Source: Winogradskyella endarachnes
GTDB lineage: Bacteria; Bacteroidota; Bacteroidia; Flavobacteriales; Flavobacteriaceae
Length of the DNA stretch: 64,000 nucleotides
Direction of reading: 5' to 3'
Assembly (NCBI RefSeq): GCF_009741275.1
Contig: NZ_WOWS01000001.1
Coordinates: 62,001 to 126,000 of the forward strand
The stretch's first letter is position 1; each line of letters opens with the position of its first letter. A model generated the notes under the pieces. The model was not told the origin of the DNA and did no database searches. It worked only from the letters and a program-made list of their open reading frames with translations. Below are positions 1 to 64,000 of this stretch, piece by piece. Made by a program: the position numbers and the translations under genes.

Positions 1-721
1 ATTCTATATCTTCAGGGAATTGTCCATGTTCTTTCAAAAATAAAATCTTGTCTTTTTCTCCGTTAGGATTATTAGGAAAAATTAATATTTCGGATTCCCA
101 AAACCCAATATCTGCACTAGAAGTTAAATCTAAAACTTTGTGTAAACCACTGTCATTTAAAAATAGATAAAAACCACCTGTATTTGCTTCACAAGATTCA
201 GGTAAATAATTAAAGTAGAGAATATGATTTACATTTTCAATTCCTAGATTATCATGTAAGAAGATTCTAAAAAGGTAATTGTCACCCTTAAATTCCGTTA
301 TGTTTTCTAAATAGTCAGAAGATTTATTTGTTAAAACTCGTGTAATGACGTACAATTTAGAGTTATCCATTTTAAAACTAAATAAAAATCTAGTTTCGTT
401 ACTCTTCTTTTCAGTTATAGAGATTAAACCGCCAACGAGATACCCTTGTTTATCGTTATATTCTACTTTATACCATGGAGATTCAATGCCATTGTATAGG
501 TAAGTTTTATCTGTAACTTCAATTATTTTTAGAGTTGTTCCAATTTTTAAAAGTGAAATAGTTTTAGCATCTGTAGATGGCTCATTTCTTAATTTTACAT
601 TGTCTCCAAAAAGAAAAACAGTTTGATTGATTTTAAATTCCTGATCATATTCAAATTGACTAGAATTTTGGCCAATAACAATGTTGCAAATAAAAAATAC
701 TAATAATATTATCTTTTTCAT
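1..721 (-). CDS. Secreted SH3-domain protein, 3' end cut by window edge
   Basis: The frame stays open on the minus strand from an ATG at 721 to base 1, giving 240 residues with no stop, so the C-terminus lies outside the window. Residues 1-18 (start MKKIILLVFF) form a hydrophobic signal peptide ending near GQ, so the product is probably exported. Residues 30-105 carry the pattern of a bacterial SH3 domain: VKLRNEPSTDAKTI, then LKIGTTLKIIE, then WYKVEYNDKQGYL. Such domains usually bind cell-wall or other peptide ligands. The remainder is rich in aromatic and acidic residues and I do not recognise it. The next gene, smpB, is in the same direction 80 bp upstream. The domain call is from pattern recognition only. 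Confidence 0.75.
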   Translation of the reverse strand, partial: MKKIILLVFFICNIVIGQNSSQFEYDQEFKINQTVFLFGDNVKLRNEPSTDAKTISLLKIGTTLKIIEVTDKTYLYNGIESPWYKVEYNDKQGYLVGGLISITEKKSNETRFLFSFKMDNSKLYVITRVLTNKSSDYLENITEFKGDNYLFRIFLHDNLGIENVNHILYFNYLPESCEANTGGFYLFLNDSGLHKVLDLTSSADIGFWESEILIFPNNPNGEKDKILFLKEHGQFPEDIE

Positions 722-800
722 CTTGAATTATTTACAAGTGAAGATAATAAAATAGGTTTAATTTGAAATAGAAAACAATAGATATAAAAAGGGATTTTTA

Positions 801-1259
801 TTACCTAAAATCTTTCTTAATACGAGCTAAATTACGCTTGTTGTCGCGATCTTTAATAGTTTCGCGCTTATCGTAGAGTTTTTTACCTTTTCCTAAGCCA
901 ATAATCATTTTGGCATAACCTCTATCATCAACAAAAAGTTTTAAAGGAATAATGGCATTGCCTTTAACGTCAATTTCTTTTTTAAGCTTTTTAAGCTCTT
1001 TTTTATTAAGAAGTAATTTGCGCTCTGCCTTTGGTCTGTGGTTGTAGTAATTACCGTAAGCGTATTCTTCAACCGTCATGTTAATAACAAAAAGCTCTCC
1101 ACGGTCATTAAACTCACAAAAGCTTTCGGCAATAGACGCTTTACTGGCTCTAATAGATTTAATCTCTGTGCCGGTAAGAACAATTCCAGCCGTATATTTA
1201 TCTAATATTTCGTACTGAAATTTGGCTTTCTTATTAAGTATGTTGACCTTATTTTGCAT
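801..1259 (-). CDS. smpB: SsrA-binding protein SmpB
   Basis: SmpB binds the tRNA-like part of tmRNA and delivers it to stalled ribosomes for trans-translation. The protein is 152 residues when started at the ATG at 1259 (MQNKVNILNKKAKF), close to the usual 150-160. Family signatures are visible: YEILDKYTAGIVLTGTEIKS near the N-terminus, the EYAYGN..HRPKAERKLLLNK segment, and the basic tail GKKLYDKRETIKDRDNKR. A longer reading from a TTG at 1268 is unlikely because that codon lies inside a TAnnTTTG promoter box (1266-1273). With the box 6 nt from the ATG the transcript is probably leaderless. No ssrA gene is visible in the window. Confidence 0.96.
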   Translation of the reverse strand: MQNKVNILNKKAKFQYEILDKYTAGIVLTGTEIKSIRASKASIAESFCEFNDRGELFVINMTVEEYAYGNYYNHRPKAERKLLLNKKELKKLKKEIDVKGNAIIPLKLFVDDRGYAKMIIGLGKGKKLYDKRETIKDRDNKRNLARIKKDFR

Positions 1260-1265
1260 GGTTGG

Positions 1266-1273
1266 CAAAGATA
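1266..1273 (-). promoter_or_regulatory. -7 promoter box of smpB
   Basis: TATCTTTG on the minus strand matches the Bacteroidota -7 consensus TAnnTTTG. Only 6 nt separate it from the smpB ATG, so transcription should begin at or next to the start codon. No clear -33 TTTG is seen. Confidence 0.6.
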
Positions 1274-1368
1274 GGTTTTTAGTGAAAATTGTAAAAGTTT
1301 AAAGCTTGAAATGTTTTCTCTATGAATTAAGAATTTGTTAATACGTCATTAATTTGAAATCTAAACTT

Positions 1369-1376
1369 TAGTTTTG
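1369..1376 (+). promoter_or_regulatory. -7 promoter box of the 1406 lipoprotein gene
   Basis: TAGTTTTG matches TAnnTTTG and lies 29 nt before the ATG at 1406. No TTG at a convincing -33 spacing is visible. Confidence 0.45.
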
Positions 1377-1405
1377 CGACTGTGTTTTTAGAAAATAAGT
1401 AACCC

Positions 1406-2191
1406 ATGAAAAATTATATTTTACTCCTATTAATTGCGGTTTGTTTTAGCTGTAAAAATGAAAATACTACAATTGATACATCTGTTATTGAAGGGCATAA
1501 AACGAAATTGACAGCAAATGATATTGTAAACAAATCAATTGAAGTTTCTGGTGGTGAAAAGTTTAAACAATCGAGTTTAAAATTTGAATTTAGAGATGTT
1601 TATTACCAAGCACTTCGTAAAAACCATGAGTTTCTTTTAGTTAGAATTTTAGTAAAAGATAACGATTCTATTTTTGATATGTTAAGTAATGTTGGTTTTG
1701 AACGTTACGACAATAAAGACTTCGTAAAGCTTGAAGATTCTATTGCCAAAACCTACGAAGCCTCTGTAAATTCTGTACATTATTTTTCAGTTTTACCTTA
1801 TGGATTAAATGACGAGGCTGTGAACAAAACATTATTAGCTGATGAGCAAATAAAGGGCAAAGATTATTATAAAGTAAAAGTGACTTTTAATAAAAATGGA
1901 GGAGGAGAAGATTTTGAAGATGTGTTTGTGTATTGGTTTGATAAGCAGAACTTTAAGATGGATTATTTAGCATACTCATATAACGAAGCATTTGGTGTGG
2001 GAATGCGTTTTAGAGAAGCCTATAATGAGCGTTATATTAACGGTTTACGTTTTGTAGATTATAATAACTATAAAACAAAAGATACAGAAATAAAGCTCGA
2101 AGATTTAGGTAAAGACTTTGAAAATAATCAATTAGAATTATTGTCTAAAATTGAATTAGAGAATGTAGAAGTACAGTTAATTAACAACTGA
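1406..2191 (+). CDS. DUF6503-like lipoprotein
   Basis: 261 residues. The N-terminus has a short basic, hydrophobic signal followed by CFSC, so C16 is the likely lipidated cysteine and the protein is probably anchored in the envelope. After a linker comes a beta-rich region (DIVNKSIEVSGGEKF, then LKFEFRDVYYQALRKNHEF, then VYWFDKQNFKMDYLAY) that resembles the Bacteroidota family DUF6503. That family is sometimes mislabelled as deoxyribose-phosphate aldolase, but nothing aldolase-like is visible here. Its function is unknown. The 3' end overlaps the convergent phosphatase gene by 15 bp, so the two mRNAs are complementary at their ends. Confidence 0.85.
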   Translation: MKNYILLLLIAVCFSCKNENTTIDTSVIEGHKTKLTANDIVNKSIEVSGGEKFKQSSLKFEFRDVYYQALRKNHEFLLVRILVKDNDSIFDMLSNVGFERYDNKDFVKLEDSIAKTYEASVNSVHYFSVLPYGLNDEAVNKTLLADEQIKGKDYYKVKVTFNKNGGGEDFEDVFVYWFDKQNFKMDYLAYSYNEAFGVGMRFREAYNERYINGLRFVDYNNYKTKDTEIKLEDLGKDFENNQLELLSKIELENVEVQLINN

Positions 2192-2698
2192 TAATTCAGA
2201 CGTTTTTTTGCCATCTTTTGTGAAGGTTACTTTGTATAAGTTGGCATTATTATGATCTTCAATATCATCGTATTTTTCTTCGTTTATTAAAGCATTTACA
2301 AATTTTGGTGTAGTGTTACTGTGACCAACAATTAATACGGTTTTACCTTTTGTTTTCTCTTTAAATTCTTCAATTTTAAAGTCAGAAGGATTATAAAAAT
2401 GAATCACTAAATCATTTGCCTTTGCAGTTGGCGTTGCGGTCTCTTTTGTTCTATTATAATCTGTAGAATAAACAGCGTCAAATTTAATACCTTTAAAGTG
2501 TTTATTCCAATTATTGGCACGCTGGCGGCCAAAAGAAGTTAAATGTGGATCCTTATTTTTTTTATCACCTCTATCTTTTTCGGCATGTCTTATTAAGTAG
2601 TATGTAGCAATTACATTTTCATTTTGTTCAGTTTCTTTTTCTTTACAAGAGGGAAATACTACTAAAGTTAAGAGAAGTATTAGTATTAATTTTTTCAT
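2177..2698 (-). CDS. Histidine phosphatase (phosphoglycerate mutase-like) lipoprotein
   Basis: 173 residues. The signal peptide ends VVFPSC (C18), suggesting a lipoprotein. The catalytic core has the family RHG-type motif as LIRHAEK (R37, H38, phospho-accepting His38), a second arginine in STDYNRTKET (R83) and a second histidine in GHSN (H126). This is the short SixA-like arrangement of the histidine phosphatase superfamily, so a phosphomonoesterase acting in the periplasm or on the outer membrane is likely. The substrate cannot be inferred. The gene stands alone and its 3' end overlaps the neighbouring lipoprotein gene. Confidence 0.88.
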   Translation of the reverse strand: MKKLILILLLTLVVFPSCKEKETEQNENVIATYYLIRHAEKDRGDKKNKDPHLTSFGRQRANNWNKHFKGIKFDAVYSTDYNRTKETATPTAKANDLVIHFYNPSDFKIEEFKEKTKGKTVLIVGHSNTTPKFVNALINEEKYDDIEDHNNANLYKVTFTKDGKKTSELSVVN

Positions 2699-2769
2699 AT
2701 TAGATAAAAGAATCTGATTAAGTATTACTATATAGCGTACTACGAATTTAGTGATTTATATTGTAGATT

Positions 2770-2979
2770 TTAAATTACTTTTTTACTAAGTTTTAAATTA
2801 GTAGGAATAATTACATTGTGTTCAGATTTTTCTAGTAATAGCTTTAAAAGTTTTTGGATATCTTCAGGCTTATAATCTTTAATGTTGATAGATATATCTG
2901 ATTTTATCTTGAATTCTAAATTCAAAGTTTTAGTAATTCTATTATGGTTTATCTGAATTAGATTGGGCAAAAGTCTCAT
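2770..2979 (-). CDS. Small protein of unknown function, coupled to upstream membrane gene
   Basis: 69 residues and not recognised. Its ATG overlaps the stop of the preceding gene in an ATGA arrangement (2976-2979), which suggests translational coupling and supports it being real. The sequence alternates basic beta-strand-like stretches (ITKTLNLEFKIKSDISINIKDY) with one amphipathic helix (PEDIQKLLKLLLEKSE). It has no signal peptide and no cysteines, so it is probably cytoplasmic. Confidence 0.6.
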   Translation of the reverse strand: MRLLPNLIQINHNRITKTLNLEFKIKSDISINIKDYKPEDIQKLLKLLLEKSEHNVIIPTNLKLSKKVI

Positions 2980-3368
2980 TTTAAACCAACGTTGATTAAG
3001 ATATAATTTATCCTCGTATATGGCGTTTTTACTTTATAAATAAACCACATTACAAAGTTTACAATTGGTATAGACCATAAACATAAAATAAATAAAATTT
3101 CAAATTCTGAAATGTTGCCTTGCAAGATATATAAAACGGAAATTAGTATGGCGAAAATTAAATCAAATACATCAATTGATTTACCTTGACTACGGAATTT
3201 ATATTCGTTATTAAAGTTGTTTTTAAAAATTGATAATTCCCAAATAATGAGTGTAAGATAAATGAGAACAACAATTGAAATATTGAGGTAAGTTGAATAG
3301 AATGTATCCAATAATTGAAATGCAATTAAACTGCTTAATAAGATAATAATTGCAATGAAATATTTCAT
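2976..3368 (-). CDS. Small four-helix membrane protein, unknown function
   Basis: 130 residues with four predicted membrane helices, at about 3-20, 28-47, 67-84 and 90-111, and a basic loop (NNFNNEYKFRSQGKS) between helices 2 and 3. I recognise no family. It lies 15 bp downstream of deoD in the same direction and overlaps the 69-residue gene by 4 bp, so the three may be co-transcribed. The context does not reveal a role in nucleoside metabolism. Confidence 0.7.
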   Translation of the reverse strand: MKYFIAIIILLSSLIAFQLLDTFYSTYLNISIVVLIYLTLIIWELSIFKNNFNNEYKFRSQGKSIDVFDLIFAILISVLYILQGNISEFEILFILCLWSIPIVNFVMWFIYKVKTPYTRINYILINVGLK

Positions 3369-3383
3369 CTATTAATAGTGTTA

Positions 3384-4082
3384 TTACGCCAATTCTAAAG
3401 CGATTTCTATCATGTTTTTAAACGTAGTTTCACGTTCTTTACTCGATGTAGTTTCTCCAGTAACTAAAGAATCTGAGATGGTTAAAATAGCTAAAGCATT
3501 TGCATTATGTTTTGCAGCTACGGTATATAAACCTGCAGCTTCCATTTCTACACAAAGTACACCAAATTTAGACCACTTTTTAAAGGATTCTTTATCATCT
3601 TCGTAAAACTCATCTGAAGATAAAACATTACCTGCTTTAATCTCTATGTTTTTTTCGCGCGCTGCTTCTACAGCTTTTGTAAACAAACTAAAATCTGCTG
3701 TAGGTGCATAATCAGCACCACCAAAACGTAATTTGTTAATACCAGAATTAGAAGACGCAGACATAGCTAAAACAATATCTCTAATTTTTATATCCTTTTG
3801 GTAAGAGCCAGCACTACCAACTCTAATGAGATTTTTTACGCCATATTCTGTTATTAATTCATTGGCATAAATAGATATACTTGGAACTCCCATACCTGTT
3901 CCCATTACAGAAATTGGTTTGCCATTATAGGTGCCAGTATAGCCTAGCATTCCTCTAACTTTGTTAAAGCAAACCGGTTTTTTAAAAAATGTTTCAGCAA
4001 CCCATTTAGCTCTTAAAGGATCTCCTGGTAGTAAAATAGTTTCTGCTATTTCACCTTTTTTAGCTTCAATATGTACACTCAT
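3384..4082 (-). CDS. deoD: Purine nucleoside phosphorylase, DeoD type
   Basis: Cleaves purine (deoxy)ribonucleosides with phosphate to the base and (deoxy)ribose-1-phosphate. It is 232 residues, the usual length of the hexameric bacterial class. Visible motifs are the phosphate-binding [11 protein letters not shown] (G20-R24), [20 protein letters not shown], the nucleoside-binding VEMEAAGLY (E179, M180, E181) and the catalytic Asp in ISDS (D204). The gene lies in the same direction as deoC, 194 bp away, so the two could form a deoxynucleoside catabolic pair. A -7 box ends 4 nt before the ATG, which predicts a leaderless mRNA. Confidence 0.97.
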
Positions 4083-4086
4083 ATTG

Positions 4087-4094
4087 CAAAGTTA
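4087..4094 (-). promoter_or_regulatory. -7 promoter box of deoD
   Basis: TAACTTTG on the minus strand matches TAnnTTTG. It is separated from the deoD ATG by 4 nt, so the start of transcription should coincide with the start codon. Confidence 0.6.
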
Positions 4095-4276
4095 GGTAAA
4101 GAAGTGATTTAAGTTTTTTATTTTATATCAAATTTCTTGTCTTTGGTCTTAATTTTTTCGAATGACTTATGTTATTAAAATTTAACATAAGAAACTGAGA
4201 GCATTAAATTAACTTGAATATAATTCGAAATTAAAAAAGCTTAAATCTTTTTATTAAGGTAATTAGTGTATAATTT

Positions 4277-4942
4277 CTAATAGGCTGCTGTTGAATATTC
4301 GTCATTCATCATTGCAACACCTGCAGAAGCACCAATTCTAGAAACGCCAACTTCTATATATTTTAGTGCTGTTTCAGCATCTCTAATTCCGCCAGAAGCT
4401 TTTATTTTAAGCTGACCTCTTACCGTTTTTTTCATAATTTTCACGGCAGTTAATGTTGCTCCGCTTTTAGAAAATCCTGTTGATGTTTTTACAAAATCGG
4501 CTTTGGCATCTATACAGATTTCGCAAGCTTTTACAATTTCGTTTTTAGAAAGTTCACTGATTTCTAAAATTACTTTTAGCGTTGTAAAACCTATGGCTTT
4601 CTTTACTTTACTGATGTCTTTGAGAACAGCAAGGTAATTTTTGCTCTTAAGACGACCAATATTAATAACCATATCGATTTCTGTTGCGCCTTGGTCTATA
4701 GCATTTTTTGCTTCAAATATTTTGGCTTCTGTAGACATTGCACCAAGTGGAAAACCAACTACAGAGCAAATTTTAACATTAGAACGACCTATAGCTTGTT
4801 TAGCTAATGCAACATAATTACTGTTTACACAAACAGAGTAAAAACGGTATTTTAATGCTTCGTCACAAAGTTTTAGGATGTCCGCTTCGGTTGCTGAAGG
4901 GCTTAATAGAGTATGGTCAATAAATTTATTTAATTCTATCAT
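4277..4942 (-). CDS. deoC: Deoxyribose-phosphate aldolase
   Basis: Splits 2-deoxyribose-5-phosphate into glyceraldehyde-3-phosphate and acetaldehyde, the last step of deoxynucleoside breakdown. It is 221 residues, typical for the short bacterial form. The Schiff-base lysine is in VKTSTGF (K152), the second active-site lysine in KIKASGGIRD (K181) and the acidic residue in TEIDMVIN (D90). It is upstream of deoD on the same strand with a 194-bp gap, so it may or may not share a transcript. The gap holds no gene. Confidence 0.97.
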   Translation of the reverse strand: MIELNKFIDHTLLSPSATEADILKLCDEALKYRFYSVCVNSNYVALAKQAIGRSNVKICSVVGFPLGAMSTEAKIFEAKNAIDQGATEIDMVINIGRLKSKNYLAVLKDISKVKKAIGFTTLKVILEISELSKNEIVKACEICIDAKADFVKTSTGFSKSGATLTAVKIMKKTVRGQLKIKASGGIRDAETALKYIEVGVSRIGASAGVAMMNDEYSTAAY

Positions 4943-5384
4943 AAAAAGTTAGGGCTTTTGTACTTAAAATTAATTGCAATAATTCCCGTATTATGTCATG
5001 GGAACACAACAAATATTGATTAAACTTAAAAGGTAACGTTAGAATTAAATAGCTCGACAAAGTTAATATTTATCCGTTAAAAAGCATTAAAACGTTGGAA
5101 AAATATTGTGCATTTCGTCGAATATATTTTTATAAAATTATAAGCACTTGATAGTCAGTTAATTAAGAATTAAGAATAAATAAACTCTTTGTAAGAAAAT
5201 GTTAGATGTGTATTTCTTTGTTTAAACGTGTTAAAAAATACTTAATCAATCATTAATAAGCGTTAGTATTAAAGTAAAATTAACGCTACAATGATAAACC
5301 TAATTACGTATAATTTAAATTTTATTTACAATAAAGTAGCCAGAAGAAATCCTCTTATTATATTGAAGCATTAAATACAAAGAA
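4943..5384. other. Divergent intergenic region deoC / mqo
   Basis: 442 bp with no convincing gene. A minus-strand TAnnTTTG match (TAACTTTG, 5058-5065) could serve deoC with a leader of about 110 nt. The rest is A+T rich. No strong hairpin, repeat array or RNA gene is apparent. A 27-codon ORF at 5291-5374 just before mqo is too short to support. Confidence 0.5.
5058..5065 (-). promoter_or_regulatory. Possible -7 box for deoC
   Basis: TAACTTTG on the minus strand is a full TAnnTTTG match, about 115 nt from the deoC ATG. No -33 TTG is obvious, and chance matches are expected in A+T-rich DNA. Confidence 0.35.
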
Positions 5385-6872
5385 ATGACCAAAAAACTAA
5401 ATGCTAAAATAGAATACGATTTAATTTGTGTAGGAGGTGGTATAATGAGCGCAACCTTAGCATTAATTTCTAAAATATTACAACCAAAATTAAAGGTGCT
5501 AATTGTTGAGCGGTTAAATAATGTTGCACAAGAGAGTTCTGCAGCATGGAACAATGCAGGCACAGGCCATTCTGCTTTGTGTGAATTAAATTATTGTCCA
5601 CAAGGCAAAGATGGCCATGTTTCAATTAATAAAGCCATAGAGATTTGTAAACAGTTTGAAGTCTCAAAACAGTTTTGGTCTTTTTTAGTTAATGAAGGTT
5701 TAATTGAAAACCCTGAAGATTTTATAAAAAATGTACCACATCACAGTTGGGTAACTGGAAAGGAAAATTCAGATTATTTAGAAGCACGCTACAAAGCTTT
5801 TAAAAAACACTATTTATTTGATACAATAGAGTTTACAAGAGATGTTGAAAAAATGAAATCGTGGTTTCCTTTAATAGCCAGTGATAGGTCTGTTAATGAA
5901 GACATGGCAGCATCTCGTATTAGTAGAGGCACAGAGGTTAATTATGGCAATCTTACTCAGCAACTTTTTCAAATTTTAGAAACTAAGTTTAATACGCCTG
6001 TTCATTGCAATATTGAAGTGCAAGATGTAGATCCTAGTTTAGATATAGATTGGACGGTTGAATTAAAAGATTTAGAAACAAAAACTATTCATCAAATAGA
6101 ATCTAAGCATGTTTTTATAGGTGCAGGAGGTGCAAGTTTGTTGTTGCTTCAAAAAGTTGAAATAGAGGAGAAGGAAGGCTATGGCGGTTTTCCCGTAAGT
6201 GGCGAATGGTTGGTTTGTAAAAATGAAGCTATAATTAATCAACACAACGCTAAAGTCTACAGTAAAGCAGGCCCTAATGATCCACCAATGTCTACACCAC
6301 ATTTAGATACAAGATATATTAATGGTAAACGAGAATTACTATTTGGTCCATTTGCAGGTTTTAGTCCTAAATTTTTAAAAGAAGGGTCTTACTTAGATTT
6401 AGTAAAGTCCATTAAATTTGATAATTTGTCGCCAATGCTAGGTGCTTTTTGGCATAATTTGCCATTAACTCGGTATTTGGTAGAACAAGTAAGTATGAGC
6501 CATGACGATCGCATGGATGAATTACGTAAGTTTTACAAAAATGCAAAGCGTGAAGATTGGGAGTTATTGGTGGCAGGTCAGCGTGTTCAAATTATTAAAA
6601 AGGACGATTTTGAAGGTGGAAAGTTGCAATTTGGTACAGAAGTAGTTAGTAGTAAAGACGGCAGTATAACGTGCCTTTTAGGAGCTTCGCCTGGAGCTTC
6701 TACAGCAGTGCATGTAATGATGACTGTTATAGAAAAGGCATTTCCAGAAATTCTTAATTCTGAAAAAGGAAAGCAATTACTAAAGGTTATGATACCTATG
6801 TGGAAATCAGAATTAACCCAAGAGTTGTTTGAAACTCAACTTAAAAAATCAAAGATTGCATTAAAATTGTAA
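5385..6872 (+). CDS. mqo: Malate:quinone oxidoreductase
   Basis: A peripheral-membrane FAD enzyme that oxidises malate to oxaloacetate and passes the electrons to quinone, replacing or supplementing NAD-malate dehydrogenase in the TCA cycle. It is 495 residues, the normal length. The N-terminal FAD-binding motif is ICVGGGIMSATLA (about 15-27). Other family blocks are SSAAWNNAGTGHSALCELNY, FIGAGGASLLLLQK, GFPVSGEWLVC, FGPFAGFSPKFL and the C-terminal LGASPGASTAVHVM. It is monocistronic, ending before a strong hairpin shared with the convergent clpB. Confidence 0.97.
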   Translation: MTKKLNAKIEYDLICVGGGIMSATLALISKILQPKLKVLIVERLNNVAQESSAAWNNAGTGHSALCELNYCPQGKDGHVSINKAIEICKQFEVSKQFWSFLVNEGLIENPEDFIKNVPHHSWVTGKENSDYLEARYKAFKKHYLFDTIEFTRDVEKMKSWFPLIASDRSVNEDMAASRISRGTEVNYGNLTQQLFQILETKFNTPVHCNIEVQDVDPSLDIDWTVELKDLETKTIHQIESKHVFIGAGGASLLLLQKVEIEEKEGYGGFPVSGEWLVCKNEAIINQHNAKVYSKAGPNDPPMSTPHLDTRYINGKRELLFGPFAGFSPKFLKEGSYLDLVKSIKFDNLSPMLGAFWHNLPLTRYLVEQVSMSHDDRMDELRKFYKNAKREDWELLVAGQRVQIIKKDDFEGGKLQFGTEVVSSKDGSITCLLGASPGASTAVHVMMTVIEKAFPEILNSEKGKQLLKVMIPMWKSELTQELFETQLKKSKIALKL

Positions 6873-6893
6873 TAATTATTTATATTAAACAGG

Positions 6894-6937
6894 AAGAGCA
6901 ACACGCCTTCCAAGCGCTTGGAATTTGTGTTGCTCTT
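6894..6937. terminator. Large nested hairpin between convergent mqo and clpB
   Basis: The outer arms AAGAGCAACAC (6894-6904) and GTGTTGCTCTT (6927-6937) pair perfectly over 11 bp. Inside them lies a second perfect 16-bp palindrome, TTCCAAGCGCTTGGAA (6908-6923). Its position between two convergent genes fits a bidirectional terminator, but there is no long U tract on either side. Confidence 0.65.
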
Positions 6938-6986
6938 AACCAACCAATCATTATAAAGACTGTTTTTAGTCTAAATTGTTACAGTT

Positions 6987-9596
6987 TTATTGTAATTCTT
7001 CTGCAACTAAATCTCCTTGATTTCTAAAGACTAGCTGCCCATCAAATTCATCTAATAAAATAATACTATCTGTAGTCACTTTTCCTGCTAGTATTTCTTT
7101 ACTTAGCTGGTTGAGTACATCTTTTTGTATAACTCGTTTTACAGGTCTTGCTCCATATTCTGGGTTATAACCTTTCTCTGCCAAATAGCTTAAAGCCTCT
7201 GGTGTAGCATCAAAAGTAATGCCTTGTTTTGCTATCATTTTGGTGATACCTTTTAGTTGTAAGCTTACAATATCTACAATGTTCTCTTTTGAAAGCGGTG
7301 TAAACATAATGGTATCATCTATTCGGTTTAAAAACTCTGGTCTTACACTTTGTTTTAAAACAGCAAGGACATCTATTTTTGCAGCTTCCATAGCAGAAGG
7401 TATATCCTTAGTAGCTTCAAAACGCTCTTGTATTAAATGACTTCCTATGTTAGAGGTCATTATTATAATAGTGTTTTTAAAATCTGCAATTCTACCTTTA
7501 TTATCTGTTAATCTACCTTCATCTAATACTTGTAATAAAATATTAAATGTGTCTGGATGCGCTTTTTCAATCTCATCTAATAAAACTACAGAATAAGGCT
7601 TACGTCTTACTGCTTCTGTTAATTGTCCGCCTTCATCGTAACCAACATATCCAGGAGGTGCGCCAACTAACCTGCTTACCGCGTGGCGTTCTTGATATTC
7701 ACTCATATCTATACGCGTCATGGCGTTTTCATCATCAAATAGATATTCTGCTAATGCTTTTGCAAGTTCTGTTTTACCCACACCAGTAGTTCCTAAAAAT
7801 AAGAAGGTACCTAATGGTTTTTGCGGGTTTTGAAGTCCTGCTCTGGATCTACGTACAGCATCACTAACGGCTTCAATAGCTTCTTCTTGCCCAACAACAC
7901 GTTTGTGTAATTCGTCTTCAAGTTTAAGGAGTTTTTCACGATCACTTTGCAACATTTTTGTGACAGGTATGCCTGTCCATTTGGCTACAACATCTGCAAT
8001 ATCTTCGTAATTAACTTCTTCCTTAATTAATGAAGTGTCTTGTTGTTCTGCTAACTCAATCTGATATTTCTCTAACTTTTCATTAGCCTCTTTAATTTTC
8101 CCATATCTGATTTCGGCAACCTTTCCGTAATCGCCATCGCGTTCGGCGCGTTCAGCTTCAAGTTTATAATTTTCTATTTCTTGCTTTATATTCTGAACAT
8201 TTTCTACGACTTCTTTTTCAGATTTCCATTTAGCATTGAGTTCATTACGTTCTTCCTTGAGATTAGCTAAATCTGCTTTTAAGCTTTTTAATTTTGTTTC
8301 ATCTTTTTCGCGCTTAATGGCTTCATGCTCAATTTCTAGCTGCATAATTTTACGGTCTAAAACATCTAATTCTTCTGGTTTAGAGTTAATTTCCATACGT
8401 AATTTAGAAGCAGCTTCATCCATTAAATCTATGGCTTTATCTGGTAAAAATCGATTTGTTATGTAGCGTTGCGATAATTCTACCGCACCAATAATGGCCT
8501 CATCTTTAATTCTAACTTTATGGTGCGCTTCATATTTTTCTTTAATACCACGAAGAATAGAAATGGCACTCTCGGTATCTGGTTCATCTACTTTTACCAT
8601 TTGAAAACGTCGCTCTAAAGCTTTGTCTTGTTCAAAATATTTTTGGTATTCATCTAAAGTAGTGGCACCAATAGCTCTTAATTCGCCACGTGCTAAAGCA
8701 GGTTTTAAAATATTAGCTGCATCCATGGCACCTTGTCCACCACCTGCACCCACAAGTGTATGAATTTCGTCTATAAATAAAACGATATCTCCATTACTTT
8801 CTGTTACTTCTTTGATAACGGCTTTTAAACGTTCTTCAAATTCACCTTTAAATTTTGCACCTGCAATAAGTGCTCCCATATCTAAAGCAAAAATTTGCTT
8901 GTCTTTTAGATTTTCTGGTATATCGCCATCAATAATTCTGTGCGCTAATCCTTCTGCAATAGCGGTTTTACCAGTACCTGGTTCACCAACTAAAATGGGG
9001 TTGTTTTTTGTTCTACGAGATAAAATTTGAAGAATTCTTCGTATTTCTTCATCTCTACCAATTACAGGGTCTAACTTACCATCTTCTGCAAGCTGATTTA
9101 AGTTTTTAGCGTATTTATTAAGTGAGTTATAGGTCTCTTCTTGGTTTTGAGAGGTTACTCTATCGCCTTTTCTTAATTCTTCAATTGCAGCATTTAAGCC
9201 TTTTTCTGTAACGCCTTGGTCTTTTAAAATTTGAGCAATTTTACTTTTAGATTTAAAAATGGCTAAAACTAAATGTTCTACGGAAACGTAGTCGTCATTC
9301 ATTTTTTTAGCTATAATTGAGGATTCGTTTAAGGTTTTACTCGCCTCACGAGATATCATTATATCTGCTCCAGAAACTTTAGGGAAACGCTCTAGTTCTT
9401 TTTCTAAAATTTGATGAAGCATGGATACGTTAACATTCAACTTTTTTAGTAAGAATGGTAAAACGTTTTCATCAACGTTAAATAAAGCTTTAAAAATATG
9501 CTCGTTTTCTATTTGTTGATGACCTAAACCTTGAGCCAGCTGTTGTGCTTGCTGTATGGCTTCTTGTGATTTAATTGTATAATTATTAAAGTTCAT
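6987..9596 (-). CDS. clpB: ATP-dependent disaggregase ClpB
   Basis: Hexameric AAA+ chaperone that, with DnaK, pulls polypeptides out of aggregates after heat or other stress. It is 869 residues, full length. Domain order: Clp N-domain repeats (1-145), AAA1 with Walker A GEPGTGKT (204-211) and Walker [10 protein letters not shown], the coiled-coil middle domain rich in [19 protein letters not shown] (about 400-525), AAA2 with Walker A GTTGVGKT (about 607-614), and the C-terminal small domain with [11 protein letters not shown]. The middle domain separates it from ClpA and ClpC. The promoter region (9597-9879) is shared with a divergent histidine kinase. No CIRCE-type repeat was found. Confidence 0.98.
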
Positions 9597-9879
9597 CTTT
9601 TATTTTGTTCTTATTGTTATGTTATTGTTTTCAATGTACTATTCAACATTCTTACCAAAGTTGATTTGTAGTATAATTATGACAAAAAGGCACAATGTGT
9701 TGATGTAGATATGACGTTTTGTCTGGGTGTCGGTGCTATTTAACTGATTTATTATTATTTATACCGAAAATAAAATAGAAATAAATATTAATTATTTATA
9801 TAAATTGTCATTAAATTTTCCTTTTTTAGTATTTCGAATTGAAATAATATAGACCCTAACCATATTTTATTTCATTTAA
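9597..9879. other. Divergent promoter region clpB / histidine kinase
   Basis: 283 bp, A+T rich, no gene. On the minus strand CAACTTTG near 9656-9663 is one mismatch from TAnnTTTG and could drive clpB. Before the kinase there is an inverted repeat TATTTC-GAATT-GAAATA (9830-9846), of uncertain meaning. No CIRCE element is visible. Confidence 0.4.
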
Positions 9880-12759
9880 ATGATGGAAATTCAGAAAAAA
9901 ATTGAGAAGCGTTATTTCTTATTTATAGCTACAATAGTAGTTTGTGTAATTATTGTCATTGCCATATTTCAAAGTTATGTTGAGGAGCAAAAAAGAATTG
10001 TAAATTTTACAGAGGCGCTGGAGTTACAAATGTTAACCTGCCGTAATGTAGTTAATAAAATACATTTTATTTCTGATAATTACTCTAATGCTTCAGATTA
10101 TAAGAGACTAGAAGATTTTAAATCTTACAGTAATGGTTTTATTAGTAGCCATAAGTCTATTTATAAAAAAATTGTACTCGAGAATGAAAATAGTAGTTCT
10201 AAAAATCGTTTTTACATAGATTCTATTTTTTCAATAAGTAACTCTAGTATTGAAAAAATAAATACAATTTCTAATGCATTAGTTAAAGGACAACAAAATT
10301 TACCCAATATTGATAACAAATTTCATGAGGCAGAAGCAACTTATCTTCATGCTATGAATACACTTTTAATTCATCAACAAAATGTTATAAAAACAAGATT
10401 AGATGATTTAAAAAAGGTAATTGTTATTGTTGCTATTTTGTTTGGCTTATTTGTTTTGGGTGGCTTTTTCATCATCTTAATTCCTGTATTTGATAATTTA
10501 TTAAGTTCAAATAAAGTATTAACAGACTTAAAATCTAGTTTATTAGCAAAGGAAAAATATAATAGAATTTTTATAGAACAATCTCCTAGTTCTATGGCCA
10601 TGTTAGATAATGACATGAAATATATTGCAGCTTCAGAAAAGTGGAAAGAAGATTATAAAATTACTGATAAGCATATTATAGGTAAATCTCATTATGACAT
10701 TTTTCCAGAAATAACAGACGATTGGAAAGCACTACACCAAAAATGTTTAAAAGGAGAAATAGATATATGTGATGAGGCACCTTTTATACGAAAAGATGGA
10801 ACTGTACAATGGCTGTCTTGGGATGTAAGACCTTGGTATCTTTCTGAGAATGAAATTGGAGGATTGTTAATGTACTCTCGGGATATAACAAAACTAAAAA
10901 ACGATGAAATTGCTAAACTTAGAGTAGAACAAATTTTAGAGAGTACAACTAAAGTTGCTCGCATAGGCGCTTGGGAAGTTGATATGAAAACAGATAAAAT
11001 GTTTTTTAGTGATATTTCTAAAGAAATTTTAAAACTACCTGAAGATTATGAAGTTTATTCTAAAAAGAGTTTACATTTTTATAATACTGAAGTTAGTAGA
11101 ACACAAATTGTAAATGCTATACAACGATTAATAAAAACTGGAGAGCCCTTTGATTTAGAATTAGAGATTATGGATATGGATGGCGAAGAAAAGTGGATAA
11201 GAGATATAGGGCAAGCCGAATTTGTAAATGGAGAATGTATCAGACTATACGGTGTTTTTCAGGATATCACAGTTCTTAAGAAGTCAGAAAATGCACTAAA
11301 AAAACAAAATCAATTATTAAATTTTGCAGAAGAAATGAACGTAACAGGACATTGGCAATGGAATGTGAAAGCTAATTCTGTAAAATGGTCTTCAAACCTC
11401 TATAAAATAGTAGATATGGATGAAGCAACTGCAAATGTTACACCAGAAACATTTTTTGAGATTACGCATCCAGATGATTTTGAAATGGTCTCAAAACATT
11501 TTGAGAGTAAGTTTATGGATAATAAATTTAATCAGGATATTATTTATAGAATAATTACAGCCAAAGGTAAAGTAAAAATAATACAGGTATTAAGTAAATT
11601 ATTTAAAGATAGTTCTGGAGAAATTATAGAAATTATAGGAACATTTCAGGATATAACACATCAACGAACTGCAGAGATTAAATTTAGAGGATTATTAGAG
11701 TCTGCACCAGATGCTATGGTAATTATCAATAAAGATTCTATTGTTCATTTAAGTAATAAGCAAGCAGAGCGTATATTTGGCTATTCTTCTACAGAGTTGT
11801 TAGGGCAACCAATATCGGTATTAGTTCCAAAATCTGTTCAAGCTAATTTAGAAGCGATTCAAAAACAATTTATAGATAATCCAGAAGAATTACGTTTAAG
11901 TGAGGTAAAGGAGTTAATTGGTGTAAACAAAGATGGAAGAGAATTTCCTATAAATATTAGTTTAAGTCCATTGCAGACAGAAGATGGTTTACTAATTTCA
12001 ATTGCAATTAGGGATATTACCAATGAAAAAGAATATGAAGATAAGATTTTGAAATCTAATAAAAATTTAGAATTAACCGCGTTAAAATTAACCAACCAAA
12101 ACGTGCAATTGGCGGATTTTGCTCAGATAACATCGCATAATTTAAGAGCACCTGTTAGTAATCTTAATTCTCTTATAGACATGTACCAAATGTCTACAGA
12201 AGAGGGTGAAAAAGCTATGGTTTTTGAGAAATTTGAAAAAGTAGTAATTCATCTTACCAATACGTTGAATAACTTAATAGATGCCTTAAAAATCAAGAAC
12301 AAAGTTGTTGAGAAACAAAATATTAGTTTAACTTCAGCATTTAAGCATGCAGAGGCTAAATTAGCTCCTCAGATTATAGAATCTAATGCAAGAATAACAT
12401 CAGACTTTAGTGCAATAGATGAAATATTCTTCAATAAAACCTACATTGAAAGTATTTTTCTTAACTTGTTAGAAAATTCAATAAAGTATAAATCTAATGA
12501 TAGAACGCCAGAAATACATGTAAAATCTTACACTATTGATGGTAAAATTAAATTAGAAATAACAGATAATGGGTTGGGAATTAATTTAAAGAGGCATGGA
12601 AAAAAGTTATTTGGGCTAAATAAAGTGTTTCATAGACATCCAGATGCTAAAGGTGTTGGCCTTTTTATGACAAAAATGCAAATAGAATCGATGGGAGGCA
12701 GTATTAAAGCAGAAAGTATTGTTGACCAAGGCACCAAATTTATAATAAACTTTAACTAA
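9880..12759 (+). CDS. Multi-PAS membrane sensor histidine kinase
   Basis: 959 residues. A membrane helix at about 13-31 and a second at about 180-203 bracket a helical extracytoplasmic sensor of about 150 residues. The cytoplasmic part has about four PAS/PAC modules in series (about 222-335, 345-470, 475-595, 600-720), each ending in a block such as SRDITKLK, GVFQDITVLK, GTFQDITHQR or IAIRDITNEK. The kinase core follows: phospho-acceptor His753 in ITSHNLRAPV, N box NLLENSIKYK, G1 box ITDNGLGIN and G2 box GVGLFMTKMQIESMGG. This architecture predicts an input that is both extracytoplasmic and intracellular; the signal is unknown. The response regulator follows after 3 bp. The first two codons are both Met, so the start could be 9880 or 9883. 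Confidence 0.93.
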   Translation: MMEIQKKIEKRYFLFIATIVVCVIIVIAIFQSYVEEQKRIVNFTEALELQMLTCRNVVNKIHFISDNYSNASDYKRLEDFKSYSNGFISSHKSIYKKIVLENENSSSKNRFYIDSIFSISNSSIEKINTISNALVKGQQNLPNIDNKFHEAEATYLHAMNTLLIHQQNVIKTRLDDLKKVIVIVAILFGLFVLGGFFIILIPVFDNLLSSNKVLTDLKSSLLAKEKYNRIFIEQSPSSMAMLDNDMKYIAASEKWKEDYKITDKHIIGKSHYDIFPEITDDWKALHQKCLKGEIDICDEAPFIRKDGTVQWLSWDVRPWYLSENEIGGLLMYSRDITKLKNDEIAKLRVEQILESTTKVARIGAWEVDMKTDKMFFSDISKEILKLPEDYEVYSKKSLHFYNTEVSRTQIVNAIQRLIKTGEPFDLELEIMDMDGEEKWIRDIGQAEFVNGECIRLYGVFQDITVLKKSENALKKQNQLLNFAEEMNVTGHWQWNVKANSVKWSSNLYKIVDMDEATANVTPETFFEITHPDDFEMVSKHFESKFMDNKFNQDIIYRIITAKGKVKIIQVLSKLFKDSSGEIIEIIGTFQDITHQRTAEIKFRGLLESAPDAMVIINKDSIVHLSNKQAERIFGYSSTELLGQPISVLVPKSVQANLEAIQKQFIDNPEELRLSEVKELIGVNKDGREFPINISLSPLQTEDGLLISIAIRDITNEKEYEDKILKSNKNLELTALKLTNQNVQLADFAQITSHNLRAPVSNLNSLIDMYQMSTEEGEKAMVFEKFEKVVIHLTNTLNNLIDALKIKNKVVEKQNISLTSAFKHAEAKLAPQIIESNARITSDFSAIDEIFFNKTYIESIFLNLLENSIKYKSNDRTPEIHVKSYTIDGKIKLEITDNGLGINLKRHGKKLFGLNKVFHRHPDAKGVGLFMTKMQIESMGGSIKAESIVDQGTKFIINFN

Positions 12760-12762
12760 ATA

Positions 12763-13173
12763 ATGAGAAACGTACTAAATATTTGTATTGTAGATGATGA
12801 TGAAATTTACAAATTTACAGTAGTAAAAACATTAGAAGCATTAGACTTTGATAAAAACATAAAAGCATTTGCAGATGGCGAGGAAGCTTTTGATTTTTTA
12901 ATTAATAACTTAAATAATGAGCTAGAATTACCAGACGTTATTTTCTTAGATATTAATATGCCTATAATGGATGGTTTTGAGTTTATGGAAGAGTATATAA
13001 AAATAAAACCTAAAGTAGGTAAAAAGATAACAATTTACATGGTTTCTTCTTCTGTAGACCCAGTAGATATAGAGAAGGCAAAAAATATTAGTGAAATATC
13101 AGATTATATTATAAAACCAATAAAACCTGGAGAATTAAGAGCAATCATTACTAATTTGTATAGTGATAATTGA
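12763..13173 (+). CDS. Single-domain response regulator
   Basis: 136 residues made only of a CheY-like receiver. Acidic pocket residues are D11-D13 (IVDDDE), the phospho-acceptor is D63 in VIFLDINMP, and the conserved lysine is K118 in YIIKPIKP. No DNA-binding or enzymatic output domain follows, so it must act by protein contact, as a phosphorelay intermediate or as a partner of the kinase. It begins 3 bp after the histidine kinase stop and is surely co-translated with it. The form is the Rcp1-like type common in Bacteroidota. Confidence 0.93.
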   Translation: MRNVLNICIVDDDEIYKFTVVKTLEALDFDKNIKAFADGEEAFDFLINNLNNELELPDVIFLDINMPIMDGFEFMEEYIKIKPKVGKKITIYMVSSSVDPVDIEKAKNISEISDYIIKPIKPGELRAIITNLYSDN

Positions 13174-13215
13174 AAGTTTTAATTTTTTTAACGACTTACC
13201 AATAAAAAACAATAA

Positions 13216-13605
13216 ATGGGATTATTTAATAAAATGTTTGGAGGTAATGATAGAGCATCTAAAGAAGAAAAGATTTTAGCATGGCAACCTTTAAATAATG
13301 TGTCTCAATTAGAAGATATTGCTGAAAAATCTAATTTAAAAACTCAAATAATTTTTAAGCACTCTACCAGATGTGGTATTAGTAGAATGGTAATGAATCA
13401 GTTTGTAGCAGCCTATAATTTAGATTTAAATGCAGATTTATATTATCTAGATTTATTGAGTTACAGAGACGTGTCTAATGAAGTGGGTTATAAATTTCAG
13501 GTAATGCATCAGTCTCCTCAACTATTGGTAATAAAGAATGGTGTAGTTGTTACAACCGCTAGCCACGGAAGTATTAACGAAATAGACTTAGAAAAATATA
13601 GTTAA
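13216..13605 (+). CDS. ytxJ: YtxJ-type monothiol protein of the bacillithiol system
   Basis: 129 residues. The core FKHSTRCGISRMV, with a single active-site cysteine (C53) followed by Gly, marks the YtxJ family, thioredoxin-fold monothiol proteins thought to remove bacillithiol from mixed disulfides. The conserved ending SPQLLVIKNG is also seen. No signal peptide is present, so it is cytoplasmic. It follows the response regulator by 42 bp in the same direction and is followed after 3 bp by a membrane protein gene. Bacillithiol synthesis genes are not in the window. The family call is firm; the exact reaction is inferred. Confidence 0.9.
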   Translation: MGLFNKMFGGNDRASKEEKILAWQPLNNVSQLEDIAEKSNLKTQIIFKHSTRCGISRMVMNQFVAAYNLDLNADLYYLDLLSYRDVSNEVGYKFQVMHQSPQLLVIKNGVVVTTASHGSINEIDLEKYS

Positions 13606-13608
13606 GTC

Positions 13609-14130
13609 TTGAGTTTATATAATAGATTTAAGATTACCAAAAAAGATTTAGAAAAACGTAGTTATGGTATTCATTTTTCTGGTTTAGATGACGTGTTTTT
13701 GGAATTTCTTGCCCAAGAAAAACAAAAAGAAAACCCGCTTTTAAGTGACTTGTACCTAGCAACTTTAGTTAAAAAAAGAAATAAACAAATTAATTCAAGT
13801 ATCTATACATTATCTACATTAGGTATTGTTTGTTTAGTCATTGGTTTATATAAATTCTTTTATACAGAAGCTTTAGTAGGTGTTAATTTATTCACGCAAT
13901 TTCCCCTAATTTCTAATGGTGCCATTGAGATTGCTGGAAGTCTGTTTTTATTAATTGGGAGTTATTATAGTTTTGTAAAACGAAAAGACGTGTTAGAAAG
14001 ATTGGTAAAATCGGATTTAATTGAAGCTTTAAAAAAATTTAAAAGAGAAAAAGATATATTAGCATCTGCTCCGAGTAAAAAGCAAAAACGATTTAAAAAG
14101 TCTTTTAAGGTTGGCAAAAAGAAATCCTAG
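13609..14130 (+). CDS. Membrane protein of unknown function
   Basis: 173 residues from a TTG start 3 bp after the ytxJ stop. No in-frame ATG is available nearby, and the close coupling supports the TTG. Two membrane helices at about 62-80 and 100-120 separate a charged N-terminal cytoplasmic region from a very basic C-terminal tail (SAPSKKQKRFKKSFKVGKKK). I recognise no family. Its position suggests co-expression with ytxJ and perhaps with the kinase and regulator. Confidence 0.8.
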   Translation: MSLYNRFKITKKDLEKRSYGIHFSGLDDVFLEFLAQEKQKENPLLSDLYLATLVKKRNKQINSSIYTLSTLGIVCLVIGLYKFFYTEALVGVNLFTQFPLISNGAIEIAGSLFLLIGSYYSFVKRKDVLERLVKSDLIEALKKFKREKDILASAPSKKQKRFKKSFKVGKKKS

Positions 14131-14135
14131 AAAAC

Positions 14136-14164
14136 AAAAAACTCCTACCTAAGTAAGAGTTTTT
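14136..14164. terminator. Bidirectional terminator after the YtxJ operon
   Basis: AAAAACTC (14137-14144) pairs with GAGTTTTT (14157-14164) around a 12-nt loop, with A and T tracts on either side. It sits between convergent genes. Confidence 0.75.
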
Positions 14165-14184
14165 ATATACTAAGTTTTGATATT

Positions 14185-15369
14185 TCAACTTCTTCTAAAC
14201 GCATAAGAACCGATGATATCCTTAAGCTTTAGTTTTAAATCTTCACCTGTATCATAGACCATTTGTTCGTCTGTAGGGAAACGCATTTGTCTTTGGTTTA
14301 TAAGTGAAATATCGTTTTTATGTAACGCTCTTTTATCGCCTCTATAAGTTCCAAATACATTTTCAAAAACAAATCCGCTATCTATTTCAAAGGCATCTAT
14401 AATTTGATTATGTTTTAAATCTGTATAAATTACATCAGCAATTACTTGTGCAGATTTCGTTTGTAAAACTTCCGTAAAACGTGCTTTAACATTAATAATC
14501 TTATCAATCTTAATATCGTTACCTAAACTGTCTTTTTTCACATTTCCGTTTCTATCTAATTGGTATTCCCAACCATCAACAATTTGCTTTTGTCTTAAAA
14601 GTTGTGTTTCGTTAATACGCTCTGGCGAAATGTTTATTTGCTTTAATTGCAATTGCATAGCAAAATCGTAATCTATAGATTCACTAGTATTAGCGTGATA
14701 TGTTGTCCAGAAATCATTTAAACCATAGGTATTAAAATCAATTAAATTCGCTTCTAATTGTTGTAGAATAAACTGTTGTGTTTGATTCTGTACAGAAACA
14801 TGTACATAATCCATACCAGCTTCATGTGCTTCTGTAATTAAGCTTCTGTTTTCTTCAAAATTAGGATTAATTTCTTCAATATAACTGAAAATACCATGTG
14901 CTTGTCTTGCATTATATTTATCGCCAGAATCTAATAATGAAATTCCTTGGCCAATTAAATATTCAGAGGTTTTGTATCTGTAATCTACAATTTCTGAGCT
15001 GTAATCGTTAAATTCTAAATCCAGGGTTCTACCATTTATCTGCAAAGGCATTACACGTTTAATTGCGTTTTGTCTTTTTTCTAAATCTATATAAATGTTA
15101 TAAATGGTTTTGTATTGTTCTGGGTTACCATCTTTTTTAAGATGCGCAATAGCATTTAAATCTTTTTCTAAAACTTTATAGTACGCTTCCTCAAGCATTA
15201 CAATATAATCTTGCTTTCGGTTTTTGTCTTTATTGTTTTCAAGTTTTCTTAACGCTTCAGAAATAGCTTGGTCGTAATTACCATGGCTAATTGCGGTTTC
15301 AATTTGTTTTTTAGCACTACAAGATATTAGTACTGAAACAAGGACTGTTAAAAGTAAAAATCTTTTCAT
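14185..15369 (-). CDS. Lipoprotein of unknown function with N-terminal helical repeat
   Basis: 394 residues. The signal peptide ends VLISCSAKK (C17), a lipoprotein lipobox. The region after it (ETAISHGNYDQAISEALRKL) looks like one TPR-type helical hairpin, and the next 150 residues are helical. The C-terminal half (WEYQLDRNGNVKKDSLGND, then NVKARFTEVLQTKSAQVIADVIYTD) is beta-rich and not recognised. It is probably anchored in the outer membrane facing the periplasm. Monocistronic. Confidence 0.82.
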   Translation of the reverse strand: MKRFLLLTVLVSVLISCSAKKQIETAISHGNYDQAISEALRKLENNKDKNRKQDYIVMLEEAYYKVLEKDLNAIAHLKKDGNPEQYKTIYNIYIDLEKRQNAIKRVMPLQINGRTLDLEFNDYSSEIVDYRYKTSEYLIGQGISLLDSGDKYNARQAHGIFSYIEEINPNFEENRSLITEAHEAGMDYVHVSVQNQTQQFILQQLEANLIDFNTYGLNDFWTTYHANTSESIDYDFAMQLQLKQINISPERINETQLLRQKQIVDGWEYQLDRNGNVKKDSLGNDIKIDKIINVKARFTEVLQTKSAQVIADVIYTDLKHNQIIDAFEIDSGFVFENVFGTYRGDKRALHKNDISLINQRQMRFPTDEQMVYDTGEDLKLKLKDIIGSYAFRRS

Positions 15370-15491
15370 AATGTTAGGTTTTATTGGTTATGTAATAGGT
15401 AAATCCAATTATGATGCCAAACTTATTTTTAGTGGGTTTTAAAGTTTAAATGTTGAATAGTTTAAAGGTTATTTCGTTTCTTTGCAAATCA

Positions 15492-17186
15492 ATGGAAAGT
15501 ACTATGTTTAATACGGAAAACGGTTGTTTTCATCCTTTAGAAATACATTCGGAAAAACTTCCGGAACAGTTTACATTTCCGTTTTATTATACACCACATC
15601 CGCTTTGTATTAAAGCTGCAGATGAAGTAAAATCATACTTATCTGCTCAGCAAGATTTTGAACATAATTTTGGATTAGACAAATCAAAGAAAGGTTTAAA
15701 ACTAGGGAAAATGTTTGGTGTAATGTTAGTTGAAACTTTTGATGAACAATTAGGATTCCTAGCTGCATTTTCGGGAAAATTAGCAGAAAGCAATCATTTA
15801 AAAGGCTTTGTTCCGCCTGTTTATGATACTTTGAATACAGAAGGTTTTTACAAACAAAATGAAGCATATTTAAATGATTTAACGGCTAGAATTGAAGAAC
15901 TAGAACTAAATCCTGAAATTGAAAAAGCCTTAGAAAAATTAAAAAAATTAAAGCTTGAAAAGATTCAAAAACTTCAAGATTTTAAAGCCAATGCAAAAAC
16001 CGAAAAGCAAAAAAGAAAACAACGAAGAGTAGAAGCAGAGCTAAATCTTACAGATACTGAAAAAGCATTTTTTTTTGAAGAATTAAAACAACAAAGTATT
16101 CAGAGTAATATAGATTTAAAATATTTAAAACTACATCTGGAAGATGCGCTGAACAAAGCAGAAAAGAATTTAGCCCAATTACAAAACCCAATTGAAGCTT
16201 TAAAATTAGAACGAAAAACATTGTCGGCTCGTTTGCAAAAAGAAATTCACGAGCATTATAAATTTTTAAATGCTAAAGGCGAAACCAAAGATTTAATCAC
16301 AATATTTAATAATACAGACTTAGGAAAACCACCTTCAGCTGCTGGCGAATGTGCTGCGCCTAAGTTGTTTCAGTATGCATATCAAAATAATTTAAAGCCT
16401 ATTGCAATGGCCGAATTTTATTGGGGAATTGCGCCAACTAAAGAAGTTAGAAAACATGGTCAGTTTTATCCATCTTGCAGAGGACGATGCGAACCTATTT
16501 TAGGACACATGATGCAAGGTTTAGACGTAGAACCAAATCCTATTGAATTGGCTGGTGTGTTTAATGGCGAACTTGAGATAATCTATGAAGACGATTATTT
16601 ACTACTGGTAAACAAACCACATGAGTTTCTATCAGTGCCAGGTAAAACTATTAAAGATTCTGTTTTAACAAGAATGCAAGCGTATTTACCAAATGCAACA
16701 GGTCCTTTATTGTTGCATCGTTTAGATATGTCCACTTCAGGATTATTATTGGTAGCTAAAAATGAAAGAACACACAAAAAGCTACAAAAACAGTTTATAG
16801 AACGCACTGTAAAAAAGTGCTATGTGGCTTTGTTAGATGGAGTTTTAAATGTTGAACAAGGCCTTATTGATTTACCATTAAGAGTAGATTTAAACAACAG
16901 ACCAAGGCAATTGGTTTGTTACGAACACGGTAAAAAAGCCACAACAAAATTTGAAGTTGTTGAGGTCGTAGATAATAAAACAAGGATTCATTTTTATCCA
17001 ATCTCTGGTAGAACACATCAGTTGCGTATACATGCTGCGCATCATAAAGGACTAAATATGCCAATAGTTGGCGATGATTTATACGGAAGAATTTCAAACC
17101 GATTACACCTTCATGCCGAGAGTTTGAGTTTTGAGCATCCTGTAAAGAAAGAGTGGGTTAGTTTTAGTTGTGAGGCTTCGTTTTAG
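15492..17186 (+). CDS. RluA-family pseudouridine synthase with long N-terminal extension
   Basis: Isomerises uridine to pseudouridine in rRNA or tRNA. The catalytic Asp is in HRLDMSTSGLL (D412 from this start), followed by YVALLDG, RQLVCYEHGKKATT, SGRTHQLRIHAA and GDDLYG, all RluA blocks. The catalytic domain occupies only the last 215 residues. Before it comes about 345 residues with a lysine/glutamate-rich coiled coil (residues about 130-230) and a cysteine-bearing block GECAAPKLFQYAY..PSCRGRCEPILGHMM. No S4 domain is seen. The start at 15492 is preferred over 15450 because a near -7 box, TTTCTTTG (15477-15484), lies just upstream of it. Confidence 0.9.
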   Translation: MESTMFNTENGCFHPLEIHSEKLPEQFTFPFYYTPHPLCIKAADEVKSYLSAQQDFEHNFGLDKSKKGLKLGKMFGVMLVETFDEQLGFLAAFSGKLAESNHLKGFVPPVYDTLNTEGFYKQNEAYLNDLTARIEELELNPEIEKALEKLKKLKLEKIQKLQDFKANAKTEKQKRKQRRVEAELNLTDTEKAFFFEELKQQSIQSNIDLKYLKLHLEDALNKAEKNLAQLQNPIEALKLERKTLSARLQKEIHEHYKFLNAKGETKDLITIFNNTDLGKPPSAAGECAAPKLFQYAYQNNLKPIAMAEFYWGIAPTKEVRKHGQFYPSCRGRCEPILGHMMQGLDVEPNPIELAGVFNGELEIIYEDDYLLLVNKPHEFLSVPGKTIKDSVLTRMQAYLPNATGPLLLHRLDMSTSGLLLVAKNERTHKKLQKQFIERTVKKCYVALLDGVLNVEQGLIDLPLRVDLNNRPRQLVCYEHGKKATTKFEVVEVVDNKTRIHFYPISGRTHQLRIHAAHHKGLNMPIVGDDLYGRISNRLHLHAESLSFEHPVKKEWVSFSCEASF

Positions 17187-17364
17187 TCTTAGTCTCAGTT
17201 GAGAATAAAAATTGTAAAGTAGAAAGTAATAAGTTTAAAGTGTAAAGTTAAACGTGACTTGTGATTAGTAAAAAGTTTAGAGTTTTAGTTAGTTGAAATA
17301 TGTTTAATAAAAAAAGAAGATTAAAGTTATTTTACTCTAATCTTCCTTCTATATTTTTTAGATT
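17187..17364. other. Intergenic low-complexity tract upstream of heptamer array
   Basis: No gene. The stretch 17200-17275 is a degenerate run of AAAGT/AAGTT-like words. A hairpin follows at 17316-17345 and then the ACTGAAC array. Confidence 0.5.
17316..17345. terminator. Terminator hairpin between RluA-family gene and fahA
   Basis: GAAGATTAAAGT (17316-17327) and ACTCTAATCTTC (17334-17345) pair over 12 positions with one mismatch around a 6-nt loop. An A tract lies before it and a T-rich stretch after it, in a convergent gap. Confidence 0.65.
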
Positions 17365-17459
17365 ACTGAACACTGAACACTGAACACTGAACACTGAACA
17401 CTGAACACTGAACACTGAACACTGAACACTGAACACTGAACACTGAACACTGAACACTG
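17365..17459. repeat. Tandem array of the heptamer ACTGAAC, about 13.6 copies
   Basis: Thirteen perfect consecutive copies of ACTGAAC (17365-17455) plus a partial ACTG (17456-17459). The array ends 1 bp before the fahA stop codon (17461-17463). No copy is degenerate, which suggests recent expansion by slippage. It lies wholly outside coding sequence, in the 3' untranslated region of fahA. Confidence 0.97.
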
Positions 17460-17460
17460 C

Positions 17461-18756
17461 TTACTTCTTCTTTTTCTTAGAATCAAAAACAGGTAATAAT
17501 TTTGTTTTTACAGAACCAAAACCAATTCTAATATCATCTTTTTCACAATAACCTCTCATAATAACAGTATCGTGGTCATTAATGAATTTACGTTCGGTAC
17601 CATCTTTTAATTTAACTGGTTTAGTGCCTTTCCAGCTTAGTTCTAACATTGAACCGTAAGAATCTGGTGTTGGACCAGAAATGGTTCCACTGCCCATCAT
17701 ATCTCCTGAATTCACCGGACAGCCATTTATAGTATGGTGTGCTAATTGCTGAGACATGTTCCAGTACATATATTTAAAATTAGATTTAGAAACCGTTGTT
17801 TCTTTAGCGCCTTTAGGCTGAATTCCTACTTCTAAATTAATATCAAAGCTCTTTTTTCCTTTAGTTTGAAGATACTCAAGAGGCTTCGGGTTTTGTTTTG
17901 GGCTTTCTGTTCTAAAAGGTTCTAAAGCATCTAGTGTTACAATCCAAGGCGACATAGCAGAGGCAAAGTTTTTTCCTAAGAATGGTCCAAGAGGCACATA
18001 TTCCCATTTCTGAATATCACGTGCAGACCAGTCATTAAATAATACTAAACCAAAGATATATTCTTCAGCTTCTTCAATTGGGATTGGTTCTCCTAAATCA
18101 TTAGCATCAGTAGTGATAAACGCCATTTCTAATTCAAAATCTACCAATTTAGAAGGTCCAAATACAGGTTTGTCGGCACCCTCTGGTAAGGTTTGACCTT
18201 GTGGACGATGAATAGGAATTCCCGAAGGTATAATAGAAGAACTTCTACCATGATATCCAACTGGCATATGTACCCAATTTGGTAACAATGCATTGTCTGG
18301 GTCTCTAAACATAGCACCTACATTGGTTGCATGTTCTTTACTTGCGTAGAAGTCTGTGTAATCACCAACTTGTATTGGTAATTGCATTTCAATTTCATCC
18401 AAACGAAATAAAATGGTTTCTTTATGAGGAACATTATTTTTTAAGGTATCATTTTCGGCATCAAAAATTTCTGCAATTCTATTTCTAACTAAACGCCACG
18501 TTTTTCTACCATCAGCAATAAAATCATTTAAGGTATCTTGTAAAAAAATGTCGTCGGTTAACGGAATACCTTCAAAATAGCCCAATTGATGTAATGCACC
18601 AAGGTCAATTGCAGTATCTCCAATTCTAGTTCCAATTGTAATAATGTCGTCTCTGGTTAAGAAAACACCAAAAGGAATGTTCTGAATTGGGAAGTCTGAA
18701 GATTTACCGACATGTAACCAAGAGGTTCTGTCTGGATTATTGGCTGATAAAGGCAT
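17461..18756 (-). CDS. fahA: Fumarylacetoacetase
   Basis: Final enzyme of tyrosine and phenylalanine breakdown: hydrolyses fumarylacetoacetate to fumarate and acetoacetate. It is 431 residues from the ATG at 18756 (MPLSANNPDRTSWL), close to the 420 of the eukaryotic enzyme. Recognisable blocks are IQNIPFGVFLTRDDI, the metal and catalytic YTDFYASKEHATNVG, VGYHGRSSS, VDFELEMAF, FNDWSARDIQ, GPFLGKNFA and MGSGTISGP. A longer reading to 18861 would add 35 unrelated residues and run across the promoter box at 18793-18800, so it is rejected. The 3' end abuts a tandem repeat. glyA is divergent; other tyrosine-degradation genes are absent here. Confidence 0.95.
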   Translation of the reverse strand: MPLSANNPDRTSWLHVGKSSDFPIQNIPFGVFLTRDDIITIGTRIGDTAIDLGALHQLGYFEGIPLTDDIFLQDTLNDFIADGRKTWRLVRNRIAEIFDAENDTLKNNVPHKETILFRLDEIEMQLPIQVGDYTDFYASKEHATNVGAMFRDPDNALLPNWVHMPVGYHGRSSSIIPSGIPIHRPQGQTLPEGADKPVFGPSKLVDFELEMAFITTDANDLGEPIPIEEAEEYIFGLVLFNDWSARDIQKWEYVPLGPFLGKNFASAMSPWIVTLDALEPFRTESPKQNPKPLEYLQTKGKKSFDINLEVGIQPKGAKETTVSKSNFKYMYWNMSQQLAHHTINGCPVNSGDMMGSGTISGPTPDSYGSMLELSWKGTKPVKLKDGTERKFINDHDTVIMRGYCEKDDIRIGFGSVKTKLLPVFDSKKKKK

Positions 18757-18792
18757 ATTACTATTGTTGATTAAATGTTCATTAATTTCATT

Positions 18793-18800
18793 CAAACCTA
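18793..18800 (-). promoter_or_regulatory. -7 promoter box of fahA
   Basis: TAGGTTTG on the minus strand matches TAnnTTTG, about 36 nt before the chosen ATG at 18756. It supports the shorter fahA start. Confidence 0.5.
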
Positions 18801-18807
18801 CATAATT

Positions 18808-18841
18808 TTTGATATTTAAACTAATGTATTCACTATTTTTG
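18808..18841 (+). promoter_or_regulatory. glyA promoter (-33 and -7)
   Basis: TTTG (18808-18811), a 22-nt spacer and TATTTTTG (18834-18841), a full TAnnTTTG match, lie 25 nt before the glyA ATG. Both boxes are placed as in known Flavobacterium promoters. Confidence 0.6.
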
Positions 18842-18866
18842 TGTCGATTTAATAAATACATTATAT

Positions 18867-20141
18867 ATGCAACGCGACGAACAAATTTTTGAACTCATTA
18901 ACGCTGAAAAGGAACGCCAGGTTGATGGAATAGAATTAATAGCCTCTGAGAATTTTGTTAGCGACCAAGTGATGGAAGCTGCAGGTTCTGTATTAACTAA
19001 CAAATATGCTGAAGGTTATCCTGGGAAGCGTTATTATGGAGGTTGTGAAGTAGTAGATGAGGTTGAAAATATTGCGATAGAAAGAGCAAAGACATTGTTT
19101 GGAGCTGCATATGCAAACGTACAACCTCACTCTGGTAGTCAGGCAAACACGGCTGTTTTTCATGCGTGTTTAAAACCAGGCGATACTATATTAGGATTTG
19201 ATTTGTCTCATGGTGGACACTTAACGCATGGTTCTCCTGTTAATTTTTCGGGTAAATTATATCGTCCTACATTTTATGGAGTAAAAAAAGATACGGGTTA
19301 TATTGATTACGATATGTTAGCTGACCAAGCTAAAAAAGAGCAACCAAAATTAATAATTGCTGGTGCTTCTGCATACTCTAGAGATATTGATTTTGCTAAG
19401 TTTAGAGAAGTTGCTGATAGTGTTGGCGCTGTTTTATTAGCTGATATTTCGCATCCTGCAGGTTTAATTGCAAAAGGTATTTTAAACGATCCAATGCCGC
19501 ATTGTCATATTGTAACAACTACAACACACAAAACATTACGAGGCCCAAGAGGTGGAATGATTATGATGGGTGAAAATATTGATAACCCATTTGGTATTAC
19601 TTTAAAGAGTGGTAAACTTCGTAAAATGTCTGGTTTATTAGATTCTGGTGTTTTCCCAGGAAACCAAGGTGGACCCTTAGAACATATTATTGCTGCTAAA
19701 GCGATTGCTTTTGGAGAAGCTTTAACTGATGAGTTTTTACATTATATGTTACAAGTGAAGCACAATGCTGATGCTATGGCTAAGGCGTTTGTAGCTAAAG
19801 ATTATAACTTAATATCTGGAGGAACGGATAACCATATGATGTTAATTGACCTAAGAAATAAAAATATTACAGGTAAAGATGCTGAAAACGCCTTAGTAAA
19901 AGCAGATATTACAGTAAATAAAAACATGGTACCTTTTGATACAGAATCTCCTTTTGTAACTTCTGGTATTAGAGTAGGTACAGCAGCAATTACTACAAGA
20001 GGATTAAAGGAAACGGATATGTCTTATGTTGTAGATTTAATTGATGAAGTACTTAAGAATTACGAAAATGATACGGTATTAGAAGGTATTGCTGAAAAAG
20101 TGAATAAACTAATGGGAGGACGTCCTCTTTTTAATGTTTAG
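18867..20141 (+). CDS. glyA: Serine hydroxymethyltransferase
   Basis: PLP enzyme interconverting serine and tetrahydrofolate with glycine and methylene-tetrahydrofolate, the main source of one-carbon units. It is 424 residues, typical for bacteria. The PLP lysine is K222 in [16 protein letters not shown]. Other blocks are [39 protein letters not shown] and the C-terminal [14 protein letters not shown]. It is single-gene, divergent from fahA, and followed by a strong terminator. Confidence 0.98.
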
Positions 20142-20202
20142 GTATTACTAAATAGATATAACGTGTTTCATTTGATAGAATGTGTTATATATTTAAATAA
20201 TA

Positions 20203-20239
20203 AAAAAAGCCTTTCAAAATTGCATTGAAAGGCTTTTTT
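20203..20239. terminator. Strong bidirectional terminator after glyA
   Basis: A perfect 15-bp stem, AAAAAAGCCTTTCAA (20203-20217) with TTGAAAGGCTTTTTT (20225-20239), around a 7-nt loop. Its right arm overlaps the stop codon of the convergent gene at 20238. Confidence 0.92.
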
Positions 20240-20687
20240 AAAGTAATGATAAAGAGTCAATTAGTTTAATATTTTTATCTGTTTTTTGTTGCCATTTTTT
20301 TAGTTTATCAGAATTTTTTAATTCATATTTATTAGGAGATAGTTTTATTGAAGGGTTACAAGATTCTAATACTTGGATTCCATTTTCTTTGGACGTAAAA
20401 AATAACCATTCTTTATTAGGTTTAAGTAAAGGTGTGCTACAGCCTTTAATTGTAGACAATATAATTGTTTCTGGTTCTCCTTTATAGGTTTTAATTATTT
20501 CTAATATCGCTTCTTTATTATAATTTTGGTTTGTAGCGTCTTTTACCGATGTAATTTTTGCACTAAAAACAGTGGTGTAATGTTTGAACGCTTTTTGGTA
20601 ATTAAAAACACATGTGCACAGAGGTTTATTAACCGTTTGAAAAACACCAAAAATAAAAACTAATGAAATTGTTAATTTTTGAAACAT
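20238..20687 (-). CDS. Secreted cysteine-containing protein, possibly NTR/TIMP-like
   Basis: 149 residues. A hydrophobic signal (LTISLVFIFGVFQTV) is followed by CTC and a segment HYTTVFSAKITSVKD..AILEIIKTYKG resembling the start of netrin/TIMP-like (NTR) domains, which begin CxC and continue with an F.G.V strand. Two further cysteines (IKGCSTPL and VLESCNPS) could complete disulfides. The family assignment is tentative. The following gene in the same strand is 9 bp upstream, so the two are likely co-transcribed. Confidence 0.7.
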   Translation of the reverse strand: MFQKLTISLVFIFGVFQTVNKPLCTCVFNYQKAFKHYTTVFSAKITSVKDATNQNYNKEAILEIIKTYKGEPETIILSTIKGCSTPLLKPNKEWLFFTSKENGIQVLESCNPSIKLSPNKYELKNSDKLKKWQQKTDKNIKLIDSLSLL

Positions 20688-20696
20688 ATTTTAAAC

Positions 20697-20951
20697 TTAT
20701 TCTTTTGCAGAAGTACTAACTTTTTTAGAAGATTTTGTTTTATAGATTAGTAAAAAATTTAAACTAAAAGAAACTAGCAAAATAATACCAATAATAATTA
20801 GTTGGCCTGTTGTTAAATTTTTAAAAGAAGGTCTTCTTATTTTTTCTATGATAACAAGAACAAAAGGAATTAAGGCCAAACAATTAAATGTAAGCCATAG
20901 ATTTTTAATAATCTCTATAGCGAATTTCGAGTAATTTAGTTTAGATTTCAA
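20697..20951 (-). CDS. Small two-helix membrane protein
   Basis: 84 residues with membrane helices at about 19-35 and 50-69 and a serine/lysine-rich tail (YKTKSSKKVSTSAKE). Not recognised. It lies 10 bp from the upstream beta-helix lipoprotein gene and 9 bp from the downstream secreted protein gene, all in one direction, implying a three-gene operon. Confidence 0.65.
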   Translation of the reverse strand: MKSKLNYSKFAIEIIKNLWLTFNCLALIPFVLVIIEKIRRPSFKNLTTGQLIIIGIILLVSFSLNFLLIYKTKSSKKVSTSAKE

Positions 20952-20961
20952 AATAACTTAA

Positions 20962-22533
20962 TTAATCTTCAAAAGTGGTAAAAATATATGCTCCAGCATC
21001 AATTGAATTTGAAGTTCTAGAGTTGCCAAGAATATCATTATCTACACCAAATGTTGTGGTATTAATATTAATTGCTCCAGAATTTTCACCTATACGCATT
21101 AGGTTTTCAAAGGCATCTTCAAAATCTGGGTCTTCATTAAAAACATTGTTTTCGTAGAATGAATCATCATCAAAATCATATAAATCTGTACCAGATAGTG
21201 TACTATTATTAAACCTTAATAAGCAATTATTAAATTTGAAATTAAAGACACTTCCAGCACTTTCTATTGTGAATTCTGGATTGTCATTACCATATATTAT
21301 ACAGTTATTAAAATTAGCTTCTATTAAATCGTTTGTAAATACAGTATTATCGTCGTCTACGACATAATCATTTAAAAGTAATGCAGGATAATCCCTAAAA
21401 CTACTATTCCAATAATTGGCAATGGTACAGTGTGTAAAATTGTATTTTCCACCAAAAGTTGCTGCAACTGAAGATTGTCCGCAATTGTTAGTAACTAAAT
21501 TTTCTGCATTTATTGATGTTGCACGTCCTAAAACCCCAAAACTACTAAAGTTATAAATCTGAGAATTTGTTATAGTTAGTTTATCATTTACATCATTCTG
21601 GTTACCTTCAGCTAAAACACCTATAGTTCCATTTTTAATGGTAGCATAATTTATGGTATTATTTTCGCTTCCATTATATAGCCAAATTGTTCCCCATTGA
21701 CCAGGAATATCTTCGTATAGTGGTTCTAATCTATCACCTTCTAAAATCACTTCGTTTTCTAAAGTATCTAGATCAGAACTGATGTCGCCATTAATATTTA
21801 AAGTAGCACCATCGGTTACAATTATACCAGAATCTGCATGAAAATGTACACGTACACCTGCTTCCATGGTTAAAGTTTTACCAGTGCCAACACCTGCATA
21901 ACCATAAATAACATAAGGTTTTTCATTAGTAAAAGTGAGTTCTTCATCGCTAAGAAAACGTCCTTGTAATGTAGTCTCATCTGGTGTTCCGTCGCCATCT
22001 ACATCAAAAGTTAGGGTTTCTATAATGTTAGTATCTTCATCTCTTGCAGGATATATAAAAACGGCATCTTTTACAAGGGTAACCACATCAATGTCTTGCT
22101 GATTGCTTCCTGAATCAAAAAGAATTTTATCTGTATATAAAAATTGATTCTCTAAACTGCTAAGTGTAGAAATATCAATAGTGGTTTCAATAAAAATAAA
22201 TAAACTATCATTTGCTAGTAACTCTACATCTTCAAAAAACTTACCTTCTTGTTCGCCTTCTAAACCTGTTTGGCCATCAACATTCATTCTATAAAATGAA
22301 TTAATACCGTTTTCTAACTGTACTGTCGGAATTACAATATCATCATCACTACGATTATAGACTTTTAAGCTATATGTACTTGATCCAATATCAGTAAAAA
22401 CAGTATCTAAATAAATGGTGTCTTGTGCAAATTCTAAGTTTCCTGTGCTTGGAGAAAATTCAAAATCATCACGACAAGAACTCCAAAATAATAAGATTCC
22501 GAAACAAAGTATAAATGAGAGCAATCGCTTCAT
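20962..22533 (-). CDS. Lipoprotein with parallel beta-helix repeats
   Basis: 523 residues. The signal ends LLFWSSCRDD (C20), a lipobox, so it is probably outer-membrane anchored. Residues 30-180 form an Ig-like beta region. From about 215 the sequence shows short repeated turns with Asn and Gly (TLTMEAGVRVHFHADSGIIV, then NTINYATIKNGTIGVLAEG, then FNNCIIYGND) typical of right-handed parallel beta-helices, as in pectate lyase-like and surface proteins. No catalytic residues of a lyase are evident. Function unknown; a structural or ligand-binding surface role is a guess. Confidence 0.82.
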   Translation of the reverse strand: MKRLLSFILCFGILLFWSSCRDDFEFSPSTGNLEFAQDTIYLDTVFTDIGSSTYSLKVYNRSDDDIVIPTVQLENGINSFYRMNVDGQTGLEGEQEGKFFEDVELLANDSLFIFIETTIDISTLSSLENQFLYTDKILFDSGSNQQDIDVVTLVKDAVFIYPARDEDTNIIETLTFDVDGDGTPDETTLQGRFLSDEELTFTNEKPYVIYGYAGVGTGKTLTMEAGVRVHFHADSGIIVTDGATLNINGDISSDLDTLENEVILEGDRLEPLYEDIPGQWGTIWLYNGSENNTINYATIKNGTIGVLAEGNQNDVNDKLTITNSQIYNFSSFGVLGRATSINAENLVTNNCGQSSVAATFGGKYNFTHCTIANYWNSSFRDYPALLLNDYVVDDDNTVFTNDLIEANFNNCIIYGNDNPEFTIESAGSVFNFKFNNCLLRFNNSTLSGTDLYDFDDDSFYENNVFNEDPDFEDAFENLMRIGENSGAININTTTFGVDNDILGNSRTSNSIDAGAYIFTTFED

Positions 22534-22605
22534 AAAGTGGTTTATATAATTAAGGCTTAAAAATATAACTTTTGAAGTTATGATTTATTATAGTTTTGGT
22601 ATAAA

Positions 22606-23376
22606 TTAATCTTTGCTTTTTATAGGTTCTTCACCATACTGTTCTAATAATATTAAAAATAGTTGACTATTTAACACTAACTCCTCTAGCAACATCATTT
22701 TATTTACGTCTTTTAATAACTCAGAGCTTATCTGCTTTGCTTCGCAGAAATCGTAAAAAAGATAGGTTTTATCTTCAGGTATATTTAAATCTTTGATCAT
22801 TAAGTCTTTATTAAAAAAATCACTTTTATTAAATAAAGAATCCATTTGGGTATAAGAAATGGGTTGATAAATAGGAGCGACGTATTTATCCTTATTTTTA
22901 AATAGTTTAGCAACCAACCCAATAACTGCTAAGATATCTACAGCACCATTAGCGCCAGCTGGTTTGTATAAATGCGGATTGTTTTTAATGTCTTCTTTAA
23001 TAATGTTTTGAAGGTCATTATTATAGGTTTCTTCCTTAAAAACAGGTTGTTCTGGTTCTGTTAAAATTTCAACTTCATCGAGTTGGTTTAAGATTTCGTC
23101 TAATTCAAAAACAGCTACACCATTAAAGTGAAAGTCTTTTAAAATAACTGTTTTGCTATGATAAAATAAAGATTCAAATGAAATACTATCGTTTATTTCT
23201 GCTTGTATGCTAAAATCTCCATTTGCATTGCTTAAGGTTAATCGATTTTGTGTTTTATTGTAAATTTTGATGTTTTTAACAATGCCTTTTGCATCGTAAA
23301 TTTTTCCATTTAGAGTTTGAGCATTATGCATAAACGGTAAGCATAACACCAAGAGGAGTAGTGTAGTTTTTTTCAT
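22606..23376 (-). CDS. Secreted protein with carboxypeptidase-regulatory-like domain
   Basis: 256 residues with an N-terminal signal ending HNAQ. Residues 20-100 (LNGKIYDAKGIVKNIKIYNKTQ..TLSNANGDFSI..SISFESLFYHSKTV) match the CarboxypepD_reg-like fold found at the start of Bacteroidota TonB-dependent transporters, but no transporter barrel follows. The remainder is helical and charged, with no family that I recognise. It probably resides in the periplasm. It is transcribed in the same direction as the beta-helix lipoprotein, 72 bp away. Confidence 0.8.
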   Translation of the reverse strand: MKKTTLLLLVLCLPFMHNAQTLNGKIYDAKGIVKNIKIYNKTQNRLTLSNANGDFSIQAEINDSISFESLFYHSKTVILKDFHFNGVAVFELDEILNQLDEVEILTEPEQPVFKEETYNNDLQNIIKEDIKNNPHLYKPAGANGAVDILAVIGLVAKLFKNKDKYVAPIYQPISYTQMDSLFNKSDFFNKDLMIKDLNIPEDKTYLFYDFCEAKQISSELLKDVNKMMLLEELVLNSQLFLILLEQYGEEPIKSKD

Positions 23377-23516
23377 ATTGATTTTGATTGATGCTCTAAA
23401 GAAAAGCGATTCAATTGATAATCAATATCTCATTAAATAAACTTTAACCTAAATAAATGTTAAGTTTACGTTAGAGGTATTTACAAAATGTGTTATAAGT
23501 AGATTGAAAATTGAAA

Positions 23517-23903
23517 TTAAAAGAGTTTTCTAATCTCTGTAATAATCCTTGTAGGTCGCTGCGTTTTATTATCTATAAGACACCATTTTGCTTTAGACTT
23601 TACAATTAATTTGTTGGTCTTTGCATTGATGATTTCGACATGCCGAATCGTTGATACACCTTCAACTTCTGACACGTATGTTTTAAGATGTAAAGTATCA
23701 CCAAGCAATGCCTGACTTTTATACTCAATATAATGATTGACTAAAAACCAAGAGTAAGCCTCTAAAATTTCTTTTGTTGCAAAAGCGAGCCAATGCTCTT
23801 TGGCAATATCTTGAACCCATTGCACATAACGAACATTATTTACATGGTTAAGATCATCAATATCATCTTGTTTAACGGTAATTGTTTTCTCAAATATGTA
23901 CAT
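23517..23903 (-). CDS. Hotdog-fold acyl-CoA thioesterase
   Basis: 128 residues of the 4-hydroxybenzoyl-CoA thioesterase (4HBT) type. The family signature DDLNHVNNVRYVQWVQDIAKEHW contains the conserved His/Asn turn; a second block is HYIEYKSQALLGDTLHL. Hydrolysis of an acyl-CoA or acyl-ACP thioester is expected; the physiological substrate cannot be inferred. It is upstream of the regulatory-like secreted gene and 29 bp from a glutamine cyclotransferase gene, all on the minus strand. Confidence 0.9.
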   Translation of the reverse strand: MYIFEKTITVKQDDIDDLNHVNNVRYVQWVQDIAKEHWLAFATKEILEAYSWFLVNHYIEYKSQALLGDTLHLKTYVSEVEGVSTIRHVEIINAKTNKLIVKSKAKWCLIDNKTQRPTRIITEIRKLF

Positions 23904-23932
23904 CCTTAATTTTTCTTACTAAAGGCTAAGAA

Positions 23933-24961
23933 TTACTGAGCTAAAATTTTTACTTCAAAAAGTTTATCCCAGTTTTTACCAGTAACAAAAATAGTTTTGC
24001 GTTCTGGATGGTAAGCAATTCCGTTTAGTACATCTAATTCTGCATGTTGTGTTACTAATTTTCGTAAAGATTCAAAATTAATAACACCTTCAACACCACC
24101 TGTTTTTGGGTTAATAATGGCAACACCATTTCTTTGGTAGATATTTGCAAATATCTTTCCATCGATCCACTCTAATTCATTTAGACTAGGTATTTTTCCT
24201 TTTTGTGTATAAACCTCAATATGGTTTTGTTCTATTAATGTTTCAGGGTCTAAAAGGTAGATTTTTTCTGTACCATCAGATTTATAGAGTATTTTATCAT
24301 TGTTACAAATTCCCCAACCTTCTTTACTGGCACCATAATTAAAGCTGCTTAGTTTTTCAAAGGTGCTTACATCGTAAACAAACCCTCTTTTAGATTGCCA
24401 TGTTAGTTGGTAGATCTTATCATTAAGTATGGTTAATCCTTCGCCAAAATATTGATCTTCTAAATCTATGTTTTTTAAAATTTCACCAGTTTCAAAATTT
24501 ACCTTTCTAAGTTTAGATTCTTTTCTTTGCCCTGTACTTTCGTATAATTCACCATTATAAAACTCTAAACCTTGGGTATAAGAAGTAATATCGTGAGGGT
24601 AGGTGTTTATAATTTCAAAAGTGTAAATAGTTGGTATTACATTATTAAATACTACAACCGATTTAGAAAGTGTTTCTGTATTTCCTTCAACATTTACGGT
24701 TGCTGTAATAGTCTTTTTACCAAGTGTTACGTCGTTAAGTATGGTATTGTCTTTTATTGATTTTCCATTCATTTCATAAGTAACACCAGAGATATCTAAC
24801 TTCTTTGGGTTATTTATAGATAATTGAAGTGTATCACCTAACATTAACGATTGTTCATTAATTTTTATAGATAAACTAGAATTTTTTGAAGTATTATTTC
24901 CGCCACAGTTGGTTAAAATTAAAGCTAATGATAAGATTATTAAATATTTAGAAAGGTGCAT
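23933..24961 (-). CDS. Glutaminyl-peptide cyclotransferase lipoprotein
   Basis: Cyclises N-terminal glutamine of peptides to pyroglutamate. From the ATG at 24961 (MHLSKYLIILSLALILTNC) it has 342 residues, with the lipobox cysteine at position 19. An Ig-like region precedes the five-bladed propeller of the plant/bacterial QC type: YTQGLEFYNGELYESTG, FGEGLTILNDKIYQLTW, NELEWIDGKIFANIYQ and ELDVLNGIAYHPERKTIFVTGKNW are its hallmarks. A TTG start at 24985 is possible but would put eight residues before a good lipoprotein signal, so the ATG is preferred. Confidence 0.92.
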   Translation of the reverse strand: MHLSKYLIILSLALILTNCGGNNTSKNSSLSIKINEQSLMLGDTLQLSINNPKKLDISGVTYEMNGKSIKDNTILNDVTLGKKTITATVNVEGNTETLSKSVVVFNNVIPTIYTFEIINTYPHDITSYTQGLEFYNGELYESTGQRKESKLRKVNFETGEILKNIDLEDQYFGEGLTILNDKIYQLTWQSKRGFVYDVSTFEKLSSFNYGASKEGWGICNNDKILYKSDGTEKIYLLDPETLIEQNHIEVYTQKGKIPSLNELEWIDGKIFANIYQRNGVAIINPKTGGVEGVINFESLRKLVTQHAELDVLNGIAYHPERKTIFVTGKNWDKLFEVKILAQ

Positions 24962-25026
24962 AGGTTTGATTTGATTTTTTAGCAAGTTATTAAATTAAAT
25001 TCAGTTTAAAAATCTCTAATTAATTA

Positions 25027-25056
25027 TTGTGAAAGTTTGAAAAGGTTGTATCTTTG
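25027..25056 (+). promoter_or_regulatory. Promoter of the SRP RNA gene
   Basis: TTG (25027-25029), a 19-nt spacer and TATCTTTG (25049-25056), a perfect TAnnTTTG, lie 5 nt before the first paired base of the RNA. This is a textbook Bacteroidota promoter. Confidence 0.75.
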
Positions 25057-25059
25057 CAG

Positions 25060-25162
25060 CCGGCAAGTCCTACACAACCAGCTCCTGTTGAATCCTCCAG
25101 GGCGGGAACGCAGCAAAGGTAAACGGTTGTAGCGGTGTGATGTAGGTAGCTTGCCTTTTTTT
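25060..25162 (+). ncRNA. ffs: Signal recognition particle RNA (4.5S type)
   Basis: The conserved tip of SRP helix 8 is visible as CAGGGCGGGAACGCAGCA (about 25098-25115), a GGAA-type tetraloop flanked by the asymmetric CAGG / AGCA internal loop bound by Ffh. The ends pair as GGCAAG (25062-25067) with CTTGCC (25150-25155) and CCTACA with TGTAGG, giving a long rod of about 95 nt. The terminal stem followed by seven T residues (25156-25162) acts as terminator. The RNA binds Ffh to target nascent membrane proteins. It is the bacterial short form with no Alu domain. Confidence 0.95.
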
Positions 25163-25293
25163 ATGCAATAAATTCAAATCTTGAAAGCTATGGCTAATCA
25201 GGATTTTTTTGTTTAAAAGCAAAAAATAAAGCGCAAGTAAAATTCTACTAATTAAGTAATTTGTATTTTCGAAATTATAATATATAATAAGGT

Positions 25294-26097
25294 ATGTCTA
25301 AAGTTGTATTAATAACAGGAGGATCATCTGGAATAGGAAAATCGGTTGGTGAGTTTTTGCAAACCAAAGGTTTTATAGTTTATGGCACAAGCAGAAATCC
25401 TGATAATTATCCTAATAGTAAATTCCCAATTGTGGCTTTAGATGTGACTAAACCTGAAACTATTTCTAAATGTATTTTTGATGTTTTATCTAAAGAATCT
25501 AAAATAGATATCCTTCTTAATAATGCAGGTGCAGGAATTACAGGTCCTATTGAAGAAATTCCTGAAGCTGAAATAAAACGTAATTTTGAAACCAATTTTT
25601 TTGGTCCAATCAATGTTATAAAGGCTGTTTTACCATCAATGCGTCAACAAAATTCTGGTTTAATAATTAACGTTACCTCAATAGCTGGTTATATGGGATT
25701 ACCGTATAGAGGCGTTTACAGCGCAAGTAAAGGTGCTTTAGAGTTAATTACCGAAGCTTTTAGAATGGAATTAAAAGCTTTTAATATTAACATGACCAAT
25801 GTAGCACCAGGTGATTTTGCTACTAATATCGCAGCAGGTCGTTACCATGCACCAGCTTTAGAAAATTCACCATACAAGGAAACCTACGGAAAAACGTTGC
25901 GTATGATGGACGAACACGTTGATAGCGGTAGTGACCCTAAACAAATGGCAGAGGCTATTTATAAAATCATTGAATCAAAGAACCCTAAAATCCATTATAA
26001 GGTTGGTGCTTTTTTACAGAAATTCTCAATTGTTTTAAAACGAATTCTTCCAGATACGGTTTATGAGAAAATGTTGATGAATCATTATAAGTTATAA
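25294..26097 (+). CDS. Short-chain dehydrogenase/reductase
   Basis: 267 residues, classical SDR length. The cofactor motif is TGGSSGIG (8-15), the NNAG motif is at 76-79 and the catalytic triad is S129, Y142 and K146 in SIAGYMGLPYRGVYSASK. Arg in GTSRNPDN after the second strand suggests NADP(H). The segment after the active site (NVAPGDFATNIAAGR) is conserved in Bacteroidota SDRs of unknown substrate. It acts as a cytoplasmic oxidoreductase. A GTG-started membrane gene follows after 29 bp. Confidence 0.93.
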   Translation: MSKVVLITGGSSGIGKSVGEFLQTKGFIVYGTSRNPDNYPNSKFPIVALDVTKPETISKCIFDVLSKESKIDILLNNAGAGITGPIEEIPEAEIKRNFETNFFGPINVIKAVLPSMRQQNSGLIINVTSIAGYMGLPYRGVYSASKGALELITEAFRMELKAFNINMTNVAPGDFATNIAAGRYHAPALENSPYKETYGKTLRMMDEHVDSGSDPKQMAEAIYKIIESKNPKIHYKVGAFLQKFSIVLKRILPDTVYEKMLMNHYKL

Positions 26098-26126
26098 GTT
26101 AAACATCTAAAAGTTGATAAGGATTT

Positions 26127-26561
26127 GTGAAAGACTTAAAAAAGATTAAAATTTATACAATTCTTATTCATTGCTTTATAATAATAGGAGTAGGACATGG
26201 TATAGGCATTTTACTGGTTTTAGATTATTTAAGTGTACAATCTTTATTTAACAACGAAATAATTTTTAATTTAAGTGGTAACTATCAAGATAGATTAGAG
26301 CTGGTTGGTTTAATTTCTTTCATTGGTAAAATTATTTTAATTGTTAGCTTTTTTGTTTCACGTAAAATATTTAAGAATACACTTAATTTAGTTGGTGTTA
26401 TAGTATTATGGATTTCCGTTTATATACTTACCTCAGGAAATTGGAGCTACGATGGTTTATATCCAATTTCATTTATTACAAGTGTTCCTTTCATAATAGC
26501 ATCGTTATTTTTAGTTTATTATACTTTAATGAGTTTGAATAAAAGGAAATCTATTCCTTAA
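26127..26561 (+). CDS. Four-helix membrane protein, unknown function
   Basis: 144 residues from a GTG start (MKDLKKIKIY). Four membrane helices are predicted at about 10-32, 60-80, 85-103 and 115-135. I recognise no family. It lies 29 bp downstream of the SDR gene and may be co-transcribed with it. The GTG start is weakly supported by its distance from the upstream stop, but no ATG is available near the first helix. Confidence 0.65.
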   Translation: MKDLKKIKIYTILIHCFIIIGVGHGIGILLVLDYLSVQSLFNNEIIFNLSGNYQDRLELVGLISFIGKIILIVSFFVSRKIFKNTLNLVGVIVLWISVYILTSGNWSYDGLYPISFITSVPFIIASLFLVYYTLMSLNKRKSIP

Positions 26562-26647
26562 TAAGATAGCATTGGTACATTATTTGTGACCTTACGCACA
26601 AATCATCAATCATTAAATCATTAAAAATTTCAATTCTATTAGTTTGT

Positions 26648-27025
26648 TTGCTATCCTTGAGTTGCGATACTATTGTAGACTGTATTATTAATAAAAGACC
26701 TGAGATTCCAAACAAATCCTTTACGGTAGGAAATATTGGTTATTACTATCAAGACGACATAACAGCAGAAATTAAAAATGAACCTAACGATAATTACTAC
26801 GACTATTATTTTGATGTTTATGGAAATCTCCCAGACGGTTTAGATTTGTATACGGATTATAGAACCCTGTCTATAGAAGGCGTGCCAGAAACCTCAGGGA
26901 GTTTTACATTTACAATTCAATTGTATGTAGATCCGCCTGAGTATTATGATGAAGATTCTCAAGAGTGGGAAGATAATTTGTGTTCCCATTCAACTTCTAA
27001 AGAATTTACTATTCTAATCAATTGA
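26648..27025 (+). CDS. Putative small lipoprotein with unclear start codon
   Basis: 125 residues from a TTG at 26648. The frame is open upstream to a stop at 26567, and the upstream codons from 26612 read IKSLKISILLVCLLSLSC, an ideal lipoprotein signal, but no ATG or GTG begins it. The initiation codon may be an ATT/ATC near 26609-26614, or an original ATG may have been lost. The mature part is acidic and tyrosine-rich (YYQDDITAEIKNEPNDNYYDYYF) and contains YGNLPDGLDLYTDYRTLSIEGVPETSGSF, which resembles a putative Ig (PKD/cadherin-like) domain found in surface proteins. Function unknown. Confidence 0.65.
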   Translation: MLSLSCDTIVDCIINKRPEIPNKSFTVGNIGYYYQDDITAEIKNEPNDNYYDYYFDVYGNLPDGLDLYTDYRTLSIEGVPETSGSFTFTIQLYVDPPEYYDEDSQEWEDNLCSHSTSKEFTILIN

Positions 27026-27125
27026 TGTATTATAGATAATTAAATCTATAAAAATATACATTTAAAATAATTGAAAATCGTACTTTAGCGGCAACTAAAA
27101 ACACAACAATTCAAAATAAATTTTC

Positions 27126-27779
27126 ATGAAATTTTTTATCGATACAGCAAACTTAGAGCAGATTAAAGAAGCTCAAGATATGGGTATTTTAGATGGTGTT
27201 ACTACAAACCCATCATTAATGGCAAAAGAAGGTATTACTGGTACCAATAATATATTAAAACATTATGTAGACATCTGTAATATTGTAGAAGGCGATGTTT
27301 CTGCAGAAGTGATCTCTACAGATTTTGAAGGTATGGTAAGAGAAGGTGAAGCTTTGGCAGAATTACATGATCAGATTGTAATTAAATTACCTATGATCAA
27401 AGATGGAGTAAAGGCTTGTAAGTATTTCTCAGATAGAGGTATTAAAACAAATGTAACGTTAGTATTTTCTCCTGGTCAGGCTTTATTGGCTGCAAAAGCA
27501 GGAGCTACTTATGTGTCTCCTTTTATTGGGCGTTTAGATGATATTTCTACGGATGGATTAAATCTTATTGCAGAAATTAGACATATCTATGATAACTATA
27601 CTTTTGAAACTGAAATTTTAGCAGCTTCCGTTCGTCATACCATGCATGTTATTGATTGTGCTAAATTAGGTGCAGATGTAATGACAGGGCCTTTAAGTTC
27701 TATAACAGGCTTGTTAAAGCATCCTTTAACTGACGCTGGTTTAGCTAAGTTTTTAGCAGATTATAACAAGGGAAATTAA
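27126..27779 (+). CDS. TalC/Fsa-type transaldolase
   Basis: 217 residues of the short transaldolase group. The Schiff-base lysine is K87 in IVIKLPM, with the N-terminal [29 protein letters not shown] block and [20 protein letters not shown]. The residue at position 133 is Phe (SPFIGRLDD), whereas E. coli fructose-6-phosphate aldolase has Tyr here; Phe is characteristic of true transaldolases, so it more likely exchanges dihydroxyacetone units in the pentose phosphate pathway. Its terminator is inside the opposing gene. Confidence 0.93.
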
Positions 27780-27805
27780 GTTTATATATAAACGTTTAAG
27801 ACTAA

Positions 27806-29266
27806 TTAAAGAGCATCTTGTTTTACAATAAGGTGCTTTTTTTGTAGTAAAGTCTTTAGGGTTTCATCAAAATCTGACCTAAAGATATTTACATTAGGAT
27901 GCAGTATAATGCCATCCTCATCAACAATTATAGACTTGTTAAGATAGTTAACTGCTAACGTTTTTCTGGCTGTTTTAGAGTTCTTAAACTTAAACTCATT
28001 AATCGTTGGAAAGTTGTAATTATTTATTATGTTTTTCCAAAATTTATCGTCATTATCATTTACGTTTATAGAGATAAAGTCCATTTCCGGATACTTAGAC
28101 TTTAACTTTTCTACCATGTAATGACTATTTCTATATTGAGATTTAGAATTAGAAGACCAAAAATATATAATGGTTGGCTTGGTTATTATAGAATCTATAA
28201 AATGATGTGTGTCGTTGTAATTAACCAATTCAATATTTGGCAAAGGATTACCTTGTCTTAAGAGTTTTAAGGAAGATACTAACTCTTTCATATAAGATTT
28301 ATCGTCTTCATTAGTACTTTTTGCTAAATAATGATTAAGTAATTCATTAGCTTCATCCTCAGTATGGTTATTACTAATATATTCTCTAGCTTTATATTTT
28401 AGTAAATTATTTTTAATAGCAGTATCGCTTATTATACTATCAATTAAGTCTAGCTTGTTTTTATTATAGCACATTGCATGTCTATTAAATTTACTATGGT
28501 ACGGATTGTTTTCGTAATAATCTTTAATAGCTAAGTTATCAATGTTAGAAAACAGAAATCGATTATAAGCAAAAAAATGACTTAAGTGATTGGCGTTATA
28601 ATCAATATTTTTTCTATGGTTAAAGAATGTTTCTGGTAAATCCTTAATATGTATCATTTTGTTATTACCGAAATAAGCAAAAGGATAAATCTCTTTATCA
28701 GCGTAGGTGTTATAGTTAATATTGGCTTCTACAATAGACTTAAAAAATTCAGATTCTTTATTCTTTAGTAAAAATTCATGAAAATCTTCCAATTGTTTCA
28801 ATCGTCTATTTTCAACAAATTCATGAAAATCTTCAGGTTCCATCTTAGAATATTCTACCAATTTCTTAGCTTCTTTTTCACTAGATAAATAGGTTTTTAG
28901 CAGGTAATTATTCTTTTTAGCCCCTTTACCTGTAAATACTAAAGATTCATCAAAATCATAAGTATTTAATCTTATCATTATGCTATCATCTGGTTCTAGT
29001 AATATCATCTGGTATTCACCTCCATGTGTAATAGAATGCAAACCAGGTTGAAGGTTGTCTATTTTATGAATAAATCTATTATTGTCATCTAAAGTAATAG
29101 AATCTACAATTTTGCCCTTAGTATTAAATAGTACTATACTTTTATTCTTAGGGTTTATAATTTCACCACCAATATAAGCATACTCATTAGTATTATTACC
29201 TTTAAATTGGCATCCAAAAGTAACAGACAGTAAAGTAAGAGCAATTACAGTATATCGATTAAGCAT
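27806..29266 (-). CDS. Thioredoxin-fold lipoprotein lacking the CxxC pair
   Basis: 486 residues. The signal ends SVTFGCQ (C19), so it is a lipoprotein. Residues 25-120 resemble the N-terminal beta domain of the TlpA/ResA-like group (IGGEIINPKNKSIVLF..VDSITLDDNNRFIHKI). Residues 120-330 are helical. The C-terminal third is a thioredoxin-like domain: NIELVNYN, then TIIYFWSSNSKSQYR, MDFISINVND and FPTINEFKF. At the active site the usual WCxxC is WSSNS (S371 and S374), so disulfide exchange is impossible. A structural or protein-binding role is inferred. Confidence 0.85.
   Translation of the reverse strand: MLNRYTVIALTLLSVTFGCQFKGNNTNEYAYIGGEIINPKNKSIVLFNTKGKIVDSITLDDNNRFIHKIDNLQPGLHSITHGGEYQMILLEPDDSIMIRLNTYDFDESLVFTGKGAKKNNYLLKTYLSSEKEAKKLVEYSKMEPEDFHEFVENRRLKQLEDFHEFLLKNKESEFFKSIVEANINYNTYADKEIYPFAYFGNNKMIHIKDLPETFFNHRKNIDYNANHLSHFFAYNRFLFSNIDNLAIKDYYENNPYHSKFNRHAMCYNKNKLDLIDSIISDTAIKNNLLKYKAREYISNNHTEDEANELLNHYLAKSTNEDDKSYMKELVSSLKLLRQGNPLPNIELVNYNDTHHFIDSIITKPTIIYFWSSNSKSQYRNSHYMVEKLKSKYPEMDFISINVNDNDDKFWKNIINNYNFPTINEFKFKNSKTARKTLAVNYLNKSIIVDEDGIILHPNVNIFRSDFDETLKTLLQKKHLIVKQDAL
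27811..27843 (+). terminator. Terminator of the transaldolase gene inside opposing CDS
   Basis: AGCATCTTGT pairs with ACAATAAGGTGCT with a small bulge and one G.T pair, then seven T residues (27837-27843). It lies within the last codons of the convergent lipoprotein gene. Confidence 0.6.
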
Positions 29267-29290
29267 ATATTATTGTATAAGTTTGTGTAA

Positions 29291-29298
29291 CAAAAATA
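29291..29298 (-). promoter_or_regulatory. -7 promoter box of the thioredoxin-fold lipoprotein gene
   Basis: TATTTTTG on the minus strand, a full TAnnTTTG match, lies 24 nt before the ATG at 29266. Confidence 0.45.
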
Positions 29299-29521
29299 TA
29301 CGTTGCTTAGCTGATCTGTTGTTAATACCTCGTTAAAAATTAAGGGTTAGTTTAGCTTAATGTGTTAATTAATTAAATTTTAACGATTTACGTGTTGTTT
29401 GCTGGGCAAAATAAGCATTTGTAGGATGTGTTTTTTAGGATTTACACCTCAATATCTTAGCTAAACGTATAGGATTACAATGTTTTAGGTAATATTTAAT
29501 ATTCCACGTCTCGATATTTAG
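29299..29521. other. Intergenic region before the ABC-F gene
   Basis: No gene or convincing structure. A+T rich; the divergent promoters lie at its two ends (29291-29298 minus, 29522-29550 plus). Confidence 0.4.
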
Positions 29522-31234
<1,713 letters not shown>

Positions 31235-31254
31235 TATGTTGTCATACTAAAAAT

Positions 31255-31287
31255 AAAAATGCTGGTGTTTTTGATACCAGCATTTTT
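31255..31287. terminator. Terminator after the ABC-F gene
   Basis: AAAAATGCTGGT (31255-31266) pairs perfectly with ACCAGCATTTTT (31276-31287) around a 9-nt loop. With A and T tracts on both sides it can serve the convergent small gene too. Confidence 0.9.
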
Positions 31288-31312
31288 GTTTTCTCTTTTA
31301 TTTAACTCAAAA

Positions 31313-31588
31313 TCAAACGTTTTCTGTTTGCTCTGATTTTTTTTTGTACTTTTTATGTTCAATCTTTTTCTTTTCTAAAATGGCGTAAAATTTTCGAGGA
31401 GAAATTCCTAAGTCTCTCGTTATTTCTTTTACTTTTTTAGTCTTTTTTTTATAAAGCTTTAAATTTTCATTTACATTTTTATTAAAGTAAAAATCTTTCA
31501 ATTTTTCTAAGACTTGTATTTCAGTTAAATTAGATTCTTTAGCATAAAGTTCTACTTCCAATTTTAAATCAGATAATTTCTTTTTCAT
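31313..31588 (-). CDS. Small basic protein with HTH-like C-terminal half
   Basis: 91 residues, strongly basic. Residues 1-45 form an amphipathic helix pair (MKKKLSDLKLEVELYAKES, then EIQVLEKLKDFYFNK). Residues 52-75 (VKEITRDLGISPRKFYAILEKKKI) look like a helix-turn-helix with a GIS turn, so DNA binding is plausible. No family is recognised. The clean frame, Met start and position just after a bidirectional terminator support it as a gene rather than noise. Confidence 0.6.
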   Translation of the reverse strand: MKKKLSDLKLEVELYAKESNLTEIQVLEKLKDFYFNKNVNENLKLYKKKTKKVKEITRDLGISPRKFYAILEKKKIEHKKYKKKSEQTENV

Positions 31589-31760
31589 AAGGGATATTTT
31601 TAAGGGTTCTGTTTATTGCTAAACATTTTTATTAATATAACAACGCAGAAAAAAGTTTTATAGATTTATTGGGATATAAAACAAATATATGAAAAAGGGT
31701 TAAAAATTATTTTCTCTCTATTTAACTTTATTATAGTACTAGAATAGTGAACATTCTATA

Positions 31761-32003
31761 TTAAGATGCTGATTCCATTTCTGCTTCAACACGTGTTACA
31801 ATAGCTTTTGCTGTTTCTAATTCGTCGTTGTGAACAAAAATTTCTTGAATACCTTGATTTAATGAAGCATAACCAGCCAATCTTTGAGATTCACCTTCAT
31901 CTTTAATAATAGGAATTATGCCAACATGCTCTAATTCCTCTTTAATTCGTATTGCTAAAATAAAATTGCCGTAATAAACTTTTGTATATTCTGTAGTGCT
32001 CAT
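31761..32003 (-). CDS. DUF2007 small protein
   Basis: 80 residues of the DUF2007 type (putative signal-transducing proteins of PII-like fold). The core is YTKVYYGNFILAIRIKEELEHVGIIPIIKDEG and ends with EIFVHNDELETAKAIV. Cytoplasmic; the molecular role is unknown. It is a single gene transcribed away from katG. Confidence 0.85.
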   Translation of the reverse strand: MSTTEYTKVYYGNFILAIRIKEELEHVGIIPIIKDEGESQRLAGYASLNQGIQEIFVHNDELETAKAIVTRVEAEMESAS

Positions 32004-32107
32004 AATAATTAGTTTTAAATATTTAAGATAAGTTACAAAATTTATTTGATATCTAATCCTAAATAATTCTTAATTTATTAGCGTTAACTATGGTTTTTTT
32101 TAAAACA

Positions 32108-32122
32108 ATAGTTTTTGACTAT
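32108..32122. promoter_or_regulatory. Possible OxyR-like half site upstream of katG
   Basis: ATAG (32108-32111), 7 nt, CTAT (32119-32122) matches one half of the OxyR consensus ATAG-N7-CTAT. It lies about 90 bp before the katG ATG. The second half at the expected N7 distance is not clear. Suggestive only. Confidence 0.35.
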
Positions 32123-32140
32123 TAAAATATTGTATAATAA

Positions 32141-34444
<2,304 letters not shown>

Positions 34445-34464
34445 TTAGTAATAAACATTTATAT

Positions 34465-34496
34465 AAAAAGGAATGGACTTACGGACGTTCCTTTTT
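34465..34496 (+). terminator. Hairpin between katG and the ankyrin gene
   Basis: AAAAAGGAA (34465-34473) pairs with TTCCTTTTT (34488-34496) over 9 bp, with a T tract inside the right arm. It could end katG transcription or attenuate it before the ankyrin gene. Confidence 0.7.
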
Positions 34497-34515
34497 ATTT
34501 TAAAATATTTTGAAA

Positions 34516-34989
34516 ATGAAAAGGGATTCTGATGTTTTTTTTGAAGCTTTAAGGGTAGGAGACAAAGACCGACTAAAAGCCTTAATGTGTATAAATCCAC
34601 AATTAGTGAATGAAACTGATGCAAGAGGTTTTACACCATTAATTTTAGCCACTTATTTTGATAATGAAATTGCGACGCAAATGCTAATTGAAAATAACGC
34701 AGATATTAATGCAAAAGATGGCTCAGGTAATACAGCTTTAATTGGTGTATGTTTTAAAGGAAATATGTCTTTATCTACCACGTTATTGGCTAATGGAGCA
34801 GATGTAAATGCAGTTAATAAAGACGGAACGACTGCGTTAAGTTTTGCAACACAATACAATAAAATAGACATTGTAAAATTATTATTAGAGCATGGTGCAG
34901 ATAAAACAATAGAAGATAACTCCGGAAAAACTGCTTTAGCGCACGCAAAAGCTAAAGGTTTCACAGAACTAGTATCGCTTTTAAAATAA
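34516..34989 (+). CDS. Ankyrin-repeat protein associated with katG
   Basis: 157 residues from the ATG at 34516. About four ankyrin repeats fill the whole protein: ARGFTPLILATYFDNEIATQMLIENNADINA, then GSGNTALIGVCFKGNMSLSTTLLANGADVNA, then GTTALSFATQYNKIDIVKLLLEHGADKT, then SGKTALAHAKAKGF. There is no signal peptide, so it is probably cytoplasmic. In other bacteria ankyrin proteins adjacent to catalase genes support catalase activity, for example through haem supply; that role here is inferred only from position. The TTG at 34510 is a less likely start. Confidence 0.88.
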   Translation: MKRDSDVFFEALRVGDKDRLKALMCINPQLVNETDARGFTPLILATYFDNEIATQMLIENNADINAKDGSGNTALIGVCFKGNMSLSTTLLANGADVNAVNKDGTTALSFATQYNKIDIVKLLLEHGADKTIEDNSGKTALAHAKAKGFTELVSLLK

Positions 34990-35035
34990 CAGAGGTTTAT
35001 CCTAGTTAGCATTTTAATAGTTGTTAGAAATAATA

Positions 35036-35059
35036 AAACCTCAGTAAACACTGAGGTTT
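35036..35059. terminator. Terminator after the ankyrin gene
   Basis: AAACCTCAGT (35036-35045) pairs perfectly with ACTGAGGTTT (35050-35059) around AAAC. It is placed between convergent genes. Confidence 0.85.
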
Positions 35060-35098
35060 ATTTAATTTATTAAGTTTAAGATATTTGATTTTAAAAAC

Positions 35099-36006
35099 TT
35101 AAAATAATTCTTGAGCTAATTCCATATTTAACATTGCACCAGCAATATTGCCAGACCGTACAGCATTTGCAACTGATTTAAATCTGTTAGCATTATCTCC
35201 ACAAGCATAAATTCCAGGAATAGTTGTTTTTTGCAATTCATCCACTTTTATGTAACCGTGTTCGGTTAGGTTGCAACCCAATGTTTCAGGAATTTTAGTG
35301 TGTTGTTCAAAAGGCAATTGGGCATAAATAGCATCAAAACCTTCTGTTTTTCCGTCTTTATAAATAACACTTTTAACAGCGCCATTATCATGTATAATTT
35401 CCGTAATTTCTTTTTCTACTATAGGAATATTGTTTTCTTTTAATTTTGCTTTTTGTTCTTCTGAAAAGTCAGCAGTACCTTTTGTAATTATTGTTAATTC
35501 TTTTGTAAGGTTATGGACTATTTGGGTAAGATGAAGCGCTTTTTCTGCATTAGAATATATAGCTGTTTTTTTATTTCTAAATTCATAACCGTGGCAATAT
35601 GGACAATGTATTACTGACTTAGCCCAAGTCGATTTAAAGCCTTTTATTTCTGGTAATATATCTTTAATTCCAGTGGCTATTATTAATTTTTTGGCTTCAT
35701 AAAACACTCCAGATGTTGTACTGATTTTAAAACCATTGGTTGTTTTTCTGCATCAATAGCAATATCATTAATAAGCTTAACAGTATTATATTTTAAAACT
35801 TGTGCTCTTGCTTTTTCTGCTATTATGTGAGGTTGTTCACCATCGTGAGTAATGAAGTTTTGCGAATGTGGTGTAGCGCTATTACAAGGTTCTTCTGCAT
35901 CTATAATGATAACCTCTCTAAGCGAACGTCCTAAAGTCATCGCTGCAGATAAGCCAGTATAACTACCTCGAATGATTATAACGTCTATATCTCTTTCTGT
36001 TTTCAA
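35099..36006 (-). pseudogene. Frameshifted NAD(P)/FAD-dependent oxidoreductase (thioredoxin-reductase-like)
   Basis: Two overlapping minus-strand frames, about 36006-35690 and 35707-35099, together rebuild one 300-residue flavoprotein. The N-terminal part has the FAD motif and GLSAAMTLGRSLREV, TPHSQNF. The C-terminal part has IATGIKDILPEIKGF, the redox CPYCHGYE, and GIYACGDN. Restoring one base in the T5 run at 35743-35747 (an A run on the coding strand) joins ..DAEK to TTNGFKISTTSG..YEAKKL. The first Gly of the dinucleotide motif is also Arg (IIIRGSYTG), which supports real decay. The likely start is a TTG at 36006 behind a -7 box; no ATG is near. Confidence 0.85.
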
Positions 36007-36024
36007 GGCTTTTGTTTTACAGAG

Positions 36025-36032
36025 CAAAGTTA
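36025..36032 (-). promoter_or_regulatory. -7 promoter box of the frameshifted oxidoreductase
   Basis: TAACTTTG on the minus strand, a full TAnnTTTG, 18 nt before the TTG at 36006. The promoter appears intact although the gene is broken. Confidence 0.45.
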
Positions 36033-36146
36033 TAATAATTTTATTAATGCGACATAATTGCATTAATTTTTTTATAATAATGATTCTCCTACAGGCTTTC
36101 TTTAAGATAGACGGGTTATTTAAAGTTGAAACCCTTTAAAATAAAA

Positions 36147-36177
36147 AAGCCTCTATAAAATTTTTAAATGAGGCCTT
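36147..36177 (-). terminator. Possible terminator downstream of the alpha/beta hydrolase gene
   Basis: GCCTC (36149-36153) pairs with GAGGC (36170-36174), with additional A/T pairs inside. On the minus strand the hairpin is followed by a T run (complement of A6 at 36143-36148). Confidence 0.5.
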
Positions 36178-36197
36178 CTTTGATTTATAAGCTGTAG

Positions 36198-37193
36198 TTA
36201 TTTTAAAAACTCAAGTAGCGGTTGTATAAAACTATCGAACTTTTCAATATGTGGTAAATGCCCAACATTTTCAATTTCTACAAGCTTGGCATTTGGTATG
36301 GCTTTCTGTGTTTTCTTTCCTAATTCGCTATATAAACCCATTGTTTTTCTTACCTCTTTACTAACTAATGGTTTTCCTAAAGCGGTGCGATCTCTTGTTC
36401 CAATTATTAATAGAGTTGGAGCTGTGATATTTTCAAATTCGTAGACCACAGGTTGTGTAAAAATCATGTCGTAGGTTAAGGCATTGTTCCATGCAATGGT
36501 TTTGTAGCTAGAATTTAGTGTCCAACCAGCCAATAAATTCACCCATTGATCGTACTCGGGCTTCCATTTATTATCATAATAATTAACTAATTGGTATTTC
36601 TTTATACCTTCATAACTTTTTTTAAGCTCGTTTGCATACCACCATTCTACAGGTTTGTATGGTACTTTTAGTTTCCAATCTTCTAAACCAATAGGATTTT
36701 CTAAAATAAATTTATCAGTTGTATCAGGATACATTAAGGTAAATCTTGTCGCTAACATGCCACCCATGGAGTGACCTAATACTGATGTTTTTTTTACTTT
36801 TAAGGTATCTAATAAGGTTTTTGTGTTTTGTGCTAACTGCTGAAACGTGTAATGAAAATGTTCTGGTTTTGATGATTTTCCAAACCCAATTTGGTCCGGT
36901 ACAATCACACGGTAGCCTTCTTCGGTTAATGCTTCAATAGTTGTTTTCCAGTAAGCACCATTAAAATTTTTTCCATGTAATAAAAGTATGTTTTTACCAT
37001 TATAATTTTCTGGTTTTACATCCATATAAACCATTTCTAGTTTTTGATTTTGAATGTCTAATTTTAAGGTATCAACAGGAAAAGGATATTGGTAATTTGA
37101 TAATTGTAAATCTAACCATTGTAAAGTATCTCCTTGAGCATTTATGTGAATTGATACTAAAAGAACTAACAGAAGTGTAATTATTTTTTTCAT
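36198..37193 (-). CDS. Secreted alpha/beta hydrolase
   Basis: 331 residues from the ATG at 37193 (MKKIITLLLVLLVSIHINAQ), which gives a clean signal peptide; the longer TTG start at 37214 would bury it. The alpha/beta-hydrolase fold shows the oxyanion region LLLHGKNFNGAYW, the nucleophile S142 in LGHSMGGM, a downstream Asp in IIGTRDRTALG and the catalytic His in VGHLPHIE. Family members include esterases, haloperoxidase-like enzymes and proline iminopeptidases; the substrate cannot be assigned. Probably periplasmic. Single gene. Confidence 0.9.
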   Translation of the reverse strand: MKKIITLLLVLLVSIHINAQGDTLQWLDLQLSNYQYPFPVDTLKLDIQNQKLEMVYMDVKPENYNGKNILLLHGKNFNGAYWKTTIEALTEEGYRVIVPDQIGFGKSSKPEHFHYTFQQLAQNTKTLLDTLKVKKTSVLGHSMGGMLATRFTLMYPDTTDKFILENPIGLEDWKLKVPYKPVEWWYANELKKSYEGIKKYQLVNYYDNKWKPEYDQWVNLLAGWTLNSSYKTIAWNNALTYDMIFTQPVVYEFENITAPTLLIIGTRDRTALGKPLVSKEVRKTMGLYSELGKKTQKAIPNAKLVEIENVGHLPHIEKFDSFIQPLLEFLK

Positions 37194-37291
37194 TGATGCT
37201 ATATTTTTACTCAACGAAAGTATATTTTTCTTAGAGGTTATTGCCTTAATAAAATATTAAATTTTTAGTTTTATTAATTCTTTTAAAACAA

Positions 37292-37319
37292 AAACCACTT
37301 AGCTTTTGCCAAGTGGTTT
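37292..37319 (-). terminator. Terminator of the alginate lyase gene
   Basis: AAACCACTT (37292-37300) pairs with AAGTGGTTT (37311-37319) around a 10-nt loop. On the minus strand it is followed by a T-rich tract, about 20 bp after the stop at 37340. Confidence 0.8.
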
Positions 37320-37339
37320 CTATTAATTTTAGGGGTAAT

Positions 37340-38449
37340 TTATTTGTCGTTTTTAGTAAAGTAACCTTCGTTTGAAATTGCAGTATCACTTACAGAAATG
37401 CTTCCAGTTTTAAACCAAACTTCTGCATAATTACCATCAGCGTATTGTTTTTGTATATCTCCACCATGTGTTTCTGCACCAGAACACCAGTTTTTATTAA
37501 CTTCTGGAGATTTTCCGTTGGTTTGATTATAGCAACCCAATTTAAAGAAACAACCTTCACCTGTATACGCCTCTTTGCGCTCTACACCATCTTGACCTAA
37601 TGGAAAGAATAATTCTTTAGTTTGCTCTGGTATATCTGCTACTGTTGTATATTCAGATTCTACTATGTTTTTTGTGAATGTTTTAGTCTCATGTCCAGGA
37701 CTTAAGAATGTAAGGTTCATAATGCCATCTTTAACTTCAATAGTATAACTAAATTCTTCTCCTAGTTTTATACCTTCAGCCGGTTCTTCAGGGTATGTGT
37801 TTGCATCAGTTCCAACCACAGAGAAATCATTTCCCCAAACCGCAGAAGAATAATCCCAACGTTTAGAATTATCGTCACCAGCAGTGTTGATTTCATAATG
37901 CCAAAACACAGACCCTTTATCTTGTCCAGGATATTTTTTGTAGAATATTTTAAGCGGTTCATTTTCAAAGGCATCTGCACTATGTATTTGCCCTACTACT
38001 ACAGCGTGGGTTGCAGCAACACGAGCGTCACCAGTAGCTGAGACATTCATTACTTTAAGCGTTGCTGTTAATTTATCATCTGCTGTTTTTGGGTACCACT
38101 TTTTAATCTGAGCTAATTCAGTTCTTGTATTATTAGATGTACCGTGTGTGTTACCGCCATTAGGCGCTTTAAACACTACCCAATTATTTTCGCCATCATT
38201 AGTGGTGTAAAAGAAGTCTTTGTTTTCAAAATTAATTGGGACACCTACGTTAGAGCCATCACCTAAGATGAGTTTCCAATTATCAAAAAACGGAATTACG
38301 TCGCTAGCGTAAACGGTTTTAGGTGTTTCTTTTTTGCTTTCGGTTGTTGTAGTTTCAGTTGCTTTAGTTTCGTTTTTACAGCTACTTAGTGTAAGTAAGG
38401 CTCCAAAAACAAGACAAGTTGAAACTGATTTAATCAGTGTTTTTTTCAT
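37340..38449 (-). CDS. PL7-family alginate lyase, lipoprotein
   Basis: 369 residues. The signal ends LLTLSSCKN (C24), and a Thr/Lys-rich linker follows, as expected for a surface-anchored lipoprotein. The catalytic domain has the three PL7 signatures in order: R-T-E-L (about R110 in NNTRTELAQ), QIH (about 155-157 in VVGQIHSAD) and the FFKLGCYNQ block (about 302-310). These place the Arg, Gln, His and Tyr of beta-elimination cleavage of alginate. QIH enzymes often favour guluronate-containing blocks, but this is not certain. No SusC/SusD pair or second lyase is nearby. Confidence 0.92.
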   Translation of the reverse strand: MKKTLIKSVSTCLVFGALLTLSSCKNETKATETTTTESKKETPKTVYASDVIPFFDNWKLILGDGSNVGVPINFENKDFFYTTNDGENNWVVFKAPNGGNTHGTSNNTRTELAQIKKWYPKTADDKLTATLKVMNVSATGDARVAATHAVVVGQIHSADAFENEPLKIFYKKYPGQDKGSVFWHYEINTAGDDNSKRWDYSSAVWGNDFSVVGTDANTYPEEPAEGIKLGEEFSYTIEVKDGIMNLTFLSPGHETKTFTKNIVESEYTTVADIPEQTKELFFPLGQDGVERKEAYTGEGCFFKLGCYNQTNGKSPEVNKNWCSGAETHGGDIQKQYADGNYAEVWFKTGSISVSDTAISNEGYFTKNDK

Positions 38450-38552
38450 TTTATTGTTGTTTAAAATTGGTTTATTTAGTGTTGTGAATGTAGTTGTTTT
38501 TTATCACTTAACTAAGGTAGGAAAAATTTGGTTAACCAATTATTGAATTAAA

Positions 38553-38582
38553 CAAAAAAACCACTTTGCATTCGCAAAGTGG
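38553..38582 (-). terminator. Terminator of the Prx-Trx cluster
   Basis: CCACTTTGC (38561-38569) pairs with GCAAAGTGG (38574-38582) around ATTC. On the minus strand seven T residues follow. It is the end of the operon whose last gene stops at 38616. Confidence 0.9.
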
Positions 38583-38615
38583 CTTAATAAAACTTATTTT
38601 TCTTTTTCTATATGT

Positions 38616-38873
38616 CTATTTGTCAATAGAGCCTAAAACACGTTTCATAAAATTATTAACCGCATCTTTTTTAGTAGCACCATCTTTAATCATTTTGTTT
38701 ACTTCTATTGCGCCATACATGTTAGAGATTAATTCTCCTATAACGTCTAATTCTTCGTCTTTTAGGGAAGGAACTTCAGTTAATGCTTCTAATGTCTCAA
38801 TAGTTTCAATGATATAATCTTCGTCATTATCTTCAATGAATTGCGTTAAGTGTTTAATTACAGGTAATTTCAT
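38616..38873 (-). CDS. Small acidic protein of the peroxiredoxin cluster (DUF6952-like)
   Basis: 85 residues, all helical and acidic (EDNDEDYIIETIETLEALTE). It resembles the small protein often found after thioredoxin and peroxiredoxin genes in Flavobacteriaceae, annotated DUF6952; that label is from memory. It starts 2 bp after the thioredoxin stop, so it must be co-translated with it. No cysteines are present. Role unknown, probably linked to peroxide or thiol metabolism. Confidence 0.78.
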   Translation of the reverse strand: MKLPVIKHLTQFIEDNDEDYIIETIETLEALTEVPSLKDEELDVIGELISNMYGAIEVNKMIKDGATKKDAVNNFMKRVLGSIDK

Positions 38874-38875
38874 AC

Positions 38876-39184
38876 TTAAATAGCTTCTTCTACAAGTTCT
38901 TTTAAAACATCGAACTTATTAGTTTGTACTTGACCTTTAAATTCACCGTTTTTAAATGTCGCAAATGTTGGTAAATTATCTACCGTTGCTAATTTTCTGC
39001 TTTCAGGAAATTTTTCTGCATCAGCGATAACAAAAGTAGCACCTTCGTTTTCCGTTGATAATTTCTTGAATTTAGGTTTCATTATTCTACAATTTCCACA
39101 CCAAGTGGCCGAATATTGAACGATTACAGTATCATTTTCTGAAATGATATTCTGTAAATTATCTTGATCTAATTCTTGAATCAT
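38876..39184 (-). CDS. Thioredoxin-family protein
   Basis: 102 residues, cytoplasmic. Active site WCGNC (C29, C32) in YSATWCGNCRIMKPKF, followed by the cis-proline loop TVDNLPTFATFKNG. The short N-terminus and GN dipeptide differ from classical TrxA (WCGPC) and suggest a dedicated reductant. The neighbouring peroxiredoxin gene, 61 bp upstream in the same direction, suggests it reduces that enzyme. A hairpin lies between the two genes. Confidence 0.93.
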   Translation of the reverse strand: MIQELDQDNLQNIISENDTVIVQYSATWCGNCRIMKPKFKKLSTENEGATFVIADAEKFPESRKLATVDNLPTFATFKNGEFKGQVQTNKFDVLKELVEEAI

Positions 39185-39200
39185 AATCCTTGGTTTTATT

Positions 39201-39232
39201 AACCTATCAAGCTTTTCAAAACCTGATAGGTT
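39201..39232 (-). terminator. Hairpin between peroxiredoxin and thioredoxin genes
   Basis: AACCTATCA (39201-39209) pairs with TGATAGGTT (39224-39232) around 14 nt. It may partly end transcription after the peroxiredoxin gene so that less of the downstream thioredoxin is made, or protect the mRNA end. Confidence 0.55.
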
Positions 39233-39245
39233 TAATAATTTGTTT

Positions 39246-39890
39246 TTAGTTTAACTGAGTAGATAAATACTCTTTAGTACCTTGTGCATTAGCTTGCATA
39301 GCTTCTTTACCTTCTTCCCAGTTTGCAGGACAAACTTCACCTTTTTCTTGTACGTGTGTTAATGCGTCAATGATTCTTAAATATTCATTTACGTTTCTAC
39401 CTAACGGCATGTTGTTAACGCTCTCGTGCTGAATAGTGCCTTCTTCGTCAATGATATAAGTTGCTCTATAAGTAACATTATCACCCTCTACAGTTACTAA
39501 ACCAGTTTCTTCATCAAATTGCTCATTAAAAGTATCTAAGATACCTAAAGCAGAAGCTAAGTTACGGTTAGAATCTGCTAAAATTGGATATGTTACACCT
39601 TCAATACCACCATTATCTTTTGCTGTACTTAACCATGCAAAGTGAACTTCTGCCGTATCACATGATGCACCAATTACAATAGTGTTTCTTTTTTCGAATT
39701 CACCTAAAGCAGCTTGAAAAGCGTGTAATTCAGTTGGACAAACAAAAGTAAAATCTTTTGGGTACCAGAATAAAACCACTTTTTTGTTGTTGTTTTTTGC
39801 TTCCTCTAGAACGTTTACTTTAAAAGTATCGCCCATATCGTTCATTGCGTTTACTGTTAAATCTGGAAATTGTCTTCCTACTAATGCCAT
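39246..39890 (-). CDS. Typical 2-Cys peroxiredoxin
   Basis: 214 residues. The peroxidatic Cys51 is in DFTFVCPTELHAF and the resolving Cys187 in EVCPANW, the C-terminal arrangement of the Prx1/AhpC group. It reduces hydrogen peroxide and organic hydroperoxides using a thioredoxin-like donor, probably the product of the next gene. Length and motifs are normal. A promoter box precedes it. It is the first gene of a three-gene cluster. Confidence 0.96.
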   Translation of the reverse strand: MALVGRQFPDLTVNAMNDMGDTFKVNVLEEAKNNNKKVVLFWYPKDFTFVCPTELHAFQAALGEFEKRNTIVIGASCDTAEVHFAWLSTAKDNGGIEGVTYPILADSNRNLASALGILDTFNEQFDEETGLVTVEGDNVTYRATYIIDEEGTIQHESVNNMPLGRNVNEYLRIIDALTHVQEKGEVCPANWEEGKEAMQANAQGTKEYLSTQLN

Positions 39891-39926
39891 GTTATTATAT
39901 TTTAATTTGTTAATTAATTTCTACGG

Positions 39927-39934
39927 CAAATTTA
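39927..39934 (-). promoter_or_regulatory. -7 promoter box of the peroxiredoxin gene
   Basis: TAAATTTG on the minus strand matches TAnnTTTG, 36 nt before the ATG at 39890. Confidence 0.5.
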
Positions 39935-40103
39935 GTAAGTAGTATCGTACTTTCTAATAGGTGTTGATTATGTTATGAAATAGTGAAATAGTAAGTCTAT
40001 ATGGTATCAAAAATGTGGGTTAAATATTATCATTATCATAATATAACCTGTAAAAAAATATCAACCTGATAAATTAGGATAGAAAACTCTTGTGTATTAC
40101 CTA

Positions 40104-41591
40104 TTATTTATTTGTTAACATTTTAATTTTAATTCTAAATGCTGCAAATAATAAAGTAGTAAAAGGACTTAGCCAATTAAAAATAGCAAATACAAAATAT
40201 TCTGCAACGCCAACACCTAAAACACCACTATGATAAGCACCACAAGTGTTCCATGGAACTAGTACAGAGGTTACCGTACCTGAATCTTCTAATGTTCTAC
40301 TTAAGTTTTCCGGAGCAAGCCCTTTGTCTTCATATGCTTTTTTAAACATCTTTCCTGGTACAACTAAGGCTAAATATTGGTCAGAAGCTGTAACGTTAAG
40401 GGCTAAGCAACTAGCAACAGTACTCGCAAACAATCCAAATGTGGTTGTTGCTAAACTTAATAAGGCTTTACTTATTCTTGCTAATGCACCAATGGCATCC
40501 ATAATACCTCCAAAAACCATAGCGCAAATTATTAACCAAATGGTTCCTAACATGCCAGCCATTCCTTTTCCTGAGGCAGAAAATAATCCTGCTAAAGTTT
40601 CATTATCTGTAGCAATAGTTGTTTTTACCGTTATAGCATCCATTACACCTTTATAAGCTGTACTTACAGTTAGTTTTTCTACACCTGCAATTTGAGCAAC
40701 AATTTGAGGTTGAAAAATTAAAGCAAATATGCCACCTAATAACGTACCGACAAGCAAAGCAATAAGAGGAGGTGTTTTTTTGACGATTAACACAATAACA
40801 AAAATAGGTACTAAAAATAACCAACCATTAATGTTAAATGTTTTGTCTAAATCATTGATAAGTGCAGATGTGTCTGCTGTACCTTCTGGACTTTGAGTAA
40901 AACCTAATATTAGAAACACAATTAATGTTACTACTATAGTTGGAACAGTGGTAATAGACATGTATTTTATATGTGTAAATAAGTCACCACCTGCCATTGC
41001 AGGTGCGAGGTTTGTAGTATCACTTAAAGGTGACATTTTATCTCCAAAGTAGGCTCCAGATAAAATGGCTCCAGCAGTCATTCCTAATGATATACCTAAA
41101 ACATCTCCTATACCAATTAATGCAATACCTACAGTAGCAGAAGTTGTCCAAGAACTTCCGGTTGCCACAGATATTACAGCGCATATTATTACACATGCCA
41201 TTAAAAATATGGTTGGATTTAAAATTTGTAATCCATAGTAAATCATTGCAGGAATAATTCCGCTAATAAGCCATGTTCCAGCTAACGCACCTACCATTAA
41301 TAAAATTAATAAAGCTCCTGCAGTAGATTTAATATTTTCTGCAACTTCTTCTATCATTTGTTCAAAAGAAACCTTATTAAAAAAACCAATAAGTGCAGCC
41401 ACTGCAGCACCTAATAAAAGAACAAACTGATTACTACCACTTAAGGCATTATCACCATATACTAAAACATTGTAAGCAAGCATTCCAACTAAAGCAAACA
41501 CAGGTATAAGAGCTTCCCAAATATTAAGTTCTTTATTTTCAACAATTTGTTGGTCTTTTGGCTGTGTTGGTTTAATATCTTTACTTTCCAT
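40104..41591 (-). CDS. nhaC: NhaC-family sodium/proton antiporter
   Basis: 495 residues, about 12 membrane helices. The family block GAYFGDKMSPLSDTTNLAPAMAGGDLFTHI lies at about 199-228, preceded by SVATGSSWTTSATVGIALIGIG; the C-terminal SGTVTSVLVPWNTCGAYHSGVLGV is also conserved. It exchanges cytoplasmic Na+ for external H+ and is expected to help a marine bacterium keep Na+ low and pH stable. Single gene. The N-terminal 25 residues are hydrophilic and unconserved. Confidence 0.93.
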   Translation of the reverse strand: MESKDIKPTQPKDQQIVENKELNIWEALIPVFALVGMLAYNVLVYGDNALSGSNQFVLLLGAAVAALIGFFNKVSFEQMIEEVAENIKSTAGALLILLMVGALAGTWLISGIIPAMIYYGLQILNPTIFLMACVIICAVISVATGSSWTTSATVGIALIGIGDVLGISLGMTAGAILSGAYFGDKMSPLSDTTNLAPAMAGGDLFTHIKYMSITTVPTIVVTLIVFLILGFTQSPEGTADTSALINDLDKTFNINGWLFLVPIFVIVLIVKKTPPLIALLVGTLLGGIFALIFQPQIVAQIAGVEKLTVSTAYKGVMDAITVKTTIATDNETLAGLFSASGKGMAGMLGTIWLIICAMVFGGIMDAIGALARISKALLSLATTTFGLFASTVASCLALNVTASDQYLALVVPGKMFKKAYEDKGLAPENLSRTLEDSGTVTSVLVPWNTCGAYHSGVLGVGVAEYFVFAIFNWLSPFTTLLFAAFRIKIKMLTNK

Positions 41592-41780
41592 TTAATATTT
41601 GTTAGTTAGTTTGAATTGTAATGTTACAATAATCTTAATTTTTCTACAAATTTGAGAGAACTCTTTTAGTTTAAGTAATAGGAAAAACGTGTCGTTTATC
41701 GAAAAAATGTGACCAAATAATACTAAACACGTGTCATATAAGTGTTTAACAAAATTATATTAATTAATTATTCCCCAATT

Positions 41781-42218
41781 ATGACACTTAATATCTACCT
41801 GCTTTTACTTTCGTTAGTATTTTTTACAATAGTTACCGATTTATTTTATAATTTAAATACAGTAAATGATTTTAATTATATAGTTAATGATCAGAATTCT
41901 TACACTTCTAACTTGAGAATAAAATTTCAAGATTTGTTTTCTACCAGACAAAAGTCTTCAATAAGTAGTAATGAGGAAAAAATAATCAACGCACTAAGCC
42001 ATGAACAATTAAAAGCTAAAGATTTGCTTAATAAGTATAATAAACAACTAAACCGTAGTTTAAAAACTTTAAAATATATCGCTGAAATGGAGATTCAGTT
42101 AAAAACGGATAAGGATAATTTTAAAGATTTGTTTAACTTAAAGAAAAATATTCAATTGGATGTTGTTAGACTTACGGCAAAAATCAATTTTTACAGATCT
42201 AAATTACAAATAGTATAA
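41781..42218 (+). CDS. Membrane-anchored coiled-coil protein, unknown function
   Basis: 145 residues from the ATG at 41781, giving one N-terminal membrane helix (NIYLLLLSLVFFTIVTDLFY) and a charged helical region (KIINALSHEQLKAKDLLNKYNKQLNR and onward) compatible with a coiled coil. A GTG start at 41742 would only add 13 residues. Not recognised. It is followed by a strong bidirectional terminator. The sequence supports a small anchored scaffold or sensor accessory, but nothing more. Confidence 0.62.
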   Translation: MTLNIYLLLLSLVFFTIVTDLFYNLNTVNDFNYIVNDQNSYTSNLRIKFQDLFSTRQKSSISSNEEKIINALSHEQLKAKDLLNKYNKQLNRSLKTLKYIAEMEIQLKTDKDNFKDLFNLKKNIQLDVVRLTAKINFYRSKLQIV

Positions 42219-42229
42219 AAATAAATGCT

Positions 42230-42257
42230 AAAGCCTGAGATTTTATTATCAGGCTTT
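42230..42257. terminator. Bidirectional terminator after the coiled-coil gene
   Basis: AAAGCCTGA (42230-42238) pairs with TCAGGCTTT (42249-42257) around a 10-nt loop. It lies in a convergent gap. Confidence 0.85.
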
Positions 42258-42274
42258 TTAATATTTTATTTGAT

Positions 42275-43474
42275 TTACAGAATATCTAATTCTATCATGC
42301 ATTTTTTCATCATATCATAAGTGCGCTCTATATCTGCATCTAATCCAATAGAAAAACGGATTAATCCATTGCTTAATCCCATTTCTTTTTGTTCTTCTTC
42401 TGGAATTTCTGAAGATGTAGAGCTTCCAGGGGCACTAAATAATGTTTTATAAAACCCTAAACTTACGGCTAAGTAGCCTAAATTACGCTTTTGCATTAAT
42501 TCCATTAACGCATTGGCTTTATCTAAAGAACCAACATCAATGGTTAGCATTCCTCCAAAGCCATATTTTTCGTTCATCATAGATTTAAATAATTTATGTG
42601 ATGGGTGAGACGCCAAACCAGGATAAACAGTTTTTAAACCATCTTTTTCAAATTTCTCAGCTAAATATGTTGCATTATGGCTGTGTTGCATCATTCTAAT
42701 ATGCAATGTTCTTAAGTTTTTTAATACCGAGGACGCTCTTAAGCTATCCATTGTAGAACCAAGTAACATTGCAGCACCACTGTTTACGTTTCTTAGATCG
42801 TCTATTAATTCTTGGGTACCACAAACAACACCTCCAACAGTGTCTGAAGACCCGTTTATAAATTTTGTTAAACTGTGCACAACAATATCCGCACCTAAAT
42901 TTATTGGTGAAATTGATAGTGGAGAAAAGGTGTTATCTACTACGAGTTTTAAATTATGTTTTTTAGCCAAATTAGCCAAACCTTTAATATCGGCTACTTC
43001 TAGTAAGGGATTACTAACTGATTCGCAGTAAAGTACTTTAGTTTTTGGTGTTATAGCAGCTTCAACGGTATCTAATTTAGTAATGTCCACAAAGGTGGTA
43101 TTAATACCTAAACGTGGTGTAAAGTTTTTAAGAAATGCGTACGTACCTCCATAAATTGTTCTGCTACTTACTACATGTTCTCCTGCATCGCAAAGTTGCA
43201 ATAAAACAGGCGTAATTGCTCCCATTCCTGAAGCCGTAACAGTTGCTGTTTCCGTACCTTCCATAGCTGCTAATGCTTCACCTAAATATAAGTTAGAAGG
43301 CGAGGAGTGACGCGAGTATAAATAACAGCCATCTGCGTTTCCCTCAAAAGTATCGAACATGGTTTTTGCTGATAAAAAGGTATAAGTAGATGAATCTGAA
43401 ATGGACGGGTTTACACCTCCAAATTCTCCGAAATATTGTAAATCTTGAATGTTATTTGCCGGTTTAAATTTCAT
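42275..43474 (-). CDS. PLP-dependent trans-sulfuration family enzyme (methionine gamma-lyase-like)
   Basis: 399 residues of the Cys/Met metabolism group. PLP lysine K204 in VVHSLTKFINGSSDTVGG, with SGMGA (82-86), Y108 in RTIYGGTYAF and D180 in VVDNTFSPL. Closest in appearance to methionine gamma-lyase or cystathionine lyases, which cleave C-S bonds to thiols, ammonia and a keto acid. The Cys that typical methionine gamma-lyases have in the YGCT block is Gly here, so the substrate is uncertain. The divergent Lrp/AsnC gene suggests amino-acid-responsive control, as in Pseudomonas mdeA/mdeR. Confidence 0.88.
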   Translation of the reverse strand: MKFKPANNIQDLQYFGEFGGVNPSISDSSTYTFLSAKTMFDTFEGNADGCYLYSRHSSPSNLYLGEALAAMEGTETATVTASGMGAITPVLLQLCDAGEHVVSSRTIYGGTYAFLKNFTPRLGINTTFVDITKLDTVEAAITPKTKVLYCESVSNPLLEVADIKGLANLAKKHNLKLVVDNTFSPLSISPINLGADIVVHSLTKFINGSSDTVGGVVCGTQELIDDLRNVNSGAAMLLGSTMDSLRASSVLKNLRTLHIRMMQHSHNATYLAEKFEKDGLKTVYPGLASHPSHKLFKSMMNEKYGFGGMLTIDVGSLDKANALMELMQKRNLGYLAVSLGFYKTLFSAPGSSTSSEIPEEEQKEMGLSNGLIRFSIGLDADIERTYDMMKKCMIELDIL

Positions 43475-43632
43475 TTTAAATTAATTTAGTGTGTATTCAA
43501 AAATCGTTTATTATAGAGTAAATGTCAATGATGTGTTTAAATTTTAGATAATTTATCTAAAAAAATTTTAAATTTTGGTAATATTTTCTATATTTTTAGT
43601 AAATTATATATTATTTCGGAAAAAAGATAAGT

Positions 43633-44091
43633 ATGGTATTTGATGATATAGATAGAAAACTATTGTCTCTACTGCAGAGCGATAGTAAGCAAACTAACAA
43701 AGCTTTAGCAAATCAGTTAAATCTCTCCGTAACAGCAGTTTATGAACGCATAAGAAAACTTGAAAAAAACGGAATAGTAAAAAATTACGTTGCGTTAGTA
43801 GATAAAAGTAAAGTTCAAAAAGATTTTGTGGCTTTTTGCCACATTAAGTTAGTGCAGCATTCACAAGAATATGTAGTAAAGTTTGAGCGTGAAGTGAATC
43901 TTCTAAACGAGGTTTTAGAATGTTACCACCTTAGTGGAGATTACGATTATTTACTAAAAGTTTTAGTAAAGGATATGTCGTCTTTTAGAGAGTTTATGGT
44001 AGAAAAGTTAACTAAAATTGACCATATAGGTAGTACACATAGTATGTTTATGATAAATGAAGTTAAACATACTACAGCTATTGCATTATAG
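43633..44091 (+). CDS. Lrp/AsnC-family transcriptional regulator
   Basis: 152 residues. N-terminal winged HTH (DRKLLSLLQSDSKQTNKALANQLNLSVTAVYERIRKLEKNGIVKNY), then the ligand-binding RAM domain (VLECYHLSGDYDYLLKVLVKDMSSFREF). Members sense amino acids and act as octamers. It is transcribed divergently from the PLP enzyme gene, which is its likely target. The 158-bp gap should contain its operator. Confidence 0.95.
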   Translation: MVFDDIDRKLLSLLQSDSKQTNKALANQLNLSVTAVYERIRKLEKNGIVKNYVALVDKSKVQKDFVAFCHIKLVQHSQEYVVKFEREVNLLNEVLECYHLSGDYDYLLKVLVKDMSSFREFMVEKLTKIDHIGSTHSMFMINEVKHTTAIAL

Positions 44092-44176
44092 AAATCTAAA
44101 TACTCGTTTATTAATTTTTTATTTAATTTTAGTTTATTATTTATTTTTCATGTTATTTAATTCATAAAATTAAAAT

Positions 44177-44947
44177 ATGACACAATCCCATATTAAAGAT
44201 TTATACAAGTTTATATTTAAATCTTATGACAAACCATTTCTAAAACAGCATATTAAAAAGTTTATGGAGTTAGATGAATATCTTCCATACAGTTCTACTT
44301 TTTTCTGTGTTACCAACACACAAGATTTAACTTTTGAGTACGTAAGTAAAAACTATAATGCGTGTTTAGGTCTTGATGCTAAGGAATTAAAGGCAAAAGG
44401 TATGCGGTATTTTTGGCAAAGAATACATCCAGACGATATAGATGCCTGGCTGCAAGCCCTCAATTCACTGATGGAATTTACATTAAGCAATATTACCGTA
44501 GATAAAAGAAAGGATGCCAATTATACATGGAATTTTAGACTAAAAAATGCTGACGGTGTTTATGTAAATGTTATTCAGAATACAACACCTTTAGTTTTTG
44601 ATTCTGCTGGTAAACCCGTTATTGGTTTAGCGCATTATACTATTTTAGATGCTAACATTAAAATGGAAATTACAGCTTCAGCAAAACTTTTAAATATGCA
44701 CAATGAGTACGAAACCATTTATTTCAATAATTATTCTCAGAAGTTATTAAGCGATGGTATTAGCAACCGAGAACGCGATGTTATTAGGTTATTAGTATTA
44801 AACCAAACAAGTAAAGAGATTTCAGATAAACTTAATATTAGCTCCCATACGGTTGATACACATAGGAGAAATATTTTAAAAAAACTCAATATTTCCTCTA
44901 CAGGAGAACTAATAGGAATGTTAAAAACAAAACAACACTGGTTATAA
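44177..44947 (+). CDS. PAS-LuxR transcriptional regulator
   Basis: 256 residues, cytoplasmic. A PAS fold (about 35-160) contains FFCVTNTQDLTFEYVSKNYNACLGLDAKEL and WQRIHPDDIDAWL. The C-terminal HTH is of LuxR/GerE type: SNRERDVIRLLVLNQTSKEISDKLNISSHTVDTHRRNILKKL. This two-domain layout is common in Flavobacteria and usually lacks a known signal. It follows the Lrp regulator by 85 bp. A 19-bp palindrome lies 9 bp after its stop. Confidence 0.9.
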   Translation: MTQSHIKDLYKFIFKSYDKPFLKQHIKKFMELDEYLPYSSTFFCVTNTQDLTFEYVSKNYNACLGLDAKELKAKGMRYFWQRIHPDDIDAWLQALNSLMEFTLSNITVDKRKDANYTWNFRLKNADGVYVNVIQNTTPLVFDSAGKPVIGLAHYTILDANIKMEITASAKLLNMHNEYETIYFNNYSQKLLSDGISNRERDVIRLLVLNQTSKEISDKLNISSHTVDTHRRNILKKLNISSTGELIGMLKTKQHWL

Positions 44948-45240
44948 ATTAACAAAATACTCAAATTGAGTATTGTAAAAATGGCCGTTAATATGCAATT
45001 TTGAAGTGCTATTAGCAACTTAGGGAAAAATATGTCCATTCTTTTATTTTATTTATAATTTAAGAGATTGGACTTTTTTTGTTATCTAATTATCATTTTT
45101 CTTAATTTGAATAATCTAAACGCTAGATTCCTTTTTAAGAATATTTTTATATTCTCAAGCAACCATTCTTTATATTTATACGTCTTTACTATAAACGGTT
45201 AATTTCAATCAATCAAAATTAATAATCAAAAGACAATAAT
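44948..45240. other. Intergenic region with a 19-bp palindrome
   Basis: 293 bp with no gene. The only structured element is AATACTCAAATTGAGTATT (44956-44974). The rest is A+T rich and contains no convincing promoter for the downstream peptidase. Confidence 0.4.
44956..44974. repeat. Perfect palindrome after the PAS-LuxR gene
   Basis: AATACTCAA (44956-44964), one A, TTGAGTATT (44966-44974). No T tract follows, so it is not a typical terminator. It could be an operator for a dimeric regulator. Confidence 0.6.
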
Positions 45241-46845
45241 ATGAATTATAAAATAGTATTAGTCCTTTTTATCACGTGCTTCTTAGCATCTTGCAAAAGC
45301 ATTGAAAAACATAATTTACAAGTTACAAAACTCCATTCTGTAGAAGATTTAAGAGAAGATGTAGATAAAGTATATACACAGTTAAAGCGCCATCATCCTC
45401 ATTTATATCAATTTACTCCAAAAGAAACGTTAGATTTTAAATTCGATAGCCTAAAACAAGCCATTAATAAACCAATGGATAGTAGAACGTTTTATAAGCA
45501 ATTGGCAGCAGTAACTAAATATGTTGGTCAGGGTCATATGTCAATTTCTCCACCGAGTTTACGTTATTCTAAAAAAGAAAGAAAGGCGTTAAATAAAACC
45601 AAATTCGATATCTCTAATTTAGATTTCGAATATTTAGATGATACACTATTTATAGTAAACGCAAGAAAAGACGATTCCATATTAATTAATGCGGAAGTAT
45701 TAAAAATTGAAAATGAAAAACCTCAAGATTTAATAAAAAAGTACGAAAAAATAATAGCTTCAGATGGCTTTAACACTACGTTTCATCAACGTGTAGCTGG
45801 TAATCGGTTTTTAAGATATTACGCCAATGACAAAGGACGTTTTGATAGTATTAGTTTCACCTTAAGAAATTCAGATTCAACCTTTGTTAAGCATTATAAG
45901 CGTACCTTAAAAAAGGATACAACAAGTTTAAAAAAGGACTCAATTCTACCAGATTCTCTTTTAAATAAAGTAAAAAAAATAAAACTAACTAAAGCCGAAA
46001 AAAAAGCTAAAAAAATAGAACGAAAGGCTAAAAGAAAACACAACGCAAAATATGGTTACATTGCTTCTAGAGATGAATACACCAGAAATTTAAACTTTGT
46101 TGGTAAAGATAGTACGGTTGCGTTATTAAAGATAAGAGGCTTTTCTAACAATAAATATAAAGACTTTTATGATGAAACATTTAAAACCTTAGATTCATTA
46201 AAAAGTGAAGCCTTAATTATAGACTTACGCAATAATTTTGGAGGAAGACTTAGTGAAATATCTTACTTGTACAGTTATTTAACAAATGAAAACTTTGTGA
46301 TGATAAATCCAAGCGAAGTAAATACTAGAACACCTATATTAAAAAGTTTAATGGCTAATACAACACCAAATTCTCTTAAGGTTTTAGGAGGGCTTTTGTC
46401 GCCAGTTTTGGTAACCATAGATTTGTTTAAAACCAAAAAAAAGGATGGTAAATTATATTATAATTTTAAACCATCTAAAGAGCAAGAGGCCAAATCTCTA
46501 AATTATAAAGGAAAAGTTTATGTATTAATTAATGGAAATTCTTTTTCTGCATCTTCAGTATTATCTACAAAACTAAGAGGTGCTAAAAGAGCGACATTTG
46601 TTGGCGAAGAAACAGGAGGCGCTTATAACGGAACTGTTGCCGGAATTTATAAAATTTACGAAGCACCAAATACAAAAGTACGTGCAAGAATAGGTTTAGC
46701 ACATATAGATGCACCTAGTAAAGTTACGCCAGATGGTTATGGTATTATACCAGATGTTGAAATTATACCAACATACCTAGACCGATTAAATAATGTAGAT
46801 CCAGAGTTAGAATGGGTTTTAAAAGATTTAGAAGCAAAGCACTAA
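45241..46845 (+). CDS. S41-family peptidase lipoprotein
   Basis: 534 residues. The signal ends LASCKS (C18), so it is a lipoprotein. N-terminal region: LREDVDKVYTQLKRHHPHLYQFT..FYKQLAAVTKYVGQGHMSI. C-terminal peptidase core: EALIIDLRNNFGGRLSE, VYVLINGNSFSASSVLSTKLRG with candidate nucleophile S436, and FVGEETGGAYNGT. A Lys at the position used by tail-specific proteases is not evident; the GGAY variant resembles the tricorn-like branch. A very basic insertion (about 245-275, rich in KKAKKIERKAKRK) interrupts the middle. Function unknown. Confidence 0.85.
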   Translation: MNYKIVLVLFITCFLASCKSIEKHNLQVTKLHSVEDLREDVDKVYTQLKRHHPHLYQFTPKETLDFKFDSLKQAINKPMDSRTFYKQLAAVTKYVGQGHMSISPPSLRYSKKERKALNKTKFDISNLDFEYLDDTLFIVNARKDDSILINAEVLKIENEKPQDLIKKYEKIIASDGFNTTFHQRVAGNRFLRYYANDKGRFDSISFTLRNSDSTFVKHYKRTLKKDTTSLKKDSILPDSLLNKVKKIKLTKAEKKAKKIERKAKRKHNAKYGYIASRDEYTRNLNFVGKDSTVALLKIRGFSNNKYKDFYDETFKTLDSLKSEALIIDLRNNFGGRLSEISYLYSYLTNENFVMINPSEVNTRTPILKSLMANTTPNSLKVLGGLLSPVLVTIDLFKTKKKDGKLYYNFKPSKEQEAKSLNYKGKVYVLINGNSFSASSVLSTKLRGAKRATFVGEETGGAYNGTVAGIYKIYEAPNTKVRARIGLAHIDAPSKVTPDGYGIIPDVEIIPTYLDRLNNVDPELEWVLKDLEAKH

Positions 46846-46877
46846 ATACTTAGTTCTTTAATTAAGCGGTTTTAAAA

Positions 46878-46909
46878 TTGGTAAATCAGTAATGTAAATT
46901 GTATTTTTG
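46878..46909 (+). promoter_or_regulatory. lpdA promoter
   Basis: TTG (46878-46880), 21-nt spacer, TATTTTTG (46902-46909), 35 nt before the ATG at 46945. Confidence 0.55.
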
Positions 46910-46944
46910 TTTGTATTAAATCTAATTAGACAAAAATTATCTTT

Positions 46945-48345
46945 ATGAAATCATATGATGTAGCAGTAATAGGTTCTGGACCTGGTGGATACGTAGCAGC
47001 AATCCGTTGCGCACAATTAGGCATGAAAACTGCAATTATTGAAAAATATTCTACACTTGGTGGCACATGTTTAAATGTAGGCTGTATTCCAAGTAAAGCC
47101 TTATTAAGCTCTTCTCATCATTACGAAGAAGCTACTAAACATTTTGAAGACCATGGTATTGAAATTCCTGGTGACATTAAAGTGAATTTAGAAAAAATGA
47201 TTGGTCGTAAACAAGCTGTTGTAGACCAAACTACAGGTGGAGTTGATTTCTTAATGAAGAAAAATAATATCGATGTTTTTGAAGGTTTAGGGTCTTTTAA
47301 AGATGCAACTCATATTACAATTGAAGGTAAAGATGCTCAAGAAATTGAAGCTAAAAAAATTATAATAGCTACAGGTTCTAAGCCATCAACATTACCATTT
47401 ATCACTTTAGATAAAGAGCGTATTATAACATCTACCGAAGCTTTAAAATTAAAAGAAATTCCAAAACACATGATTATCATTGGTGGAGGTGTAATTGGTT
47501 TAGAGCTTGGGCAAGTATACCGTCGATTAGGTGCAGAGGTTACTGTTATAGAATATATGGACAGAATTTTACCTACTATGGACGCTGGTTTATCTAAAGA
47601 GTTAAATAAAGTCTTTAAGAAAGCAAAATGCAAAATGATGTTATCTCACAAAGTTCAATCAGTTGAGCGAAATGGTGATGAGGTTATCGTAAAAGCTGAA
47701 AATAAAAAAGGTGAAGTTGTTGAGTTTAAAGGCGATTATTGTTTAGTTTCTGTTGGGCGTAAACCATATACAACTGGTTTAAATGCACAAGTTGCAGGTG
47801 TAAAATTAAACGATAGAGGACAAGTAGAGGTAAATGAACATTTACAAACTAATGTGTCTAATATATACGCTATTGGTGATGTTGTTAAAGGAGCAATGTT
47901 AGCGCATAAAGCTGAAGAAGAAGGTGTGTTTGTTGCGGAAACAATTGCAGGACAAAAACCACATATAGATTATAATTTAATTCCTGGCGTTGTTTATACT
48001 TGGCCAGAAGTTGCAGCAGTTGGTAAAACAGAAGAAGAATTAAAAGCAGATAATGTAGCATATAAAGTAGGTCAGTTTCCATTTAGAGCTTTAGGTAGAG
48101 CTAGAGCAAGTGGTGATATTGACGGATTTGTAAAAATCTTAGCAGATAAATCTACAGATGAAGTTTTAGGTGTACACATGATTGGTGCACGTTGTGCAGA
48201 TTTAATCGCAGAAGCTGTAACCGCTATGGAATTTAGAGCATCTGCAGAAGATATTTCTCGCATGTCTCACGCACATCCAACATTTGCAGAAGCTGTAAAA
48301 GAAGCCGCTTTAGCAGCAACAGATGATAGAGCTTTACACGTTTAG
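46945..48345 (+). CDS. lpdA: Dihydrolipoyl dehydrogenase
   Basis: 466 residues. FAD enzyme (E3) reoxidising lipoyl groups of pyruvate and 2-oxoglutarate dehydrogenase or the glycine cleavage system, with NAD+. FAD motif VIGSGPGGYVAAIRCAQLG, redox disulfide GGTCLNVGCIPSKALL (C42, C47), NAD motif IIGGGVIGLELGQVYRRLGAEVTV, second FAD motif NIYAIGDVV and the catalytic His in SHAHPTFAEAV. The fabV gene follows 11 bp downstream, so the two are probably one transcript. Confidence 0.96.
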   Translation: MKSYDVAVIGSGPGGYVAAIRCAQLGMKTAIIEKYSTLGGTCLNVGCIPSKALLSSSHHYEEATKHFEDHGIEIPGDIKVNLEKMIGRKQAVVDQTTGGVDFLMKKNNIDVFEGLGSFKDATHITIEGKDAQEIEAKKIIIATGSKPSTLPFITLDKERIITSTEALKLKEIPKHMIIIGGGVIGLELGQVYRRLGAEVTVIEYMDRILPTMDAGLSKELNKVFKKAKCKMMLSHKVQSVERNGDEVIVKAENKKGEVVEFKGDYCLVSVGRKPYTTGLNAQVAGVKLNDRGQVEVNEHLQTNVSNIYAIGDVVKGAMLAHKAEEEGVFVAETIAGQKPHIDYNLIPGVVYTWPEVAAVGKTEEELKADNVAYKVGQFPFRALGRARASGDIDGFVKILADKSTDEVLGVHMIGARCADLIAEAVTAMEFRASAEDISRMSHAHPTFAEAVKEAALAATDDRALHV

Positions 48346-48356
48346 ATTTAATAAAT

Positions 48357-49556
48357 ATGATAATTGAACCAAAGACTAGAGGATTTATTTGTTTAACAGC
48401 ACATCCCAAAGGATGTGAGAAAAATGTGTTAAATCAAATTGAATATATTAAGTCTAAGCCAACCAAAAATGGTCCTAAAAATGTACTTGTAATAGGTGCA
48501 TCAACAGGATTTGGTTTAGCTTCAAGAATTACCAGTGCGTATGGCTCTAATGCTTCAACTATTGGCGTGTATTTTGAAAAACCACCAACAGAAGGTCGCC
48601 CAGCGTCACCAGGTTGGTATAATACTGCAGCATTTGAAACCCAAGCACATAAAGACGGTATATATGCTAAAAGTATAAATGGTGATGCATTTTCTCACGA
48701 AATTAAGGCACAAACCTTAAATCTCATCAAAGAAGATTTAGGTAAAATAGATATGCTAATTTATAGTTTAGCCTCACCTGTAAGAACGCATCCAGATACA
48801 GGGAAACGTTACAAATCGGTTTTAAAACCCATAGGAGATACGTTTACTAATAACACGGTAGATTTTCATACAGGTATAGTAAAAGAGATTTCAATTGCAC
48901 CTTGTACAGATGAAGAAATAGACAATACAGTTGCTGTAATGGGTGGCGAAGATTGGCAAATGTGGATTGATCTTTTAAAGTCTGAAAACGTTTTATCTGA
49001 AGATTTTAAAACCGTTGCTTACTCTTATATTGGCCCTTCATTAACTGAAGCGGTTTATAGAAAAGGAACTATTGGTAGAGCAAAAGACCATTTAGAAGCT
49101 ACCGCTTTTAAAATCACAGATTCGTTAAAGGCTATTAATGGTAAAGGCTATGTGTCTGTAAACAAAGCCTTAGTTACACAAGCGAGTTCTGCAATTCCTG
49201 TAATTCCATTGTATATTTCATTATTATATAAAGTGATGAAAGAAGAAGGTATACATGAAGGTTGTATTGAGCAGATAGAACGCTTATTTAATGAGCGTTT
49301 ATATGATGCCGATTTACAGTTAGATGAAGCTGGAAGGATTAGAGTGGACGATTGGGAAATGCGCGATGATATCCAAGCTAAAGTATTAGAACTTTGGCAA
49401 CAAGCAACTACTGAAACTTTACCAGATATTGGTGATTTGGAAGGCTATAAAACAGATTTTTTTAACCTATTTGGCTTTAATGTTGAAGGTATTGATTATG
49501 ATAAAGATGTCAATGAAATGGTTGAAATCCCTGGATTACAAGTCAAGTCTAATTAA
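48357..49556 (+). CDS. fabV: Enoyl-ACP reductase FabV
   Basis: 399 residues, the typical length of the large SDR-type enoyl reductases (also called trans-2-enoyl-CoA reductase). It performs the last reduction in each round of fatty acid elongation. N-terminal MIIEPKTRGFICLTAHPKGC, cofactor motif VLVIGASTGFGLASRI and the catalytic Tyr-x8-Lys in VYRKGTIGRAKDHL. This motif distinguishes FabV from FabI (Tyr-x6-Lys). It lies 11 bp after lpdA and ends at a strong terminator. FabV enzymes are typically less sensitive to triclosan than FabI; this is family knowledge. Confidence 0.95.
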   Translation: MIIEPKTRGFICLTAHPKGCEKNVLNQIEYIKSKPTKNGPKNVLVIGASTGFGLASRITSAYGSNASTIGVYFEKPPTEGRPASPGWYNTAAFETQAHKDGIYAKSINGDAFSHEIKAQTLNLIKEDLGKIDMLIYSLASPVRTHPDTGKRYKSVLKPIGDTFTNNTVDFHTGIVKEISIAPCTDEEIDNTVAVMGGEDWQMWIDLLKSENVLSEDFKTVAYSYIGPSLTEAVYRKGTIGRAKDHLEATAFKITDSLKAINGKGYVSVNKALVTQASSAIPVIPLYISLLYKVMKEEGIHEGCIEQIERLFNERLYDADLQLDEAGRIRVDDWEMRDDIQAKVLELWQQATTETLPDIGDLEGYKTDFFNLFGFNVEGIDYDKDVNEMVEIPGLQVKSN

Positions 49557-49571
49557 CAGCATAGAATAATT

Positions 49572-49607
49572 AAAAAAGCGAAAATCTATTGAGGTTTTCG
49601 CTTTTTT
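49572..49607. terminator. Strong terminator between fabV and tolC-like gene
   Basis: AAAAAAGCGAAAA (49572-49584) pairs perfectly with TTTTCGCTTTTTT (49595-49607), 13 bp, 10-nt loop. It lies between convergent genes. Confidence 0.92.
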
Positions 49608-49626
49608 TATTTTTAAAAGTATCTAA

Positions 49627-51030
49627 TTATAAATCTGGGTTTACTGCTAAGCTGTTAAATAATTTTGCTTTAGTATTAAAAAACTTATTCTGAATAGCTA
49701 TGGCTTTTAACTGGCCATCGATTAGTTTAGATTCTCTAGAGTTAACCATAAATAAGGAGCTTTCTCCTAGTTGAAATTTACGTTCTTCTGCAGTAAGCAT
49801 TAACTCATAATCTATTACCATTTTTGTAGTAATTTCATTTTGAATTATATAAGATTCTAGTTCTTGCTTTAAGGCTGAAATTTTATTTTCTAGTGTTACA
49901 CGCGTAGCATTTCTTTCGTATTCTGTATCCTTTACTTTTAGTTTTGCTAATTTTAATTCGCCACGTTCCTTTCTTAAAAACAAAGGTAAACTTAAATTTA
50001 AACCACTCTTGTAATCAGCGGTATTAAAGGTATTTGTAGATTCTGGTGTTTCTGTTAAAAAATTATATTCAAGATTTATTTTAGGTAAAAGTTTATTTGC
50101 TTTTAGGCGTTTATCAACTTCTAAACTTTGTAATTTATAATCTAAAGAGCGCATTTTTGGATGTGTTTCTAATGCCATAGCTTCTGTTTGCAAAGCATTA
50201 ATACTAAAGGTAGCATCAATTATAGCTTCTGAATTTACATCTGGTATTACCTCTGGTTGTAGCTCTACAGGAATGTTATTTTCTAACCATAAAAAATTAG
50301 ATAATTCTAAAGCTGCTTTCATCAATTTTACTTTAGATTGTTCTAAGCCTAATTTTCTATTATTTAAAGCAATACGTGCTTCGGTTTCGTCAATTTTAGC
50401 ATTTTCACCAACGTCTACCCCTTTTTTTATACCTCTAAATCTTAAATCTGCGTTGGCTAAAATATTTTTATATAAGAGCAATTCATTATAGGCTTGTAAC
50501 CATTTAAAATAAACTAAAGACGCTTCATAAAGTAAATTGTTAACGTAAATATCTCTGTCAGCTTTAGCTTGTTCTCTAAATAGTTTGGCTTGTTTTAAAG
50601 AGGCCATTCTGTTGTTAATTAATAAGCCTTGTGCTAACGGAACAGATAAGCCTGCACTGTATAAACCATCTTCTGGTACGTATGATTCTGGATTAAGATA
50701 TTCACCAGAATTTTCTTCAAATGCAGCTTTTAATTCCACACCAAACCAAGTTGGTATTTTAAAAGTGCCGTTTAGTTTGTCATAATATTCTGTATTCTTG
50801 AATTTTTTACGATTATAATCAACTTCAATTTTGGGGTCAAAAGCACCACGAGATTTTAATAATTTCGCCTGACTTTTATCTATAACTAGTTCTGCCTGTT
50901 TTACAATAGGATGAAATTTTTTTACAAAACCTAAATATTCATCAAATCTTAAAACATTTGATAAATCTGATGCTTGGGAGAATCCATAAAAGGTAAAACA
51001 TAAAAATACAAGAGTAATTATATGTCTCAT
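49627..51030 (-). CDS. TolC-family outer-membrane channel
   Basis: 467 residues with an N-terminal signal (start MRHIITLVFLCFTFYGFSQA). Long helical repeats typical of TolC barrels and tunnels: VKKFHPIVKQAELVIDKSQAKLLKSRG..FDPKIEVDYNRK, then LSVPLAQGLLINNRMASLKQAKLFREQAKADRD, then the second half LSLPLFLRKERGELKLAKLKVKDTEYER. It provides the outer-membrane exit duct for the ABC/HlyD export complex encoded upstream, with which it is co-directional and only 3 bp apart. Confidence 0.92.
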   Translation of the reverse strand: MRHIITLVFLCFTFYGFSQASDLSNVLRFDEYLGFVKKFHPIVKQAELVIDKSQAKLLKSRGAFDPKIEVDYNRKKFKNTEYYDKLNGTFKIPTWFGVELKAAFEENSGEYLNPESYVPEDGLYSAGLSVPLAQGLLINNRMASLKQAKLFREQAKADRDIYVNNLLYEASLVYFKWLQAYNELLLYKNILANADLRFRGIKKGVDVGENAKIDETEARIALNNRKLGLEQSKVKLMKAALELSNFLWLENNIPVELQPEVIPDVNSEAIIDATFSINALQTEAMALETHPKMRSLDYKLQSLEVDKRLKANKLLPKINLEYNFLTETPESTNTFNTADYKSGLNLSLPLFLRKERGELKLAKLKVKDTEYERNATRVTLENKISALKQELESYIIQNEITTKMVIDYELMLTAEERKFQLGESSLFMVNSRESKLIDGQLKAIAIQNKFFNTKAKLFNSLAVNPDL

Positions 51031-51033
51031 AGT

Positions 51034-52383
51034 TTATTTCTTTTTAGAATTAGTAGTGTTTTTTGGCTGATAATAATTAGGAGGAAAACCATTAAGTTGT
51101 CTCCAAAGTTCAAACCAAATTGGCACGTCCTCTAATAGTGCCATAGTGTATGCGCCAGAGCCAGCTCTAATGTCTTTTGGCCAATCGAAGTCATCTTGGT
51201 CTGGTGCTAATAGCACTCTAAATTTTCCGTTATCACTAATAAAGTTTTCAATAGCCACTACTTCTGCACCATAAGTTCCGTAGGTAATATCTGGCCAGCC
51301 ACTAAAAACAATTGCAGGCCAACCATCAAATTGTACACGTACTTTAGCACCAATTTTTATTAGAGGCAAATCTATAGGTTCTACAAAGGTTTCTACAGCC
51401 AAATCTACTTGTGCAGGCATCATTCCAACTAAAGCTTCTCCTTCCTTAAACGTTTGGCCAACACCACCTCGTATAGCTTTATTTATATAACCATCAAAAG
51501 GTGCTTTAATAAACCTTAAATCATTTCGCATTTGATAATTAGAATATTGATTATCTAATTTTGAAACCTGTGCTTCTGTATCAAACTGACTAGATTGTGC
51601 TGTAAATTTATCGCTCTGTGCTTTCGAAATTTTGTCTGCATATGAGGCATTAACTCTAGAAATTTCAACTTGTGCGTTAATAACTTCATTCTTGCTTGCC
51701 AACAATTTGTTTTCTTGCGAAATTAATTTGGCTTCAGTTTCTTGTAGCTTTAAACGCTTGTCTTCTACATCCTTTGTGGCTTTAAAGCCTTCCTCTTGCA
51801 GTGTAACCGTTCTGTCAAATTGAAGTTTTGCAATCTTCTTATTAGTAATGGCGGCTTCGAGGTCAATGCTATCACTTTCTACTTTGTAACGTGATTGTAT
51901 AAGTTTGTTTTTTGCTTGTTCTAATTTTAAATTTCTCTCATTAGATAATGCAATTATTTGACGATTTAAAGCGTTTACTTTTTCGCTATAAGAACCAACG
52001 GATTGTGCTTTTGCATCTCGTTGTGCTGCAGTACGCTGTACTAAATTTGGGTCGAAATATTCGCTTTTAATTTCTGAAATTTTCATTATTGTATCACCTT
52101 TTGAAACAAAATCACCTTCGCGCACATACCATTGTTCAATACGTCCTGGAATTGGAGATTGAATTGTTTGAGGTCTTTGATCTGGTGTTAATGTAGTTAC
52201 ATTGCCACGGCCTGTAATATTTTGCGTCCATGGTAAAAACAAAATAATAACACCTATAATAGAAAATACAATTAAAAATCGATTAAAATTTTTGTAATAA
52301 CTATGTTTAAATACGCGTTCACCAGATTTAAATTTAATTAGGTCAACTGTTTTATGTAATTGATTATTAGAAATATTTAACAT
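51034..52383 (-). CDS. HlyD-family periplasmic adaptor
   Basis: 449 residues from the ATG at 52383 (MLNISNNQLHKTVDLIKFKSGE), which fits HlyD-type proteins better than a longer reading into the ABC gene. One membrane helix (about 35-51), a lipoyl half-motif (IQSPIPGRIEQWYVREGDFVSKGDTI), a long coiled coil (about 120-300) and a second lipoyl half (APFDGYINKAIRGGVGQTFKEGEALVGM) are visible. It links the inner-membrane ABC protein to the TolC-like channel. Spacing to neighbours is 11 bp (ABC) and 3 bp (TolC). Confidence 0.92.
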   Translation of the reverse strand: MLNISNNQLHKTVDLIKFKSGERVFKHSYYKNFNRFLIVFSIIGVIILFLPWTQNITGRGNVTTLTPDQRPQTIQSPIPGRIEQWYVREGDFVSKGDTIMKISEIKSEYFDPNLVQRTAAQRDAKAQSVGSYSEKVNALNRQIIALSNERNLKLEQAKNKLIQSRYKVESDSIDLEAAITNKKIAKLQFDRTVTLQEEGFKATKDVEDKRLKLQETEAKLISQENKLLASKNEVINAQVEISRVNASYADKISKAQSDKFTAQSSQFDTEAQVSKLDNQYSNYQMRNDLRFIKAPFDGYINKAIRGGVGQTFKEGEALVGMMPAQVDLAVETFVEPIDLPLIKIGAKVRVQFDGWPAIVFSGWPDITYGTYGAEVVAIENFISDNGKFRVLLAPDQDDFDWPKDIRAGSGAYTMALLEDVPIWFELWRQLNGFPPNYYQPKNTTNSKKK

Positions 52384-52394
52384 GATTATTTTTT

Positions 52395-54053
52395 TTAAAT
52401 GATTTCGCCGTCTTTTAATGTTACAACTTGCGTACAACTGCCTGACCATTCATTGGCTCTACTGACAACAACTAAAGCCCACGGGTTAGATTGGTCTGTT
52501 AAAAATTTAATGATTTTTTTAACCTCTCTTTCTGCAAAATAGTCTAATGGGTCTTCTAAAATTAAGAGTTTTGGATTGCCTAAAATTGCTCTTGCTAAAA
52601 TTATTTTTTTAGCAATGGTAAAGGATATTTGCTTACCTTCTGGGTATAGTATAGTATTTAAACCTTGAGGACTTTCTTTAACAAATTGGTAAAGCCCACA
52701 AATATCAATTGCCCACATTAATTCTTCATCAGAGACGTTTTTATTACCAAATGTAATATTCTCTCTAATTGAGCCTTCAAATGGAGTTTCGTCAATAAGA
52801 GACATACCGATGTTAGATCTGTAATGGTTCAGGTTTATGTTGTTTAGCATAAATTTATCTAAATATACTTTTCCTTTTGAGGGTTCTAATATTCCACCAA
52901 TTAATCGGAGTAGACTTGATTTTCCAGAACCACTTTCTCCTCTAATTAAAAGTCTACTTTTAGGTTTTATGGTTAAAGAAACGTTGTTTATAATAGGAGC
53001 CTCTCTATCTGGTACCACAAAAGAGACATTATCTAATTCAATACTAAAATTTTCTTTAAACTCGGGTTTTTCGCCTTTTTGGTTTTCTAGTTCCATATCA
53101 ACTATTTGTCCCATTTTCTCTAAAGATGTTAATACATCATAGAAAGATTCTAAACCTAAAATTAGTTTTTCTACTGAGGTAATAACCAATAAAATAATTA
53201 TTTCTGCAGCAACAAATTGTCCAATATTCATTTCTTGGTTTAAAACTAATAATCCACCAATAAGCAATAGGCCAGCTGTAACAATTACTTTAAATCCAAT
53301 CATCTGTATAAATTGGATGACTAAAACACTAAAGTGACTTTCTCTTGCTTTTAAATAGTCGTTAACTAATTCGTCGTTTTTATCTATTGCTAAACTTGTT
53401 TTACCAGATAATTTAAAACTAATTACAGCTCTTGCTACTTCTTGGATCCAATGTGCTACTTTGTATTTGTGTTTAGATTCTAAAAGACTTGTTTGCATAC
53501 CTTTTTCTGCTGTAAATTTAAATACTACATAAATTAAGATAAGTAGTAAAAAGCCAAAGGCAATAAAAAATGGGTGATAAAATGAAAGTAGAATTAAGGC
53601 AAAAATAATTTGAAGAATCGCAGCCGGTATATCTATAAGTATTTTTGATAATCCTTTTTGAATATTTAAAGTATCAAAAAACCTATTAGCTAATTCTGGT
53701 GGGTAATTATTTCGTAATTCCGTCATTTTAATTTTAGGAAAACGATAAGTGAATTCAAAAGAAGCCCTTGTAAATATGCGTTGTTGTATGGTTTCTATAA
53801 TACGCATTTGCATAAGTTGTAATACGCCTACAAAAGAAACTCCAATAGTTACTAATATTACCAAAACAATCCATGACGTACTTACTTGAGCACTCTGAAG
53901 TAAATTGATAATAGCCTGAATTCCTAATGGAAGCGTGAGCGCTAAAATTCCAGAAAAAATAGCATAATATACAACTTGAAATAAGTCTCGTTTCTCTAGT
54001 TTTAATAGTCCAATGAGTCTTCTCCAAGGTGATTTAATTTTATTTTTTTCCAT
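52395..54053 (-). CDS. ABC exporter protein with degenerate ATPase domain
   Basis: 552 residues: six membrane helices (residues about 25-310), then one ATPase domain, no N-terminal peptidase. Walker A is intact (GESGSGKS, 372-379). Other motifs are altered relative to normal exporters: the Q-loop Gln is Ile (in SLIDETPFEGSI), the signature LSGGQ is ISFTI (476-480), Walker B reads LLILEDP so the catalytic Glu is Asp (501), and the switch His is Ser (531, VVVSRANEW). A homodimer would therefore have no canonical ATP site. The HlyD and TolC partners are in the same operon. It may work by a non-standard cycle or need a partner; the cargo is unknown. Confidence 0.88.
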   Translation of the reverse strand: MEKNKIKSPWRRLIGLLKLEKRDLFQVVYYAIFSGILALTLPLGIQAIINLLQSAQVSTSWIVLVILVTIGVSFVGVLQLMQMRIIETIQQRIFTRASFEFTYRFPKIKMTELRNNYPPELANRFFDTLNIQKGLSKILIDIPAAILQIIFALILLSFYHPFFIAFGFLLLILIYVVFKFTAEKGMQTSLLESKHKYKVAHWIQEVARAVISFKLSGKTSLAIDKNDELVNDYLKARESHFSVLVIQFIQMIGFKVIVTAGLLLIGGLLVLNQEMNIGQFVAAEIIILLVITSVEKLILGLESFYDVLTSLEKMGQIVDMELENQKGEKPEFKENFSIELDNVSFVVPDREAPIINNVSLTIKPKSRLLIRGESGSGKSSLLRLIGGILEPSKGKVYLDKFMLNNINLNHYRSNIGMSLIDETPFEGSIRENITFGNKNVSDEELMWAIDICGLYQFVKESPQGLNTILYPEGKQISFTIAKKIILARAILGNPKLLILEDPLDYFAEREVKKIIKFLTDQSNPWALVVVSRANEWSGSCTQVVTLKDGEII

Positions 54054-54058
54054 AATTG

Positions 54059-54733
54059 TTATTTACTAATTGTGTTGAGGGTTAGTTCTTTAAAAAATGT
54101 GGTTGGTGTAACATGGTTATTACAGTCTGTAATTGAAATAAAATGTTCTTTTAAAAAGTGCTGATGTAAAGCGCCTTCTACTATGGTACTAGCTAAGCTA
54201 GAAGAATATTTATAATCTGGGTTTATTGCAATAATCATATCTCTTAAGCGTTGTATCATACGTTTATATACTACAAAATACCCATCTTTATTTTCACTAT
54301 CTACTTTTTTAGTTAAGTAAGACTTAGAGTTTTCATTAATAATAATTCTGTTTAACACAACTTCATTTATATGAGAAAAATTTTGGTCTTCCTCAATGTT
54401 CATAGTAATAATTTCTATAGCTTTAATAAGCTTTTCTTTAGGATTTGGTAAATTAAATGTTGCAAATACCATTTGGTATTCTATCCAAGCCCAATACCAT
54501 GATGATAAGTATAAAAGTAGTTTATGCTTACTTTCAAAATAGCGGTAGATAGAACTTTCATTAGAGCCAATTTTTGCACCTAATTTTTTAAATGTAAAAC
54601 AATCAAAACCTATTTCGTCTATTAATAATATGCTGTGTTCAATAATTCGCTTACCTAAATTGGAAGTTTCGGGATCTTTAATGTAAATCTTATCTGGTAC
54701 AGAAATTTTTAGATTTGATAGTAAGTTTATCAT
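54059..54733 (-). CDS. TetR/AcrR-family regulator of the export operon
   Basis: 224 residues from the ATG at 54733 (MINLLSNLKISVPDK). The DNA-binding HTH is IIEHSILLIDEIGFDCFTFKKLGAKIGSNESSIYRYFESKHKLLLYL (about 35-80). The rest is the helical ligand/dimer domain; its WYWAWIEYQMVFATFN segment is aromatic-rich and may line a pocket. It is the first gene of the operon with the ABC protein 5 bp downstream. A 17-bp palindrome overlaps its -7 box (54758-54774), which fits autorepression. Ligand unknown. Confidence 0.9.
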   Translation of the reverse strand: MINLLSNLKISVPDKIYIKDPETSNLGKRIIEHSILLIDEIGFDCFTFKKLGAKIGSNESSIYRYFESKHKLLLYLSSWYWAWIEYQMVFATFNLPNPKEKLIKAIEIITMNIEEDQNFSHINEVVLNRIIINENSKSYLTKKVDSENKDGYFVVYKRMIQRLRDMIIAINPDYKYSSSLASTIVEGALHQHFLKEHFISITDCNNHVTPTTFFKELTLNTISK

Positions 54734-54751
54734 AAATAATAAATTTGATTG

Positions 54752-54759
54752 CAAAGGTA
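54752..54759 (-). promoter_or_regulatory. -7 promoter box of the TetR operon
   Basis: TACCTTTG on the minus strand, a full TAnnTTTG, 18 nt before the ATG at 54733. Its first two bases lie within the operator palindrome. Confidence 0.6.
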
Positions 54760-54774
54760 ATAGTATTACTATTA
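54758..54774. promoter_or_regulatory. Palindromic operator candidate for the TetR regulator
   Basis: TAATAGTA-T-TACTATTA is a perfect 17-bp palindrome overlapping the -7 box of the tetR gene. Its size and symmetry are typical for TetR dimers, and bound protein would block transcription of the whole export operon. Confidence 0.65.
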
Positions 54775-54915
54775 AAAAAATATTTTTAACAAGAATTTAT
54801 TATTTAAACTAACACTGTGTATTGAATTGGATAAAGTTAGAATTAAAGCGTATTATATAACAGTAAGGTATTCCTTAGAATGTAAAGCAATGAACTTTAA
54901 AAATTATTAGTAAAA

Positions 54916-55506
54916 TTATAATTCATGCAACAAATCTTCAATGCGCAAGCGTTTGCTATAATCATATTCATTAATGTCTTTTACAAAGCAATATGAACTA
55001 ATTTCACCAGATTTAACTTTTTCGGCTAATTCTTCAACTTTAAAAGGACCATATTCTTTAGAATTTTCAATGTAGTAAAATTCATGATCATAGATAACAC
55101 TACTTACTTTCTTTTTATATTTTTCTCTCAAGTACGTATTAATATCATCTACGTTATTAACTTCGTCCTTATAGTTTGTAGTGTTAATATACATCGCAAA
55201 TTCCTCTTTGTCTTGATTGTTGAGCACTAAGATGTCATCATCTTTAAAAAACACTTCAACGTTAATTAAACCATCTTCAGTTTCTATAGAGAATTTGTTT
55301 AATAAATTGATATTCCATGTTGTAGTAATAACATTATTTTGTCTAGAGATCTCTAAAACATTGTCTTTTTTAAACGTGTAAATAGATTTTTTTTTAGAAA
55401 TACCATTAACTAATAACCACTGTTGATTAATCAAAAGAGAATCGTGGTGATGTTCGTAGCTAAACGGCTTTAGGTTTGGTATTGTTTTGTGAAGGTAATT
55501 ACTCAT
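54916..55506 (-). CDS. Protein of unknown function with a GYF_2-like segment
   Basis: 196 residues, no signal peptide. The N-terminal 110 residues are beta-rich and unrecognised (SLLINQQWLLVNGISKKKSIYTFKKDNVLEI). The C-terminal part (EFYYIENSKEYGPFKVEELAEKVKSGEISSYCFVKD) matches the GYF_2 (DUF4339) pattern Y-x5-GP-x4-EL, which often binds peptides. Single gene, transcribed in the same direction as the TetR gene, 161 bp upstream. Role unknown. Confidence 0.75.
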   Translation of the reverse strand: MSNYLHKTIPNLKPFSYEHHHDSLLINQQWLLVNGISKKKSIYTFKKDNVLEISRQNNVITTTWNINLLNKFSIETEDGLINVEVFFKDDDILVLNNQDKEEFAMYINTTNYKDEVNNVDDINTYLREKYKKKVSSVIYDHEFYYIENSKEYGPFKVEELAEKVKSGEISSYCFVKDINEYDYSKRLRIEDLLHEL

Positions 55507-55735
55507 TTAGCAGGTTTTCAGTATAATAGCTGCACTATGCAACGTTTAAATTTGGGAATTTATTTTCTTAAAGTTAAAAAAAAATTACACGTTGCAAAAC
55601 TTCTATCAGATAACTTCGACTAATTGATACTAGAAACTGATAAAAAGTTAAGTATTTTTCTGTTAATTCTATATTTCAGACGTATATTTATTATTGGTTA
55701 ACCAATTTTATTACTAATTTTGTTAAAATTTTTAA

Positions 55736-56140
55736 ATGGAAGAATTAACGTTAACAACACCGGCATTATTGTTTTCTGCTATTTCGTTAATAATGTTAGC
55801 ATATACCAATCGGTTTTTGGCTTATGCCGCAATCATTAGAAATCTTAGTAAGCAATACGTAGAACGCCAAGATACTTCCATTTTAAGACAAATTAATAAT
55901 TTAAAGCTAAGAGTAAGATTAACAAGATATATGCAAATTGCTGGTATTAGTAGTTTGCTTTTTTGTGTGTTAACTATGTTCTTAATTTATGTAAAACTCA
56001 ATATTGTTGCGGTATGGGCTTTTGGATTAGGTTTGATATTGTTAATTGTTTCTTTATTATTTTTAATATGGGAAATACAAATATCTGCCAAAGCACTTCA
56101 GCATCATTTAGCTGATATTGAATATGATTTAAAAAAATAA
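55736..56140 (+). CDS. DUF2721 membrane protein
   Basis: 134 residues. The family hallmark is the N-terminal TTPALLFSAISLIMLAYTNRFLAYAAIIRNLSKQY. Membrane helices at about 10-27, 70-92 and 95-117, with a basic cytoplasmic loop. Function unknown. It lies 80 bp before the ECF sigma factor gene in the same direction. Confidence 0.88.
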   Translation: MEELTLTTPALLFSAISLIMLAYTNRFLAYAAIIRNLSKQYVERQDTSILRQINNLKLRVRLTRYMQIAGISSLLFCVLTMFLIYVKLNIVAVWAFGLGLILLIVSLLFLIWEIQISAKALQHHLADIEYDLKK

Positions 56141-56220
56141 TTTATTTAATATTGTGACACATTTATAAATTCTGTGTCTTAAAACTGATAACTAACCAAT
56201 TTACAGATTAATAAAATCCC

Positions 56221-56814
56221 TTGACAAAAGACGCTATTCATAGTTTAACCGATGAAGCGCTTGTAGAAGCAATCATAAAAACCAACGACACTATGTTGTT
56301 TGAGGTGCTGTATGATAGATATGCGAGTATGGTATATAACAAATGTTATGGGTTTGCTAATGGTGTAGATGAAGCTAAGGATTTAACTCAAGATGTTTTT
56401 TTAAGAGTTTTTGTTAAATTAGCAAGTTTTAAAGGGAAGTCTAAATTTTCTACTTGGTTATATGCTTTTACTTATAATCATTGTGTTAATTACGTCACTA
56501 GAAATACGGCTAAGAAATTAGAAAAGAAATCTGTAAGTTCGGAAAATGTTGATATAGAGAATATAGGTGAAGATGTTGATTCTACATTAGAGTTTCAGAA
56601 CATGAGGGTAGAGCAGTTAAAGAAAGTTATGGAGTTGATATCTCCTGATGAAAAAATGATTTTATTATTAAAATATCAAGATAATTTATCAATAAAAGAA
56701 TTAGCTCAAGCCTTAAGTATTGGTGAAAGTGCAGTTAAAATGCGTTTAAAAAGAGCAAAAGAAAAACTGGTACAGAAGTACTCAAATTATACTAAAGATG
56801 GAAAATCCATTTAA
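56221..56814 (+). CDS. ECF-type RNA polymerase sigma factor
   Basis: 197 residues from a TTG start; no earlier ATG in frame. Region 2: LFEVLYDRYASMVYNKCYGFANGVDEAKDLTQDVFLRVFVKLASFKGKSKFSTWLYAFTYNHCVNYV. Region 4: LISPDEKMILLLKYQDNLSIKELAQALSIGESAVKMRLKRAKEKL. The linker is short (about 95-130). No anti-sigma gene is adjacent, but a 57-residue protein overlaps its last 17 bases. A mechanosensitive channel follows. Its target promoters are unknown. Confidence 0.92.
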   Translation: MTKDAIHSLTDEALVEAIIKTNDTMLFEVLYDRYASMVYNKCYGFANGVDEAKDLTQDVFLRVFVKLASFKGKSKFSTWLYAFTYNHCVNYVTRNTAKKLEKKSVSSENVDIENIGEDVDSTLEFQNMRVEQLKKVMELISPDEKMILLLKYQDNLSIKELAQALSIGESAVKMRLKRAKEKLVQKYSNYTKDGKSI

Positions 56815-56971
56815 GCAAATAAACCAACCTTTAAAGGAAGTTCCGGCAGAACTGAAAGGGAGAGTTATGCATGATATTGCCATGGCTAAACTCTTAATGG
56901 AAATTGCTGAATTGTTTTCGTATAATATTGGTCATATCATTGATACTGTAACAAGTAAAAGAGAAATTTAA
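56798..56971 (+). CDS. 57-residue protein overlapping the sigma factor gene
   Basis: 57 residues, ATG at 56798, stop at 56971. It starts 17 bp before the end of the sigma gene in another frame, which implies translational coupling. N-terminus MENPFKQINQPLKEVPAE, then a helical stretch GRVMHDIAMAKLLMEIAELFSYNIGHIIDTV that is amphipathic, and a basic tail. There are no cysteines and no clear membrane helix. By position it might act on the sigma factor or on the channel that follows 34 bp later; that is inference. Family not recognised. Confidence 0.75.
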   Translation: MENPFKQINQPLKEVPAELKGRVMHDIAMAKLLMEIAELFSYNIGHIIDTVTSKREI

Positions 56972-57005
56972 TATACTTAATAAACCCTAAGATAAAATTA
57001 TTAGT

Positions 57006-57833
57006 ATGGATAAAGTAACAGAATTTAAAGATTTAGCGATGCAATCTCTTACAACAATGTGGTTAGAGATTTCTGCTATATTCCCTAATATAATAGGAGC
57101 GTTTTTTATTTTTATAATTGGATTTTTTGCTACTAAAATAGTTGTAAAAATCATTAAAAAAATTCTGAAGTTAGCAAAGGTCTCTAAGCTTGATGAAAAG
57201 ATTAATGAAATTGAAATAGTAGAAGGTAAAGAATTAGGTTTTAATACTGAAAAGGTTGTTTCTAGTTTTGTTAAGTGGATAATGTATATTATGTTGTCTT
57301 TGATGATTTTAGATATACTAAATCTTAAATCTATTTCGTTAAAGATAGGAGAGCTTTTAGATTATTTACCAAAATTATTTACAGCTTTAGTAATTTTTAT
57401 GATTGGGCTTTTATTTGCAAATTTTGTAAAGAAAGGTTTAAAATCATTGTTTGAATCTATGGATTTATCTGGTGGTAAAATGATCAGCCAAGCGGTATTC
57501 TTTTTATTGCTTACCTTTATCTCCATTACAGCATTAAACCAAGCAGGTATTGATACAGAAATCATTACCAATAATGTTAATATGATTATTGCTGCATTTC
57601 TATTAGCATTTGCAATAGCATTTGGTTTAGGAGCAAGAGAAGTTGTAGGGAAATTATTAAGTACGTTTTATGCTCGTAAAACTTATGAGGTTGGACAGAA
57701 AATAATATTTAACGATGAAATATTCACTGTGGAGGCTGTACAAAGTATCTCAGTGATACTTAAAAATACAAAAGGAAAACTTATTGTTCCTATAAAAGAT
57801 TTAATTGAAAATCAAGTACAACTGCAGGATTAA
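57006..57833 (+). CDS. Mechanosensitive ion channel (MscS superfamily)
   Basis: 275 residues, about four to five membrane helices (near 20-45, 85-105, 115-140, 158-180, 190-210). The N-terminal repeats (ISAIFPNIIGAFFIFIIGFFATKIVVKIIKKILK, then LLDYLPKLFTALVIFMIGLLFANFVKKGLKSL) are the TM-helix type; the pore-proximal helix is AAFLLAFAIAFGLGAREVVGKLLSTFYARK, followed by a short beta domain ending IVPIKDLIENQVQLQD. It likely opens on membrane tension to release solutes during hypo-osmotic shock. Co-directional with the sigma factor and the 57-residue gene. Confidence 0.9.
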   Translation: MDKVTEFKDLAMQSLTTMWLEISAIFPNIIGAFFIFIIGFFATKIVVKIIKKILKLAKVSKLDEKINEIEIVEGKELGFNTEKVVSSFVKWIMYIMLSLMILDILNLKSISLKIGELLDYLPKLFTALVIFMIGLLFANFVKKGLKSLFESMDLSGGKMISQAVFFLLLTFISITALNQAGIDTEIITNNVNMIIAAFLLAFAIAFGLGAREVVGKLLSTFYARKTYEVGQKIIFNDEIFTVEAVQSISVILKNTKGKLIVPIKDLIENQVQLQD

Positions 57834-57899
57834 CTATAAGGTTAGGGTTATAGATTTTATGTTTGCATAGAATACGATCCTGCATGTGCTTGAGATATC

Positions 57900-57931
57900 A
57901 AAGCCCTTTTTAATTATTTGAAAAGGGCTTT
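57900..57931 (+). terminator. Terminator after the mechanosensitive channel gene
   Basis: AAAGCCCTTTT (57900-57910) pairs perfectly with AAAAGGGCTTT (57921-57931) around TAATTATTTG, followed by more T residues. Confidence 0.88.
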
Positions 57932-58058
57932 TTATATATTTATATTAAAAAAAATAAGGAATTTATTGTTTTAATTATATAGCTAATTATTACAAAATAG
58001 TCTGTTGTATATGTGTAATGATTAAGACGATATTGGTTAATTATATAGTAACTAAAAC

Positions 58059-59408
58059 TTATTTTTTATTTCTGCGATTATAATTTTTGTCACCTCTTGT
58101 TTTTGGCTTTTTATACTTCGCAGCCATTTTAAATTTATAAGAACCGCCTAAGTTAGTCTTAGAATTCTTTTCTGATTTTTCATGGAAAGCTGGTCCTGGT
58201 TTGTTTGCGTCGCTTCGTTTTGTTGGATTATTGCGTTCTTTAATCTGAGGACGTTCTTCTTCAATAAGTTCGGTAGAAATTTGAACATTTTCAGGTATCT
58301 CAAGCGTTTCAATTTTCATTTGCATTAATGCTTCAATACGTTCTAAACCTTCTTGCTCCTTTTCTGTAGATAATAAAATAGAATGACCTTGTTTTTCAGC
58401 TCTACCAGTTCTACCAATTCTGTGCATATAATTTTCAGGATAATCTGGTGTGTCAAAATTAATAACATGAGACACGCCTTCAATATCTAATCCTCTAGCC
58501 ATGACATCTGTAGCAACTAATAAACGATGTTCACCTTCTCTAAACTGCTCAATACTTCGTAATCTATAGTTCTGTGTTTTGTTAGAGTGTATAACACAAG
58601 ATTCGCTTGGAAATAATTCTTCAAGCTGATTAAATAATCGGTCGGCCATTTTTTTGTAGGCTACAAATATTAACACTCTAGAAAATTCTTCTTTATCATG
58701 AAGTAAATGTTCTAACAAATTCACTTTAGTGTAAAAATTAGGCACATCGTAGCGTTCTTGTTTTATATTTTCTAATGGTGTACCAGAAACTGCAATTGAT
58801 ATTTTAGAAGGATTTATAAAAAAATCGGAAATTAATTCATCAACATCTTTAGTCATAGTAGCAGAGAACATAATGTTTTGTCTTCTCTGCGGAAGGATAT
58901 CAAAAATATTCATTAATTGATGTCTAAAACCTAAGTCTAGCATTACATCAACTTCATCAATTACTAACTTTTGAACAGATTTTAATTGTAACACTCTGCT
59001 CACAGCTAAATCGTACAAACGTCCTGGTGTTGCTACAATAATATCTTGACCTTGAGCAACGGCTTGTTTCTGTGTATTAATGTTAGTGCCGCCATATACA
59101 CCTAACACACGGTTGTTAATGTATTTAGAGAATTTTTCAATCTCGCTAACTACCTGAACTACCAGTTCTCTCGTTGGTACTAAAACCAAAACTCTAGGAT
59201 TATCTTGTCTAGAATATTTAAGATTTCGAAGAATAGGTAGCATGTAAGCTAATGTTTTACCTGTACCTGTTTGTGCAATACCAACAACATCTTTACCAGA
59301 AGCAACCACATTAAATGATTCTTTTTGTATAGGAGTAGGTGTCGTAAACCCTAAATCATCTAAGGCGTTATATAAAGGTGTATTTAAATTAAGGTCTTGA
59401 AAAGTCAC
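58059..59408 (-). CDS. DEAD-box RNA helicase with DEVD motif II
   Basis: 449 residues from a GTG at 59408 (MTFQDLNLNTPLYNALDDLGF). ATP-dependent RNA unwinding enzyme. Q motif FTTPTPIQKESF, motif I AQTGTGKT (45-52), Ia PTRELVVQ, GG, motif II DEVD (151-154) in place of DEAD, SAT (SATMT), ARGLD and HRIGRTGR. The tail after about 370 is basic and disordered (KRSDANKPGPAFHEKSEKNSKTNLGG, then YKKPKTRGDKNYNRRNKK), common in RNA-binding helicases of this kind. A -7 box is 17 nt upstream of the GTG. Confidence 0.94.
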   Translation of the reverse strand: MTFQDLNLNTPLYNALDDLGFTTPTPIQKESFNVVASGKDVVGIAQTGTGKTLAYMLPILRNLKYSRQDNPRVLVLVPTRELVVQVVSEIEKFSKYINNRVLGVYGGTNINTQKQAVAQGQDIIVATPGRLYDLAVSRVLQLKSVQKLVIDEVDVMLDLGFRHQLMNIFDILPQRRQNIMFSATMTKDVDELISDFFINPSKISIAVSGTPLENIKQERYDVPNFYTKVNLLEHLLHDKEEFSRVLIFVAYKKMADRLFNQLEELFPSESCVIHSNKTQNYRLRSIEQFREGEHRLLVATDVMARGLDIEGVSHVINFDTPDYPENYMHRIGRTGRAEKQGHSILLSTEKEQEGLERIEALMQMKIETLEIPENVQISTELIEEERPQIKERNNPTKRSDANKPGPAFHEKSEKNSKTNLGGSYKFKMAAKYKKPKTRGDKNYNRRNKK

Positions 59409-59425
59409 GTTGCAAAGTTTTGCTG

Positions 59426-59433
59426 CAAAGCTA
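59426..59433 (-). promoter_or_regulatory. -7 promoter box of the DEAD-box helicase gene
   Basis: TAGCTTTG on the minus strand, a full TAnnTTTG, 17 nt before the GTG at 59408. Confidence 0.5.
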
Positions 59434-59450
59434 CTATTTTATTGCTCAAC

Positions 59451-60341
59451 TTACACCAAAAGGTTTTTTTCTATTTCAACGCTGTAGTTGGCTTCAAAAA
59501 TAGCACCAGATTTTAAACTCAAAATGCCTTCTTTAGTTTCTATTTTTTGGTCGGTAGTTTCGTTGTCTGCAATACCTAACCAAGGCTCAATACAAACGTA
59601 AGGCGCGTTTGGTTTTGCCCAAATCCCTAATTGCTTAAACCCTCTAAAGTTAACGGTTAAAACTTTTCCTTTTGTTTTGTGTGTTAAGCTTACAGCCCTC
59701 GATTTTAAGTCTTTAAAAATTAAAGCATCAGCATTAAATAAATCTGGTTTTAAGTTGATTTTATGTCCATCTGAAAAGGCAGGTTTTGTTTCGTTGGTTA
59801 ATAAACCGTTATCCGTATTTAGTAGATAGGTTTTACTATTTTCGTTTTGTTCAAAGTCTAGAAAATAATCAGTGTAATCTTCATCTATAGAAAGCGGACA
59901 ATTAAAAGCTGGGTGCCCACCTAAAGAGAAATACATCGTTTTATTATCGACATTTGTAACCGTATGATTAATGGTTAGTGTATTTTCTAAAAGTGTATAG
60001 GTAATTTTAAACTCAAACAAAAAAGGATATAGCTCGTATAACGCGGCATTAGATGATAAACTAAATGTAATACTAGAATCGGATTGATTTTTAACTACAA
60101 AATTTTCATTATGTCTTACAAATCCATGCTTTGGCATTTGATATTTTTTGTTATTATAGGTGTAGCTATTGTCTTTCATGCAGCCAATAATTGGGAATAA
60201 GTTTGGTGCATGACTTCCCCAAATCTCAGGGTTTGCTTGCCATAAAAATTCAGTGTTAGTTTTTGCTGAAGTTATATTACACAATTCAGCACCTTTAGTT
60301 TTTATATTGATTTTTAACAAGTCGTTTTGTAAACTATGCAT
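59451..60341 (-). CDS. Aldose 1-epimerase family protein
   Basis: 296 residues. Galactose mutarotase-like fold (LacX-type). Blocks KGAELCNITSAKTNTEFLWQANPEIWGSHAPNLFPIIGCM, PKHGFVRHNENF (with the acid/base-associated H and R), FSLGGHPAFNCP and PYVCIEPWLGIADN. It probably interconverts alpha and beta anomers of an aldose or a related sugar; the substrate is not evident. No signal peptide. 42 bp from the helicase gene, same direction, so a shared transcript is possible. Confidence 0.92.
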   Translation of the reverse strand: MHSLQNDLLKINIKTKGAELCNITSAKTNTEFLWQANPEIWGSHAPNLFPIIGCMKDNSYTYNNKKYQMPKHGFVRHNENFVVKNQSDSSITFSLSSNAALYELYPFLFEFKITYTLLENTLTINHTVTNVDNKTMYFSLGGHPAFNCPLSIDEDYTDYFLDFEQNENSKTYLLNTDNGLLTNETKPAFSDGHKINLKPDLFNADALIFKDLKSRAVSLTHKTKGKVLTVNFRGFKQLGIWAKPNAPYVCIEPWLGIADNETTDQKIETKEGILSLKSGAIFEANYSVEIEKNLLV

Positions 60342-60457
60342 ACATTCCTATTTTTTTTGAAATATACAATTCTTAAGTAAGTATTGAAATAGCTTTGAAG
60401 TCAAATTTATTTCCTTCCGAGTTTAAATTTAGGTAAATTGCAGCAATTATTTTTTTA

Positions 60458-61759
60458 TTGAGAACAACACAAAACCATCAGCCAAAAAACATTGAGAACT
60501 TTAAGCAAAATCTGTTGCTTTGGTCGCAACAATTTGATGATATTTTGTGGTTAGATTCTAACCAACATACAGACCAATACAGTAACTATGATGCAGTATT
60601 AGCTGTAGATGCGTTTACTGCGTTACGCACAGATTTTTTTGATGCTTTTGAAAAGTTAAAAGAGTTTCAAAAATCAACTAAAGACTGGATTTTTGGTTAC
60701 TTAACCTACGATTTAAAAAACACCACAGAGCGCTTAAAATCTGAAAATTTTGATGGTTTAGAGTTTCCAGATTTGTATTTCTTTCAACCTAAAAAACTGT
60801 TTTTGTTTAAAGATAATCAGGTTGAAATTCAATATTTAAGAATGGTTGATGATGAGATTGAAGATGATATAAAATTAATTGAATCTATCGTCATTTCGAG
60901 TGAAAGCGAGAAATCTCATAATCCAATCAAAATAAAATTAAGAATTCATAAAGACGAGTACTTTGAGAAAGTCAACAAAATGCTTGCGCACATTCAACGA
61001 GGCGATATTTATGAAGCCAATTTTTGTCAAGAATTCTATGCAGAGGACAGTGAAATAAATCCAATAGATACCTTTAAGAAACTAAATGAAATCTCAAAAC
61101 CACCATTTGCAAGTTTTTTAAAGTTAGAAGATAAGTACATGATGTCTGCGTCGCCAGAACGCTATATTAAAAAAGAAGGTACAACGGTAATTTCACAACC
61201 TATAAAAGGAACCGCAAAGCGTTCTACAAACAAATCTGAAGACTTAAAACTAGCAGGCGATTTATCTAAAGATTTAAAAGAGCGTAGCGAAAATATTATG
61301 ATCGTAGATTTGGTTAGAAATGATTTGTCGCATACAGCTATAAAAGGAAGTGTAAAAGTGAAGGAGCTGTGTAAAGTATATTCATTTTTACAAGTACACC
61401 AAATGATTTCTACGGTTCAGTCGCAAGTAGAATCGGATACAAACCCTGTCGATATCATAAAAACCACATTCCCAATGGGAAGCATGACAGGTGTTCCTAA
61501 ATTATCGGCAATGCAAATTATTGAAAACCTAGAAGAAACCAAAAGAGGCTTATATTCAGGTTCTGTAGGTTATTTTACACCAAATGGCGATTTCGATTTT
61601 AATGTTATTATTAGAAGTATACTCTACAACGCTTCAAAAAAATACATTTCTTATTCAGTAGGAGGTGCTATTACAGCAAAAAGCGACCCTCTAAAAGAAT
61701 ACGAGGAATGTCTCATAAAGGCAAAAGCCATGCGAGAAGTTTTAGAGAAGCCCCTTTAA
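60458..61759 (+). CDS. pabB: Aminodeoxychorismate synthase component I
   Basis: 433 residues from a TTG start; no earlier ATG is in frame. Chorismate-binding enzyme of folate synthesis producing 4-amino-4-deoxychorismate with a glutamine amidotransferase. The PabB-specific PIKGT (K250) replaces the PIAGT of TrpE. Other blocks: IQRGDIYEANFCQEF, SASPERYI, MIVDLVRNDLS, FPMGSMTGVPK, GLYSGSVGYF and GGAITAKSDP. The N-terminal part is typical of the shorter flavobacterial form. PabA is not adjacent. It lies two genes before tilS. Confidence 0.93.
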   Translation: MRTTQNHQPKNIENFKQNLLLWSQQFDDILWLDSNQHTDQYSNYDAVLAVDAFTALRTDFFDAFEKLKEFQKSTKDWIFGYLTYDLKNTTERLKSENFDGLEFPDLYFFQPKKLFLFKDNQVEIQYLRMVDDEIEDDIKLIESIVISSESEKSHNPIKIKLRIHKDEYFEKVNKMLAHIQRGDIYEANFCQEFYAEDSEINPIDTFKKLNEISKPPFASFLKLEDKYMMSASPERYIKKEGTTVISQPIKGTAKRSTNKSEDLKLAGDLSKDLKERSENIMIVDLVRNDLSHTAIKGSVKVKELCKVYSFLQVHQMISTVQSQVESDTNPVDIIKTTFPMGSMTGVPKLSAMQIIENLEETKRGLYSGSVGYFTPNGDFDFNVIIRSILYNASKKYISYSVGGAITAKSDPLKEYEECLIKAKAMREVLEKPL

Positions 61760-61850
61760 TTCCCCAAAGGGAAAAACTAATACACGAGAAATATGTGTTA
61801 CTGATAATTTGTTTGCGACTCCGCGACTTTGGGAGAAAAATTACAATATG

Positions 61851-62540
61851 CTACTCAATATGTCTTCTAAAGGTACGCTTAACCTTATCAAAAATGTTTT
61901 CAACACGTTTCTGTTCAATCTTTTTAATTTTAGCAATAGATTCAAAATCTAATTTCCCAAAAATGTATAAATCCATTATGTTAGAGACATTAAATGGTAA
62001 CCAGTTGTAAAGCTTATCAAAAGCTCTAGGCGATTGTTTTGTAGATAAATCTTTTACTTCAAAAGCACTTAAAATAGAGGTTTCTTTATCTGAATATAGT
62101 TGTAAAATTTCACCTTCGCTTTGGTTGTAAGAAATATCATTGAGCTCTGTGTTTAAGATAAAATCAAAATCACCATCAATAGTATAATCTTCGCCAAGTT
62201 TTGAAATTTCTTTGTTAAGCATGTGATGCGTGCTAATAGTGTCTTGGTGATGTGCTTCGTTTTTAAATAATGCATTCATGTAATTATCTACTAATTTAAA
62301 AAGCTCAAGTTTTACAGCTAATGGTTCAGCATCAATATCAAAGTCTTTATTGTACAGTTCAATGATACTTTCGTCAATAATTCCGTTTGAGGAAAACATA
62401 TTTTTTGGTAAAATCCCTGTAGATTCAGCAATATAAATTCTGTGTTTTACATATGGATGTAAATGTGGTATGGCAGAAAGCACCTTTTTTTCAAAGGCAT
62501 TTCGTGCAGTTGTCGACGTTAATTCTTCTGATACACTCAT
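61851..62540 (-). CDS. Unknown protein with sigma-like helical C-terminus
   Basis: 229 residues. Start MSVSEELTSTTARNAFEKKVLSAIPHLHPYVKHRI; this is mostly helical and acidic. The C-terminal 30 residues (DFESIAKIKKIEQKRVENIFDKVKRTFRRHI) resemble the HTH of sigma region 4, but no region 2 is visible. Not recognised. It lies between pabB and tilS, in the opposite direction, so it is not in their operon. It is probably cytoplasmic. Confidence 0.72.
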   Translation of the reverse strand: MSVSEELTSTTARNAFEKKVLSAIPHLHPYVKHRIYIAESTGILPKNMFSSNGIIDESIIELYNKDFDIDAEPLAVKLELFKLVDNYMNALFKNEAHHQDTISTHHMLNKEISKLGEDYTIDGDFDFILNTELNDISYNQSEGEILQLYSDKETSILSAFEVKDLSTKQSPRAFDKLYNWLPFNVSNIMDLYIFGKLDFESIAKIKKIEQKRVENIFDKVKRTFRRHIE

Positions 62541-62684
62541 GACCTAATAATTTTAAATTCATTTAAAGTTAACTAAAAAGTAAATACGTCAATATGATAA
62601 AAGTCATTTTAACAGCCGTGATTTTGGCTTAAGACGTATAAAAATTAACTGTTTTAGAGCCTCTTTTGCATTGAATAATTTCAA

Positions 62685-62692
62685 TATCTTTG
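62685..62692 (+). promoter_or_regulatory. -7 promoter box of tilS
   Basis: TATCTTTG, a full TAnnTTTG, separated from the GTG start at 62697 by 4 nt. It predicts a leaderless or near-leaderless mRNA. Confidence 0.6.
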
Positions 62693-62696
62693 AAGT

Positions 62697-64000
62697 GTGC
62701 TAACAGACTTCAAAAATCATATAATTGAAAAGCTTTCCATGTTGAAAGATGGCAAACTACTAATTGCTATTTCCGGTGGAATAGATAGTGTAGTTTTAGC
62801 ACATTTATGCCAAAACATGAATCTGAATTTTTCACTAGCACACTGTAATTTTAAATTAAGAGCAGAAGAAAGTGATAAAGACGAAGCCTTTGTTATGGAT
62901 TTAGCTAAAGATTTAAATGTTGAAGTTTTTATTCAAAATTTTGATACAACAGCTTATGCCACAGAACATAAACGTTCCATACAAATGGCTGCGAGAGAGT
63001 TACGTTACGACTGGTTTAAGGAATTAGCAGCACAATTAAATTTCGATTATATTCTCACAGCACATCATGCGGACGATAATTTAGAAACCTTTCTCATTAA
63101 CTTTACAAGAGGAACAGGATTGAATGGTTTAACCGGAATCCCAACGGTAAATGATAATGTAGTAAGACCGTTGTTGCCATTTTCTAGAATTCAAATTGAA
63201 ACCTTTGCAAAAGAAAATCAAATTACTTGGCGAGAAGATGCGAGTAATGCGTCTAGAAAATATCTAAGAAATAAATTAAGACACGAAGTAGTGCCGATTT
63301 TAAAAGAAATTAATCCGCAATTATTAGATAGTTTTCAAAATACGCTGAGTCATCTTAACGATACACAATTGGTAGTTGAAGAGCAATTATTCGATTTTAA
63401 GAAACGAGCTATTATTTCGGAAGATGATTTAGGAACGACCTATAAAATTTCAGAATTTAAAGCGGTTAAAAATCCTAAAGCTTATTTGTTTGAGCTATTT
63501 AAAAATTATGGTTTCACAGCGTGGAATGATGTTGTGGAGTTATTAGATGCACAATCTGGTAAGTTGGTAAAGTCTAATTCGCATCGTTTAATAAAGCATC
63601 GTGAGTTTTTAATTTTAACCACATTAAATCATTCTGACCGATGCGAAAAATCTCTATTGATATCAGAATATGATGACGAAGTAAAAACACCATTTGGAGT
63701 TTTATCATTTAATAATGTTGATGAAATTTCTGAAACCTCAAACCTCATTGTTTACGTTGATAAAGACCTATTAAAATTTCCGCTAGAATTAAGACTTTGG
63801 AAAGAAGGAGATGTATTTCAACCTATAGGAATGAAGGGCAAAAAGAAAATCAGTAAATACCTAAAAGACGAAAAGGCATCGTTAGTAGAAAAAGAAAATA
63901 CTTGGGTGTTAACTTCAGATAATAAAGTGGTTTGGGTTATTGGTAAACGTGCAGATGAACGATTTAAAGTAAAATCTAAGACTAAAAAAATATTTAAAGT
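62697..64000 (+). CDS. tilS: tRNA(Ile)-lysidine synthase TilS, 3' end truncated by window
   Basis: 434 complete codons from a GTG at 62697 (read VLTDFKNHIIEKLSMLKDG), running to the window edge with no stop; family members are about 435 residues, so only a few residues are missing. It converts C34 of tRNA-Ile(CAU) to lysidine, changing its specificity from Met to Ile, using ATP and lysine. PP-loop ATP motif ISGGIDSVVLAHL; HHADDNLETFLINFTRGTGLNGL and the DASN.SRKYLRNKLRHEVVP block are typical. A C-terminal TilS domain (ELRLWKEGDVFQPIGMKGKKKISKYLKD) is present. A promoter box 4 nt upstream supports the GTG start. Confidence 0.95.
   Translation, partial: MLTDFKNHIIEKLSMLKDGKLLIAISGGIDSVVLAHLCQNMNLNFSLAHCNFKLRAEESDKDEAFVMDLAKDLNVEVFIQNFDTTAYATEHKRSIQMAARELRYDWFKELAAQLNFDYILTAHHADDNLETFLINFTRGTGLNGLTGIPTVNDNVVRPLLPFSRIQIETFAKENQITWREDASNASRKYLRNKLRHEVVPILKEINPQLLDSFQNTLSHLNDTQLVVEEQLFDFKKRAIISEDDLGTTYKISEFKAVKNPKAYLFELFKNYGFTAWNDVVELLDAQSGKLVKSNSHRLIKHREFLILTTLNHSDRCEKSLLISEYDDEVKTPFGVLSFNNVDEISETSNLIVYVDKDLLKFPLELRLWKEGDVFQPIGMKGKKKISKYLKDEKASLVEKENTWVLTSDNKVVWVIGKRADERFKVKSKTKKIFK

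Follow-up and report, generated by a model that had tools for sequence, protein, structure and literature searches.

ABC exporters are defined by ATP hydrolysis. In the parts of the published accounts that we draw on here, LmrA-MD (PMC2704374) and MsbA-MD (PMC4979069), from which the nucleotide-binding domain (NBD) was removed in the laboratory, still carry out proton-coupled transport. The same accounts report that Glu314 in TM6 of LmrA is needed for delta-pH dependence (PMC2704374), and that ATP hydrolysis and protons act jointly in MsbA, the full-length protein being the better pump (PMC4979069). Among natural transporters, SbmA, which has no NBD, is considered to descend from a full-length ABC transporter and is described, in the portion of that source used here, as a peptide importer driven by protons via a glutamate ladder (PMC13316013).

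We analysed a stretch of 64,000 nucleotides from Winogradskyella endarachnes (contig NZ_WOWS01000001.1, positions 62,001 to 126,000; hereafter the window), in which an initial annotation had described an export operon built around a catalytically stripped ABC protein. The operon genes and the aligned motifs both bear this description out. The family to which the protein belongs, a three-part export pump, is widespread in one large bacterial group and present in hundreds of genomes.

Operon structure and catalytic motifs

The four genes of the operon all lie on the minus strand, in the order TetR, ABC, HlyD and TolC. A TetR-family regulator (54059..54733; PF00440, E 6.2e-7) is followed by the ABC-exporter-like protein P0001 (52395..54053), an intact ORF of 552 aa whose NBD is, by sequence, catalytically stripped, then by a HlyD-type periplasmic adaptor (51034..52383) and a TolC-type outer-membrane factor (OEP; 49627..51030). 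With the HlyD start taken at MLNISNN (52383), the intergenic gaps are 5, 11 and 3 bp, in agreement with the setting of TetR, HlyD and TolC genes at 3-11 bp spacing first described for this locus. No cargo gene was recognised beside the window operon.

We took ATG 54733 as the TetR start; the listed TTG at 54754 falls within the candidate promoter. Upstream of TetR, also on the minus strand, the palindrome TAATAGTAATACTATTA (54758..54774) overlaps the box TACCTTTG (54752..54759), a candidate -7 promoter element of the Bacteroidota type (consensus TANNTTTG). Of 97 TetR-ABC loci, 40 carry a 7+7 palindrome near TANNTTTG, whereas 50 shuffles gave 0.34 on average, and among the 45 rows listed most palindrome matches are the TAATAGTAATACTATTA-type motif placed 15 nt before TANNTTTG. 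The palindrome TAATAGTAATACTATTA is likely to be a TetR operator. A same-strand TetR gene stands directly upstream in 99 of 147 full-length members versus none of 23 loci whose exporter protein has no NBD; in two of the latter (L167 and L168) the TetR gene is on the opposite strand.

The ABC exporter transmembrane domain (TMD; PF00664) scores 41 bits in the window protein, above the cut-off of 28, and the best NCBIfam match is TIGR03375 with 192.7 bits, below its curated cut-off of 693.1. The TMD spans residues 1-325 (53079..54053, minus strand) and is the sole part remaining in NBD-less relatives, and the degenerate NBD takes up residues 335-552 (52398..53051, minus strand). We set the motif columns by alignment with eight canonical exporters of the same phylum, in which all five site elements are present in 8/8. 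First, the Walker A motif GESGSGKS (G372-S379; 52917..52940) is kept, as had been proposed from the sequence alone. Second, the Q-loop column, Q in 8/8 canonicals, holds Ile420 (52794..52796), and the signature columns 476-480 read ISFTI (52614..52628), so that the replacement of the Q-loop Gln by Ile and of LSGGQ by ISFTI were both correctly called. Third, Walker B had been described as changed from Glu to Asp, which is right for Asp501 in the catalytic Glu column but incomplete, given that the Walker B Asp column is changed as well, to Glu500 (both residues at 52551..52556). Fourth, the switch His, H in 8/8 canonicals, is lost as claimed, but its replacement is Arg532 (52458..52460) and not Ser: S531 is the preceding residue, and is conserved in 92% of the degenerate clade described below (132 rows). 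Judged by these aligned columns, all on the minus strand, the window ABC protein is without the defining catalytic residues of an ATP-hydrolysing HlyB-type exporter.

Motif and domain loss among relatives

The full-length gene is present in 47 of 60 sampled Winogradskyella genomes, that of the window counted; the 46 others carry a full-length orthologue at 68-91% identity, and the closest named loci are those of W. ludwigii (91%) and W. eckloniae (88%). Motifs of the genus orthologues were read in an aligned subset of the 46, the whole of which shows the same losses. Since 46 other genomes of the genus carry a full-length orthologue, the motif losses of the window protein are neither chance nor error. 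Across 148 distinct relatives of full length, the complete motif set never occurs: Walker A is present in 143, the Q-loop Gln in 11, the full signature in 3, the D+E pair in 16 and the His in 15. The 16 rows of Asp-Glu type, all from the same phylum but outside the window's class, keep the His in 14 cases and the Q-loop Gln in none. Homologues in the same context with an intact signature, Asp-Glu pair and His, which the initial annotation had named as evidence that this copy is a decayed one, exist in part: three relatives have LSTGQ, DE and His, but they have no Q-loop Gln and fall outside the window protein's clade.

Among the 132 rows of the degenerate clade, the column of the Walker B Asp holds Glu in 105, Lys in 19, Asn in 5 and Asp in 2, the first three together making up 129/132, and the Q-loop, signature and His columns are variable. 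The Walker A Lys is present in 129/132 members, and the positions G372, G375, G377 and K378 are kept in 127-131 of 132. That these Walker A positions are kept implies that nucleotide matters in most degenerate members.

Four relatives among the phylum-search matches listed match only residues 6-327 and have open frames of 334-349 aa. Taking the order to which one of these belongs, we searched 350 genomes with a TMD-only profile and obtained 150 matches in 145 genomes, hence one copy per genome as a rule; the open frame measures 333-380 aa in 94 matches and 535-593 aa in the other 56, with none between. NBD-less members are about 333 aa long. We read 23 NBD-less loci, four from the phylum search and 19/20 from the single-order search; L166, which looked NBD-less only because its contig stops, and L091, also at a contig end, were dropped. 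Several of the loci sit in single-contig genomes, and all NBD-less rows belong to the window's class. In 23/23, HlyD and then TolC come directly after the TMD gene, mostly overlapping, with no NBD-like ORF between the three genes, and in a Pfam scan of four of the proteins PF00664 was the sole family above its cut-off. Since one branch has dropped the whole NBD and kept the rest, these data suggest that the pump family runs on another energy source.

Two further features accompany the loss. The positions Tyr117, Pro119, Trp202 and Phe213, kept in full-length members and changed in NBD-less ones, lie beside the intracellular loops and may mark the lost NBD contact; Gln90, Gln247, Leu269 and Tyr305, within helices, are changed too. 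The HlyD protein ends in a C-terminal motif of the type WRxLNGFP in 23/23 cases beside NBD-less TMDs and in 112/141 beside full-length ones (four short ORFs set aside), the 12 exceptions among those listed reading WRQLNSFP or WRQINSFP, and this type of end is found in 0/6 other HlyD-like ORFs in the same loci. Its presence on the neighbouring HlyD favours a dedicated adaptor.

Relatives also occur on plasmids. A tblastn search of plasmids with an NBD-less TMD returned 22 records, 15 of them from sphingomonad genera (Alphaproteobacteria), with identities of 24-28% among the eight sphingomonad matches listed. We fetched seven sphingomonad records and read six intact copies, the ORF of the seventh (L237) being shortened. 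All six intact copies encode a TMD plus NBD-sized protein, then HlyD and TolC, and Walker A is absent from 6/6 of them and also from L237. In two scanned copies, Pfam ABC_tran scored 16.6 bits (cut-off 25) in one and was unreported in the other. Plasmid records of the relatives are annotated 'ABC transporter ATP-binding protein'.

A TMD tree of 125 rows was rooted on the canonicals, and a second tree was built with 66 rows; L095 was left out of both. In the former, the degenerate rows group with the NBD-less ones in a single clade of 101 rows (SH-aLRT 100) that leaves the Asp-Glu relatives outside, and within it all 23 NBD-less rows fall together in a clade of their own (SH-aLRT 99). This tree takes three changes, the minimum, with one Asp-Glu loss and one whole-NBD loss; its exact root is unsure because long outgroup branches meet there. 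The degenerate clade covers the window's class plus a few rows beyond, four degenerate rows being labelled outside the class. On the 66-row tree, the lack of Walker A has to be explained by two origins, one in the sphingomonads, whose placing is unsure because of long branches and unusual composition, and one in L127, from the window's class.

Then, we compared the constraint on the two domains. Across the Winogradskyella group (14 distinct sequences), identity averages 0.914 in the TMD and 0.775 in the NBD, and the NBD is the more conserved in 0/91 pairs. The corresponding values for 14 sequences of a canonical exporter from that genus, taken from partly different genomes than the family set, are 0.853 and 0.905, and the NBD is the more conserved in 74/91 pairs; this control excludes the own-genome L189, 30-33% identical to the others, and L200, from another genus. 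With pairs of dS >2 or <0.05 excluded, dN/dS of the TMD and NBD is respectively 0.032 and 0.076 in the Winogradskyella group (14/91 pairs usable), 0.026 and 0.049 in Flavobacterium A (10/10) and 0.032 and 0.063 in Flavobacterium B (5/91), compared to 0.070 and 0.047 in the canonical exporter (59/91). Flavobacterium A and B are our own names for Flavobacterium-like groups delimited by kinship code g2. The NBD-less members gave a single usable pair (0.180), from which we draw no reading. In these alignments, the domain constraint is reversed relative to the canonical exporter, with both domains under purifying selection. An NBD dN/dS far below 1 implies that the NBD still does something here: by this measure it is not a pseudodomain, yet it is no longer the most constrained part.

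TM6 carboxylates and the energy source

Three acidic residues of the window protein map to TM6 (all on the minus strand): Glu284 (53202..53204), Glu295 (53169..53171) and, at the cytoplasmic end, Asp306 (53136..53138). As they are eleven residues apart, they lie on one helix face; their depth in the membrane was read from helix limits and hydrophobicity rather than from a dimer structure. Position 284 is acidic in 132/132 degenerate, 15/16 DE-type, 23/23 NBD-less and 6/6 sphingomonad members, and in 0/35 canonical exporters. Position 295 is acidic in 131/132, 15/16, 23/23, 0/6 and 4/35 of the same groups, respectively, and position 306 in 130/132, 14/16, 23/23, 6/6 and 19/35. All three are acidic together in 130/132 degenerate, 23/23 NBD-less and 12/16 DE-type members but in 0/35 canonicals. 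The canonical set comprises the eight exporters of the same phylum and 27 of 30 further exporter loci, three of which (L218, L226 and L228) were excluded for having no ORF over the TMD profile threshold; two others (L214 and L215) are cut ORFs without C-terminal motifs. Since most DE-type relatives already have both Glu284 and Glu295, these residues do not track the loss of ATPase, and they may have come before the loss of ATP drive and paved the way for it. LmrA Glu314 was considered as the positional equivalent of Asp306 and dropped, given that the spacing to the following Glu-Arg seemed to disagree.

The AlphaFold2 model of the window protein, built with the family alignment (pLDDT 88.5), has an NBD fold, with the NBD part mostly at pLDDT 89-96. 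The model of an NBD-less relative (L103) reaches pLDDT 89.9 and keeps short helices at both intracellular loops plus the leading helix; in both models, six long TM segments come after that helix. The NBD-less model matches HlyB of the HlyB/D complex (8dck) with Z 27.1 and rmsd 2.7 over 324 residues, and TmrAB with Z 27.6. SbmA does not appear among the best 50 structural matches listed for this model, an absence that excludes nothing.

From these sequence comparisons, we think it somewhat probable that the family is a HlyB-like exporter that does without ATP hydrolysis and is now a secondary, probably proton-coupled pump, a reading in which we infer both the drive and the cargo. The window protein would be the inner-membrane part of a tripartite exporter of the HlyB/HlyD/TolC kind, under the TetR regulator. 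The family would have stopped hydrolysing ATP while the TMD, HlyD and TolC were kept, and a TMD homodimer would alternate access, with something other than ATP hydrolysis driving it or at the least gating it. The most likely drive would be the proton gradient, acting on the conserved TM6 carboxylate Glu284, with Glu295 and Asp306. On the precedents of LmrA-MD, MsbA-MD and SbmA, proton coupling is the best guess rather than a result, and it need not mean that ATP use was lost, because MsbA, in the part of its description cited above, combines hydrolysis with protons. In P-loop-bearing members, the window protein included, nucleotide would stay bound as a clamp with a structural or regulatory role. 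With less support, we favour a small molecule or a lipid over a large protein as the cargo, because a TetR gene is present and no cargo gene was recognised there; this suggestion concerns the window operon, the neighbours of the relatives not having been annotated for cargo.

Alternatively, the degenerate NBDs might bind ATP and dimerise stably with it unhydrolysed, so that the binding, release or sensing of this nucleotide, and not the proton gradient, sets the conformation, the NBD-less clade being a derived form with altered function. The retention of Walker A in 143/148 relatives, the low dN/dS of the NBD (0.05-0.08) and its well-modelled fold (mostly pLDDT 89-96) are consistent with such gating, as is the ATP held for minutes at a degenerate site in ABCC1 and ABCC7 in the part of that account used here (PMC7756269). 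However, the NBD-less copies and the Walker A-less sphingomonad copies retain the same operon, and Glu, Lys or Asn stands for the Walker B Asp in 129/132 degenerate members, and we regard nucleotide gating as unlikely. ATP binding without hydrolysis, one of the options raised at the outset, thus fits the Walker A census, but with one clade devoid of an NBD and the sphingomonad copies read devoid of Walker A, it cannot be the family's central mechanism.

It is also conceivable, though quite unlikely, that there is no pump at all and that the TMD is a scaffold or passive channel seating the HlyD-TolC duct, with the cargo moving down its gradient. The energy source of the secondary pump proposed above is putative, and HlyD stands next to the TMD gene, with TolC after it, in 23/23 NBD-less loci, as a scaffold would have it. 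Against this, constraint on the TMD is no weaker than in a canonical exporter of the genus (dN/dS 0.032 vs 0.070), and charged residues are conserved in TM6.

A heteromer with a conventional ABC half-transporter encoded elsewhere would provide one or more working ATP sites. Other ABC exporters do exist in the cell, with 49 NBD matches in the own genome and exporter-type matches in 61/61 sampled genomes of the phylum, and heterodimers with one degenerate site are well known, as the cited part of PMC7756269 describes. Yet, as far as the stretches read extend, 166/171 loci show no other NBD-like ORF within 4.5 kb; of the 171 stretches, 79 extend 4.5 kb on each side, 120 extend 3 kb and 47 fall short of 2 kb. 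In the five exceptions, the additional ORF is UvrA, abutting, in L138 and an ABC-F-like protein in both L153 and L161; L107 has a 259-aa ABC ATPase 3 kb off, encoded on the opposite strand, and the NBD-less locus L168 ends, 4.25 kb downstream of its TMD, in a fragment of an ABC ATPase. The L168 fragment may be a candidate stand-alone NBD, with no counterpart in the other 22 NBD-less loci. None of the five is a half-transporter in the operon, and within the reach of these loci the idea of an adjacent ABC partner was rejected. Moreover, the window protein is altered at the Q-loop, signature, Walker B, catalytic and switch positions alike, which is more than the residues of a single composite site, and the 150 copies in 145 genomes of one order also speak against a heteromer. 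The pairing with a conventional ABC half suggested in the initial annotation thus finds no support in these loci, and we consider a distant partner very unlikely.

The protein might still be a non-standard but active ATPase that uses residues outside the known set, as had also been suggested. Walker A is kept, and new residues recur at the old motif places in the closer relatives. In contrast, the Walker B position tolerates Lys, the Q-loop, signature and His columns vary, and the deletion of the NBD in one clade, together with the sphingomonad copies that have no Walker A, weakens this proposal to the point that we find it highly improbable. Finally, a decayed gene or a sequencing or assembly error would account for the motif losses and nothing further, and its probability is negligible in view of the open frame in 47/60 genus genomes, the purifying selection and the clade-wide motif state, by which isolated decay or error is ruled out.

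Relation to known transporters

If the family is the secondary pump that we favour, it shows an NBD becoming dispensable in a multi-component exporter by graded steps. The surviving steps would be near-canonical relatives with Asp-Glu and His, P-loop-only NBDs such as that of the window protein, the P-loop-less NBDs of sphingomonads and, lastly, TMDs whose NBD is gone. From trees without SbmA rows, we infer an origin separate from that of SbmA. Whether these proteins record a natural shift from an ATP-driven tripartite exporter to a proton-driven secondary pump with its steps surviving, the NBD-less pump being new in the literature searched and independent of SbmA, is in our judgement an even call. 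Among the matches listed, the open-access literature gave no account of the family or of an NBD-less HlyD/TolC exporter, and the latter goes unmentioned in the portion used here of a Chem Rev survey of tripartite and type 1 systems (PMC8277102). With their matched operons, the naturally NBD-less and NBD-dead homologues provide test material for the claim at stake in the LmrA and MsbA work, namely that the membrane domains of ABC exporters can run on ion gradients. They also carry a warning, since the annotation 'ABC transporter ATP-binding protein' does not imply an ATPase.

The closest likeness is to the type I exporters (T1SS) of the HlyB/HlyD/TolC kind, which also include PCAT1, LapB/LssB and PrtD, and with which the family shares the TMD fold, PF00664 and the operon partners. 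Unlike the HlyB type, the window family has no ATP-hydrolysis residues, one of its clades has no NBD, and it has the TM6 Glu284 that is absent from 35 canonicals; moreover, the TIGR03375 cut-off is missed and no cargo gene was recognised beside the window operon. LmrA-MD and MsbA-MD are laboratory truncations of working ATPases, whereas the loss seen here is natural, shared by a clade and set in a tripartite exporter. The heterodimers TM287/288, TmrAB and BmrCD are alike in fold and, in one of their NBDs, likewise have Asp in place of Glu along with altered residues, as the part of the account drawn on here states (PMC7756269), but they keep a canonical site through their partner, and no such partner was seen here within the reach of the loci.

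SbmA/BacA (SLiPT) resembles the NBD-less relatives in having an ABC-exporter-type TMD without NBD, whereas the window protein has an NBD fold. Both SbmA/BacA and the window family have conserved glutamates, a likeness drawn from descriptions and not from position-wise alignment. According to the part of their description used here, SLiPTs have no coupling or elbow helices, possess TM0a/b and import their substrates (PMC13316013); the models of the window family, in contrast, keep the intracellular-loop helices, and its partners are HlyD and TolC. Together, as far as sequences and models can tell, the kinds nearest to the family are the T1SS and the SLiPTs, yet it departs from the T1SS in its catalytic residues and from the SLiPTs in its architecture.

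The HlyD adaptor tail

A conserved tail, WRxLN(G/S)FP, closes the HlyD adaptor encoded in the window (51034-52383), and it likewise closes the products of HlyD genes that adjoin other members of the family. When we counted adaptors with a WRxLNGFP-type end, we found it in all 23 that adjoin relatives reduced to the transmembrane domain (NBD-less TMDs) and in 112 of the 141 that adjoin full-length family members, while none of six other HlyD-like ORFs carried such a tail. The WRxLN(G/S)FP tail of HlyD is possibly a docking signal.

Full-length and reduced relatives

Judged by their motifs, three of the 148 full-length relatives (L105, L106 and L139) come nearest to a working site: LSTGQ, Asp-Glu and the His are present and the Q-loop Gln is absent. 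Among the sphingomonad copies, the ORF of L237, on a plasmid of Sphingopyxis sp. 113P3, is cut to 475 aa and adjoins an annotated IS3-family transposase gene.

One genome (G440) holds two NBD-less TMD-HlyD-TolC operons, L151 and L152, with about 22 kb between them, and NBD-less matches are similarly paired in G559 and G625. At another NBD-less locus, L168, an ABC ATPase fragment (9519-10001) lies at the locus end, 4.25 kb 3' of the TMD operon.

The region upstream of TetR

Ahead of TetR and on the same strand lies an ORF for a 196-aa protein (54916-55506), whose match to GYF_2 is weak (23.5 bits, below the cut-off of 25.8). A palindrome at 54758-54774, TAATAGTAATACTATTA, overlaps a TANNTTTG box and is a candidate TetR operator; many relatives share this arrangement of palindrome and box.
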